A DNA stretch of 64,000 nucleotides, taken from contig MU006099.1 of assembly GCA_010093705.1 (NCBI GenBank), positions 91,344 through 155,343 of the forward strand. Reading direction: 5' to 3'. Under the pieces are notes generated by a model. That model saw only the letters and a program-made list of their open reading frames with translations, did no database searches and was not told where the DNA came from. This document shows, piece after piece, positions 1 through 64,000 of this stretch. A program made the translations under genes and the position numbers. How positions within the stretch are numbered: position 1 is the first letter of the stretch; every line of letters begins with the position of its first letter. This stretch comes from Patellaria atrata CBS 101060. Lineage: Eukaryota > Ascomycota > Dothideomycetes > Patellariales > Patellariaceae.

Positions 1-86
1 GGACGCGGAAAGAGAAGGAAAGGTTTCAACTGGAATCAAGAAGGAGAGCGAGGGTTGCTGCACTCGAGAAGACTGAGTTCACCTAG
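1..86 (+). CDS. Possible 3' end of an unknown gene
   Basis: Frame 3 from the window edge reads 27 codons rich in Lys, Arg and Glu, containing ERFQLESRRRARVAALEK, and ends at a TAG at 84-86. The composition looks like the charged C-terminal helix of a real protein, and the sequence beyond is stop-rich. The other two frames are also open for 25-30 codons, so coding status rests only on composition. No family is recognised. Confidence 0.3.
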   Translation, partial: TRKEKERFQLESRRRARVAALEKTEFT

Positions 87-582
87 GTGAAGCGCAGATT
101 TAGAGGGGCGCATTGTGGAAGATTGGCGTAGTGATAGTGATAGATTGAAGTTGTGAATAATGGGAAGTTGTTAAGAAATTGTCAGGTGCAAGGGCAAATC
201 TGTACAGAGGTTCCCCAAAGATCGCCATTCAACCCCGCCACCAGCACCACCATGTGAAAATCACGTACTCAGTATCAGCTCATCGTTAGCAGAATTATCT
301 AAATATACGAAGCAGTGGTTTGGTTTAGATCCTACGTCTTAGGTTTGGACATGCAGGTCGAATAGTATGGTACCTGTATACATTCAAAACCATTTATCAT
401 CATCCAACTTGAACACTATGAAATCGTAAATGTTTGACTTGGAACCATAACCGTCTAAACATAACAATCATTCATATACTTTTAAAAGGCCAATCCATGC
501 TTTCCTATGCTTTGGCATGCTTTCCATGCATACAAGCACCCCTTTCATTCGAAACAGAAAACTGGTAGTAATACCCGGTAGA
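87..582. other. Intergenic, downstream of ric8
   Basis: No ORF with coding character is seen. The right part is AT-rich and probably holds the 3' UTR of ric8, which is transcribed leftwards. Confidence 0.5.
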
Positions 583-2341
583 TTAGTCCACTTGCTCCCA
601 GCGACTCTGCTCGATAGCTTGCTGTACTGGGCATCTGGCCTTCACGGTATTCGTCCTCTTGAGTCTTTGAACATAACTATTAGCATCCGATTCATGCATG
701 ATGAAGCAAAAAAACATACCGTTCAAACAGTCGGAAGAGCTTTTCAGCCTCACGTTCTTTATCCTCAATGAGAGAAGGCGTTCTCGACGGTACTTCCCCG
801 TCCTTCTTCTGAGCCTGGACTGATTTCACTTGTCCTGCACTGCTGAATGCTTCCGAAGCAGATGTGGGAATGGCCAAATTTTCAGTCACAAGAAAGCTGG
901 CAGCAAAACTATATCCTATGTTTTGAACATATGTGTCTGCACTTTGATCAGATAGATCGAACATCAATGTTTGGATAGAATTTCGCAAATTAGGTGTCCA
1001 CGATGATGTTGATAGCTGTAGAAGACGAGAAGGAAGTTTTTGTGATGCTTCATGCGGAGAAGTTTTGTTCTCGTTTATGGGGAGAAGCAGTGCTCGCATT
1101 TGCTTCTTTACACTCTCAGGTGCACAGGCATGGATCCTGATGAGTATATCCACGACTGGACCGGCGAGGGCATCTAATTCTTGTTCAGGATAACAATCCA
1201 TAGCTTTTTCCAGGATAGTGATCAAGTGAATAGTATTACAACTGGGATCGGATGATGGGAAGAGGGGATTAGTTGTGAATCGACAGCACTTCTGATCTTC
1301 TAAGTCAAGGCAGCCCAACAGATTGATCAAATAACGGACTGGTGCTGCGAGAGGTTGTTCAGAAATCTTCCTGCGGTAGAGTATCTTCAACAGATGTGGA
1401 ATAGAAGTCGTAAATGTATCTGAGAAACCTGGATAGTAGTGAATAATGTTGTAGATCAGTTTGACGTTTTCTGAAAGGGCGCCGTCATCATCCTGCAGAG
1501 GCCTTGAGTGTCTGCGAGTGGATTTAGAGTATCGTTTTGAATGGCGAATTATATGCTTTAATATGTCAACGACTCATACGTCCGGAACAAATTATCCACG
1601 CATACCGTATTAAGACTCTCTGCGAGTAGATGCTGTCCAAGGAGAGGTTCAAAATTGAGATTCGTATCATAAGTCATTAAAAAGAGTATTCGAGAAATTA
1701 AGAATTCATCTTCTACATTATCGATCTAATTTTCAGTCAGTATGCATTTCAATACGCCTTAGACTTCCATTGAAGTGTTGATACCTTCAACCGTTCTGCA
1801 GCTTTGACAGAAAATCCTAGATCTACCCATCGTTGTCGTGTCTCGGGGTTTAGAAGAAAGATATTTGCAAGACACCGTAGTGCTTCTCGGGATAACGAAG
1901 ATGGACCGCTGTCCAAAGCAATACGTGATATTGTATGGATGCTCTACTCAAGGGAGTAAGAAGTTGCACAACTTTGCGGAGTAGAGCTACGGGAGTCCGA
2001 ACCTCAATGGTATAGATGGGATCGCAACCATCTGCAACTCGAGACTGTACTTTAAGTTCCTCAAGTACTTCGCTACGTTCTATCCAAAGATCTTGTCAGA
2101 CTAGTGCGGAGAATCCCGGGAAGTTCGGAATCCGAGAGTTTTTAAACTTACGTTGGGGCAGTAGTGTGGCTTCTTCTAGGTCAATACGAAGCATTTCCAT
2201 CAACGAGGCCACATGCTCGTGCTTTCCTCCGGAGAGACGCCTCAACGGTTGTCCGGGGAAAGTTGATGCTTGACCTTCCATTTCATTACAATCTGGCGGA
2301 AATAGCGGCAACGAGGCCATTCTTGAAGAAACTACTGGCAT
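583..2341 (-). CDS. ric8: RIC8/synembryn, G-alpha chaperone and exchange factor
   Basis: Exons by eye: complement of 583-664, 720-1511, 1580-1725, 1785-1943, about 2003-2091 and 2152-2341, giving about 485 residues, the usual fungal RIC8 size. Family blocks appear in order: SREALRCLANIFLLNPETRQ, DEFLISRILFLMTYDTNLNF, LSENVKLIYNIIHYYPGF, the NPLFPSSDP/YPEQELDALAGP block, and a C-terminal EREAEKLFRLFERL stretch. RIC8 is a cytoplasmic armadillo-like protein that folds G-alpha subunits and promotes GDP/GTP exchange, acting in fungal growth and asexual development. All exon phases join without stops. The start is ATG at 2341; a second in-frame ATG lies at 2320. The donor of the second intron is weak: GTTCGG at 2002 or GTAGCT at 1990, both in phase. 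The gene is divergent from rif1. Confidence 0.92.
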
Positions 2342-3304
2342 ATTGACATTTCAGCTTCTAGGGACAGATGAAGTCCGCAGACAAGCCGTAGAAGTTTTTA
2401 TGGTGAATATTGTCTCCATCCGCGTCCGGACATTCATGCAGGGTTGGTGTTTGAGAATAAGGAACGATTTTGAGCCCTCGATCAAAGGACTGTGCGGAGG
2501 GCGGAGTTAAAAACAACAAGCGGATCCACCCAAGGGATGCAGGATCATGACTTCGCAGAATTCATTGTGGTACAAAAGCAGTTGGGTCAAGAGATCGTAC
2601 GGACTGTGTTGAACAGAAGACTGAAGACTCGAGGGTAATAATGATGGTCATCTGTATCATCCATGTTTGTTGTCTCAAATATTAGCCGCATGTGATGTGA
2701 CGCAACTGGCTGGAAGCGAGTCCGATATAAATTCGTATTGGATAAAGGACGAGCTTGCTAGGCATCATGGATAACTTGATTTAGGAGTTGAATCTGATGG
2801 AAGAGAATGATATACTCCATATGCGGATGATGATCGCATGTGGTTTAAACAGTATACCTACGAGGGGATGAAAATAATATCAGAGCTAAGATAGAGAGCT
2901 ACAGTGCTATTCCTCTTCCCTTGTTCATGGCGGGGATGTAAAGCAAGCCACAAGTTTATGATCATCCTGTCCGTCAAGACGGGAGGATCTTTGGCGAGGG
3001 ATGATAAACAAGTGTGTGGCGCTCTTCGAAAGCAAAAGCGGTGAGGTGCTCTCAGGGGGTTGGTGAGGTGGTGAAGCTCTTCGGGCACTCTTCGGTCTCT
3101 CATTAAAGTGCACACGCGCTGGGCTCGCGCGTGGAGTCGCGAACCGCGTTGAAGATACTAATAAGGTATAGCAATAGACCCTGCCACTTCTCCACTGTCT
3201 ATAGTATATCTCCAACTCCATCAACCTCTTATGGGTTTCCAATTCTTCTTGTGATCGTCTCCTGATTCAGTTTCTTTGTCTCTATTGCATCGGCCAAGGG
3301 GGCC
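2342..3304. other. Shared upstream region between ric8 and rif1
   Basis: This is the bidirectional upstream region of two divergent genes. Short ORFs here lack coding character. It holds a GC-rich inverted repeat at 3113-3133 and CT-rich leader-like sequence immediately before the rif1 start. Confidence 0.6.
3113..3133. promoter_or_regulatory. CACGCGC/GCGCGTG inverted repeat with CGCG cores
   Basis: CACGCGC at 3113-3119 is mirrored by GCGCGTG at 3127-3133, and a further CCGCGTT lies near 3144. CGCG cores resemble the ACGCGT (MCB) site read by the fungal MBF/SBF G1-S factors. The position about 170-190 bp upstream of rif1, a replication and telomere gene, would fit cell-cycle control. The regulatory role is inference; only the palindrome is seen. 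Confidence 0.35.
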
Positions 3305-6300
3305 ATGGCGTTTCCTTCTGCATTACACACAATTCGACCACCTACTCCACCTCGAGATCTTAATCGAGACATCAGTGATGCACTTCATTTCCTCGATGAT
3401 AGTTTCGAGGTCGACAGAACTCTTGGGAACATTCAACCGCCTTCCAGTTCTCCAATTGCGCAGTCACCGTCCTCCTCTGCCGAACTGCTCGCTACAGGCT
3501 CCTCTAAACCCAGGAAGAGGGTAGATTTCTCCCCATGGACTAAATATCACAAAGCAACGGAAATTCGTGATCCTGCTATATCGTCTCCTCTTCGACCTCT
3601 TCCCTCTCCCCACGACCGTAAACCTTTAAAATCAATCCTCAAGTCTAATGACTCCATGGCCAATGTTGGGTCTCAGAACCCCGACCCCTACAGTCCTAAT
3701 CGGAGCTCACCACCTAGCCAGGACTCATTTCCAGAGATGTTAGAATTTATGGCACAACAGTTAGCTGTAGACAACAAACAAATCCGTTTGGATGCATATA
3801 ATAGCTTGTTTGAGACCTTGCAAGCCCACGGCAAATTTGTGGACTTTCCTACCCTAGGAGCTAAGATGGGTCTCCTATCCCAATTCCTAGAGAGAGATCT
3901 CCGAATTTCTAAGAAGTCGGCCGATACGTCGGATTTAAATATTATAACAAAGGCCCTCAAGCTCATTTTACTGCTACTGCAAATACCCGATGCCGCCAAT
4001 ACCATGGGTGATGCTTTCTGCACATTCTTGGTTAACGAGTCAGTATCTATCTTGGAGGATGCCAGCACACCCAAGGCTCTTGCCAGTCATTATTTGCATT
4101 TACTAGCCCATCAGAAGTTCAGCGGGAAGGTAATGACCGTGGAGCGAGTTTCCCGTATCCTGGACACTCTACAGAGCATACAGGACCGCGTAAAAGGCAA
4201 TGGGGCCATTGCTGCAAGACTTGTCATCTATCAAAGGCTACTTACTCAGTCTCGCCAGATTATGACAAACAAATTTTCTGTCTGGATAGAGCACGTCTTC
4301 CATGGCATGCTTAGTAGCATCATTGAGATACGGAATCGTGCTATAGAGCTTGGACTGTGCGCATCACTTGCCCTTGGTTCAAACAGTCAAGTATCCAAGG
4401 TTGTCGTGGATCTATTGAATAGAAAGGCAGAAGAGGGGATAAGTTATGGACAGTTCATAGCAACAAGAGTAAACAAAATGTTGGATAAGAAAAGGGACAA
4501 CTTGTGCGTACCACAAATATGGTCTGTGTTCATGCTTTTTCTTCGAGCGAAGCGGCAAAGTTTTGAACGGTGGCCGAATATCAGACTTTGGATCTCCATT
4601 ATGCAACGCTGCTTCAACTCTTCAACCTTACGGAAAGCGAGTAATGTAGCCTGGAACAGGTTCGTCTTTGCCCTTAATCCGGACACATCGACCCCTATGA
4701 GCGTGATCAGAATGCTCCGACAACCACTAGCAGCCCAATTACACTATAAAGGTGGAGACAAAACCACTAAAGAATTATCTCTGTTTTCATACTCCAGCTA
4801 TTGCAATTTGCTGCATTACGCTTTTCGGCCTAATGAACCATCAACGCAATTAACGCTCTATTGGGCCGAATTCGTCTCTCCGATAATAAAGGATATGGCC
4901 CCGATTAGTACGAAGCATGCTAATGCGGCCACTCGTGTCCTTATAAGTCTCTTTGGCGGATCTACCCCCAAGGTTTGGAATGAGAATATTGCCAATGAAG
5001 TCAGTAACATCACTCCGGACGATATTCCTCGTCTTGACACAAAATGGATCCGACAAAATCTCTCTCTAGTGCTGCAAGTTGTAGAACCATGTCTGAAAAA
5101 TTGTTCTTGGAGCTCTAAACCTCAGGAAATCCCCCTTGCCAGGAAACTGTGGTCCACATTAATGGTTGCTCTTGCAGATGCTGGAAGTAAAGAAGTGAAA
5201 GCTTCCATGGAGCTGAAAGAGGCTATTGCAAGCCTCACAAACTTCATCCACACTTTCTGGTCTTTTCTGGAGTCGAATCACTTAGAAAGTGGTTCCCTAC
5301 CGCGTATAGATGTAGATGATTTCGCATTCTTGATAAAAACGGCTATGGAGAGTCTAGGTCCAATCCACTTCACCGAGAAGACGCTGGTCCGGAAGGGTAA
5401 CGAGAGCGAATTCGAGGTTGCTCCAACTCCTTCTCATCGTGGAAGGACATCAGGGAAACTTTTCCAGGCTCCGATACTACATATTTTGGAACTAATGCTT
5501 CCCCCTAGTCTCACAGCTACTACAAAGATTGCTGTATTGCGCTCACTCCTTTTACACTCAGTGGCTTCGAAAAACAGCCGGAGCGCTAAGATGGCATTTC
5601 TTCGTGATTGTGCAGACGTTACCAGAATCGAGTCATCTAGGGAGGAAAGTGTATCATTTAATTTTGATGTCTGGCACATTGTTGCAGACCTCGCTGAAGT
5701 TAATTTACGTTCAAATAACGATGAAATGAACAGTACATCTCAACGTCTTGGGGAAGAGTATGCGAATGTATTAGCCATTATCAGAGTCGGTTTCTACTTT
5801 CCACAATATCTTACCTCAGGTTCCATGGGCGAACTATTCATTGCTCTTGCAGAGACTGTCACTCAAGAGACTGGTTCCGCTGGAATGGTGATTGCAATTA
5901 CAGAACCTTTAGCGGCGGTACTGATGGCAGAGTCGAAATTACTAGATCCTAAACTAGTTTTATCGCACACAACGCTCCTATTAGAGAAGACACAACATCC
6001 CTCAAAGAGGAAATTAATGGAGGAAGGGAGAAAGCTTCTTTCGGGGATAACGGTCCTCTCGAAGACGACAGACTTCGATCCATATAACGAGCTCTATTTG
6101 TTAATTGCTGATGTCTCCGTGTCGTGCTATAAAGGTCTGTATAGATACGACCATGAATTAGTCTTGCAGTATCTTATATCTATGATACGGTTCATATCGA
6201 CTAGCCCGACTACCATTGCGGGAACCATCCTTCATCAAGTTCAAGGTGGAATATCCACCTGGATCATGGATGCAGAGCAGAAACTGACTGGTGAGCTTAA

Positions 6301-8822
6301 AGAGCTGAAATACAAGGTATGAGTGAATACTGCAGTCTCGTTACTGAGGTAATTGTTACTGACTCTCATCTAGGCTGTTCTTCTTTGGGAAACTGCTGTA
6401 AACATATTGAAGGACATTGCTATCACAGACTCTCGACAACTGAATACTTTTGACGAGCTAATTGCCTCTGGACTTCTGAGTTCTCATGCAAAAATTGCCA
6501 ATAAAGCTATCGAGACATGGAATTTCACTTTTAGAAAGGAACAACTATTAGAATATCCGCCTCGTGTGGAGGCTGCTTTGCGCAAGTTGCGATCCCACGT
6601 TGATCTAGAAACCCCCGGTCTCTCTGGTGACGGTGAAGATGCTGTAGGTCGCTATGAAACCTCTAACTGGACTCAACTAACCTTTATAGAAATCCCCGGG
6701 TCCGCCGCAATATCTAGATTCCCAAGATTCCTTCCTTGAGGAATATTCAGATACTTCCAAGAATATGTTAAAACCGCCTCTACAGCATTTACCAAAGACT
6801 CGATCACCAGCCAGTGACCATCCAATTCGTCAAAGACTATCGACCGAATCACCAAGTACGCCCACACGTAAACCTAAACCTTCCCACCAAGATTCACAAA
6901 TAGAGTTCGCTGCAGTAAATTCTTCCCCTAACCATGATCTCAATGCGGAATCTCAAAATCTCACTGAGGACCGGAAGGAGATCATGGAGAAGCAGCAAAA
7001 CTCTACAGTTGCGATGTTCCTTGATATTCGTTCTACTCCACATTTGTCCTCGCCTTTTCTTTCCACTCCGACAACCTTTCTAAGAAGATCGCTGGATAAA
7101 GAGTTGGAAAATGGGTCTACTACAATTACTCTCCCAATTCCCGTTCATAGACCGATGGACGCTTGTGTTAACTCGTCACCAACGCCGTCGTCCTGCTCAA
7201 GAAGAGGTCCAATTTTGAGCGACGAGGTTGACATAGCTACTCCTACTACAACTCGTTCAATTCCATTCGAGACTCTTGCTGTCGACGTTCCATCATCTCC
7301 ACCGTCGATGTGCGATACTGATCTCCCTGTCGGATTCGAGGGTGATCATCACATTGAGGAGATGGACCAGATGAATGTTAAGATTCAGAATAATGGTCTT
7401 GAGGCTACGTCGACCGAAAAAGAGACGTATCAACGGAGCTCTGAAGCGGACTCGTTGCTTAATGCGCAAATCGATTGTGAAATCGAAGCCCGAGCGAATC
7501 GTTCATTACTAGATATCTCGACGGCGGACTCCAACACACCAGGGACACCTTTGGAAAGCCTACCTACTACACCATATCTACCCAGTGATACGTTTGTAGA
7601 TGCTAATCCACAACAGCAAACTACGACAGACATTGACCCAGAGCCTGAAGTATTCATTGAAGCTTCTCAGCCGTTAAGAGTTGGTGAGGAACTAGACCAA
7701 GGTATCTCAGTGAATCAAAGCCACCAATCAGATATTACCTCCGGCAGTACCAGTCGGGTTGAGAGCTCGTTCATCGCAGAGCAACAAGCTGGGAACTCTA
7801 TAAGTCCCGTCAAACAATCTGCACAAGTAGGGGTATTCCAATCCCAATCACCGTCACAATCGGAATCGCAATTGGAACTGCAAACGCAAACACAATCGTC
7901 TCATGATTCTATTGCAAGCACCGACGAATTACAGAAGACAAAGAAACGAAAATCTCCAATAACGGCGGGCGATACACACTCAGCTAAACGTCAGAAGAGG
8001 AAATCGCCCATTAAACGAGCTTTTAACTCGTTCATTAGCCATATAACTGGTACACCTCCCGCTCCAGAGGATCAGGATGATGAGATCTACGATTGCATTG
8101 CAGTGACTACCTCTCCTATTCAGCCACAAAACGTTTCCCAAACGGATAATATCAAGTCTGAACCCGTTAACAAGAAACTCCGGTCATCCAGAGTTTCCCA
8201 AACACCTTCAGAAGACACCAGTGTCGTCGCAGAATGCAAGCCACGCAAGAAGAGAAAGGGAATGGCACCAGATGAATCTTCAGACCCACTTGCCGCTCGA
8301 AACGAGGGTGAGGGTGAGGCCACGCAAGAGAGCTCCACGCGGAGAGGACGCAAGAAGCAAAAGCAGAGTCAAGAGAAGGATATCAGCACTGCTCTAGGGT
8401 CGTCCGCTGTTTCTGCATCCAGCAGGAAACTTAGTCATGTCTTGATCGATATATCTGATATGGTCTCTAGTAACACCAGCACCCCTGTAGTGGAAACAGA
8501 GGATGAAACGGGCGCCGATGCCGTGGGACGTGGGACAAGTGTAGCCGAGGGTGGTAGAGCCCCGACAGGTGTTGAAACAGTAGATGAGGACAAAGCTGGG
8601 TCATCTAGCCAAGGAAGCGTTGCAAATGAACGGCGAAAACTCACGCCTAAGAGCCTCATCGAACGGCTTAAGGGTATCTTATCGGATATTCCGTCCCTCG
8701 TGTTTGGGTCCCCACAAGAGCTTAGGGAAGTGGATGATGTCGTGTTGGACATCATGAGATCTGCTCATACGGCTGCTCATGAGGCCAAGCTCAAAGCAGA
8801 GGGAAGATTGTCAGAGACGTGA
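3305..8822 (+). CDS. rif1: RIF1, telomere and replication-timing protein
   Basis: Exons 3305-6316, 6374-6643 and 6690-8822 join in phase to about 1,804 residues. Residues about 140-1000 form the alpha-helical RIF1 N-terminal repeat region. Two protein-phosphatase-1 docking motifs lie close together near the N-terminus: RVDF (72-75, within KPRKRVDFSPW) and SILK (110-113), as in yeast RIF1, where they recruit PP1 to counteract Dbf4-dependent kinase at origins. The C-terminal ~700 residues are disordered and rich in Ser, Thr, Pro and Gln, with SQ/TQ sites and basic patches (KKRKSP, KRQKRKSPIKRAF), followed by a short helical tail (SLIERLKGILSDIPSLVFGS). The nuclear protein is known to act at telomeres, replication origins and double-strand breaks. 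Both introns have good donors and acceptors. Confidence 0.9.
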
Positions 8823-9980
8823 TTTAGCTATTGCTCTGCTTCCACTAGCTAATATTTTGTAACATTAAATGGACTGAGGTTGTAAGGAGGGGGTATCAGA
8901 TCACCCATCACCCATAATGTTACTATACAGATGTCTTTGACATGAAGATCTTCCTGTAAGCATTATTGCATAGTTAACAATCATACAAATGCAAAACGCT
9001 TTCAACGTGAATAACTTTATGTGTTAATCGTGATTCTATTCTGGGCTCTAACTCATATAGTCTATACAAGCCAGCTATAACCCCCCAACAACCTACTTCC
9101 CTCACTAATTGATCGGTGCGAGAGTCATGCATGTAGTGCTGTACGATAAACCCAGAAACGCCATGTGGGCACCTTTTTCCCTCTCTCGTCTTTTACTGCC
9201 TCGTAAGGCTTCTGTGGCTTTCGCACGCAGTTGTAAACCCCGTTTGACACGTCGTGTATACGCACTCAACCTGAAACGTACCTATGCCTTGGCCTGCGTT
9301 TCACGGGATTGGTGATCTTTAACGTTGCGTTCGTGTGCTTGCAGATGGGTGTGATTCTTCCATGCGTTCATACCCACGAATGATGTTAGCTGTCTCAGAC
9401 GGTTAGACGGTTGTTACTGGTGGGTTATATGTATGGAATGTTTAGGGGGTATTGCTTCTTTAGATGAGCTTTCTGGTGGACTGGACCGATGGATGGAGAG
9501 ACAAGTACGGGGTATGGTTTACGGTATATGGTATACAACCGGTAACTCGTAACAGGATTCGGACGGGTTTGGTGGGGGACCTAAGGGTGACGGTGCGTGG
9601 GCAGGGGGCCCTGTAGCGGGGGGGGAGGGAGAAAGGGTGAAGCTTTTCTGCCCCTCCAGCTGTCTCCTGTCGTCGTCAATCCCATAAACCAACTCTTCTT
9701 CAGCTTCTCGTCTTAAACTGTCTGTTACCGGTAGAATCCTCAATCGTGGAGACTACTGCTCGACTACTTGAACCCAGCTACCTGCTCTATCAATTTCTTC
9801 TGAACAATTCCCTCTTTTCCATCCCGGAGAACTCGAGCTTTAGTTCTTTAGACCCTTATAACGTCACTTCATCTCTCACCTTCCATCACCGCGTCCCAGT
9901 GGACATTGGATATATCTCTCTCTACCTTCTTCTGAATCACCTTCTACACCAGTCCTCTACTAGAATAAAACATCGAAGCA
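8823..9980. other. Intergenic between rif1 and the epimerase gene
   Basis: Short ORFs only. A G-rich stretch near 9600-9635 (runs of five and eight G) lies in the upstream region of the epimerase gene, followed by CT-rich leader-like sequence up to 9980. No gene seen. Confidence 0.5.
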
Positions 9981-11159
9981 ATGGTTGAACGCTCTCATAA
10001 GCCGGGTCCCATCAGTGCCACTACCGCCTCTTCGCTTCCTCAGGCTCAAGTGAATGTCTCTGATGACAACTCTAAAGTTACCGCCACCATCCCATCCGGA
10101 GACACCGTTGAAGTCCTCCTTTATGGTGCTACTATAATCAGCTGGAAGAGCAATGGGACTGAAAATTTCTGGGTGAGCGATGCCGCAAAGCTAGATGGCA
10201 GCAAGCCAGTCCGCGGAGGTGTCCCGGTCGTATTTCCGGTACGTATGGCTTTCATTCATGACTATTCACTTTATCTGTCTCAATACAATGATACTTGTAT
10301 ACTCTACTTCCCACGTAGTGGGATTACTCAATACTTGAATATATAGATGCTAACATACCCCTTTCGCCCAACAGGTCTTTGGTCCTCCGCCTAAGAACCA
10401 CGCTACCAGCTCCTTACCCCAGCACGGCTTCGCCCGTAACTCTCGCTGGGAGTATTTGGGCAAATCAACCTCGGAGTCAGCATCTGATGACTCTGTCAAG
10501 ATGGATTTCGGCCTCTACAGCGCAGGTCTCTCCGAGGAAGCTAAGAAGGCGTGGCCCTACGACTTCGGGCTGGTCTACTCAGTCACCCTGACCAAGGGTG
10601 AGCTCTCCACCATCCTCACCGTGCGCAATGAGGGTAAAGAAGGCTTCGATTTCAATGTTCTCTTGCACACTTATCTCAGAATCAAGGTGAACCCCCCTTT
10701 GAGTCATCATTACCCCCTCCCCCAAAAAAATATATATATATAAAAAATTTCCCATTCATCGATCTAATCTCCTTACCCCAGGATATCTCCACAACGACCA
10801 TATCAGGCCTCCTCGGAACTTCCTACGTCGACAAAGTCCTCGACGCCCGCGAATCCACCGAATCGAATTCAGATCTCCGCATCACGGGCGAGACGGACCG
10901 GGTGTACAAGTCCCTCGCCCAAGACACCACCACCGTCGTCGAAAACGGAAGCCCGCGCTTCGATGTCGTCCGCAAGAATTTCAGGGACACCGTCATCTGG
11001 AATCCGTGGACGGAGAAGGCGAAGGGGATGGGCGATTTCGAGCCTAAGACTGGCTGGAGGGAGATGCTTTGTGTCGAGGTTGGGAGCGTGGCAGAGTGGG
11101 TTAGGGTGGAGGAGGGGGAGAGTTGGGAGGCGGGGCAGACTATTAAGAGTCTTGTGTGA
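9981..11159 (+). CDS. Glucose-6-phosphate 1-epimerase-like (aldose 1-epimerase family)
   Basis: Exons 9981-10238, 10375-10686 and 10782-11159 join in phase to 315 residues, the size of yeast YMR099C, which interconverts alpha and beta glucose 6-phosphate. Family motifs: RGGVPVVFPVFGPP (about 79-92), HGFARN with the conserved His at 103, LLHTYLRI with the second His at 184, a TDRVY Asp at 229, and CVEVGSV with the likely catalytic Glu at 288. No signal peptide is seen, so it should be cytosolic. The first intron splits VVFP from VFGP; the second (10687-10781) contains an A-run followed by a (TA)n tract. It acts at the entry of glycolysis and the pentose phosphate pathway. Confidence 0.9.
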
Positions 11160-14100
11160 GATGGCCTTGGTGGCGATGCTCTGAAATCTCTTGAGTTTGG
11201 GTGTATGGGATTTCATGATGCCCCTTTTACGGGAGTTGGGATGAGTCACGTGCGACTTAGATACCGCACTGGTAGTAGCTGGTGGGGTGGAAATGGAAAG
11301 TGGCACCGGCATCTTCGTGATAAAAATATCTCAAACCAGTTTGATTATAGTGCTGTGGTGTACTATACTATATCCCGGACTCATGATTTTGTTTGGCGGA
11401 GTTCGATAGTACTTTCGATACCATCCGCTAACCATATTTTTTTTTTTGACATTATCGGATCACGCCTATGTAAATCCCCACAATGAGCAGTTCTTTAACT
11501 GATCTCCCTGTTCCAGAAGCAAGGATGGGCGAGGGAAAAACTAAATGTGCGATATGGTTAGGTCTATGAAATGGTTGATGGGTGTTACGTGAGGGGATAG
11601 GGGGTTGTACAACGTAGTTGAGTAGTGTAGTAGATGATGACTTTTATCGGATTCGTGGAGCATGAGGATGGTATGCCCGTCGGAGGATTAATTGTTTGGA
11701 GTGGATGGGTGTATGGGTGTATGGGGTGGATAAGGGGGAGTTGGGAAAGGTACCGAGCTGGTACTGTAATGTTATTTTATGTTATGTCATGTTATGCTGG
11801 GATATCCGCTCTATAATGGAAACGTCTCGGGGTAAGAATGGGGGTTAGGATGGGTTGGACGGTATAGGGGGAGGAGGTGTCGTACATGGCGGGATTTTTG
11901 GGACGTTTAAGTAGGTTGTGTAGGTTAGGTTATAGGGAAGGGGAACGGGAGGATATGGAAGGATGGGTTTTGGAACTGGGGGGCCGGAACCTCGAAAAAC
12001 AAAGAAACCCAAAAAAAAAAAAAAAATAGACAGTAATAAAAATGATGATGATGATTATGATGATAAGTATGGTGGGTTCTATACCATGCCTTATACACCT
12101 GAAAACGGGACACTCTGGTGGAAAACACCATGACAACACAACAGCGGCTGAGTTATATTCAAATTCCCGTTCAGAGCAACCACTGCGAGGTGTCATGCCC
12201 AACAATAGCGACTCAGGAATAGGAATCTATGGTCAAAGTCGCCATTACTAGAAGGCGGAAAAGAGTATGGTTACGGTTTTGTTCTGGCGCGAGGGAGGTA
12301 TGGGTAAAGGGGTACTCTCTTGACTTTGGGACGTTACGGGATGAGGTTTAGTTTAACGTACGGTTGGAGATCGCGTTTGGGATGGGATATATATGTATAT
12401 GGCATGTGATGGTGGTGTAAGTGTGCTAAATCTGGCAGTATAGTGCTGTATACGGTTCAAAATGGACGGTCATCGGTGTTTAAGGGATGGGACTAGTGGT
12501 TATGTGAGATTCGTGAATTTACGCTCCTAAAGGTGGCTGGGGTAGGATGCTTATGCATGAGAGGTTATGTCTTGATTACATTACAATTGATTGAGAGGTT
12601 GGGGATATCTGAGCTATTGTAAAGCATACACTGGGGACGCAAAGTAATTTTGTTGGCCGTGGAGCATAGTATAGAAACCGTCGAGACAGGTGTGGGATAA
12701 AAGCTAATGGCATCTTTTGGGAAGAGGGTATTGGTACTGTGAGAGTCTGACCTGTTGAATGTAGCTCAGTTGGAAATCCGGGCGTATTAATTAAGAAGTA
12801 TATATTGAACGAGTGGTCAGTTCAAGGTCCAGATGGTGGTTCGGATGTAAGAAGTATATTCACGGGTATAGAATGTGTTGGCTAGATGGTGATAAGTATG
12901 CGGTATAAAGAGTTAGTGTTATACATAATTGGGGGTTGTATGTTAGAATATTAGTAGTCGAACAATTCACATGAATTCGTTTGTCCTCAGTCATATTTTG
13001 ACTTCTAGAGCAAGATGATATACCCTTTACTGGAACAGTTCAGTTCTCGTCTCGTATACTAGACGTGTTTCCTCAGATCTGTACAGGCGAATCGTACTCA
13101 TAGAAGCCCCGATTCAGGCTGTAGATGTTGTGAGCTATTTAGGACTCCAACCACGTGCTTGCCCCGTTCGTTAGTCGGAAACCTCGGGGACCAAACCCAG
13201 CGGTAAGGCTGAGATATAGAGATATGCATGAAGCTTGGGGAGTTGTATAGGATGCGGAACGGGTTGGGCCGGATCTTGGGTTTGGGGGCCATGGGAGCGG
13301 GCAAAGGAGGAATGGTCAATAATCTGTAGGGGGTGTTAGCGTAACAAATTATGGCTAAGTTGTAAAGAGGGGTTGAAGAATGAAGAGGGTGTGCGGATTG
13401 GCCATCCAACCAGAGTTTGTATGGTTTATAGGGAATCTTTGAGATATATCAGTTGTGTGAGCCGTGTGTGTGGTCCGGGGTTTGGACCCCCAATCGGCGG
13501 GTATGAGTGATATCCCTCGGGTATGGTATCGAGTGTCCACGCGTGGGGGCTGAGTCAAGTAGCCCTGCGTCCTTTGAAAGATGACCCAGCACTGAAGAGT
13601 AGGATGTCACCTTATCCCACTTTCAATCTATTTGTTCCTTGACTATTTCACCGAATGGCCGAGGAAGAGAGTGACTCGGTGAGATTTTGAGGAAGTTGTT
13701 AAAGACGGAGAGTGCAATTGCCAAGAGCGATAGGGCTCGTAGTCCAGCAACGAAAGTTAGTGCTGATATTCTGAGCGAAGTGGAGGAGGTCTGACCAGGA
13801 CCGACGATAACGAGAGCAATTTCTTCAGGACTACTTAGGGTCAGACGATGGCGTAGGTGTGGAATACTGAAGATAAGAGAATAATGGTTTGCGTCACATC
13901 AAGGGTACCGCAAATACTGTTTATGAATGAACAGAACGTTACCTAGCAAGAAAGGCCCAGATTCTTTTCAACAAAGTATTTTATACGAAGCGAGAACGGA
14001 GGGCGTACAGCAGCGAAATCCGAAAATAGTTCAGGGACTTCATTCGAGAAACTGACCATAACACAGTCGAATCTCCTTTTACCTGAAACGACAAGAGATC

Positions 14101-15046
14101 GAATGAAGAAGGAAAAGGCCTGTCTGACGAGTAGACTAGAGGTTGATATAGACTAAAGCCAACAGTTATACAAGCCCAGCCCACGCAACCGTCCAAGTAG
14201 TGTCAGGGTCTCAGGAACCAAGGATCTTTTACTAAGTATTCAGTACGGGAATACAAAGTAATCTTGTAACCTATGTGACAGGTTACAGGTATTCAAGATA
14301 AGACGGAACGATGATTGCACATGTATTACATATATCTAAGGTACCAAAAGGTCATGACTGGCAGAAATCGTTAGGGACAATGATGCGATGTGAATTGTGG
14401 GGTTCTTCTAGTCGTCTGATAGATATAAGAGCGACATTATAGACACTGAAGAAGGAACAATAAGCACAGAGCCCTCCTTGAAATAGACCTTGGTGGGATG
14501 ATTTGACGTATCCTTGTAAACAGGAACTAAGCAATCAGGCCGCCATAGTGATGCAGCATGTATACAAGGTCTATTCAGACGGCGTTTGTAATACTCGGTC
14601 TCGACAAGTGGAGACGAGCGGTGAAAGTTCATCTCTTGTATTCTTTTGATTGATGGGAATGGGTTAAAGTGGATCGTAGAGTTGATATTAGTGAGGCTGA
14701 CTCCAACGCCGAAGTGTGTTGATCGGAGATAAAAAAAAAATGTAAGAAGAAAGGATTCTCAACATAGTGTCAACGGTTAGTGCGGGTTAGAACTAGTTCT
14801 CTGTTCGGTTAAAGCTCGTAATAATAATTGCCTCGACCTCATGGAAGATATCGATGTACATCTGAGACTGAGCCGTCTGGGGATGGGATAACGCGTCAAA
14901 ACGGACGGTCAAAAGGAAAAATGAAGGGGTCTAAAGGTAGTTATGTATGGCAGTGGAGTATTGATTCTCTCTGATTAATATATTTCCTATCATTATATCT
15001 CTATAAAGAACAAATATCTATCAAAGAAAAATGTGAGCTATATTCA
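11160..15046. other. 3.9-kb gap with no convincing gene; G-skewed + strand
   Basis: No ORF shows a recognisable domain. From about 11,500 to 13,550 the + strand is strongly G-rich and C-poor, with repeated GGG runs; a G-quadruplex-like run lies at 11829-11871 (four G-tracts with loops of about 7, 7 and 12). A 15-A run lies near 12012. Minus-strand ORFs at 13098-13558 and 13981-14632 are short and of unlikely composition. A long UTR or non-coding RNA is possible but unproven. Confidence 0.4.
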
Positions 15047-16288
15047 TCAAGCTTGACCCCTGACATATTGCAATTCCTCCGCCACTGTCTCAATGGCACG
15101 CTCGATTACCATCGGCCTCTTTTCTACCTGAACTCCCGGTTTAAGATCCTTTGCGAAACCTTCAAAGAATTTTCCTAAGATTGATTCTATGTCGTCAAGG
15201 AGGAGCCTTCGATTCTCGCGCACTTTCTTGACTCGCTCGTTGCTCAAGTCGTGTGCGTACTTTTTGGCCAGGTTGTCTGACACAATATGCAGGAAACCAT
15301 ACATGGTACCTCCTTCAACGGATGCGTCGGCCATATGACCAATCTCTGGATCCACCCAGTCGAACTTCTCTCCGTTCTTGTCTCTCCATGCGTTAGTTTC
15401 GTCGAGAACTGAAGGTAAAGAATAGTGAACTCCTAGTCTCACTCTCTCGTAGCCTTTAACATACTTCTCCAGGGGATTCTCCCACGTGACAATCTTATTT
15501 CGCAAAAACGACTGATTTCCTGTGGCAATAGATAGATTGGGTAGGATGTCTGGCTTCAAGGCGCCTAGTTTTCCAACGTAGAACACGCATTTGACGCCGT
15601 TGAGAGCTTGCAAAGCTCGCACCACGTTTCCACCAGAATCTCCCCAGAAGCAGATACGGCAGCCTAGAAATGCAACAGTGAGTCCATTGGACATTTTTTT
15701 CTTCTGCCACGCAAAAAGTTCGTCATGCTTGTCGCCATATTCCCAGACTCCAGATCCGGTAAAGCCCGTTAGCCCGTCAACGTAGCCGATAATAACCACA
15801 TCAGCGGGACCCATCTTGGCAAGATTTGAGGTCAATAGCGGCTCCATGCATTCTTTTGGAGTTGGCATTATGACTTGGACGACACTTGGATCTCTGCCTT
15901 GCAGGGAGAGGTGGGTCGCTATTATGTTGGCGTAGTGCTCAACATAATCAACACCGGGCCAGACATTGAGTTGAAGTACACCAGGAGAGAGCACGGTAGC
16001 GGTTGGACGCTGCCAGTTGAAGGGTTTGTCAACCTTTTCAATCGAGGCGATTTCAGCTAGACCTGTGCGAGTGTGTAACCCCTTGATTATGATTTTTGAC
16101 CATATATGATTTTGAATCTGGGGGTGAATTTTCATCAGCAAGTAGCCGTGGAGGGACTCGCCCATGGTATGTGTTGATACTGTAGCTACTGTAGGCTGCA
16201 TTTCTGTGGGGTCTTCAACGTAGGGATCTCGAAATATAGACTTTTGAGGATAGATAAAAAAGAGTTTTGAGGAGAGTGTGTTCCCCAT
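15047..16288 (-). CDS. Nucleoside-phosphorylase-like protein with N-myristoylation start
   Basis: A single exon of 413 residues read from ATG at 16288; the open frame extends nine codons further upstream but without an ATG. The middle and C-terminal parts resemble the purine/uridine phosphorylase (PNP/UDP) fold: VKCVFYVGKLGALKPDI (Rossmann-like strand and Gly-rich turn), GNQSFLRNKIVTWENP, and GHMADASVEGGTMYGFLHIV followed by SDNLAKK, which sits where the family has its substrate-binding Met-Glu and the VSD block. The N-terminus is MGNTLSSK, matching the MGxxxS N-myristoylation signal, so membrane attachment is plausible. Remote family assignment only; it might have lost catalysis. It is isolated from other genes by more than 2 kb upstream and nearly 4 kb downstream. 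Confidence 0.6.
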   Translation of the reverse strand: MGNTLSSKLFFIYPQKSIFRDPYVEDPTEMQPTVATVSTHTMGESLHGYLLMKIHPQIQNHIWSKIIIKGLHTRTGLAEIASIEKVDKPFNWQRPTATVLSPGVLQLNVWPGVDYVEHYANIIATHLSLQGRDPSVVQVIMPTPKECMEPLLTSNLAKMGPADVVIIGYVDGLTGFTGSGVWEYGDKHDELFAWQKKKMSNGLTVAFLGCRICFWGDSGGNVVRALQALNGVKCVFYVGKLGALKPDILPNLSIATGNQSFLRNKIVTWENPLEKYVKGYERVRLGVHYSLPSVLDETNAWRDKNGEKFDWVDPEIGHMADASVEGGTMYGFLHIVSDNLAKKYAHDLSNERVKKVRENRRLLLDDIESILGKFFEGFAKDLKPGVQVEKRPMVIERAIETVAEELQYVRGQA

Positions 16289-19219
<2,931 letters not shown>

Positions 19220-20199
19220 ATGGCGGTATTTCTACGAAAAAGATACACACAACACCAGAACAACATGATACCTGCCTAAGGTCGGATTAGAGCTTCTACA
19301 GTTCTCCTTTTGTCTAAATATCTTTGCATGGGAAACGGAAAACACGTACCTTATCATGACCTACTTACAGACGAATAAATGAATCAAGATAGTTGCTCAA
19401 TGGCTATTACAAGATATCCTCAAACGCGTTATACCGTGCTAAATCTAGAGCTTAGATCGTATCTTTTTGTACTTTTACCCCGCCATGAGATGAGAATTAG
19501 GGCGTCATAATGAACCCCCCGCACTAACTCACATCTTTCTAGCTTCCTTCGGATGCAGTAAGCACTTTGTCGACATTAAGCTACACTTCACTCCGAAAAG
19601 CCTGGGGACAATACAACAGATGAGACTATCTATTCACATTGTTGTTTCCAGTGCTGCTTCCAGAACACTTACTCAATAAGTGTTCAGGCCAATTCACGGG
19701 GCGGCGAGTTCAGCGTTGGCCCTGAATCCCCCGGAATCTGTATCCCAGTTACCCCAGATTCCGCCAAGTCTTCCAGCCCTTCCATATATCAATATTCTTC
19801 TATCACCCTCTGATACTTCTGTGAAAAGTATCGCCGTTCATGTCGTTGCTCGCATCAAGCTTACGGCTTTACTTCTTACTCGTGTGGGATCGTAAACATG
19901 AGTGCAACTGAAAAGGGGCACATCGTGCTCACGCTAATCCATAGGTCAGTCACGTCGGATATCATCAACCGCGAAGATGTAAACCACGAAGCATACCCCG
20001 CCGCTATGTAGTCGGCGGGAATATACTGTTTCTTTTTATATGAGGGAAGACAGCTTGTTCCTTCCACAGCCATTTTCACCGTCATTCTTGTAGTTGACTA
20101 TTTCCTAATAAGGTAGTCGCCAACAATATCCCCTTAAACGCGTGACCACACTCCCGGAAACAACGTTTAAAAATCTTTGGAAGAACCTCTAGATCAGCA
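19220..20199. other. Intergenic between two SDR genes
   Basis: No supported gene. Both flanking SDR genes run in the same direction with about 1 kb between them, enough for independent promoters. Confidence 0.5.
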
Positions 20200-21329
20200 A
20201 TGAAGGTTGGAGATTTCCCCATCAAGGGGAAGATCGTAGTAGTTACCGGAGGAGGATCAGGTGTGAAACTTTCAATTTCTCAATGTCGTGTATGATCTAA
20301 GCTTGACTCTCCGTAGGTATCAATTTCTCTTTCGTCAAAAAGGCGGTGGCCGAAGGGTGTAAGGTTATTATTGGAGACTTAACCTTGACCCCTGAAGCAT
20401 CGAAATGGTTCGACAAGGAGTCAAAATCTTCGCCAGTTTTCTTTGAGAAATGTGATGTGACAAAATGGGATCAGCTGAAAAATCTCGTGACTGTATCGTT
20501 AAAGCACTTCAGCGATGTGCCGGATGTCTACGTTGCAGGTGCTGGGGTGTTTGAGCCAGTAAGTCAATCTACTCCCTAAGATCGAAGATCCACTGCGGTG
20601 CTTGGTTGAAGCCGTCGGACGCGACAAGTCGTAAAATTGGTCTTATTCTATCACTAACAACACCACAGAAATGGTCCAACTTCTGGGATGATACTGAAAT
20701 GGAACGTTACGCCGAGATGGACATCAACGCGTCCCATCCGATCAAATTGACCCGCATAGCTATGCAGTCTCTAGCCGAGAAAAACAAGAAAGGCGTCGTA
20801 CTCTCTTTAGCCAGCATAGCCGGGCTCCAGGGTACGTACTCCGCAGCACTCTATTGCGCTAGCAAGCACGCTGTCGTTGGGTTCACGAAGAGCATGACGC
20901 TCGCGGATGAGTTGGAGGGAGTTAAGGTTGCCACGATATGCCCAGGGTAAGCATCCCAATTCTTATCTCTACTTCGCACCACTCCTTTGGGTAACGAACC
21001 CTAACTGCGACAGACTCGTTTATACGCCTCTCTGGACCGACCGCCACGATGCAAAACAAGCGCTCGATCGCTTCGGGGTCGTCATGGAGAACGCCCAAAC
21101 CCCAGACCAGGTTGCAGATCTCATGTTGGAGGTCATCCAGGAGGGAAAGTACACCGGAGGAGCCGTTGTCGAATGCACGGTAGGCGGTTCAAGAATCATC
21201 CCTGAGTGGAATATCTCCCCGCCCCCAGGGGTCGGGAGTTCGGTCCCGAGAGAGGTACTTGAGAAGAACGTCAAGCCGATGAGGGATATTATGAGTGCGT
21301 ATAGACAGAAAGCTCCTGCGAATTTGTAA
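20200..21329 (+). CDS. Short-chain dehydrogenase/reductase, 15-PGDH-like
   Basis: Exons 20200-20260, 20317-20558, 20669-20946 and 21014-21329 join in phase to 298 residues. The N-terminus GKIVVVTGGGSGINFSFVKK is the Rossmann dinucleotide loop; IGDL with an acidic residue after strand 2 favours NAD. Also seen are VAGAGVFEP (variant NAG), LASIAG with the catalytic Ser, YCASKHAVVGFTKS (YxxxK) and CPGLVYTPLW. The pattern resembles fungal SDRs annotated as 15-hydroxyprostaglandin dehydrogenase-like; the substrate is unknown. The first exon is only 61 nt and ends inside the Gly-rich loop, a split also seen in the SDR fragment at the right edge. The C-terminal tail (GSSVPREVLEKNVKPMRDIM) has no known motif. 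Confidence 0.88.
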
Positions 21330-24300
21330 GCATGTTACCAAAGGGTGGAAGGGTGATTGGGATTTTTTGTTGGAACTGTGATGTCATAAGACTCATACGA
21401 GAAGATATGGTTTAGAAAATCTCTGGAAGCGACTTCATTTCAAAAGCTCCCGACTTTTTCACCAGTATCAGGTTGCTCTGATCATCTGCAGTTCCATTAT
21501 AGCTGAAACTGAATCATTGAGTTGAAATAGCTTATCTTCCTATAGTTATTTTACTAAATAACTACTTGTGTATCTTGTACCATATCAAAAAGAAAATAAG
21601 TCGGACACGAGAGTTAAACTAGGCAAGGTGAAGAAAATATTGAAAAATAAAGTGTAGAACTTAAGGAATAGCCTGCCAGCTTCGACAGATACGCTATTCC
21701 CGCTCACTTCCATTTTAACTGTAGGTCTTTAAGTATACATGCCTTTACCTTTGTAAATTTAATTTTCCATTCTCTATATCTTAGAGGTCGCTCGTCCTTC
21801 AGGAAGAAGGGGGATAAGGTAAGGGTGTAATTAAGTTAAGCTCAATCAAATACTATAGAATAATTAGGAGAAAGAAAAAGATTTAAAATTCGTTTAATTG
21901 TCTATCTTAATAAAGGGAGTACTGGAGGATGACGTAAGGGATAGTTTCTAATGCTCCGAGATCAACATTCAGTTTGGAATACCTAACTGCACTTTCAAAT
22001 ATTTTTACAGTTTCGAATGCCTACTTGACGCTGTTTTGTAAGATTCAGCGGAATCGGTGCTTCGGTATCATAAACACTGCGAAGATGCTGATGTAGATGA
22101 ATTTTGACGATTTAGTGTCACCTTTTTTAACTGTCGTATAGCTGTTAGTTTTCTTGAACGTCTTGAACAGATGGCTCGTCTTGAATAGATAGCTCGTTGG
22201 TCCTTTGAATAAACAGCTCTCTTTGGTGTTATGATAGCGAAAACTCAGCGCTTCAAAAAAACCGAAACTGAACCCAGGTTTACCTTTTCTGCGGTGCTCT
22301 ATAATACCGAAGCACCGATTCAGTGGCTGAATCTTACAAACCGTGCCAAGTTAGTATTTAAAACTGCTTTTTGTAATTAAAACTGCAGTTCGGTATTCGA
22401 AACTAAATTTTTGATCATCTTGGAGCATTGGAGACTATTTCTCGGGTGACGTAGCCCGCACGGCCCCTCTGTACTCACTCTTTGAACAAGTTCTAGTCTT
22501 TACCTTATACTCCAAGGCTTACTTCTCCTCCACCAGCAATACCATCACATCTCAGCAGCATCTGACATTGAGACTCCATGCGCCGTTGTTTGGGATGAGT
22601 AAAGATTAGTACTTCACGTCTGGAACTCTCGGGTTCGTCGGTGTGCTACGGCATAAGTGGTGAGGAGACTACTTACGTACTTTGTACTGCAAGATTTTCT
22701 CTAGACGCCATAAAACTTCCACCTCTCGCAAGCAAAATGTATCCTTGGACCTGATACCTCAAGAAGATATATAACAGTGTCCGCCGCTTTAGATGGGGTA
22801 GAATTTCAGACGGTATTGGTATATCACTTCAGCTGGAAGTCAGCAGGCAGAACGAATGTGCCATCCTCTCTAAGATCATACCGAGGAACACAATAACCAG
22901 CACTATAGGCACAGTATCATCGTATCCTACAACATTGAGCGCACAATGCTACTCACTTATAGTCACGCGTTCAGTGAAGTATGCTCAAAGTGCAGAAGGG
23001 GTCCTTTCCCCCAAGAGCATCTGCCTTGGGAATATATACTCATTATATGGTAATGAAATACTGATCAATCAACAGAGGTACCGTACGTACGTAAGATGCT
23101 GTCAGGAAGATCATGGGAACCCGGAATCCTAGGTAGAGTCTTACTTAGGGTGACAAGCATGATGCTATAACAGGCAAGTTTTCTGAATGCTTTCATTGTT
23201 TGGATTTAGGGGGGACTGTCACCCTCAAATGACCCTAAACGGGTTTTCCATGCGATAATGTACCAGTTATGTCATCTCGATTTCTACTCTCTCTCTCTGA
23301 ACTTTGGCACTCTATTTCACGTGAGTTAATGCTTACCACGAACCGTATGATACGGCCGTAACATGTCCTACCCCTGAGAAATATTTTACTTCCTTTTCAT
23401 GTAACACACATAGTCAGAGCAGCTGCACATTTGCAATTGGTTCAACTTATCTATTCAAATTACATCATCCGTCTTTGGTGTTGTGATACAAAAGTCAGTG
23501 TAACATGACTCAACATCTATGAAAAGGTCAAACGTAAACAAGCCGTGCCAAGGTCTCTTGTTGCAAGAATCTCTCGCCTTAGAAGATTTTTCTCTCGGAA
23601 GCTGCTCACCGACTACAATCCTTCCTTAAATACAGGACGTGGAATCACTTAGTCCCGTGATTTCACAAGAGCATCTCTTGTATGAACAGTTGGTTACCGG
23701 CACAAGTGAGCCTTTGCATATGTCTCTTTTTCGTCTTGTCCAAGACCTTCAGTTCAATTCGACCCAATGGTCCTTCCATATGTATATCCATCCGCCCTGG
23801 CGGCGATACTCCTTCCAAGCTCACTTCAATCTCATGTAGTGCCTGAACGGCGAGGCCGGATCCTTCCACATAAGCAGACGCATTTATGAGGACGTCTTGT
23901 TGTCATTCTAGGGGCATCACTCTCGTTAATCTCGGATTACTAAAAGGTGATTTGCAATCCAACAAAGATAATGTAGTTGTTACAGTAAAGGTGAGATGCT
24001 ATCATTGGTCTCAAATGCGGCTGAAACTGTTGAGAATCATAAATGTTACGTGCGTAATATGAAGTAGACTGGGCTGAACGACGCAGAGAGACTGGGAACT
24101 CGAGTCATACTTGTGGGAAATGCTGATTTTCAATCCATGCCGTCAACATCATGAAGGACCTCAATTTACGGGAGCGGTGTAGCTCGTTCGGTGTACTCCA
24201 AGTTCCGCATCCTCAAAGTCAGGACGGAAGAGATTGGTCTTTCTGTACCACGAATATAAATTCACCCAAATATCCTCACCATTTCTCATCAGCAGCTCAT

Positions 24301-24374
24301 CCAGTAAGCACTTCACTCTTCACCCAAGCATCTCAAACCTCATCACCAAACTTCACCATACCTTAGCATCCACC
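21330..24374. other. 3-kb gap with an inverted-repeat element
   Basis: It holds the palindromic element at 21917-22476, described separately. The flanks are AT-rich and contain no convincing ORF. Nothing else recognised between 22,480 and 24,374. Confidence 0.5.
21917..22476. mobile_element. MITE-like element with long imperfect terminal inverted repeats
   Basis: About 165-185 bp at the left (21917 to about 22082) is repeated inverted at the right (about 22291-22476). Matching landmarks include TTTGTAAGATTCAGC / GCTGAATCTTACAAA, AATCGGTGCTTCGGTAT / ATACCGAAGCACCGATT, and GAGTAC / GTACTC at the outermost ends. The ~210-bp centre has no ORF. This is the layout of a non-autonomous TIR DNA transposon or foldback element. 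The arms have drifted apart noticeably, so it is not a recent insertion. Exact ends and target-site duplication are uncertain. Confidence 0.7.
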
Positions 24375-24806
24375 ATGCGCTTCATCTCTTTCTCCGCTGT
24401 GGCCTCGGCCCTTCTCTTGATCTCCACCGCAAGCGCGGGCTGCTACACCAGCGGTGACACCTGGGACGACGTCAACAACGCGAAGTACCACGTCGAGGGG
24501 ATCTGCCGAGAATGGTCTTCCGGCGCGACCGGGTCCGGCACGACGAGGACTTCTTGCAAAGACGGCAGATCCAGCGCGCAGCACTACGACTATCTGCTCT
24601 ACAATCAGGGCTCCAGCAGGACCGTCCCCTTCGGGGATTGCGTTACGGGACTGACGAAGGAGATTGGAGGATGCTCGCGCGGCGGCGAGAGTTGCGAGAA
24701 TAGTTGGTGCTATAGGTGAGTTTCCCCTTTAGGAATTTGTGGGCTGGGGATTCGTGGGTGGGCACTGATGTTTGCTAGGTCCGACCCCAATGCGGGAATG
24801 TGCTAG
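24375..24806 (+). CDS. Small secreted cysteine-rich protein, effector-like
   Basis: Exons 24375-24715 and 24779-24806 join in phase to 122 residues; the second exon adds only SDPNAGMC. Residues 1-21 are a signal peptide (MRFISFSAVASALLLISTAS, cleavage near Ala-Gly-Cys). The mature part has eight cysteines (23, 44, 61, 89, 100, 107, 112, 122), an even number suited to four disulphides. The ending (GGCSRGGES, then W-x-Y-R-S-D-P-N-x-G-x-C) recalls a group of small secreted fungal proteins of unknown function. Secreted effector or antimicrobial roles are inference. GC content is clearly higher than in the flanking DNA. Confidence 0.78.
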
Positions 24807-25737
24807 AGGGACTTTGAAGTAACTCGTAGATTGTGGAGAAGGGGTGCGGAGGACCCACTTTATACTGTCGTTACCACGTCGATTGGAATTGGATGGAGGG
24901 TGCAGAGGAACTCACTTATACTGTCTTTACCACGGAAATTGGGAATGGGGTGTCATTTTACGCGTCAAAAGAAGGACAGATTTTGATTGTGACTGTTGAG
25001 GCTGGGATGTCGACGGATCCGTGTGGATGTCTAGCTTCGATCATAAAATTCTTGCTCCCATGATGTTCAACTTCAAGTAACGCTTCCTTTTGCTGGATTG
25101 ACATATACATGCGTATCACAACTCCATCCACTTCGAAGCTACGAATATCAATCTCCAGCTTTTACTAAAGTGAATTTCCTTATCACCTACCAAATCACAC
25201 GTTAGTAGATTCTCTCACCTGAAACCCGCATCTGTAAATTGACTCCCGAGACTACTGTATCCTTAGGCCTTCCATAGATAGGGGAATATCATCAGCTGTT
25301 GTGCACGGCCGTAACAGAATCAAATATTAGATAATCCTCTCCTAAGATCTCCGTCGATGAAGTTACAAATGATACAGTACTTCCCTCGCTAATGCTGTAG
25401 TTGCGAACTTTTGTGTGTTAGGGGTTGAAGGGGGTTTTTGCTTTGGAAGAGTCTATGTGGTTATGATGTTGGGTGTTTTGGATAAATTTCTGGTGTTACT
25501 TTAGACGTGTAGGATTAAAAGTTGATTCTCTCTCATTTTCCTTATTCGAAAGATCTGATGTTGAGCTTTATCAGGATTGTGGTTTAAGATCTGATAACCT
25601 CCTTTCGGTCCGAAAGCTTGGTGGTAACACGCGCCCCTGGACCACCGACGCGTCTTCCTAAATCCCTCGTCCCAATTTCATGTTCTGAAATCTATATCCT
25701 ATAATATATACCGATTTCCCAGCCCCACTCACACATA
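24807..25737. other. Intergenic
   Basis: The ORF at 24833-25063 has no signal peptide or known motif and overlaps the probable 3' UTR of the secreted protein gene; it repeats an ACTTATACTGTC-type phrase internally. No gene supported. The end forms the upstream region of nse2. Confidence 0.4.
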
Positions 25738-27146
25738 ATGTCTTCAAAGCCACGTCAATCTGGAAGACCTTCGTCCGCGCAACGTAGACATATACTAACA
25801 TCCCAATCTTCGCAAACAGCGCTTCCAGCGTACCAACCGCCAGCCCACTCCCTAAACCCTGCCGGCCAACGAGCTCTGGATGGTCTTCATCAGACTCATT
25901 CTTTGCGAAAACTTCAACAACACCAACAAGCGGCGCATACAGCTATTAGTGATGCAGCGTACCAGATCAATGAGCGCTATGCGCTGCAGAAAGAGCGGGA
26001 GAAGAAAGCAGTCGTAAAGCGGCGACAATCTGGTTCTCGGCCTACAGAAACGGACAACAGGAGATCAGAGCAGACCGAGGAGATGAGAGAGTCCGTCGAA
26101 CAGATGACCATTCAGATGGAAGAAGCTGTGCGCAAACTGGTAGACGCACAGCGTGCTGCCATTGCTATTGAGAATGGGTTATCCGCTGTCTCGAATCAGT
26201 CGGCATCCCAAGTACTACAGAATACCCAGTCGCAGAGACATCGACCTGTAGATGCGGATGGTGATGATGATATGACAGATTTTGATCCCACGGATCCAGC
26301 GGCTGGGAATCAAAGTCAAGCCCCCCCTGCATTTGCTCCTAGTGAGGCTTTCAGGCATCATCTTCGGGATGATAAGCAACGGTATCAGTCTCGGTCGTAC
26401 ACTACTAGATACGCCGAGAATAATGACTATAAGAATTTCCGCCGTCTAGTATGGGCTGCACAGCATCCCTCGGATGATCCACCCCCCATGCCAAACGCAA
26501 ATACTTGGTTCCCGAACAGAGGTTCACCAGCCCCAGGAACCACCATGATACTAACTCAAGGTAATGGAGAAGATGCTGATTCAGACGATGACATGGTCGT
26601 TATGAGATCGAAGGTCTCCACGAAATGTCCTCTAACGCTCATGGAATTTAGTGATCCTGTCAGTAGCCTAAAATGTCCACACACGTTTGAAAGAAGTGCG
26701 ATTACGAGTTTGATTGAGGGTAGCGATGTGGATGGGATGGGAAATCGCAGAAGACCTCTACGAAATCAGGATAAGGCTGTTAGGTGTCCTGTTCCTGGGT
26801 GCTCGAAGGTTCGTCTTGAATTTCCTACTCACCCTTATATGAAGACCTACTCAGAGACTGACCTGTACAGACAATCATGTTGGCCGATTTACACGCTGAT
26901 CAGGTCATTATTCGCCAAATTCGACGTGTTCAGGATTCACGAAACAAGGGAGAGGAGTCAGACGAGGATGAGGGCGCTGCACCCGAGTCTGTCGATGGGA
27001 ATGATGAGGCTCCACCGTCTACGTTTAGGACTGTTGCGCCTAAGGTAGAAAGTAGTGCGCGATCTAGGGTTCATAGTACTGCGTCTGGCGGTGCACCACC
27101 ACGCTCTACACAGGTAATAGATCTGGGTGGGAGGGTCTCAGAGTAA
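25738..27146 (+). CDS. nse2: NSE2/MMS21 E3 SUMO ligase of the SMC5-SMC6 complex
   Basis: Exons 25738-26808 and 26871-27146 join in phase to 448 residues. Residues about 45-165 are helical, as expected for the SMC5-binding part. The SP-RING lies at about 297-360: CPLTLMEF (Cys297), LKCPHTFERS (Cys313, His315), RCPVPGCSK (Cys350, Cys355), followed across the intron by TIMLADLHADQVIIRQIRR. The ligase sumoylates SMC5/6 subunits and repair proteins in the nucleus. The intron has a GTTCGT donor, which also makes the unusual second donor of ric8 more credible. A low-complexity acidic linker (DADGDDDMTDFDP) and a disordered tail flank the domain. Read through, the unspliced frame gives a different, non-homologous tail, so splicing is required. 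Confidence 0.9.
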
Positions 27147-28779
27147 AGGGTGAGCAGATATATACCTATATTAGTATTTATAGACATATATTCACATTCC
27201 TACTAAACTACATGAAGATGAAGCACTCATACCTTTGTTCCGAGTACGTTCAAGTCATGATCAAGGTCGTCTTATATCCCATTACTTCTTACTACCAGCG
27301 ATCACGGAGGCCAAGTTATGAATGAGGTTGAAATAGTCGATGCACTGTATATCACTTGAGCTGCAACCCTTAGACCACTTAAAATACTATACTATACTTA
27401 AATGTATATTTACCCGAATATCTCCGGTATTTATCAGATGATCTGATAAAATTACTGATAATCTAAAAGGTTGACCAAAGCAATCAAACGGGAAGATTTC
27501 ATTCCTCCATACTTCCATAGCAACATCTCTCCTTTTGCCCTCCTTTACTCACATCATCTACTCAACAGACACCCATCCAAATTTTTGGAGGCAACCCAAA
27601 GGTGTCCGTACACCTTCTGCAGCTACTCCCATGAATCCGCTCTACTATTGGGCGCTGAGCCCTGTGAACAAAGGGTAAATTCAGCGAATAAGAGGAACTT
27701 TCTCCGCATCGCATTAAATTCTAGCTCTAGGATTCACATGCAACTTGACCGCTGAAACTTGAAGGTGAAATGCAGGCGTATCCTGCATGGACTTGACGAC
27801 CATTTTTCTTCTCTGCATCGTCCACGAGTTGTTCCTGTAGCACTACACCAACCGCATGTCATCCGAGAATGGGAATTTGGCGAATCCTCGTCGATAACCG
27901 ACTTACAGATAATATCTTTAGCCCAGGTATCGGTATATAATTCGAACTTCACGTGGGAGAAGTGACGCCGGGAAAAGGTGGAGTTTCGTCCATCTATTTC
28001 GGCTCTTGTGTATTTGGAAACGTGGAGCGGGAATGGTTCTTGGAAACGTCTTGTATCAATTTATGGCATGTTTGATGAATATTGCCGGCTTTCTTTGACT
28101 GGAGTGGCGAGAGGGGCAAGGGATGAATTGTCTATCACCATCGCAATGTGGAGAATCCCTGTCCATTTTTTAATCTCCTACTTTTCCTTAATCCAAAGTT
28201 CACTTAACTGTCTTTTTCTTGCACTTTTCATAACCTGAACCTTCCTTGGCAGGACGTCGATAAAACACCCTTCATATTAAGAGACCGCGATACATATTTG
28301 ATCCAAGAAGTCGTAAATCGTCACAGGACGACCTATCTTGCGGCCTCGTCATTATGTTTCCTGGGCACAACGGACTACAAGGTCTTCTCACTGGCTCTCG
28401 GGACTTTATTTCATCAATCGACTGTCTTGTATCCCGGCTAGAGTTCTGCTGTCAATATCAACCGCCACTAGGTTGATGCCATGAGCCCATGATGTCGTCG
28501 AGAGCAAAGTCCGTATTATCAATGTCATTCGATCTGGGTCCCCCGCTTCAATTAAGGATCTTGACTATGAACCGGCTTAGGACTGGATGCGGAGACGCTT
28601 TCCTGTCTTGGAACTAAAACTTGAAGGAAAGAACGGACAAAGGCTGTCATGGAGGGATCACGACTGCTTTAATAAGATAGATCTGTGCCTGACGCAACTC
28701 GCATTTCTTCTCTGCAGGGCCGCGAGAAGAATCATCTCTCCACCAAAATTCTTCGTTGTTGCGGCTTCAAATCTTGATA
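27147..28779. other. Intergenic
   Basis: Several ORFs of 60-107 codons on both strands lack recognisable motifs and have no supporting splice structure. The AT-rich part at 27,170-27,450 is probably the nse2 terminator region. Nothing else seen. Confidence 0.45.
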
Positions 28780-30392
28780 ATGGCTCCAATACGTTCTCTC
28801 TTATCAGGAATCATGGCCGTGGGGATGCTTCTGCTCCCTTCGGTCGTTGCACAATGTCAAAACATCAATCCCGCAAATCCTGTCACTATGGCTTCTGGTT
28901 ACCAATCTAGGGTTATCTTGAACGGACTCAGGACCCCGCGTGGTATCATATTCGACAATGAAGGAAACTTGTTGGTCGTGGAGCAGGGTGGTGCTGGTGT
29001 GAGATATATCAAGTTGACAGACAACGGCGGTATCAACGTTTGTGTCCAGTCGAGCAAACAGTTGATCAATGATGCTGCGGTAAGCACTTTTCGAAATCTC
29101 ATGTGAGCTGGTCGACGGGCATGTAAGAGTGCCAAGGAGATGAGGAACTTCCTATTGCAATAGCTTCTATGTTCATAATTCTGGTATCATCGGGATTTTC
29201 GGCTTATGATAATGCTTCTGTTACACCACGAGGTGTCTCATTGTACTTACAAATTCATGTTCTGTACCCTAAGCTGACAGCACCATAGTTGAACCATGGC
29301 ATCGCCCTCTCCGTCGACGGAAAGACTCTCTTCGTTTCTAGCAGAGAATCAGTCTTCTCCTACCCATACGATGGTGTTGCAGGCACTGTTGGGACCAGAA
29401 AGACACTCATCAGTGGCATGTCTCAATCTGGTGCTCACTTGAGCCGTACTCTTCTCATTCCGAGAAGCAGTCCAGACACCCTGCTGGTGTCTCGTGGCTC
29501 TCAAGAGAACATTGATCAAGCTACAAACCAAATCAGCGGTGGTCGTAGTATGATTCGCATGTTCAGCATCTCTCAGATTAGCAATAGCCCCGTTCAGTAC
29601 ACCACTGGTGGTGAGCTTCTAGGTTGGGGATTGAGAAATAGTGTCGGTGTTGGCGAAAACCCAGCTGATGGTGGAATCGTAAGTTTATCCATTCCTCACT
29701 TCACAATTCTCGCCAGGAAGTACCTCTAACGGTTACAACTAGTGGTCCGTCGAAAATAGCGTCGATGACATGCGCCGCCTCAATCAAGACGTCCATAACG
29801 ATAATCCCGGCGAGGAGCTCAACTATCACGGCATCCTCAACGACACCGCTTCTCCCGAACGCGGTGGAAATTACGGCTACCCTAAGTGCTTTGCCGCCTG
29901 GAACCCCAACGGCCTCCCCTCGAACCAGAACATCAGAGTCGGCACCCAGTTCCTGATGGGCAGTCCTTCGGGCTCAGACACCGATGCCATGTGCGCGAAT
30001 GACCGTATCGCACCGAGGCTCACCTTCCCAAGTCACACAGCACCACTAGACGTGAGGTTCAAGGCGGACGGCAGCGCCGCATTTATTTCCTTCCACGGAA
30101 GCTGGTGCGTCAAACCCCCTCCCATATCCTAAATATTTGTTACTGACTTTGTGATCATAGGAACCGTCAACCCCCTGATGGTTACCGTCTCTCCCGCATC
30201 GAGTTCTCCGCCGGTCAGCCCCGCGAGCCGCCTACCAGCACCACCGCCGCGGTCAACATCATGTGGAACGCGAATAACGCCAATTGCCCTTATCGCTGCT
30301 TCAGACCCGTCGGCCTCGCGTTCGATAGAACCGGTAGGTTGTTCATGACGAGCGATCAGTCTAATGAGATTTTCGTCATCACGGGGGCTTGA
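28780..30392 (+). CDS. Secreted AA12-type sugar (pyranose/sorbosone) dehydrogenase
   Basis: Exons 28780-29079, 29289-29678, 29743-30104 and 30161-30392 join in phase to 427 residues. The start MAPIRSLLSGIMAVGMLLLP is a signal peptide ending near VVAQ. Beta-propeller motifs of the soluble glucose/sorbosone dehydrogenase fold follow: LRTPRGIIFDNEGNLLVVEQ, LNHGIALSVDGKTLFVS, GLRNSVGVGENPADGGI, GGNYGYPKCFAAWN, APLDVRFKADGSAAFISFHG and FRPVGLAFDRTGRLFMTSDQ. This arrangement matches fungal auxiliary-activity family 12 enzymes, PQQ-dependent pyranose dehydrogenases that can feed electrons to lytic polysaccharide mono-oxygenases. The first intron is unusually long (209 nt). PQQ dependence and substrate are inferred from the family. 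Confidence 0.85.
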
Positions 30393-33300
30393 GAGATGGA
30401 AAACGATTGGAGATTATGGTAGTAGATAGTAAAGATTATATAGAATAAATATTTTGATACTGGTAATTTGTGCTGCTTGTTCACCGATGACATTTTTTTT
30501 TAGTGAGATTAGACACGCTACCCCCCCGGGGTCTCCATTGGACACAATCCCCAAAAATCAGTTGTGCAGAACAATCGAAATCTAAGTAGGTAAATATTTT
30601 CATCACACGCTTTTCTTAAATATTTTATACTTTCCATTTTAACGGTAGCGGGAAAAGGCGGCGTTTAAGAACATCAGATGGTTATGGGCGGATAGTTTAC
30701 TTATTTGCTATCTACGGGTGTGTACAGTACACCGGTACTCTCATCCTACACCAACTACCTAAAAGAACTTTCTTCATCCACCAGTCCATCCACATATCTT
30801 CATCCTTCCTTCCCGAACGCAATACCCAAGCCTCATTTTGCTACTAAACCTAAACCTAGGCCTAAGCTGAAGCCTCCGAGAAGAAAGGATGAGGTTTCCC
30901 GCCTCCACTAGGACTGAACACGTACGCAGAGTGTTATTTGTCGTGTTGTACCCGTGCGAGAGAAGAGAAGAGAAGAGATCTTCGGATGTCCACCGCAGCG
31001 CACTTCTATGCGGCCGGTAATCCCCTTTGTTGTCGGAACTTTCATGGTTCGAATAGGCGGTATGCCATATTAAGGAATGCACGAACCCGGGAAGACGAGA
31101 GGTGGGTCCCTTTCCGACCTCTTTGTATGATGGGTGTTTTATGGCCTTATAAGAAGCGAACGTATATTGAAGTTGACCCGACGGCATAATTGGGGGGTAG
31201 TAAGCTGCTCGCAGAGTCCAACTCTGGGCCGAATAGAAGAGACGCTGCCTTTATCGAGGAAGAAGCTGAGGGAAGAGAGTAGCGCTTTCTCGACCTCCCT
31301 CATTCCCTAGTAACTTGTCTCCTCGTTTCTACTCTGCTATGCGACCGTCGTCACAGGATGAACATCCTGCATCGTCATGAAATGCGTGTATTCGTCCATG
31401 ACTTCAGTATCACAGCTTGTACTAAGAATATCTTCGTTTCTTTCGGGTATCTAGCCTTCGGCACCCAAGACCCACAGATTCATGGACGTCCTGAATTGTC
31501 ATGAAATGCGTGTATTCGTCCATGACTCCGCTTCTCGTGCGACGGGTCACCGACAATAAAAGCTTAGGTCGGACCAAAGCTTTTCAAATTTCGGGGTAGC
31601 AACAAATCTTCTGAGATGACCGCTTGTGGGGTAGTGCGTTGTTGAAGAAGGGGAAAAAAGAATATTGTGTCACTTTAGAAATGATACTGTGGGAAGGAAG
31701 ACGAGAGAGCTCTTCCGGCTTCAGGATGGTAAAAATCGAAGAGCAGATTTTGGTCTAGTTTCGGCCCAGATCTCCACAATGGGTCTCGTTTTATCCAATA
31801 GTATACTCATACTTCACTCCCATCTGCGTGTGACGGATTGAGCAGGGCAGATTCCTTATGATTAGAACTGTAGGGTAAGATAAAACCATCGTAGAACTTG
31901 CACTAACATTTGGCGAAGTGCGAATCTAGACGAAGTTGGAGTATTTGTCTGTTGGGTGTATCCAATTGTATACCTTTGTAGTAACGATGTGGATCCATTA
32001 CTTAGAAACGTGATCTGTTGATGCCTAATGGTCAGCAAAGTGATCTTGCTTGCCCAGACCGTACGGCTATATAGTATATTGAATGAGGATCTGAAGAAGT
32101 TGTATAATATAAAGAGTCAATAATAAGAGTACTTACGGGTATAGTATTTTTTTTTTTTTGACGTTGAAGAAATAAACAAGAGAAGAATGCGAGGTAAGAG
32201 TGGATTGATTTTGTGGCAGAACCGCACTAGCGCCTTTTCAGTACTTTGCGTTGGAAGCGCAAAACTGCCTTGTGGCCGTGTAGTGTTTGTATAGCCTTGT
32301 AGTAATATCAGAGCCGAAGCTATGGGATGAGAAGGTGATCCAGAATGCGAGAAGGGATCACACTGTTCACTCTCTAGAGAACCTTCGATCCATGCCACCA
32401 AAACTGTCATATGAGTGGGCTTTTGCATCTACCCATCTCTTGGGTCAAAAACTTGCGAGTAGGGCTAAATGAAGAGCAAATCGAAGCTGCGAAGGGGATA
32501 ATAACAACTGAGAGAATAGAGAGAGTATAGACGTGCGTTGTTGCTAGGCAGATTTGAAGTGTTGCGAAGTGGTTGAAGTTGAAAACGAAGCAGTGAAAAA
32601 CGCGTAAGAGGGGTAGACCGGTGAGATTTTGCGGAAGGTGTTTCTTTTGGAGTCGCACGTGAAGCGACAGGGGTTGTAGAGGAAAGGTAGATGTTTCTAG
32701 AGCCTCTCAGGAGTCGAGTAGGGCAGCCTGTAGTACTGTACATACCCAACCGGCCGGGGGAGTGCAAACATTGACCGTCTCTTCTCACTCCGACTTCAGT
32801 CTCATATAAAAACAGAATATTCTTACTCTATATGGCTCCTTTGTGCAGTCTGCTAATCAGAGCCTTTAAGTATTACCTTATGTTGAGTTGTTGACGCTCT
32901 AGGTCACAGCAGACATATCTCTAATTCAATCTCCCCTCTTCACCCGGAACCCTCGCAAACGTCAGGTATGACACGATACTGCATACTCCACAAGGTACTA
33001 TATGAATTCTACACCGCGAGACTGTCTCCAAAGTTTTGTTACACCATTGGTCAGAACTTCTGTTTATGTTGGGCGTATATTGCCGTCTCCACGTTTCGGA
33101 GAAAACCAGAGAAGAGGCCTAAGGAACTTCGCATTGACTGGGCTGTAGTGGGGATAATAATTAGAATGAAAGAGATATCCGCTGGCGAGAGCTCGAGAGA
33201 AGGGAGATAGTCCTGAGAATAGCGCTTCTTAAATATACCTTCCTCGGAAGCCTTTCATGCTACGCAGCGTATACCTGGTTATAACCGTCAGCCAGTATTG

Positions 33301-34739
33301 CCAGCACGGTCCTATGTTATACTTAATGAACCAGTGTAATATCATGGTATACTAAGGGTTATTACCCATCCATCAGGTAGACATCTCTCGATTGATAACC
33401 TACGGGAGAGTCTTAACCATCCAGAACTTTTTTTTTCACCATAGAACTTCCTTTTCCACTTATAGCAAGCGTACTCATCATTTAGAACAACTTAGATAAG
33501 ACTTCCCTCGCTGCTAAATGCCTGAAACTTTGCTAACTCTATCATTTGTAGCAGAAAATCGCACATTTACATATATTTGCGCCCTTCAGGTGAACTATAT
33601 CTATCGAACAGCTTACAAGCGCAACCGAATATGTCAAGAAGGTGAATTGCAGCTAGAAATATGGGACCTTGGGTTAACTGAACAGAATGGGAGTAATTAG
33701 AGCAGGTCCCGATTTGGGGGCTAATGTGCGCTGTATGTGATTTGTATCATCATGAACAACAAAGCAGAAGGTTTAGAAAATTTTGATATAATACAAGAGC
33801 CATCGCGGTACCCGTCCTCATATAGTGCTGTTCGTGGACCGGGTCTCCGGGAAGAGGTCCCCTGGCGTTGGAGTTCTGGGGCCATGGCGGCAGAGTATGG
33901 GATGACTGATTTCTTGTGGACAGGGAGCAAGGAAACTAGAGTTATATATTACCTGTATTATGGTCATAGGGGAGTGTTTATAAGTAGAGGTATATCAAAG
34001 CCTTATCTTACTATTACCTTGCGGCCAGTCAGGAGTAGACCAGGAGAATAAGTGCGAAGCGGAGTTCTCGCAATGGATATATGCACTTTCCCACCATCGA
34101 ATGAAAGAACTTTCAGAGCTGTATATTCCTGTCATATCCAGATGATTCGGTAGGTATCTGCTGATATCAGGATTGACAACAACTGTGCTCTGAGTTCAAT
34201 CGACCAATCATTGTAGTATAAGCTCCTTTAGGGCGACCTCATCCAACCACTAGGCTTGTAAAGCCATGATTCATGAGGACAAATATATATTCGCCAAAAG
34301 TCTATAAATGATAATAATCTTTACCAACACACAACTTGATCCGAAGTTTCCCTACCCCTGAAACCCCTAAGCCCAAAGCCAAACCAAGCAAACATGCGCC
34401 CTAACACTTAAAGCTTGAGCGAAAAAGTCGTGGCTAACTAAAACACTATTCCGTACAAAACGAAGGACTTGCATCAAAAATAACAACACCAATTTGAAAG
34501 ATAGAAGACTCAAACTCGCAGGATATGTTGGAAATACTCTAAACTACGTGATCCCCAGGTTTGAATTTATTCAGAGCATTTCTTGTGGTGTTGTTATCGT
34601 CACTAGTATTTTGGTTGGCCACGACTTTTTCGACCAAGCCTTGACCCCTGCACACCCAAACCTCACCCCATCCATCACCACATCACCACATCTACATCCC
34701 CATCTCCATCTCCATCCCCTCAAACCCCAAACCCTCACA
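30393..34739. other. 4.3-kb gap with no supported gene
   Basis: No ORF of convincing coding character on either strand. It holds a 30-bp direct repeat (31374 and 31498), T-runs near 30491, 32146 and 33427, and CA-rich leader-like sequence (34,630-34,735) before mrpl39. The ORF at 33737-34051 (104 codons) and minus ORFs near 30774-31187 and 32465-32788 have no known motif. Confidence 0.4.
31374..31527. repeat. 30-bp exact direct repeat, 124 bp apart
   Basis: The same 30 bases occur at 31374-31403 and 31498-31527, beginning GTCATGAAATGCGTG and ending GTCCATG-ACT. Similarity extends a little upstream (ACATCCTGCATC versus GACGTCCTGAATT). Each copy is itself bounded by GTCATG and CATGAC, a short inverted repeat, so it could be a protein-binding site or the remains of a small element. 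Confidence 0.7.
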
Positions 34740-34993
34740 ATGGCAAAAAAAGGTACACTCCCAAATCCCTCCCCTCACCCTACTCACCCTAACCACCCCC
34801 AGCAAAATCCCGTACGATAGCCGTCCGCCTCATCTCCATGGCCATGACCGGCTATTACCGCACGCTCGTGCGGCCTCGCGCGCACAAGCCGCTCAGCATG
34901 ATGAAATATGATCCCGTCGGTACGTAACCTATCCGGAACCTACCCTATCCCCATAAAATGCAACACCATCATAATGCTATAGAGGCCTTGTGA
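34740..34993 (+). CDS. mrpl39: Mitochondrial ribosomal protein bL33m, shortened C-terminus
   Basis: Exons 34740-34752, 34803-34919 and probably 34983-34993 give 46 residues: MAKK, then [39 protein letters not shown] and a short EAL end. The first 43 residues are a clear match to the L33 family of the mitochondrial large subunit (yeast MRPL39). Fungal homologues continue after YDPV with a V-[KR]-[KR]-x-VLFLE-type tail of about 15 residues that I cannot find in any frame downstream to 35,580. Donors (GTACAC, GTACGT) and acceptors are good. Either the last exon lies further off, or the gene is truncated. Reading through the second donor would give DPVGT and stop. Confidence 0.8.
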
Positions 34994-35583
34994 GACTCAT
35001 ACCCGGGGATGGGGGATGGAGGATGGGAGTTATGGAGTTGAGAAATATGGGGCTGATGGACGACAGTGCGGAAACAAGTCCTCTTCTTGGAGCAGAAACG
35101 TGGGAAGGGGCTTTAGATGTGATTAGGATGTTTAAAATCATTATGAGAGAACTTATGCGATTGTGGATAGGGTGGTTCGTCCTGGAGGCTGCGTTGATGA
35201 AATCCTGCGAACGATATGACTGGGAAGAAGAAGGCAGTCGACTTCTAATCGCGATTCCGCGTCGCGAAGGATATCCACGTTGGAGGGATGGAGGAGCGGT
35301 TCCCAAAGGGTCTTGTTATAGCTGCATTACTGGAGTTCGGGGGATCATAGCACGCAAACCGCTACTTCCATTTCTGTAATAGTATATATTGTATACTATC
35401 TGTCTACAGAGTGCGCTGAAGACCTCATCTCATATATCCCTTTTCTGGTCTGCTGTCTGCATTGGTTACTCCTACTTCCGTGCGAAAGTACCTCCCTGAT
35501 ACATATTCCATAAAATGCTATGCAGAAAAATACTTACAATGTCGACCAAGTGGTGATACTTTCGCTTATACCTGCCGTGTGCC
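34994..35583 (+). other. Gap with an ORF of unknown status (35023-35379)
   Basis: From ATG 35023 a 118-codon frame runs to 35379, containing DDSAETSPLLGAETWEGAL and an amphipathic stretch. The opposite strand is also open for 109 codons (34977-35306), so the open frame may be chance. It directly follows the truncated mrpl39 end. No family recognised. Confidence 0.25.
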
Positions 35584-38500
35584 TTAATTTTTCGTTGGTG
35601 AAATATATGGTGTTGCTGCAGAACACCTTGATTTCACGGCCTCGAACCTCAAGACTAATCTAGAGTCCGTGAGAAACGTTCCTCGTAAGGATCCACTGAG
35701 GATTATTAGTATTGGGTTTTCCTTCGAATCTGAAGACAACTCACCCTTGTTCCCGCCTTTTCGTTGGGCTTTACGCCCTGATGTACCAGTTCGGACGGTT
35801 TGATTGGAGGATTTCAATCGAGTTGTAGGAGTAGCTTCGCTCACCATTGATGAATGGAAAATTTGAGACTGCGATTGCGACTGCGACTGCGACTGTGACT
35901 GTGACTGTGATTTAGAAATGCCAGATCTATAAGCAGAGAGCTGTGATTGAGAATCTTTTGCGCTCTTGGATAGACGACTCTTCACTGAAACCTGAGTTTG
36001 AGTATCGACCTGTGAGATCTGAGAGTGTGGACGCTGTATATGGCAGATGTTTTCGGAAGCATTATCACGGCGAGATTTCTTTGCGGACACTTCTTTCTGA
36101 GCATTGCTTCTACGACGTTTCGAGCCTTGGCTCACAGTGTTCCCTCCTGTCTGAACCGTGTCTCGATCTTGGCTGTTTTGCGAACCTGGCCGAGAAGATG
36201 AGCGATGATAGGTCGTGACTTTGTGGTTGATTGTACGTAGTGGTCGCAAATAGTCCGGAGTGCTGGTATTTTGCTCACCGGTCTTGTCCGGGGTGACGAA
36301 GCGGTGGGATATGTCTCGATCATGAGTTGTTCGGTTCGGTCCGGCTTGCCGTTCTAAATTTTTGCTACTTTGATTATCATCGTCAGTACGTATCGGAGGA
36401 AAAATCTTCGATCCCGTGTTTGCCTGTGATATCGGCCGAGTTTGGGCGTCAAAGGAGTGGCGGCTTTCTTGTGAGTATCTAGGATCTTCCATGGGAGCTC
36501 TACTCTTGAGTGGAACTTGAGAAATGCGATTACCAGGTTGCTCTTTGGAGTTTTCCAGCTTCTGGGGAAATTCTAAGTCGCGAGTATGTTTGCTATGGAT
36601 AGATAGATCACTATGCGTAAGGATGTTTCCGATTTCTGATAGGACCGAAGAGCTGCTCCGCATCTTGTTGAAAGCTGAAAATAGCGGAATATCAAACTGC
36701 GTTTCCGGAATAACGCCCGTCTGAGCCGCACTCCTCACGCCATCCTCATCAGGGCCTTCGTATACCCCAAGATCGTGGTCCATATCGTCTTCGGGGAAGA
36801 GATAAGTCATATCGATCGCTTCTTCTATGAAAGTGGGGACTGGAGTACTCGGTAGGAGGTTCTGCGATACTGCTACTTCCACTATCGAGTCATTTTTTCG
36901 GTCGACTTTCTTCCGCGGTTTAGTTATGTCTTGGGGTCTTGACGAACCTGTTGGTGTGGTTACGACTGTACGCTTGCTCATAAACTGCTGGGGAAAATTG
37001 GCCTCCGCTGAGGTACCCCTTCTTGGTCTATCTACCTCTGCTATTAGTCGCTGTTTGAATTCTTGAAAGTTAGTTTCCGCATCAGTCTTCTGCTGCTCTA
37101 GCTCCGCCATGCACTTTTCCGATGAAATGCGTTCATTTTGGAGCTCTTCTTGATATTCTTGCTGCATGCGGGAGATTGTATCTTCGCGTTCTTTGGTTGT
37201 AGCTTCCGCTTCTGCTAGCCGGCATTGAAGTTCGTCGAGGTCTGCTCTTGCTTTTTCCTGTAGCTTCTTGATGGCATCGTCCGCTTTCATCTTGAACTTC
37301 TCTAACTCCGTTTCGGCAGTTTTAATCGCTTCTTGCTGGCTGTCGATTATGGTCTGCTTCTCCTGGATCGCGGCAGCATGCCTTTCTTCAAGGTCTTGGA
37401 ACGCAGCTTGATAATCGGTTTGTAGTCGCAACTCCTCTTCGAGCCTCGAAGTCTGTAAAGATTTGACGCGGGATTCAAGGTCACGAATGATTTCTGCACT
37501 TTGAGCATTCGATTCTTTCAATGACTGAGCTTCTGATTCCACGTTCTTTGCACGGTCTTCGAGGGAATGGATATCACCTTTCTTTCCCTCGAATGTCTTT
37601 TCCATTTCGATGGCCCTCTGTTTCAAACGATGCATTTTATTTTCAAACTCCGCAGTTTGGTCTTGACGCAATTGCCGAGCTTCTTTGTAGAGCTGTTCTC
37701 TAACAGTGTCTATTGTAGTTGACGACTGGTTCCGTTAACATACTGGAACCCCAAAAGATTTGTTGTTACTCACTTTACCTTCAATTTCCGCCTTCTCGCG
37801 CTCTGCAATTTCGGCCTTCTCTTCCGCTAGTTTTAGGTTTTCCTAGGTTTCTTAGCACTGGCCTTTGATTTAGGGGGTTGACCTTACCTGAAGCACCGAC
37901 AGCTCAGCTCGCATGTTAGACTCTGCTTCCACAGTGTCCTGAAGCCTTTCCTTGACATCATTAAGTTCGGCCTTGTGAGATTCGAGTTCATGTAAGAGGT
38001 TAGTATTTCTGCTCACTAGTTCGAGCTGGTATTCTGTAGGGACTTCTGGCCCGGTTTCCCTAGATGTTGCAACGACAAGGTCACGTTCCACTTGCGCACA
38101 CTTGACTTTCAGTGTCTCTTCGTTCTGCTTTAAAACCTGTACTTGTTCATTAAACATACTAAGCTTTTCGTCCTTTGCTGAACATTGCTCCTGAAGCCTA
38201 GCACAGGAAGCTTTCAGTGTTGTGATTTGGGACTGTAGATCTGAGTTAGATTGAATCTCGTTTCTCAGGGATTCAAGTTGTTCCTTTATCTCGTCGATGG
38301 AAATGTTGGTACTAAAGGATTGACCTGCAGGATCTGACTCCTTTAGATGGGACTGCACGTTATCAAGACGGCCTAACATATCATTGAGCAAAGGCCGAAT
38401 GCTATTCTCTAGACCTCCGATGTCATCCTTAGTGATCGTATCTCGATTTTTGATATCCTCAACAGCTTGCATCCACCCTGCAACATTGTCTTTGATACCA

Positions 38501-40853
38501 TGAAACATATTTTCAGATTTCTCAATGGCTGTTGCGAGAGATTGTAGTTTGTTTGTTGATATCTCATGGTTACAATATGCCTGAGAATGTAGCTGCTCGT
38601 GGCTAGATTCAATGATTTCAAGATGTTTCTCAAGGATCGTTCGATGATTCCGCTCATCGACTAGGAGTTCACTTTTATCCTTCAGTTGCTGCTCAAAATT
38701 TTGACTATCGCGAAGGGTATCATGAAGCTTCTGAGACATCTCCTTGACGGCATTTCCTACCTTACTACGAACCTGAGTAGATCGCTCAATGGTGGAGTTG
38801 AGCATTGCGTGGAGCTCCCGCTGAATCGAACCACGTTCCTCGTTTTCTTTCGCTAGCTCCGAACATTTCTGGTCGAGACTCATTTTGCTACCACGGAGCT
38901 TTGAAATGTCATTCCCCAGGCCATTTACAAATTTCTGGAGACTCGAAACCTTTGCTTCGTATTTCGCAACTCTTTCTTTATGCGCGTATAACTGCACAGA
39001 GAGCTCATCATTTTGAAGGATCTTAGTATCCAACTCATTTTGAATGGTCTGATTTGCTAGTTTGAGATTCATGATTTCATCGTTCAAAGATCCAAATTTC
39101 TCTTCAGTTGTTTGTGAGGCACGTCTCTTATCGTTTGTAAGAGCCCAATTCAGAACTTCTAGACACTTGCCAACAACGTTGTCTTGCCCAAAAGGTGTAG
39201 CAGACCGCTTAGATTTCCCTTTTGCAACTCTGGGGGGCACTCCACGATTTGACACCCGGTGTAGCGCCTGCTCAGATGGATTGGACGATCCCTTGAACGG
39301 TTGTGGATTAGCGAATGACGAGACGTTACGAGAATCAACCAGTAGTTTACTCTGAATAGGCTGGATATGAAGAGGTTTCAAGCGCCCACGTGAGACGGGT
39401 TCACTCTGGTTTATCCTTCCCTCGTCATTGCGTGTTTGCTGTTGGTGTGGAGCATTATTTGGGTCATCGTTGATATGTCCATCCGAGGTATCGCATTCCA
39501 GTTGCAAGGCATTTGCGCTAGTAGTCCGAAAGTTCATTCCGTTTGCTCCAGTTCGCGGACCACTGGCGGGGTTACCCCAAAGATCTTTCTTGAATTTTGC
39601 AGGTGGTGAGGTTTTCGTCTGGTTTTGCATCGGCTCTCGATCATTATGGTTCGAAGAATCAAAGTTAGTGTTTGATTCTGTTGTCCATTGTTGATTCGGA
39701 GGGACATTCGATTTTGGCTCAATTGGATCTGCTGGACTTGCGAAGATGTTGAGAATATCATCGTTCTCTTGCTGAAGAGAGCATCCAACTTTCATAGTAC
39801 TTTCCGTTCCCGAGTACTCTGGCGGAACTGTTCGCTTTGTAACATCAACAGGTCGCTTCGAACCTGACCTTGTCTTTTTGACCGCCCGTTTTCTGATTGT
39901 AGATATCTGTATGGAGGCTGTGGTCTCGCCTTGGGTATGTGGGTAAGGTTTTATAGTGGCTCCAACTTGGGCTGATCCAGAATCCTTATGCTCTTGAGCG
40001 ACGAATGGGATGGATTCGGGCTCAAATTTAGTGTGAGCATTGTCTAGAGGAGTCTGCGATCGGCGTTCTTCAAATGAAGTTTCGTTACTATTGTAATAGT
40101 ATCTTAGTTAGCCAAAATGATCCTAAAGATGGACTATTTGATGTTTAGAAGTCTACTTACCCAACCAAATTCGAAGCTTTGCTCATCTGGGCTTCGTTCG
40201 TTCGCCTGTTGAAACCATCGTGTTCTTGTTGACTGGGCTCTTGTGTGGTATTTGTAAGGGTAAGTAAGTCCGAACGGGACGTAAGGGTAGGTGTTGGCGC
40301 ATTTAGGAGCACTGGATAAGGGCAACTAGAATTCGTATCTGTTCAGAGAGTGAATTGTGAGCAGAGATCGCGACTATACAGTTAACAGCTTACCTTGGAT
40401 GCCAATGGAAGGTCTATTGGGCCGGAGATTTCGTCCCTGTTGCTGAACCTCTACGATAGGTCCCTTTCGTGTCCCGTGGAAGTCAAGATTGCGCTTGATA
40501 TTTCCAGCCGGGAATACAAAGCTCTTCGTGGGATCTTCCTCAGATACGATGGGCTTCACGAATAATCCGTTCTGACCGATAAATTTGCTATGTGGGAGAG
40601 ATATGTCTGCTTTCTTACTTGTCTCGCTTGGTGCTAGCATTTTTACAATCAGACGAGATGTCAGTGGACTGACAGAGCCCTCGAGAGATCCGTCATTATA
40701 CGATTGACTTGTCTCTCGCTTTCTCTGGTCAGAAAATTGCGTCTCAGTGATATGTGCAGCCTGGCTGTCTTGAGCTTGGACAATGTCGCTGTCATCAACC
40801 TGATCGTCGCTTTCATCCGGCTTGACTTCATTTCTAAGGCCGGATGGAGGCAT
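35584..40853 (-). CDS. Large coiled-coil nuclear protein; possible synaptonemal-complex (Sme4/Zip1-like) protein
   Basis: Five exons join in phase: complement of 35584-37709, 37779-37842, 37888-40087, 40161-40338 and 40394-40853, giving 1,675 residues. Layout: a disordered acidic/basic N-terminus of about 480 residues with nuclear-localisation-like patches (STIRKRAVKKTRSGSKR), a central coiled coil of roughly 700 residues, and a disordered C-terminus with KPRKKVDRK, repeated SQ dipeptides and KRRRSNAQKEVSAKKSRR. Long central coiled coils between unstructured ends are typical of transverse-filament proteins such as Sordaria Sme4 and yeast Zip1. This identity is inference from architecture only; a spindle-pole or cohesin-associated coiled coil is an alternative. 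The frame is open upstream of the chosen ATG to about 40,955, so a further 5' exon is possible. Confidence 0.75.
35877..35912 (-). repeat. Trinucleotide-pair microsatellite coding (SQ)n
   Basis: A six-base unit (GACTGC/GACTGT on the + strand) is repeated about six times inside the C-terminal coding region, encoding alternating Ser and Gln on the minus strand. SQ pairs are potential ATM/ATR (Mec1/Tel1) sites, and the tract can expand by slippage. Confidence 0.75.
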
Positions 40854-42454
40854 GATAATTGGATCGTCCACAGGCCTTCGGAATACGTATCGGAAAAAGT
40901 TTGTCAATCGACGCTCGAGGAAATATAGGTCCAGGATACTAATACGATGACTTTAAAAACACAAAGAGCCACGTTTGAAAACTACAGTCTACTTCTAGAG
41001 TCACTAGAATCTCATTGTAGAAAAGGAAGGATAGAATGAAATCCAGTGTGCGAATGCAACACAGGTAGCGAAAGTATGGAGAAAGTGCAGAGAAGACTTG
41101 AGAACGGAAGGTGGAGTTAGTGAGTCTGTCGCTGCTTCCCTTGATGGCAACTATATGAATGCAACTACCTACCTTCCCTACTGTGATCATTGAACGGGGC
41201 TTCTGCTACCTCTTCTTTTGATTTTTATATGCCATTATATTGACTTTGTTTGACTATTATAAAACAGGAGAGATAGTTCTTCAGAGGTTCTTAAGACAGT
41301 TTTGATCTCCGATGAGTTCACATAAGGGACTAGAGAAGTTGAAATCTAAGTCCATGCACAACCCAATGCCATACCCGACGGACGTTCCGTTGACAGATAA
41401 CTTGACGAGATGTCTGGTTTAGTTAATCTCACACTCTTCATTCGTTATCCAAGCCGTACCACAGAGTATAGGTGCATCAAATAGGTCTGAAGATGTATCC
41501 TACTTAACTCTGTAAGACGCCGGATGAAAATTGAAACGCTCGGTATGCTGATAATCATGGTAGGGTATTCGTGCAAGATGCGTTCTACTGTTGTGACTCC
41601 CGCTCGAAGTTTGGATTGATCGTCCTTCACGAGCCCCAAGGATTCGAGCGTAGCGCCTACTACGCATGTATTGCACCGTATGTAGGTAAGGAGAGACATC
41701 CTTAGACGCGAACCAAGGCACAGAGGCTCTGCAGCAGTATTCCATACTCCATACCGGGTTTCCTAATGACCATAAGGGGGGATAAGAATAGACAGAAACG
41801 TTTCATTTCAAAACTCCGGTATTTATCCCCTATATATAGCCCTCTCCACCCCTCTCATACCGAAACCTTGGAGACTATAGTTTAAGATGCGCATCAGTGC
41901 ATGAATTTGCGTTTTTCAACTTGAGCGGGAGTTGAGATGCGCAAACAACAACAGGGAAGTATGGGCGCGAACGCAGGGACCAGATTCAACCGGCCACCAA
42001 TCAGACGGTTAAGCACATTTTCCCATCACCGTGCATAGACCATCTCGTCCATCCCATCCTCTCCCCCTTCTTAACCGCCCACGCTCTATTCATGCTATCA
42101 CCAATCATTATCGCAATCAACCCTTCAAAACTGCCAGGTACGAGAATTCCATTGCCGTAATGGTGCGTTTCCCTCAAAGCCAAGCAGATTTTCTCCCTGG
42201 GATCCTGGCTTATCACAACGACACACATTGTGATTTGGTAGCCGCCAGACCGTTATGGTCTCGATGCGCTGCAATGCTCTTCACTCAAATAGAGCATCTT
42301 GGTCGCACCCTCGCGATACCCCTCTGAATGCGAGTTGACCTCTACGACCTTCTCCAGACATTCGCTGATTTCACTCTGCTATATACCGGTTGAAAACCAC
42401 CAGAGGCAAGGAACTCGACTTACTGTTCTTCTCGCGTGTTTCCAAATTTTCACA
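40854..42454. other. Intergenic between divergent genes
   Basis: Upstream regions of the coiled-coil gene and the membrane protein. The minus ORF at 40939-41190 might hold an upstream exon of the coiled-coil gene but has no support. Elsewhere nothing is recognised. Confidence 0.4.
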
Positions 42455-43172
42455 ATGAAGTCGAACTTCATACTTTTAGCACTTTCTCTTCTCTCTTCGG
42501 CCGCAATTGCAGCAGAATCTACGGTGGGACCGGCAGTCATAGTCAGCGAAGAAAACCCAAGCAGAACCGGCTTAGCGACCCTAATTTCTCCAGCAACCGC
42601 AGAACCTACTGACGTCGCCACCACAAGTGTCAATGAGAATGGAGCCCCAATTTCTGGATCGAATGGAGGAGAGACAATAGTCGAGGGTGGGGAAGGAGAT
42701 GACGCAGCAGGCGCAGAGGGAAATGATACCGGAGCGTTCACTATCTCCAAGGGGGGTCTTGCTGCTATCATCACTGTTGTTGTAGTAGTTGTTGTATTTG
42801 GAAGTGAGTCGGCCTGCTAGATCTGCATGAAATAATTGACTAACCCCTATTTTAGTCGCGTCTGTCATTCTTTACTGGCTTGCGAAGAAACGACAATGGG
42901 AAGTCCGCAAGAGCATCAAACGTGCTTCTCGCCGCCTCACAGGTAGACTCGACAATTCAAAGCGGAAGCGTCAGAGCACACGAATTGTATCGCCAACCCG
43001 AACACGGAGACCTGCCGATCTTGAGAAGGGAAAACCCACTACCGAGAGAGTGGGCAACCCTGCAGGCGGTAAAACAACCACAACCACCACCATTTCAAGC
43101 ACATTTGATGTTGAGACGCCCACTGACAAGTCTTGGAAATCCAAACTCGGCCTCGGAGGCGGAAAGAAGTAA
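42455..43172 (+). CDS. Single-pass (type I) membrane protein, unknown function
   Basis: Exons 42455-42803 and 42856-43172 join in phase to 221 residues. A signal peptide (MKSNFILLALSLLSSAAIA) is followed by a ~75-residue Ser/Thr/Gly/Glu-rich ectodomain and a transmembrane segment (AAIITVVVVVVVFGIASVIL) interrupted by the intron. A strongly basic cytoplasmic tail (KKRQWEVRKSIKRASRRLTG) ends in SWKSKLGLGGGKK. The Thr-rich tail stretch (T6) and basic repeats suggest phosphorylation or lipid contact. The layout is like fungal wall-stress sensors or cell-surface adaptors, but no WSC or other named domain is present. Splicing preserves the membrane helix, which supports the model. Confidence 0.75.
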
Positions 43173-45054
43173 ATACAGACCAGATAATAAGTGTAATGTG
43201 TTCAATGTCCGATGTTATCCACCACTTGATTTTCAGGGCATCGATCAAAGATGGAGTACGGAGCTTGTTGATTATGTACGATTTTCTTTCTTGTAAATTT
43301 CCTTTTTCTATTCATTTTCTAAGAGCATCGTGCGAACGGAAAGCCAAATGTTCCCACTTCCATCAATTACGAGATACCCTTCCAACCTCTTGAGTCCAAA
43401 CTTGAAATTCGTCTACAATGTATTTCAATCTGTCTCTCCCTTATGGATTACAATGGATAGGACTCTTATATATTGTTTGTCTCTAACCAATCCTCTGAAA
43501 TGCTCCTCCGGAAATCAAGCCTTGACTTGTCCTTCCCTTCAACATCCCGAGATCACCATTCAGTACACCGCCCGCTTTTTTTTTTTACCGATACTCGTCT
43601 GATCTCCTCCATTCTATATATATACCCTAACTGTTCATAGTACCATCCCGAGTCTATTACCCGACTGAGGCCCGATCCCAAACTGATGTATCTAGGTGGT
43701 ATTATTCCTTCTCCATTATGGTCACCCAACTCTCCCGCGCCCACTCCACGTTCTACCACTCGTAACCTCTAATCGTACTCCACAAAAAAGAAAGGCAGAA
43801 AATACAAGGTGAATTCTTGTTTGAACGGAAATTATAACTATCCGGAGTAGCTTATGGTATAATGCTATCATTCAACATCTCCTATCTCCAGTCAAGCATA
43901 AAGAAGTTAGCCTATCAAAGACTCTTAGCCACATGATCATACTGACTAATAAACAATATAAATACCATACCGTCTTCTAACCCTCATCCTACCAGAAAAT
44001 TCCGGCAAGCGTACGAGCTGAAGCATACCAACTTAGGGGAGGGTGTAGTCATCAACACGATCGCGTAAAGATATCCCAGTCCCGTCCCCAACCCCTCAAA
44101 ATCAAAGTACCTATACATATGCTGCATTTTTCCACCATATATGCGCCCTCATACCCACTTGAAAGACCTCCATAGAACCCCTACCTATTACTCACCCAAC
44201 TCAGACACGGGTACGTAAAACCCCCTTCAGCCAAAACATGCCGACCCCGAAGTAACACGCTCATAAACACGCGGACAATCGCTCAAATACCGCATTCAGG
44301 TGGCCGAATCCGCTCTGCCTGTTCCCTATCATAATTAAAATATTTTCCACCACTTGAGTCGACGCATCTTATCTAAGCAGTCGGCATATCCTCGGTACAA
44401 GTACCCGCATTGGCTCCGGCTCGGATTAACGTTCTGCCACGAAGCACAACATCATCTTGTCAAATTCCTTATCTCTTCTTTTTGTAATCCCTAGGTAGTT
44501 GCATTGGTTGGATTTGTTGTTAGGCTAGGGCGTTGATTTTGATGGTTATTTCACTGATCTTTTTTACTTGTGTTGATTCTTTTCTTAGTAGCGGGATAGG
44601 AGGTCAGTGTTTCTAGTTCTGCCCATTTTGTTCACTCCGATGTGCTCTATTTTACTTCATCACTCCTGAAGGTTTCGTACGGCAAAAATGATTCACGATA
44701 GCATTGTCTTCATCTTACAGTGACTTCATCATCATATATACACGACAGTCTCTCCACTTGCATTCTATTACCTAAGCTATCACTACCCTTCCTCTTGGTC
44801 CCGATCAGTCACGAAAACAAAACTATTCAGCACCTATATCTCCTTCAATAGCGAAATCTCCGCCAAAGATCAGCTCTTCGTATTCAGTATGACGAGCATG
44901 CGGATTCGCAGATGCTGCCGCTGACCAGAATAGACAGGAGGTGTAGCTATACGCGTGTGGTGAACCATCTGCTGGCTATAGCTGGACATCGGTATGTCTG
45001 AAAAGAATCGCACGCTCTCTTGGAGACTCGTCCTTTCCTCCACAATCCCAATTC
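43173..45054. other. 1.9-kb pyrimidine-rich gap
   Basis: The + strand is C/T-rich over most of 43,300-44,300. No ORF of coding character was found; ORFs at 43330-43602 and 43553-43759 are low-complexity. No RNA gene recognised. Confidence 0.4.
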
Positions 45055-46033
45055 TCATTGTTGTAACTTTCTTCCGATAAAAGCGAGACTAAGCTTGCGT
45101 AAGGGCGCGGCAGTAATCCCCAAATACCCTCCTCTTGGTCGTCCTTCGTTTGGCCCTTCCCGTCCTCGAGTTGAACTTCTGGGTGCGAGATCGTCGATTT
45201 GGTAGGTGGGTGTGCTGGTGTAGGTCTTGGAGTCTTCCAGTTGTGCACGGCATTGTCCTCGATATATTTCCGCGTCTACAACGCTGAATTCTTGAGATTC
45301 GGGTGTTTTTGTTGATTCATTTCCACTCGTCTTGCTGAGCGGAGGTTTAGTGGATCGGAATGCAAAAAGGCGTGGGGTAGTCTCGATGCGAGGTTCCTCG
45401 TCCTCGTTCTCGAGATAGTTACTGCGACCACGCGGATAGCCCTTTGATCCAAATGTTGCCGCGAACCATTCGGAACTTTGCTTTCTTCGAATCCCTAATC
45501 CTCGGGCCGTTGTTCTGGCCTTTCCCACCAGTTTTTCAGGAAGGAGGGTGAACCAAAAACCCCAGCTCTGTCTAGGACACAATGATGGAACTCGGAAATC
45601 GTTGTTGTGTATTAAGGTGGTGACTTTGCACTTGCCATAATTTTGATCCAGTTCGACTGAATCGACAAGGTCCTCATTGGGATCAGGATATTGCCTTCAT
45701 CTACGGCATCCAAATCGTCATCGAAATGGATCTCCTCGTCCTGGTAGGTCTGGGTATCATGTTGGCACAGTGATTTGTACATTTCGACTACTTCAGCATT
45801 GGAGCAGGCGTGAGACGCGCGAGGGGGTGAGAACAGCGAGATCGTGACTTTGCACCTGCCCCATAGCTATTATCCAGTTTTCCTGGATCGACAAGGTCCT
45901 CATTGTCGTCAAGGATATTTCCTTCATCTACTGCTTCTAAATCGTCGTTAAAATTGATGCCTTCCTCCTCGTAAATCGGATGCGGTTCTAGTACCTTGAA
46001 TGTAAACGCTGCCTCACGGCTTTTAGTCATCAT
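45055..46033 (-). pseudogene. Unknown acidic-repeat protein gene with internal duplication, probably broken
   Basis: Two minus-strand reading blocks carry copies of the same ~140-bp unit. The upstream block (46033-45788, ATG start) includes EEEGINFNDDLEAVDEGN, then ILDDNEDLVDPGKLDNSYG. The second copy near 45,640-45,770 encodes DEEIHFDDDLDAVDEGNIL, then after a one-base length difference continues in another frame as DPNEDLVDSVELDQNYGK. That frame runs on for about 200 codons to 45055, including WGFWFTLLPEKLVGKAR and EWFAATFGSKGYPRGRS. The DNA similarity shows a tandem duplication; the frame offset means either a missed intron or a disabled host gene. No family recognised. Confidence 0.4.
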
Positions 46034-49000
46034 GGTCTTTGGTCTTTTTGAGGTTGCTGTTGAAGTTGTTCCCAGTGTGACTTTTCAAAGTGTAAACTTT
46101 GGTTCTCGTCGAGGTTGATAGGTTTCTTCGTAGATAATATCGTTACGTCTGAAAGGACACGCGGAATATTTGTCGATGTTGACCATGCTGTTCATTTAAT
46201 GAAAATAACTTGTTGCAGAAAGCTGTGAGAGCAATTATGGATGATTTGTGTTGTTGTGGAGGTTGAGAGGAGGTGGGCCAGGCGATACGAAAATTTGTAT
46301 TGTGCGAGGCTCCAAGAGGGGATGATAGTCACGTATAGGTATTGGGTGGGATTAAGAGGTGTGCGGGCCTAAACACCTATAGAATATTGCTAATAGAATT
46401 CACAGGCACGATCATGGATTACGGCACGGTAAAATTACGAGATCGAAAAGGGGTATCATTCTACAGGATTTTCGTACAAAAACGAGAGGAAAGCCTCCAC
46501 AAAGCACACAAGAACTCCCAACTCCACCACAAAAACACCCCAAAGCACCACCCAACGCCGCAGCAATCAAAAAAAGCGACACCAGGAAACAAGAGCTTTT
46601 TGAATGGCGTAAGGCCCAAGAGGAAGCGCCACCGAAGCACTGTAAACAGACTATCGGTATCTGTATGCTTTTACACCATAGCAAGCATACCGAAGGACAC
46701 TTACCAATGCCAGAGAAGGATTCTACGGCCAGACGGCCGAAAGGTGAAGATTTTAGGCCTCTCGGCCAGCGTGTCTAATCTCAAAGGGAGACCAGGGGGT
46801 TGATCTCCCGCGGTCGAACTAAGAATCCATCAGTACAATCCAACAGGAACCCACAGTGCCAACGACTTACTCTTCGACACGCGGTGCTGGCGGCGTTTCT
46901 TCACCCCACCCACCGCATCCGCCGTACTGACGGCGGTCCTAGCGGGGCCGACAGGGCCTCTATGGTCCCTGTACGCCCGGTGGTGGTCCGCCAGGTAGGC
47001 CTCCGCCTCCTGTTCTGAGGCGAAGACCTCTTCCACCGCCAGCACGGTGGTTTGAGTGTGCACCTCCATGGGAGCGGAGGTGGAGGTGGTGGTGATCGTG
47101 GCGATGGTGGTGGGTAGGGTGAGCCCCATGGCCCAGGACAAGACGTCGTAAAGTTCCGGGTTGCCCCGGAACGGCAAGAGAAGGATTTTCCTAAACATTT
47201 GATCTGTCGCGTCTCAATGTCAGAATATGATTCTGCTTTGTAGCAGCTTGTAAAGCTGTCTTGCTTATTATAGGAGTGTAAGGGGTAGTGGGGTTGCATA
47301 AGGGGTTGGAAATTGAACGGTTACTTACGATGTCGTCAAAATATTTTTCGTTAAAGAAAAAGGAAGAGAAGAAAGACGCGTGAGGTAGTTATGGGTTTAT
47401 ATTGCGGGCAGAAACGGACTAGCGCGCTTCAGTAGCTATTGGAAGCAGTCAATAGACCTGCTGGACACGCTCACAGAGCAAACGGGTGGTGCAACAGGTA
47501 AATATTGCCATTTGGTTAGAGACTAACTGAAGGTCATACACCATATGGAGCCACACATGCCATTGACTTAAGCTAGAACCGTACTGAAGCTCAATTTGTA
47601 GTGAGTTATTTGCAGAAAATGCACGGCGAGGGCCAAAGGGGGAGTCTAAGGCAGTCAGAGAGTTGTGGGATAGCGACTGGACAGGTTGAAAGCTGGCCAT
47701 GGGGCCTCCCTGTTGATTATGTGCTATTTGGAGGCTTTCCGGTGGGTATTATTACTCTATAAGCTCTTCTCGTTCCGTGAAGCGGATGTAATTAGTATAC
47801 ATAACTATACGCCAATCAGTAGAAGCATAGGAAAGGGGTACTGCCTTTCCAAAGCATTCCCTACAGTTCGTTATCGGTTTATGTCTTAACCCAGATATTC
47901 GATCCAGCCGTATGGATCTCCTTTCTTTCACACTATCAGAAATGACCCATATATCCTCTACTTGAATTTCAATTCAAAAAACTGCTTTACGTTTCCCTGT
48001 ATATTACCACAGTCTCAGTTCCCAAGGCAAACCACATCTCCTACACTTCAAGCAGGAGACGCCATCAATAATCCATTTCGTACACCATACCCATACTCAT
48101 TCAGGGCAAGCACAACAATCACCTTAATTCCAGATCGGATACACACCTACCTTCGCAATCTGTACACCTACTAACAACCGTTCGACCGTGATTCCACCAC
48201 CTACAATTACCCCTATACCTCTCTATCCTCGCACAAGCACCCCGGCAACTCCTACAGATCGCGTGGAAATACCACATCGCGGATATTGAAGTATTGTATA
48301 CACAATGGGACAGACCTGTTGGATAGCACTATCACACTGGCAACCATACTACGCTGGATACGATAGAGCAGGGAGGAGAAACTGGATGATTGAGGGCCTG
48401 GATTTGCATTCGTACAATTTCTAGATGGAATGCTAAAGCGCACGAATTCCAGAGGGGTGAAGGATACACCGTGTTCAAGGGTTACCGATCTAGTTTTCAA
48501 AGAGTGGCATAGGGGAAATGAGTGTGGCATTAACATATTGAGCAGGAGAGGTATAATCGGAAGCATTGGATCTCGCAATCCGCGATACGATCTTGATCTA
48601 TGAGATACTTTGTATTTCAGGCATTATAGTACTCTACGGTAGGTCCACTATGTCATGAAGGCCATATTGTAGGGGGTAGTTGTCACGGGCTAGACCAATA
48701 GGTATAAGTGCCTTGGATGATCCAGCGGCTTAGCCATGCTATACTTTGATAGAACAGCTGACGCTGTTCTGGCACTTTCTTTTACTTTCTTTCCTTAAGT
48801 TTAAGCTTTATGGATGATCTAGTAGCTTAGTCATGTTGTACTTTAATAGAACAGCTCACGCTGTTCTGACACTCTCTCTTACTTTCTTTCCTCAAGTTTA
48901 AGCTTCATGTACATGTAGCAATATACCTTTCAGCTTCCATCTGAGGTTGAGCCTTGACAGTAGTTTGTAAAATGTTCTGAATTTGTAGTATAGATATGGC

Positions 49001-49977
49001 ACCTTGCTATTATACTAGGAGATAAACTAAATTTGGCCGGTATATTTTGTGTAGCGATATAGATGTGAAAAAGCATAGGGAGTCGAGTCCCCATGCCCCT
49101 TTTATCTAAAGTATAACATATTTCATCCATCCGATTTGAGAGACTTGCTTCTAGAGTTTTTCCCTAGAATAGGGGCAGTGCCAACTTTCTAATATTCGAA
49201 ATGTAGTTCGATGGGATTTCACTCTACCTATTGATAAAATTCCCTTGATATTAAACCTGCTTCTAACCTCCTCTAAGTCTGGATCGAGAACTTCCCCATC
49301 GAATCGGCAGAATAGGGTTTCTGATAAATATTCCATATATCTCTTAGCAACCCGCTTAGTATAGTAACAGAGATGTATGGATATAGAGTGGGCCCAGGTG
49401 ACCATTCGTGTCTAGGATTCTAATATAATAGGAAGAAGGAGGAGGCTAATATAAGGGGGTGTCAAAGGGGCAAGGAGTTAAGTATCTATATATGAAGAGG
49501 AGGGATTACTTAAGGTTCATGTAGAAGAATAAATATATATATTAATACTTAAACAAACTTTGAATGAAAGGAATAAAGAATAAGAGTTCTCAGGAGCTGC
49601 GATTTCAGTTTCATCGAATGTATTCCACGTCCGATTATGGGGTTAAGGCTATTGTAGGGCGATGAACGTAGAGTTTTGATAATCCTTATACACGAACACA
49701 CTGAATATTGCGGCTTTATCGTCGTATACATAAGAAACTAAGGATATACATGGAGAAACTGAACTGGTGTGAACTACGAAAGCGAGCAAGTAACAAGACG
49801 TGTAACTGTATAGCTATTAGTAACGAGATTTTCGATATATATTAGATAAAACCTACAATTCAATAAATAAAAGGGGGGGAATAAAACAAGCATAACCATT
49901 TAGGCGGCTACCTTCCACGGCGCATCCAGCCAAATAGCTGGCCCACCCTGGTCCCTCATATATCTACCTACTCCACA
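46034..49977. other. 4-kb gap with scattered ORFs and repeats
   Basis: Holds a GC-rich island at about 46,850-47,180 in otherwise AT-rich DNA. Within it a minus ORF (46830-47198, 122 codons, including EEVFASEQEAEAYLADHH) has plausible composition but no known domain. A + ORF (46342-46803) is low-complexity. A tandem duplication lies at 48714-48907. From 49,400 to 49,900 the sequence is AT-rich and stop-dense on both strands. Confidence 0.35.
48714..48907. repeat. 97-bp tandem duplication
   Basis: Two adjacent copies of about 97 bp (48714-48810 and 48811-48907) begin TGGATGATC and end TTTAAGCTT-x-A. They differ mainly by transitions. Each contains the palindrome AACAGCT-(G/C)-ACGCTGTT. The array is non-coding. 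The transition bias could reflect repeat-induced point mutation, but two copies are too few to be sure. Confidence 0.7.
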
Positions 49978-50522
49978 CTACTTCCGCTTCTTCTCCTGGA
50001 ACCTGTGCTTCAAGGTCTATATATCCAGTTAGTAAGATATATCCAAAGCTAGAATCGAAGAGAGGTGCTGGAAGGAGGTGAGGAACGTACCTTGTGGCTC
50101 AGGAAGAGGAGCCACCACTCGTCTCCACTATTGGTAGAGGAACTGAGCGATACCCAGGTACCAGTACTCACTTTTTCATAGCATTGCGGCAAAAAATGAG
50201 GGGTAGGTTCTAGGGAAGTCAGTTGTTGAGTGTATGGACAGCGAGCAGACCTGGAACAGCTTACGAGATGTCGAATTGTGGTTTGAGCGGAAGGGAGGAA
50301 AGTGATATTAGGGTTGAGGAGTGATGTGAGGGGGATTAGAGAGATGTGTAGTTGGTTTGGAGATGGTGTGATAGTGCCGGAAAATAAAGTGGGAATGTTA
50401 AATGTGTGGGAGTCACTTGGAGTTCGGAAAAGCGCTTTCCGGGCGGTTGACGGAAAAACTGAAAGACAAATCTCAATGCCCAACCAGTCGAACAACACAA
50501 AAATTAGGGAGAAGGCAGACAT
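49978..50522 (-). CDS. Hypothetical small membrane-anchored protein
   Basis: Exons complement of 49978-50016 and 50091-50522 join in phase to 156 residues. The intron is textbook (GTACGT donor, ACTAAC branch site, TATATAG acceptor), which is the main support. The start is ATG at 50522. MSAFSLIFVLFDWLGIEICL is a hydrophobic N-terminal helix (signal anchor or uncleaved signal). The C-terminus after the splice is basic (TLKHRFQEKKRK), preceded by NSGDEWWLLFLSHK. The middle is Ser/Thr/Pro-rich with no known domain. It might be the last part of a longer gene. Confidence 0.45.
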
Positions 50523-51378
50523 ATTGGGTGCATCGCTGCTGGACCGCTATTGAACGTTTTCACCGCTTTAATCTTTCCTTTGGTTCACTTATTCCCGAGT
50601 TCTTTATAGTACAGTTACGCAAATCTCACTTTAGACTCATGATTGATACTGCTATAAAGCGCCGTCTAAGAGGGATTAAATCCTTTGAGATCTAACTCCT
50701 AGCGCCAAAGGACTTAGCTGAATTGCTATGTTCTCTACCTACCACCAGTACTCTAAGGCTATTTGCTTCATAGCACTGATTGCCGATCCCCCTATTTGCT
50801 CTGCCAAACCACTCTCGCAAACCGGTAGCAATAGTCTTCAGATTGGAACCATAACAGAAAGGAAAGACACAAAGGGGCTAGTATGACTAGGTTGATGTCA
50901 GTGGAGGGAGCTCAATTAGTTAGCATATCCTATACCAGCTTAGCGGGAGAAGCTAGCAAGGTGAATGAAGCTTAACCACACTCCTTAGGAGAATAGCGAA
51001 AACCACGCAAACTCTGTAGGTATATACACTTAATGGCTTTTCGAGTGGTCGAAGGGGACCAAAGCAGCAGAATATAGTTTGGATAAGGAATACGGGAGAA
51101 GTGGGATTCGGGAATTAGTATTTTAAGCAGCTGCTATAGAAACGATGCTAATCGTACAATTATCACAATTTATCCTCATAGCACTTTGTAAGAGTAGTAT
51201 TCAATAACGAATCAAATTGCAAACCGTATTAGAGGAACTCGTGCACTTGTGTAGTGCTATCTAACTCCAATCCCAACTTCTCTAACGCCCTACGGCCCAC
51301 AAGGACCACTCATGGCTGAGTAGAGAATCCAGTCAGCAAATCAGCAGTGGATCAAATATAAACTTCATCGCTCAGAGC
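50523..51378. other. Intergenic
   Basis: The + ORF ending at 50695 (AIKRRLRGIKSFEI tail) overlaps the 5' end of the minus-strand gene and has no known motif. Nothing else seen. Confidence 0.4.
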
Positions 51379-51900
51379 TCACTTCATACAAACATCTGGT
51401 TCCGAAGGGCACAGAACGCAGTAGAGCGGATTAGCCCGCTGCTCTCTTCTCTCCTCCAAGCGTCTTTGGTACGCTTGTCGACGCAAGCGCACCATATCGT
51501 CGTCCTCGTCTTCATTCCCATCGTCGAACGGGCTGGGGTACTCCGTTCCATATTCTAGAGGAGCCTCAGCCCCGTAAGAAGGTCGACTGATCTGCGGCGG
51601 AGGTGGCGGCGTTGCGGATTCTGCTTCTGCAGAGTTGTTCTGATTTGTGGCCCCAGTGTGGTCCAATTCTATAGTGTTGTCGGTGGTTTGAGGTCTATTG
51701 GAAGACGAGAAGGTTAAAAAATGGTTACATTATTATAAGCGCTCGTATAGTCCAATGTCACTCACACTGAAGTTGTGCTACCATCACTATGCGATATAGC
51801 ACTGTCGGCAGATGTGGCCTCTTCATAGAACGGAGGAGGGGAAGGGATTGTAGTTGCGGAGGAGGCGGTGGTGTGGATTTGGTGTTGGTTCTTGTCTGAA
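51379..51900 (-). CDS. Hypothetical acidic protein, 3' exons only
   Basis: Two exons, complement of 51379-51694 and 51766-51900, join in phase across a good intron (GTGAGT donor, CCAATAG acceptor). They encode TTIPSPPPFYEEATSADS, a Pro-rich stretch, then DDGNEDEDDDMVRLRRQAYQ, RRLEERREQRANPLYCVLC and a stop after VCMK. The acidic run followed by a basic helix and a CxxC-like end is distinctive but matches no family I know. The 5' part is unresolved: further upstream (52,000-52,220) a hydrophobic reading (FLVYLPVLLPSSLTTPIFSL) could be a membrane-spanning upstream exon. Confidence 0.45.
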
Positions 51901-52490
51901 CTAATATGTTCTTATTCTGTAGGAGCTGCTCCATTATGATTCTCGTTGTAGGTCTAGCTTTCTCTCTCATGGTGATCCATAGGTAAGGACCAAAGAGAAG
52001 ATAGGGGTTGTAAGTGAAGAAGGGAGGAGTACAGGTAGGTAGACTAGGAAAAAAAGACCCCGTCGTAAAAGCAGAAAGTAGCATCTAGGACTTTGATCAC
52101 ATGAAAGACGTATAATAGTATTACTTGCTGACTTTCAGAAGATTACGCTTGGCAGCGATTGACTTTGTTGCTCACCTAACCCAAAGCTCATCCAGCACCA
52201 AGAACATCATAGCCCTCACACTTTAACACAACAACCATCAAAATTCATTTCCGCTTTTTAAACTCTGCAAACATTTTTCTATCTCCATTCTCTTTGACAT
52301 CTAGCTTAATTGTCTCATTTTCATCCACTGCATGCTGTAGAGTCCCCCTGAGTCGCGTCACCGTCGACTCAGCGGAGGTATCTATCCAGACAGATGTCGG
52401 AGCAGCACCGCGCTTTATGTAAGTTGTTACTAGATCTTAACGATCTAGTAGATGGTCCTCTTCTTTTGTGATAGATCTCAAAGCTTTGAG
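51901..52490. other. Region between opposed gene fragments
   Basis: May contain 5' exons of the minus-strand gene. On the + strand, ATG 52394 reads MSEQHRAL into a GTAAGT donor with a TGATAG acceptor 55 nt on, continuing YLKALRCLEII and stop. It could be an upstream ORF or first exon of the locus that follows. Confidence 0.3.
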
Positions 52491-52943
52491 ATGTCTAGAG
52501 ATCATCTAACTCTGTCGGAAGATGTGTGGTGCTCCTCTCCCTCTAGAGGCAAACACCAAACTTTAGCTTCATGCTCTTTGTCTCTGCCAACGATGAGCTT
52601 GATAATACTAAGGTATGTATATCTATGATGATTTGTACTAACTAGCAAAGCCGCAGGGCTGAAAAGTCTTGTTGCGGGCGCCACTTTGTGGAAGCCCATA
52701 GAACGCGTAGGTCGGAGTAGGTAAAAACCTTCGTGACTGCACCACAACAAACCCAAAACAACTTTTCTTGTAAGTCTTCTCAACACCCAACCTTCTCTTA
52801 CTTTTTCTATCGCGCGTCCATAATAACTTGAATCTCTTATTAGATGCAACATGCAGACTTGCAACTCCGCTAAGGAATAGCAACTCCAGCGACTTCATCG
52901 CTGTCAGGATGCAAGTTAAAGACTGGTCCATGGCTACAACTCT
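52491..52943 (+). CDS. Putative 5' exons of an unknown multi-exon gene
   Basis: From ATG 52491 an open exon runs to a GTATGT donor at 52613 and encodes MSRDHLTLSEDVWCSSPSRG and SLSLPTMSLIIL. A TACTAAC branch site and two acceptors follow (52645, 52656). The first gives an in-phase KAAGLKSLVAGATLWKPIER exon, but a very short (33 nt) intron; the second ends in a stop soon after. A further exon closes at a GTAAGT donor at 52944 and can read NSNSSDFIAVRMQVKDWS. I cannot chain all of these without ambiguity, so the exon set is provisional. It precedes the membrane-protein exons and the module array on the same strand and may be their 5' end. Confidence 0.35.
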
Positions 52944-53763
52944 GTAAGTATCTCAAGCTTCCCCCTATTATTACCTCAAGCTATCCTTTGATGAATGCTT
53001 CTAACTGTTGACCGCTTCTCACTGTTAACTGCTTCCCACTGTCGACTGCTCACTAATGGTTATGACTTTGCTGCTCCGGTGGCTTTGTTGACATTTGTGA
53101 TACTCTTCCAAAACCCCAACCCCTTCTCTTTGACTGACCCACATAGTCTTATTGCTTTGAGCGTTGGCTGACTAATGAACTTCATTAGATAAATACCAAG
53201 AGTCTCTTCATTGGAAATACCCCTCGCTGGTTTCGTTGGCTGTAAAAATAGTAAGTCTTTTAAATGTCCCCGCCAGTACGTACACACATCGTGGGTATGA
53301 TGAACCTAGAGTAAACTGCAAAAGCCTGAACTCAAAAAGCCATACAAGAAGGCCCGTTTTCTCTATCCCGTAAGAATGCTGGGAGAAAAGTAATGGCAAC
53401 AACAACAAATCCAGTTCTTGGTACCTGCTCACCTGAGTAAGAACCATTTCTGGTATTGGCTCTCACTTCACGTTGGTTGGGGTTCTATCAAATAACCACC
53501 GACCTCGTGAAAATTGTGAGAGACATCATATGCAGAATCAATGTCGACTCTACTTGACCCACATTTCTTGATCTTGGTGCTTCTTCGAGTTCCTGGTAGA
53601 CTTGGCTAACACTTATGATTGACCCTACTCTAGGTTGAGCGTCGAGCTGATCCGAAGCCGGGCATTGTTGGAGCATACCACCGCCTGCTAGGTACGCGCC
53701 TCTTTCTTCTTTTTGTGTCTTATGTTGACCATTGGCTAATACTTATCGCTCTTGTCACTCCAG

Positions 53764-54409
53764 GTTGATGATCGACCAAACGGGCGCTCGATTATGGACA
53801 TATGCCACACGTTGGTATGTACTCTTTTCCTCCTTCTTTCTCCCTTCCCCGTTTTATTATAATGATGGCATTGTAACCTAGGCATGAAAAACTAGAGACG
53901 CTCTGTTACTTCTCTATGCGTACAAGTTACCAAACTCTAGTTTGGCTTATCGGAATCTTTCAAGTCTTTTCGCAACTTGTTGTTATCTTTACTAGAATGA
54001 GCAATAAGGCTAATGGCATCGTCGCGCAAGCACTTCTCTTTAGATTTTCCGTTTGGATTGTGCACATCTCCCGAGACTCCCTCCTAGCTGACATGGATGT
54101 CGCCGGCCCTGAAGTATACTTCTTAGTATTTATGATGGTTGTCATGAACTTTGTAAGTACCAACTCTTTTTCCCGTACGTTTTTACTAGAATTGTTTGGA
54201 TAATCTCTGGCTATTTCCTATCTCTTTTGCTTTCATGTCTTCATGTCTTCATGTAATGTAATTTCCTTAGGCAACAGCTAGCTTTTCCTCAACAGGTCCT
54301 TGCACGATATTGCAATAACTGTCCTCCTCCTCCTCCTCCTCCTCCTCCTCTTCTCCATCTACTCCTGCTTCGAGCCTTCAACTCTTCAACCCTTCATCCC
54401 TTCGATTGA
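53764..54409 (+). CDS. Unknown multi-pass membrane protein, 3' exons
   Basis: Exons 53764-53814 and 53882-54152 join in phase to about 107 uninterrupted residues: LMIDQTGARLWTYATRW, HEKLETLCYFSMRTSYQ, TLVWLIGIFQVFSQLVVIFT (membrane helix), ALLFRFSVWIVHISRDS and GPEVYFLVFMMVVMNF (second helix). A last exon 54296-54409 would add VLARYCNNC, nine prolines from a CCT tract, and a short tail; an acceptor at 54270 gives a different short end. An upstream exon-like segment at 53634-53691 is preceded by the same GGCTAAYACTTAT intron end as exon 53764, so these exon units look duplicated, but its open frame does not match the next phase. The family is not recognised. Confidence 0.5.
54322..54350. repeat. 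(TCC)n microsatellite
   Basis: About nine to ten TCC units. If the upstream membrane-protein exon is spliced at 54296, it encodes a run of prolines and is prone to length change. Confidence 0.9.
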
Positions 54410-54963
54410 GTCCACTACCCACCCCTATAACTCTACGCTTCAGTAGAGCCGAAAGAGAAGGAAGATGTATTAGGTTCTCAGGAACACAACCAAGAGGCGG
54501 AAATGGCACAACACAATCGGGAGTTCGCACCGAGGAACTCGTGCTGCAATGAAGGAACAGGACACCCTAACAGTCTTAGCTTTCTGACCATCTAGGGTAC
54601 CAAACATCAACGCCCGACTTAAGCACGTCTGTAAACCGCTCAATCGATCCTCCAAGAGAGTGAATGCTCCAGACAACGTCTCCAGTGCTTTCAATCTTAA
54701 CTAACAGTAAGTCAACACCCTGTTACCCCTGAAATCCGGGTATGACGAGAACCAATTTCCAATGGAAACTCAACGAGCTCTATGCTAGATGTTCCGACTG
54801 AGGACAAATAGAGCTATTCGGATTAAACACTCGCCTTTCTTAATCACATTCGCTATGACTAGTCAGAACATAGCTAACCGGTATAACCAGTGTCTCCTTC
54901 CGACAAGAATCTCCTCGTCTGACTTCTCTGCGTTATCGTTCCGGAGTGGCCACTGACAACTAG
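54410..54963. other. Region before the module array
   Basis: Both strands are open over 54,530-54,694: + strand VPNINARLKHVCKPLNRSSK, ending at a stop just before a GTAAGT donor at 54715; minus strand a 74-codon ORF. Neither is recognised. The exon-like segment 54,430-54,590 (+) reads EPKEKEDVLGSQEHNQEAEM. Confidence 0.3.
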
Positions 54964-57634
54964 AGCTTTAGCACTCCTGATTCTGCTTCCGACTTCACCC
55001 ATTATCTGAAACCGAACGGAGTAGGTCCTTTTTCTCTAAGAACTTCTTTCATTTCACATGATGACAAAACAAAACACAACCGGTAGAAGGTCGATTGGAT
55101 TAAGGGTCAAATGTCCCTGGGGACATGGCCTGTTACTATTACCGCTGCCAATCACTGTTGTTGGCTAGGACGAAGGGTCAAAATGGATCCTTAACTTCTC
55201 TAAAAGCAGGTCCGTCGACTGTCCAGACTGAGTTCCGTACGCGGTTCCATGGCTTGTTATTTTAAATTTATCTAATCAAGGATTCACCATTCCAATCGTA
55301 TCTCTCTTCGTTGTCTATGTTCTTGAGCTAAATGCCAAATAGGTTTGCAATATCATTGCAGTCGGCTGGAGTGTTCCATCACCAACTCTCACGGTGTAAG
55401 TACCTTTCTTATGCGGCACCTTGCACTTTGAAATGATGATATCCACCCGCGATGGAAGTTCCTAATGAAAGTTGATACGGCATAGTAGTCCTGCTGCCGG
55501 CCACACTATCCCATGTGTCACTGGCAAGGATGAGGCGCCAAAAGGGCTTCGCGAGAAACCCATTCTGTCAGCTTTTTAAGGTGGTTATTTCTGCGTGGGT
55601 TTGAATTGCTACATATCAGCTTTTGACCATCTGATCGACACCACCATATGCCCTTTCTTCGGTTCGATGTTTAACTTCCGGACTAACTGCTGGTTTAGGT
55701 TCACGATTTTATGGATGGCTAGGCTCTTCCTAGAGTAAGTTCTTTTCTCCTGTCGTCCCCATTCAAATTCTTCATGATGATCAGCCAAAACACCATCGAA
55801 TGGACGTTCTTTATGAAACTTCCCTAAGGCGTACTGTTCCCATTGTCGATTAGTCTTTACTTGAGTCTTTGGCAGAAATGAGTTATGCTGAAGTGGTATT
55901 CCCCTTCCGTGGGTATGATTTGTGGTTCTGGATTCCTTTAGGGGGTTTAACATTTCTGATGGAGACTCCCTATTTTCGCTCTTTCGCCTCGTTGTTTGAT
56001 TCCTTGTGTGACTGCTCAAGTAGGTCCGCGGTATCGTCCACGATCAAATTACTATCGAGTAAGTCATTTTCCTTAAACCCAAAATCAAGATTCCGAATGA
56101 TGATCAAAAACCAAAAAAAAAAAAAACCAAAATCAAGAAAGTCTGAGAACGATGTTGGATGATTTCATCTCAATGGATCTGACCTGCACTATTCCCCTAG
56201 CTTTCTTCCACGTCGGCTATTGAAGAGTTTCGACTAACTGCTACAGCAGGTTCGCGATATCGTCCGTCTTCTAAATTTCCATAGAGCAAGTTCTTTCTCC
56301 AATCACCATACCCACTAGATCTCATATGATGAAAGGCATGATTTTCTGAGAACCGTGTTCCATGATATCAGTTTCAATTCTGACCAAGGCCGCACAACTA
56401 TTTATCTCTGCGTCGCTACTTAAACTTCTTTGCTGACTACTAGAGCAGGTCCATGCTATATCGTCCGTGTTCCAGATTTCCATAGAGTAAGTTCTTTCTC
56501 CAAGCTTTATACCCGGATCTCGTATGACGAAATTCAAGATTTTTTGAGATCCGTGTTCCATGATATCATTTTTCAATTCTGACCGAGGCCGCACAACTGT
56601 TTATCTCTGCGTCGCTACTCAAACTTTCTTTGCTGATGACTAGAGCAGGATCATGCCATATCGTCCGCGGTAATTTGTCTAAGGTAGGTTTTCCGTACGA
56701 ACCCCTTTCCAGTCGTTCATCGCTGTCATGATGAGAGTGTTTACATATGAGAAATTATGTGGAAAACAATCGTTCTTTTGGAACTATCTGAACAGGCAAC
56801 CTGATGTTGTATCTTTTCTGGCAATTGGAGTTCCCACCTCTAACCACACAATGGAAAGTAGGCCTTCAATATCAGCCGGGATCCTTTCGGAAAGGTACGC
56901 ATTGTTTCCCAATCTTTGTACGAATGACAAGTCCGAGTCGATGACCGTCTGCAAGGTACCTGTTTAAACCATGTCTTTCCGATAAATGACGGCTGCCAAT
57001 AATGATTAAATTATTCTTCTCCTTTTGACCAACGTTGAGAAATCGAATACGTCTGAATGGCACCTCTAATGTAGCCAGTATATCTCAAGACTATTTCTAA
57101 AGCTTGAAGTTTCCTCTGCTAACTGATAGAGAATAGGACTTACAATATCATCCTCGGCACCATTCCCCTCAATAAGGTACGTGATTTAACCGTCTCTTTC
57201 TGTGGAATTTGACTGCCAATGATGATCAACCTATTCAACTTCTTTTTTTGACAGGCGCTGATAAAAAAGAATATGTCTGAATGGCATATCTGAGGCAACC
57301 AACATATCTCTCAAGACTGTTTCTAAAGGTTGAAGTGTCCTCTGCTGACTTGTGAAGAATTAGGACTTGCAATATCATCCTCCGCAACGTTCCCGTCTGT
57401 AAAGTACGTGATTCAACCGTCTCTTTTCGTGAATTTTGACCGCCGATGATGATCAACCTATTCAACTTCTCCTTTTTTTGACAGGCGCTGAGAAAAAGAA
57501 TTTGTTCGAATGACAGATCTGAGGCGACTAATCTCTTTCTCAACATTGTTTCTGAAAGCTTGAAGTGTTCTCCGCTAACTGATATGGTGAGAACAGAACT
57601 TGCAATACTATCCGCGGTCATCTTCTCTTGCAAG
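54964..57634 (+). repeat. Tandem array of exon-like modules, family A (12 modules)
   Basis: Twelve short segments are each bounded by an AG acceptor and a consensus donor: 54964-55020, 55210-55236, 55344-55396, 55699-55734, 56024-56058, 56250-56285 (GC donor), 56449-56486, 56649-56683, 56862-56894, 57137-57176, 57364-57403 and 57597-57634. Most are 33-40 nt. Many acceptors follow a CTAACTG or CTGACT branch site. Segments from 55344 on, except 55699, share a core related to CTTGCAATATCATCC or TATCGTCCG. The spacers are near-copies: 56286-56448 and 56487-56648 share long blocks (GGCCGCACAACT, TTATCTCTGCGTCGCTACT), as do 57177-57363 and 57404-57596 (GATGATCAACCTATTCAACTTC, TTTGACAGGCGCTGA). Starts lie about 200-275 bp apart from 56024 on. 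The first modules chain in phase from 54964 to a stop at the end of 56285, about 70 codons; later modules do not. Confidence 0.7.
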
Positions 57635-57823
57635 GTACGTACTCAAACATCTCTTTTTGTGAACTGTGATGGGAGTTCTGATGATCCACATAAATTCTTG
57701 GACTTCTTATTGAGACTTGTGTGTCGTTGAAAAAAAACGTTCTGGACCAGATCTGAGGTAGACAGCTAGCATAATATAATTGCTAATAGATTTGAACCGA
57801 TCACTACTTATCGATTTTTCCAG

Positions 57824-59375
57824 GATTAACGCGAGCGGCCTGGATGCGAACAGTCGAGCTATTTCACCGTTTAAACGGTCGTAATGGTAGGTTTCCCCTT
57901 TTGCATGCCCATCTCCTGAAACTGTTTGCTGTTATGATGGTCCAAATCTGTTCTATGCTGATCTGAATCTTCAATGACGAAAACACGGATCCAAAATTGT
58001 CTGAACTAGCGAGCTAGTGTCGTGTCATTTTTATTGTTCTTTAAGCGATCACTGCTAACCCCTTTGTCCAGGGATTACTCGAAATGATCGAACGCCAATA
58101 TTTCCAGTCGGGATATACATCGCATCGCAAAACGTTGTAACGGTACGTATGATTACTGTCCGTCAATAGAAAATGCCTCTCTCTGTAATGAACTAGACAT
58201 TCGACTTTTCGAATTTATCGTGAGAATACCAAATCAATTTCTGACTGATCCATTTGATTTCGTTGTAAACATGAAGTCAAGCAGTGCTAACAATGCGACC
58301 AGGTACACATTTCGTAGATAGTCGGAGCGGTGGACGCAGGCGAACACAGTGGTATGTATCTTCTTGCTTTGTTTATCCTAAAGCTTTTCCAGTGGCCATG
58401 AAGTTCAATTGAACTATTATAAGGTCTTTTGACACCTTGAATGAAAAAAAAGCCCTAGTTCGTAAAATTTATGACGGCCACGGGTCTCTTCACATCGCAC
58501 CGATAAAACTTTTGACGGAGCTGTGCTAATTACTCTCCGCAGGTGAAAACTTGATAAACCAGAGGGAGAGACGCATCGCGCACAATGGTACGTATTTCCC
58601 TTCTTCCTAATACCATTGTCGTAATCATAATGAGCAAAGATCCTTCCCCACTTGACCTCTTCATGAGAACAGCACATTGGAATTCCCAATTCGAGAGTGA
58701 GACTGAGCAAGGTTACTGTTACTGGTCCAGACTGAAATGAATGCTTATTGTGCTGATTATCTGGCCGAGTGAAAAGTAGAAAAGCCGTGTAAATGTGGGC
58801 CAGACTTGGGATCCAAACATATATCATGGGAAGTATTTCTGTTTTTTTGTTGTCAGAAACCCCCAGTGCGTATGGTGAATGCCTAAATATATTGGCTTCT
58901 CGAGATTCTTGAGACAATCCGTGAGCACAACAAAGGCTGTACGAGCCATTTCTGACAAAATACGTGTGATATCGCAATGAACATGAGCAGCAGACGGAGC
59001 AGAGCTAATCGTTCTTCCAGGTGAAAACTCGATAAACTTAATGCTCGGTATGGAGAGTTGGACGCAAAACCATGTTGCGTAACGGTACGCGTCTTTTTCT
59101 ATTTGTTCAAGAGAGACCTCGGCAATTATGATGCTATTGAGAAATCGACGGTATTTTGATTCCAATGGATCCTGAGGAAACGCCATATTCGATTCAATGA
59201 CTGATAGAATTGACCCAAGACCCTGGTAGTGTTGAAGGTTCGGAATGAGCAATGCTAACCGGTAGGTGACTAGGGAGTCTACCTCAAAGTGAGCTGCACA
59301 TACACGAGAAATGGCCCATCGAGACTTTATTTTGCACAGGCACGAAGATGTTCTTGGTTGCATTCATATCCAAAG
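57824..59375 (+). repeat. Tandem array of exon-like modules, family B (7 modules, one decayed)
   Basis: Modules lie at 57824-57886, 58072-58142, 58303-58351, 58543-58587, 59021-59084, 59266-59288 and 59340-59375, with acceptors after GCTAAC/GCTAAT-type branch sites and donors GTAGGT, GTACGT, GTATGT, GTACGT, GTACGC, GTGAGC and GTATGT. In each of the first five, only the frame entered with one base left over stays open into the end of the segment, and every one then starts with a split Gly codon: GLTRAAWMRTVELFHRLNGR, GITRNDRTPIFPVGIYIASQ, GTHFVDSRSGGRRRTQ, GENLINQRERRIAHN and GENSINLMLGMESWTQNHVA (then stop). Spacing is about 230-250 bp. The one double gap (58543 to 59021) contains a decayed copy near 58770 whose acceptor reads CGAG/T instead of GCAG/G. 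Exit phases of the second and third modules do not fit the next, so a single protein is not formed without exon skipping. Confidence 0.65.
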
Positions 59376-59448
59376 GTATGTGAATCTCAATTACATGCTC
59401 AGCTAGCTTCCCCTGCGGTAGGTGAGCAGAACCGGCACTAAGAAAACG

Positions 59449-60171
59449 TTAAGATTTCAGAAGCTGCTCGTCGGAATGGTGTTCTGGATCCGTCACATCA
59501 ACCGCATCGATTGAGTGAAGTAGGGTTGCAATAGTACCGACGGGTGACTTGATCTCCTTTCTTCCAAGTCCGCCGCCAAGTACCACATCATCTCCATTAT
59601 CCAATACATACACGTCTGAAGATCCACAGATCAATCTCCATGATGACCCCACAGATGCTCGTAGAGATATCGTGAGCATGCTCCCGATAGTGGCTATTAT
59701 GTTGACTGTTTTTGCACGCTCATTTAGGCTCCTCATTCTCGACCCTGCGAGCCAACCCTGATGGAAAGAGTTTTCATGTGTCCAACAAGCCGCAGGGTTC
59801 TTAGGCATCTCAGTGTAAGACCGTCCAGTTGAGCAGAAGAGTGCAAAGGTCGGTAATGAGTAACAGTCGCCCGGGGAAAGCATATAAGATGAATTACGAG
59901 CTTGCAAGAAGATGGTAAGTCAGCTCCTCGTTGTGGCATCAAGTACTCTTCCAGGTACAAAGGTCGAATCAACAAATGTTTCTGTGTTCTCCACGAAGAA
60001 ATAAGTTGAAAGACCATACATATCCGTGGGGTTTGTGGATGTGCCATACAGTGGGTTGTGGATGTTAGTAATCCGGTAAGCAGAACTGACGGGAAGACTG
60101 TACCAACCGGTTCTTCCAATCCCGGATGATAAGTTCACGTCGGCTTCACATATTACTGTTCCCAACGACAA
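59449..60171 (-). pseudogene. Unknown minus-strand gene, frame interrupted once
   Basis: Two blocks in the same frame: 60171-59920 (GWYSLPVSSAYRITNIHNPL, TDMYGLSTYFFVENTET) and 59919-59449 (NSSYMLSPGDCYSLPTFALF, ERAKTVNIIATIGSMLT, DVYVLDNGDDVVLGGGLGRK). A single in-frame TGA lies between them. The candidate introns around it do not restore phase. Composition looks coding (Ser/Thr/Asn-rich, possibly extracellular). There is no ATG at the 5' end of the open frame; upstream exons may lie in the duplicated cassette at 60300-60364. It converges with the + strand module array. No family recognised. Confidence 0.4.
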
Positions 60172-60364
60172 GTCCCTTTAGAGTCTTGCTCTTTAGAGAC
60201 GGCGGGTGGAGTTTAGTGTTTCTGATGGGTCCCTAATAACAGCAGTTGGATCTTGGCAATTTGGTATATAGAACTGCACGGAAAATTGCACTCAAGGACG
60301 GTCTTCCAATCCGGATGATGAGTTCATGCCAGCTTCACTAAGATTACTTCCAACGACAAGATCC
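60109..60364 (-). repeat. Duplicated ~65-bp coding-like cassette
   Basis: Segments 60109-60176 and 60300-60364 are close copies (GGTTCTTCCAATCC / GGTCTTCCAATCC, CAACGACAAG). On the minus strand one frame gives related peptides: LSLGTVICEADVNLSSGIGR and LVVGSNLSEAGMNSSSGLED. The copies lie about 190 bp apart, the same order of spacing as the + strand exon modules, and may be duplicated exons of the minus-strand gene. Confidence 0.55.
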
Positions 60365-63300
60365 TCCGGGGTTTGTTTCCGAAGCTAGCTAGTGAAGCTA
60401 GTGTTTCTGACGGAACCAACCGACTATTCCCGGGCGGACATTTTTTTAAGATGGTTTGTTCCTTGATTTTTGAGCAAGGAATGTAGAGATTCCTATCGAA
60501 TGAAGAGCTTGATACTTACTGGAATATTGATGATATGAGGTCTTTTGAAAGTGGACTAGTGCCCACCGTCGTGAGGAGTATCATATTCTCCGGGAAATGA
60601 TGGACTTCTTCCCGAACGATTGAACTGACCTGAGAAATTATCACTTTCAAGAACGGCTTCCTTACATGGAATGTCCTTCATAGATCGTCAGTGACGGTTG
60701 CTCTGACCGGAAATACTGGAAGTGGAATGGTTCCTTTGCTCATTAAGAAGTTCGTTACTGTTAGTGTACAAATGCCGGAGTGGAAGTTTAGTCTCTTGAA
60801 AATGACAGGGAAGGAAGAATCGGTCTGATGGAAGGGAACGACGGACCAAACTGACTAAAGGAAGAAAGAGTAAAGAATTGACCAAAGGTTCAGGACCGAG
60901 GAGCTTGAGACGCCATAAAGAGCATGAAATATCGCCACAGAATGTACAACTGACTGGATATAGTTTGACAATGCAGACAAAGTAAAAGATCAGATGTAAG
61001 TACAACTGTCGTGGTATGAAAACTAATGACTTGTGACTAGAGTGACAGAATGGAAGCAAATCGATATGAACTGAAGACATTGTGACTGGCAAGCGCACGC
61101 ACTTACGGATGACTAGGATTAAGGAGGACAGATTGAGGAAGCCGAAGTTGCGGATTAAAGGATAATAGGTCTCGCTGCAGGACGCTATAAGTTCTGGGAC
61201 AGAATAACTAGTGATCCAATAGAAAGTACAAGAGCAGAAAAAGGTACTCGAGAAGCGCAATGAACTTAAGAGAAGCACAAGATGGAGGACAAAGATATGG
61301 GAGAAATTTCTCTAGTTCCACAGAGACGGTTTGAAAATAAGGAAGGAAATGATGAAAGGACGAATGACGCCATAAAAAAGACTGGCAAATGATTACTTGG
61401 GAGGATACTGCCCTTAGGTCCGACTGCCAGCTCGTAGGTAGGACTATTTCCGTTCCAATGTCCAAAGCCGAACCTTCACTGGCTGTTAATATTTATGCAA
61501 CTTCGATATACGATGATAGCAAACCCTCATAGCAACTCCCCAGTGTTTTCTTCTAGATAACACCACCGCGCACTCTGATTCCTTCAGTACTAATATGTCT
61601 TTTGTTATGTCCGTTAGGAGGCGCGGACTTGAGGATGGTTGCCTGAATATATGGACGCCCTTTCTAATACTGTCGTCGCGATTGGAATGGATGAACCTAA
61701 GGCGCGTTGTGGGAGCACACATTACGTCCGATCATGGTGCGTTTCGTCGGCGGAGTCGTTGCTTCTCTTTAAGCTCGTAATGCTTATAGCCACAGGAAGA
61801 ATTGGTACACATTAGGTATATGTGCATCCGACGATCCTACGAAGTCCACCGATCTACACAGGGACGAAGAGTTCTGCACAAGGTCAACTATGATCAGACT
61901 AAACGCAGAGCTGGTTCAGCTTACCTACCAATGATATAAAGAGGGACTCAGCACTCATGGATATCGCGGTGAGCTTCCTTTGGTACCTCCACTATGGAAT
62001 CTATCTATGTGAGTACAGTGAGATGTACGGTAATAATGTTAAACATACCCTAACTGATTAGTTGCAAAATCTATGGTCTTTGACCGGACTCTCTTCTGTT
62101 TGCTATATTCTAGTATAACTTGAGTGCATTGCCTTTCTTGTTTTGATACGCTTGAGCACGTTTCGCTGATGACTGTCATTTTTGATCACCTTGGTGCGGC
62201 GAATCCCATCTCGGACTGCCCCTCGAATGAATGGCGTGAACCTACACTGCTTCGACGAGCTATTGAGCTTACCGCTCTTGTTTTCCTGCTCTGAACGCTC
62301 ACAGATGCGTGGCGGTTAAAAACGATCAGAGAATATGGTCGCAGGGTCGCCTCGGGTGAGTTGGATTTCGTTAGTCGGTATAGGTGAGGAGCGGCGCACT
62401 TTGCGCTCGAACTTCAGAGTTTCAAGCTTAGAGAATAGCTTTCTGAACACCATTGTGAGTATTCGTGGAAGAAGTGGTATGATTTTAAAGGATAGAGATT
62501 GTTGCTTAGAGTGGCGGGAAAGAAAAGTAAATATTCAAGCCGCAGCAAGAGAGCCTAGTCCGCAGGCGGAGAAGGTCAAAACCACTTTGAAATTAAACCG
62601 GTCGTAACTACACTCCCTCGAATCCCATTTTTAAGCTATCACACGTTGCTTTGGAGTCAAATACCATCTCCCACAATAATTATTCATCATCAAGAGAGCC
62701 AGGTCTCCGTCCAATCCATAACCAAAACCCGAGGACGTCTGAATCAACACCCGGATAGCTAGACTTCGTTAGGTAATGTTAGATGAACAGCAGGGGGGTC
62801 AGAGATAATATTGCTTCCAACAGCCCTTCTAGACGAAGAGCTCTTCGACTTCAAGTCATTTTGGTCCTGAAACAGGTGCATGGTGTGTATCAACCTCACC
62901 CTCCTGCGACGGAAAACCCGCTACACCTCTTGCACTTGCGCACATTCTTCAACAGTGCCGAGAGCGGCGCAACATCCCAAGAGGTTTTAGACAGTATAAG
63001 GAAACAGAACCATAGAAAACGGTCTTTGGCATCTAGCATAATACATACAAGCTGAGAGCGCACCCTCTTTTGTTACAATGTCTGATACCATGGGAGCGCC
63101 TTGGGAAGCTTCTTGGATTCGGCAATGAGCATTAGGTTATAGCTGAAAGTATAGGAAATACCCTTGCGACGGACATCACAGGGCATATCGGAGCAGCATG
63201 AACATACAAGAGACTGACATCTTAAGACCAAAGCAGTCTACGAAAGAGCAATTCAACACTAAAAAGAGCGGCTATATTCAGTTCTGGACGGAAAAGACGC

Positions 63301-63811
63301 ATTTTGCAATATACCCAACCGATTTCATTCCAGTAATACGGCGCCTTGACAAGGTCCATACCCCTAAGGGCCATAACGGCACAACAAGTAGGATCCTAGA
63401 ATTGTTCAAGAACAGACTCACAACCGGATTGAGCAGAGGAAGTTGAAAAGAAGCTCAGGATGAGTTTGCTGAACTATGAAGACGATGTGAGGTTGAGGTA
63501 AAGCCCATACTAGGTTCCATCTCGTAAGCGAATCACTCGCATTGATTGGTTCGGTTCACCATCATAGCATCCCCATCGACGCATCGGATCTCCAAGCGGC
63601 CTCGAGGTTTACAATTATCAAAGTTCACGGAGTTGTGCGACACGGCGCATATCTATATATTTGACAATCCTCAGAGTTCGTCATGATTCTCGTATCCCGA
63701 TATTCAGAGCCTGTTAAAGCTCCACAGTCCCGCATACAAGCAGGTCGGACGCCGTTACATTGGAACTTTTTCTAGTCTTCCAAAACCTTGCTCACATAGA
63801 GCAACAGGTCA
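60365..63811. other. 3.4-kb gap with unsupported ORFs
   Basis: A minus ORF of 196 codons (60688-61278) is Leu/Ser/Phe-rich and lies in DNA that is purine-rich on the + strand, so its length may be a composition effect; hydrophobic stretches (YLHLIFYFVCIVKLYP) leave a membrane protein possible. Other ORFs (61208-61465 minus, 62335-62607 plus, 62783-63055 plus, 63198-63446 plus) have no recognised motif. Nothing else seen. Confidence 0.35.
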
Positions 63812-64000
63812 ATGGCATCAATAAAAGCTTCTGATCTCTTCAGCGTTAATGGGATGGTTGCGGCAATTACAGGCGGGGGTACAGGTACGCCCCTAATCTA
63901 GCCATCCCGCCTGTCTAATGCTGTAAATTCTTGTTTACTCTGTTCTAGGAGTTGGCCTTCTCATGACCCGCGCCCTTGCTTCAAACGGGGCGTCTAAAGT
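63812..64000 (+). CDS. Short-chain dehydrogenase, 5' part, cut by the window end
   Basis: Exon 63812-63884 and a second exon from 63949 join in phase to MASIKASDLFSVNGMVAAIT, GGGTGVGLLMTRALASNGAS and onwards. TGGGTGVG is the SDR cofactor loop (TGxxxGxG). The first intron falls inside this loop, as in the SDR gene at 20200. The start resembles fungal RhlG-like 3-oxoacyl-reductase SDRs; the rest lies outside the window. Confidence 0.85.

Follow-up and report, generated by a model that had tools for sequence, protein, structure and literature searches.

A predicted multi-intron C/D snoRNA host gene built of tandemly duplicated units in the fungus Patellaria atrata

Introduction

In mammals, the snoRNAs hosted by UHG (SNHG1) and GAS5 are for the most part different rRNA guides rather than copies made locally in tandem. 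Fungi have multi-intron non-coding snoRNA host genes of their own, described in Neurospora crassa, Aspergillus nidulans and Candida (PMC2780460, PMC4046813, PMC5033589). That of A. nidulans is a seven-intron non-coding transcript of chromosome V, with intronic read peaks, snoRNAs recognized by Rfam and no reconstructable ORF (PMC4046813), and small internal exons are known from fungal snoRNA clusters (PMC3596301). An earlier, sequence-only reading of the locus treated here had held that no array of this sort is known in fungi, which in view of these genes was too strong. The window analyzed is a stretch of 64,000 nt from Patellaria atrata CBS 101060 (GCA_010093705.1, contig MU006099.1, positions 91,344-155,343, forward strand). 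It contains a row of very short exons which, with a probability of about 0.93, we take to be a non-coding multi-intron C/D snoRNA host gene of the UHG/GAS5 type, made of duplicated units whose guides mostly look orphan. We prefer such a host to a microexon effector gene because the introns have C/D geometry and the exons are non-coding.

Small Exons Without a Reading Frame

Between positions 54964 and 59375, 18 exons of 27-71 nt each are flanked by AG acceptors and GYANGY donors, with intact splice sites (Table 1). About 19 short modules between AG acceptors and consensus donors had been reported; 18 were recovered, and an additional exon near 58780-58832, overlooked in calling, would bring the total to 19, while the exon at 55210-55236 and the intron that follows it are doubtful. 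In the comparison with shuffled sequence that had been set beforehand, the array holds 19 GTRNGT donors against a mean of 5.9 and a maximum of 15 in 500 dinucleotide shuffles, and 18 chains of branch site, AG, exon and donor against 1.7 (maximum 6, again in 500). The donor count alone is not unique to the array, one window tile (starting at 13237) holding 17. The genome search proposed earlier was run with the exon core and with the whole locus: the 28.3-Mb genome contains a single exact copy of the core, CTTGCAATATCATCC, and the locus matched only itself.

The exons have no coding signal. Their length is divisible by three in only 8 of 18 cases, and once joined they give a longest stop-free stretch of 80 aa, where shuffles average 81 aa and 46% of 500 are equally long; the phases indeed do not join into one ORF, as the sequence-only reading had stated. 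A protein-coding microexon gene is not supported. That reading's lead comparison, with schistosome MEGs and aphid bicycle genes, would have the locus encode alternative small secreted proteins, and it is true that tiny exons are numerous here, that their splice sites are good and that both animal systems likewise consist of rows of small exons. Those genes are protein-coding, however, whereas the Patellaria array shows no coding signal; with frames that fail to join, an ORF length at chance level and introns accounted for by their snoRNA content, we consider a microexon coding gene extremely improbable, and the frame and ORF tests led us to discard it. Among the matches listed in a literature search on microexons in fungal effectors, nothing resembled the array. 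None of the six minus-strand ORFs tested has a Pfam match, and minus-strand genes were dropped as an explanation.

Table 1. Predicted features of the locus (window positions; distances to the acceptor in brackets where given)
Feature	Position	Strand	Remarks
Predicted non-coding host transcript, portion with 18 called exons	54964..59375	+	spliced length 796 nt as first called
Intron 1	55021..55209	+	box C 55058; clear box D not found
Intron 2 (doubtful)	55237-55342	+	snoRNA not found
Intron 3	55396..55698	+	C 55433, D 55631 (64 nt); C-to-D span about 202 nt
Intron 4	55735..56023	+	C 55774, D 55956 (64 nt); span about 186 nt
Intron 4 antisense element	55846-55858	+	13 nt to 25S 913-925 (N. crassa CD39 target); TTGA at 55861
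Intron 5	56059..56249	+	C 56097, D 56179
Intron 5 probable guide	56128-56141	+	14 nt to 18S 1248-1261; followed, one nt on, by box D' CTGA 56143
Intron 6 (GC donor)	56286..56448	+	C 56326, D 56380; duplicated in tandem with intron 7
Intron 7	56487..56648	+	C 56524 (ATGACGA), D 56579
Intron 8	56684..56861	+	C 56728, D 56788; terminal stem CTGT/ACAG
Intron 9	56895..57136	+	C 56999 (ATAATGA, 104 nt from donor); CTAA 57066 at box D position
Intron 10	57177..57363	+	C 57219, D 57290; terminal stem TGCC/GGCA
Intron 11	57404..57596	+	C 57446, D 57519; terminal stem CGCC/GGCG, with a compensatory change relative to intron 10
Intron 12	57635..57823	+	C about 57678 (CTGATGA), D 57753
Intron 13	57887..58071	+	C 57934 (ATGATGG), D' 57963, C' 57974, D 58001
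Intron 14	58143..58302	+	C 58185 (GTAATGA), D 58241
Intron 15	58352..58542	+	C 58398 (ATGAAGT), D ATGA 58471; terminal stem GTGGCC/GGCCAC
Intron 16 as called	58588..59020	+	C/D pairs 58627/58703 and, weaker, 58872/58952
Intron 17 as called	59085..59339	+	C 59128 (ATGATGC), D 59201
Two further C/D-like RNAs in tandem	60119..60416	+	C 60126/D 60222; C 60315/D 60407; covarying terminal stem

C/D Geometry of the Introns

In most introns a box C (RTGATGA) sits 37-47 nt past the donor and is joined by a box D; a CTGA precedes the acceptor by 58-74 nt in 12 of the 17 introns as called. The sequence-only reading made no mention of either motif. When box C is allowed at most one mismatch at +34-50 and CTGA is sought 56-76 nt before the acceptor, both boxes are in place in 12 of the 17 introns as called (including intron 16, which pairs boxes of probably two introns), against a mean of 0.045 and a maximum of 2 in 1000 rounds of shuffled introns, although this and the other shuffle tests overstate significance because the tandem copies, in about eight groups, are not independent. 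The combination of a GTANGH donor with an exact box C 30-46 nt downstream was found eight times (0.04 in 500 shuffles) and not at all in 12 other window tiles, both strands included. Scored jointly, the two boxes reach p<0.05 in 15 of 17 introns, the best-scoring pairs of introns 3, 4, 9 and 10 differing from those finally listed. Boxes are imperfect or splice sites uncertain in introns 1, 9, 12, 14, 15, 16 and 17. The first assignments for introns 3 and 4 were replaced, a CTGA lying 64 nt before both acceptors. Intron 16 as called is probably two introns, a split read by eye around the additional exon, and if intron 17 instead ended at 59265, at an alternative acceptor, its box D would lie 61 nt upstream of that end.

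A strict scan for C/D candidates with a terminal stem gave six in 6.1 kb (0.43 in 100 shuffles) and none on the minus strand; elsewhere the two strands give 0.68 and 0.56 per 6.1 kb. The stem is weak or absent in many introns, and folding gave weak z-scores, between -0.9 and -2.3, for five candidates. Compensatory changes are seen: a U-A pair of intron 10 is C-G in intron 11, and a C-G pair in one of the two downstream copies, which do not share the intron geometry of the array, is U-A in the other. No Rfam match at the locus reaches the gathering score; the best rows below it are C/D families, which score weakly (25.6 bits with E 1.5, 25.1 bits with E 0.36). The snR61 and U59 rows, below that score, were set aside, and a U3 snoRNA at 60236-60416 (21.4 bits, E 0.77) was judged a chance match, both copies reading better as C/D RNAs.

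The same genome holds a conserved snR78-snR73 cluster, five introns of which (161-206 nt) have equal geometry: box C lies at +33 to +44, and CTGA precedes the likeliest acceptors by 62-78 nt, the fifth intron having it 65 or 69 nt ahead.

Growth by Local Duplication

The exon-plus-intron unit had been described as duplicated every ~200-250 bp. Duplication there is, but it is local only, a 199-nt period being repeated twice at 56257-56667 and a 227-nt period 2.2-2.6 times at 57079-57663. Similarity peaks between neighbouring introns (10-11, 6-7, 9 to 13 and 3-4), while non-neighbours are mostly at background with a few at z 5-7, so that the copies form several subfamilies and are not homogeneous. 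That similarity is highest between neighbours shows that the array grew as a few founding exon-plus-intron units were copied in tandem. Guides differ even between the close copies 6/7 and 10/11.

Guides and Their Possible Targets

The fungus's own rDNA was not found in the genome assembly, so guides were compared with yeast rRNA as a stand-in and with stretches of U2 and U6. Protist LSU contigs in the assembly are contaminants, too divergent to serve as a target and of use for rough comparison only. Against this yeast rRNA just two box-anchored guides rise above chance, in introns 4 (13 nt) and 5 (14 nt): of 300 rounds of guide shuffling, 1.3% reach 13 nt and 0.33% reach 14 nt, and none of 1666 control sites reaches 11 nt. 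The snoRNAs of these introns are probably 2'-O-methylation guides, for 25S and 18S respectively, a claim that rests on 13-14 nt runs adjoining a box; in yeast numbering the candidate sites would be the A913-A917 stretch of 25S and U1251 of 18S. Long runs alone prove little, because sense runs are nearly as common as antisense ones: a box-free scan of 54700-60500 against rRNA gave, at 12 nt or more, four antisense runs (13-14 nt, one overlapping a box D at 56379 and one at 54927 with no adjacent box) and three sense runs (12, 13 and 14 nt), and the known-site filter alone gave four matches on the plus and six on the minus strand of 52-63 kb. A second CD39 candidate exists elsewhere in the genome, so the intron 4 guide would be redundant or coincidental. 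Intron 9 has an 11-nt match to 25S 2789-2799 in an uncertain register; its role as a snR48-type guide was left undecided, the register needing an ATGT box, whereas CTAA stands at the site corresponding by homology to box D in intron 10.

Within the snoRNAs as a whole, antisense runs of at least 10 nt to the stand-in yeast rRNA number 12 against 4.85 in shuffles; the other complementary runs of 10-11 nt are singly no better than chance. A pattern search with box D' fixed matched nothing, and without it retrieved the canonical snR78-snR73 cluster. Matches of at least 11 nt at known sites occur in the separate CD39 candidate and in three of five canonical introns, against 1 of 16 array introns (Fisher p 0.009, or 0.09 when both loci that had been located by their guides are excluded); counting intron 9 (2 of 16), the values are 0.025 and 0.16. 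Judged against the stand-in yeast rRNA only, most of the remaining units are best taken for orphan snoRNAs or drifting ones.

How the Locus May Work

The gene would be transcribed on the plus strand by RNA polymerase II and spliced; debranching and trimming of each excised intron would leave a box C/D snoRNA, which the standard C/D proteins would protect, as is usual in the family. The exons would merely space the splice sites, which would explain why they are small and have no reading frame. The spacing between box D and acceptor is thought to link snoRNP assembly with splicing, and the box D found here, near 66 nt before the acceptor, would couple the two. Founder units were duplicated in tandem, two units keeping guides that match rRNA and most others probably being orphan or drifting.

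Would such a gene be an ordinary housekeeping host, with most or all of its snoRNAs guiding rRNA or snRNA methylation at sites that differ from yeast or lie outside the targets compared? We hold this to be possible: the fungus's own rDNA was missing from the comparison, D' boxes look degenerate in the same genome so that guides may escape notice, antisense runs are in excess, and 31 of 71 N. crassa sites had no report in the two yeasts (PMC2780460). The scarcity of known-site matches relative to the canonical introns and the CD39 candidate argues against it, as do the guides that differ between close copies. Somewhat unlikely is a decaying array, in which duplicated copies, most of them snoRNA pseudogenes, are carried along by splicing. 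Guide drift, the lack in intron 6 of stem pairs present in intron 7, and imperfect boxes (CTAA in intron 9, ATAATGA, GTAATGA) speak for it, but C/D geometry and splice signals were kept while other sequence mostly diverged to background, and the compensatory stem changes in two pairs of copies speak against it. Of the options left by the sequence-only reading, the non-coding spliced RNA thus fits, with frames that do not join and introns that carry C/D boxes; decay does not describe the splicing layer, where splice signals and most boxes persist though non-adjacent introns diverged, and it was the guides that did drift.

On the preferred reading as a snoRNA host, the gene type is known; what is unusual is the length of the array (~16 snoRNA introns), the copying of neighbouring units and the many guides with no evident target. 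A supposed microexon effector gene thereby becomes a snoRNA host. Rows of tiny exons in fungi deserve a check for intronic C/D RNAs, the more so as Rfam gathering thresholds missed those of the array. With its probable founder guides still present, the locus may offer a simple system for the birth of orphan snoRNAs and the acquisition of targets. A more tentative idea, which we rate as rather unlikely, is that it is a fungal counterpart of the mammalian orphan-snoRNA arrays, lineage-specific and growing, its scaffold kept and its guides exchanged; if true, it would keep producing snoRNAs aimed at new non-ribosomal targets.

Relation to Known Host Genes and Arrays

Like mammalian UHG (SNHG1) and GAS5, the array would be a multi-intron non-coding snoRNA host. 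It shares with the UHG-like clusters I-V of N. crassa (PMC2780460) and the fungal clusters I-III (PMC3596301) one C/D snoRNA per intron, the absence of a long ORF, small internal exons and a similar splice-site spacing; the three clusters of PMC3596301, however, hold 3-7 conserved snoRNAs with rRNA guides, against ~16 intronic units here, in tandem and mostly with no recognizable guide. The A. nidulans cluster is of the same host type with fewer units, and the excerpt describing it likens it to the N. crassa one and makes no mention of tandem unit duplication (PMC4046813).

Arrays of the SNORD115/116 type can be far longer, with similar copies, and the human ones lie in imprinted domains. The Patellaria copies are by comparison few and divergent, they fall into several subfamilies, and two have probable rRNA guides. 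Still, as excerpts on SNORD115/116, SNORD113/114 and rat Bsr describe them, those arrays also consist of tandem intronic C/D snoRNAs in a non-coding host and are mostly orphan (PMC11028025, PMC8162545), as most units here may be, and the review calls the known tandem C/D arrays eutherian innovations while allowing that understudied genomes might hold more (PMC11028025).

An exon array with box C/D motifs in its introns

The row of microexon-like modules proposed by a sequence-only reading was borne out: 18 short exons of 27-71 nt were recovered on the plus strand, and shuffled sequences fell far below the array in donors and in chains of branch site, exon and donor. That reading overlooked the box C/D motifs in the introns between them. 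Read by eye, these introns carry ATGATGA at a near-constant distance after most donors. Exact box C (RTGATGA) lies 30-46 nt downstream of a GTANGH donor eight times in the array, as against 0.04 expected, and not once on either strand of 12 other window tiles. With at most one mismatch, box C is found at +34-50 in 14 of the 17 introns (0.63 expected), and CTGA stands 56-76 nt upstream of the acceptor in 12/17 (1.27 expected). Both are so placed in 12/17 introns, a count that takes in intron 16, probably two introns (0.045 expected, and never more than 2 across 1000 rounds of shuffling). A joint score for box C, box D and stem gave p<0.05 in 15/17, leaving intron 2 without a candidate and intron 16 at p=0.105. 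Neighbouring units being copies of one another, the tests inflate the number of independent events; roughly eight groups are involved.

A strict scan for C/D candidates that have a terminal stem yielded six in 54400-60499, as against 0.43 in shuffled sequence; the minus strand of that interval gave none, and the rest of the window about 0.6 per 6.1 kb. A compensatory change separates the stems of introns 10 and 11 (TGCC/GGCA versus CGCC/GGCG), and minimum-energy folds of five sequences were only slightly better than those of shuffles (z -0.9 to -2.3). In two tandem C/D-like RNAs downstream of the array, which do not share its intron geometry, the terminal stems covary (TCCG/CGGA versus CCCG/TGGG). 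Donor, box-C-like sequence and CTGA upstream of the first exon originally proposed suggest that the host gene starts further upstream.

Coordinates and sequence elements of the array, the canonical cluster and their surroundings
Feature	Position	Details
Exon array	54964-59375 (+)	
Upstream donor	54707	GTAAGT
Upstream box-C-like sequence	54742	ATGACGA
Upstream CTGA	54798	the three upstream motifs lie in 54707-54890
Complement to 25S 2636-2649	54927-54940	14 nt, matching the register of yeast Am2640 (snR68), with no box D beside it and no clear box C
Exon cores, E5-E12	56024-57634	ATATCRTCC-like
Sense identity to 25S 1126-1139	60075-60088	14 nt, at possible donor; probably chance
Tandem C/D-like RNAs	60119-60416	74% alike over 119 nt
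Intron 5 guide		14 nt to 18S 1248-1261, one nt upstream of CTGA
Intron 4 guide		13 nt to 25S 913-925, two nt upstream of TTGA
Second CD39 candidate, L028	contig C1 near 1913024	GTACGT donor, ATGATGA box C, then antisense element to 25S 913-925
Canonical cluster, L026	contig C2 near 556480	CTGA to acceptor, introns in turn: 67 or 64; 78 or 64; 63-69; 62; 65 or 69 nt
ORF, small secreted-looking protein	24183-24719	cysteine-containing, without Pfam match
Tandem duplication outside array	48714-48909	97 nt, 86% matches

The canonical cluster in the same genome

Used as query against its own genome, a 12-nt snR74 guide led to one place, which is by its sequence the conserved fungal snR78-snR73 host cluster. 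Three of its five C/D introns hold complements to 25S around 2421, 25S around 2288 and 18S around 28, with a complement to 25S 2957-2967 further on. In all five, box C sits at +33 to +44, with CTGA 62-78 nt upstream of the likeliest acceptor; the architecture is common to the array and the cluster. The cluster's D' boxes look degenerate, and its snR77-type guide, read by eye, seems to have one A more than the complement that was expected.

Guides and their possible targets

The assembly yielded no rDNA of the species itself (0 matches each for an 18S pattern and a 5.8S model); the stand-in was S. cerevisiae rRNA, its 25S 2 nt short, which has the expected base at 55/55 known methylated positions tested. 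Watson-Crick runs above chance adjoin 2 of 57 candidate D/D' boxes (19 candidate RNAs), in introns 5 and 4. Shuffled guides reached 13 nt in 1.3% and 14 nt in 0.33% of 300 rounds, and none of 1666 control sites elsewhere in the window had a run of 11 nt. Counting against these guides, sense runs are as long as antisense ones once the box condition is dropped (54700-60500: three sense runs, one of 14 nt, versus four antisense runs of at least 12 nt). Intron 4 shares its target with N. crassa CD39, for which Table 1 of PMC2780460 lists 26S-Am897, about A917 in yeast numbering by estimated offset; the register of the intron's TTGA box would point to A915, not about A917. This guide would be redundant, since L028 is probably a second CD39 snoRNA.

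In intron 9, 11 nt match a stretch near yeast Gm2793, in doubtful register. Most units may be orphans or decaying: the guides of all other candidate RNAs have no run individually above chance against yeast rRNA, and one method found guide matches in 3/5 canonical introns plus CD39 versus 1/16 in the array (Fisher p 0.009; 0.09 after leaving out two loci found through their guides; with intron 9 counted, 0.025 and 0.16 respectively). Most could also be rRNA guides hidden from comparison with the stand-in; runs of at least 10 nt are in overall excess (12 versus 4.85).

Probable origin by local duplication

Introns (I1-I17) are highly similar mainly among neighbours (I10-I11 z 69, I6-I7 z 50, I3-I4 z 12, and likewise the groups I9 to I13 and I5 to I7), the remaining pairs being mostly near background with a few at z 5-7, such as I8-I13. 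Some exon cores have kept their likeness where introns have lost theirs: z is 3.9 for E3-E11 and at or below about 0 for I3-I10 and I3-I11. Guides vary between copies, the intron 5 element being absent from introns 6 and 7, and the search used found no second copy of the whole locus in the genome at its sensitivity. We infer that the array began with a few founders and grew as exon-plus-intron units duplicated locally, and that its guides drifted. Exon cores stay recognisable across E5-E12, where introns align poorly; no function was found for them.

Genomic surroundings

The genome comprises 28.3 Mb in 46 contigs. A 443-residue ORF in another part of the window is up to 59% identical to Pezizomycotina proteins, and among the best 120 of 189 matches the named ones are scattered across several classes; these mark the DNA as ascomycete without singling out a lineage. 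Genes outside the array are ordinary, 5/10 ORFs tested having a Pfam match (Rif1 N-terminal domain, aldose epimerase, short-chain dehydrogenase, Nse zinc finger, TrAA12-like). Contig starts without N (L004, L009, L011, L012, L016, L020, L022) are very AT-rich (GC 0.06-0.30), compatible with RIP-like decay; certain others are N in part or throughout.

Proposed mechanism and known systems

Following PMC2780460, PMC3596301, PMC5033589, PMC4046813, PMC8162545 and PMC11028025, a single transcript would cross the array and its introns would be spliced out serially, each giving one snoRNA guarded by C/D proteins, while the exons would be thrown away. Multi-intron non-coding snoRNA hosts are already known in fungi; the A. 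nidulans host is reported to have read peaks within seven introns and no ORF (PMC4046813). Searches of open-licence full texts, covering the best 9-20 papers each, brought up no tandem array of intronic C/D RNAs this large in a fungus, and the array therefore ranks as a variant of this known host type. Tandem C/D arrays are described in PMC11028025 as eutherian-specific innovations, with the remark that understudied genomes might contain further ones.
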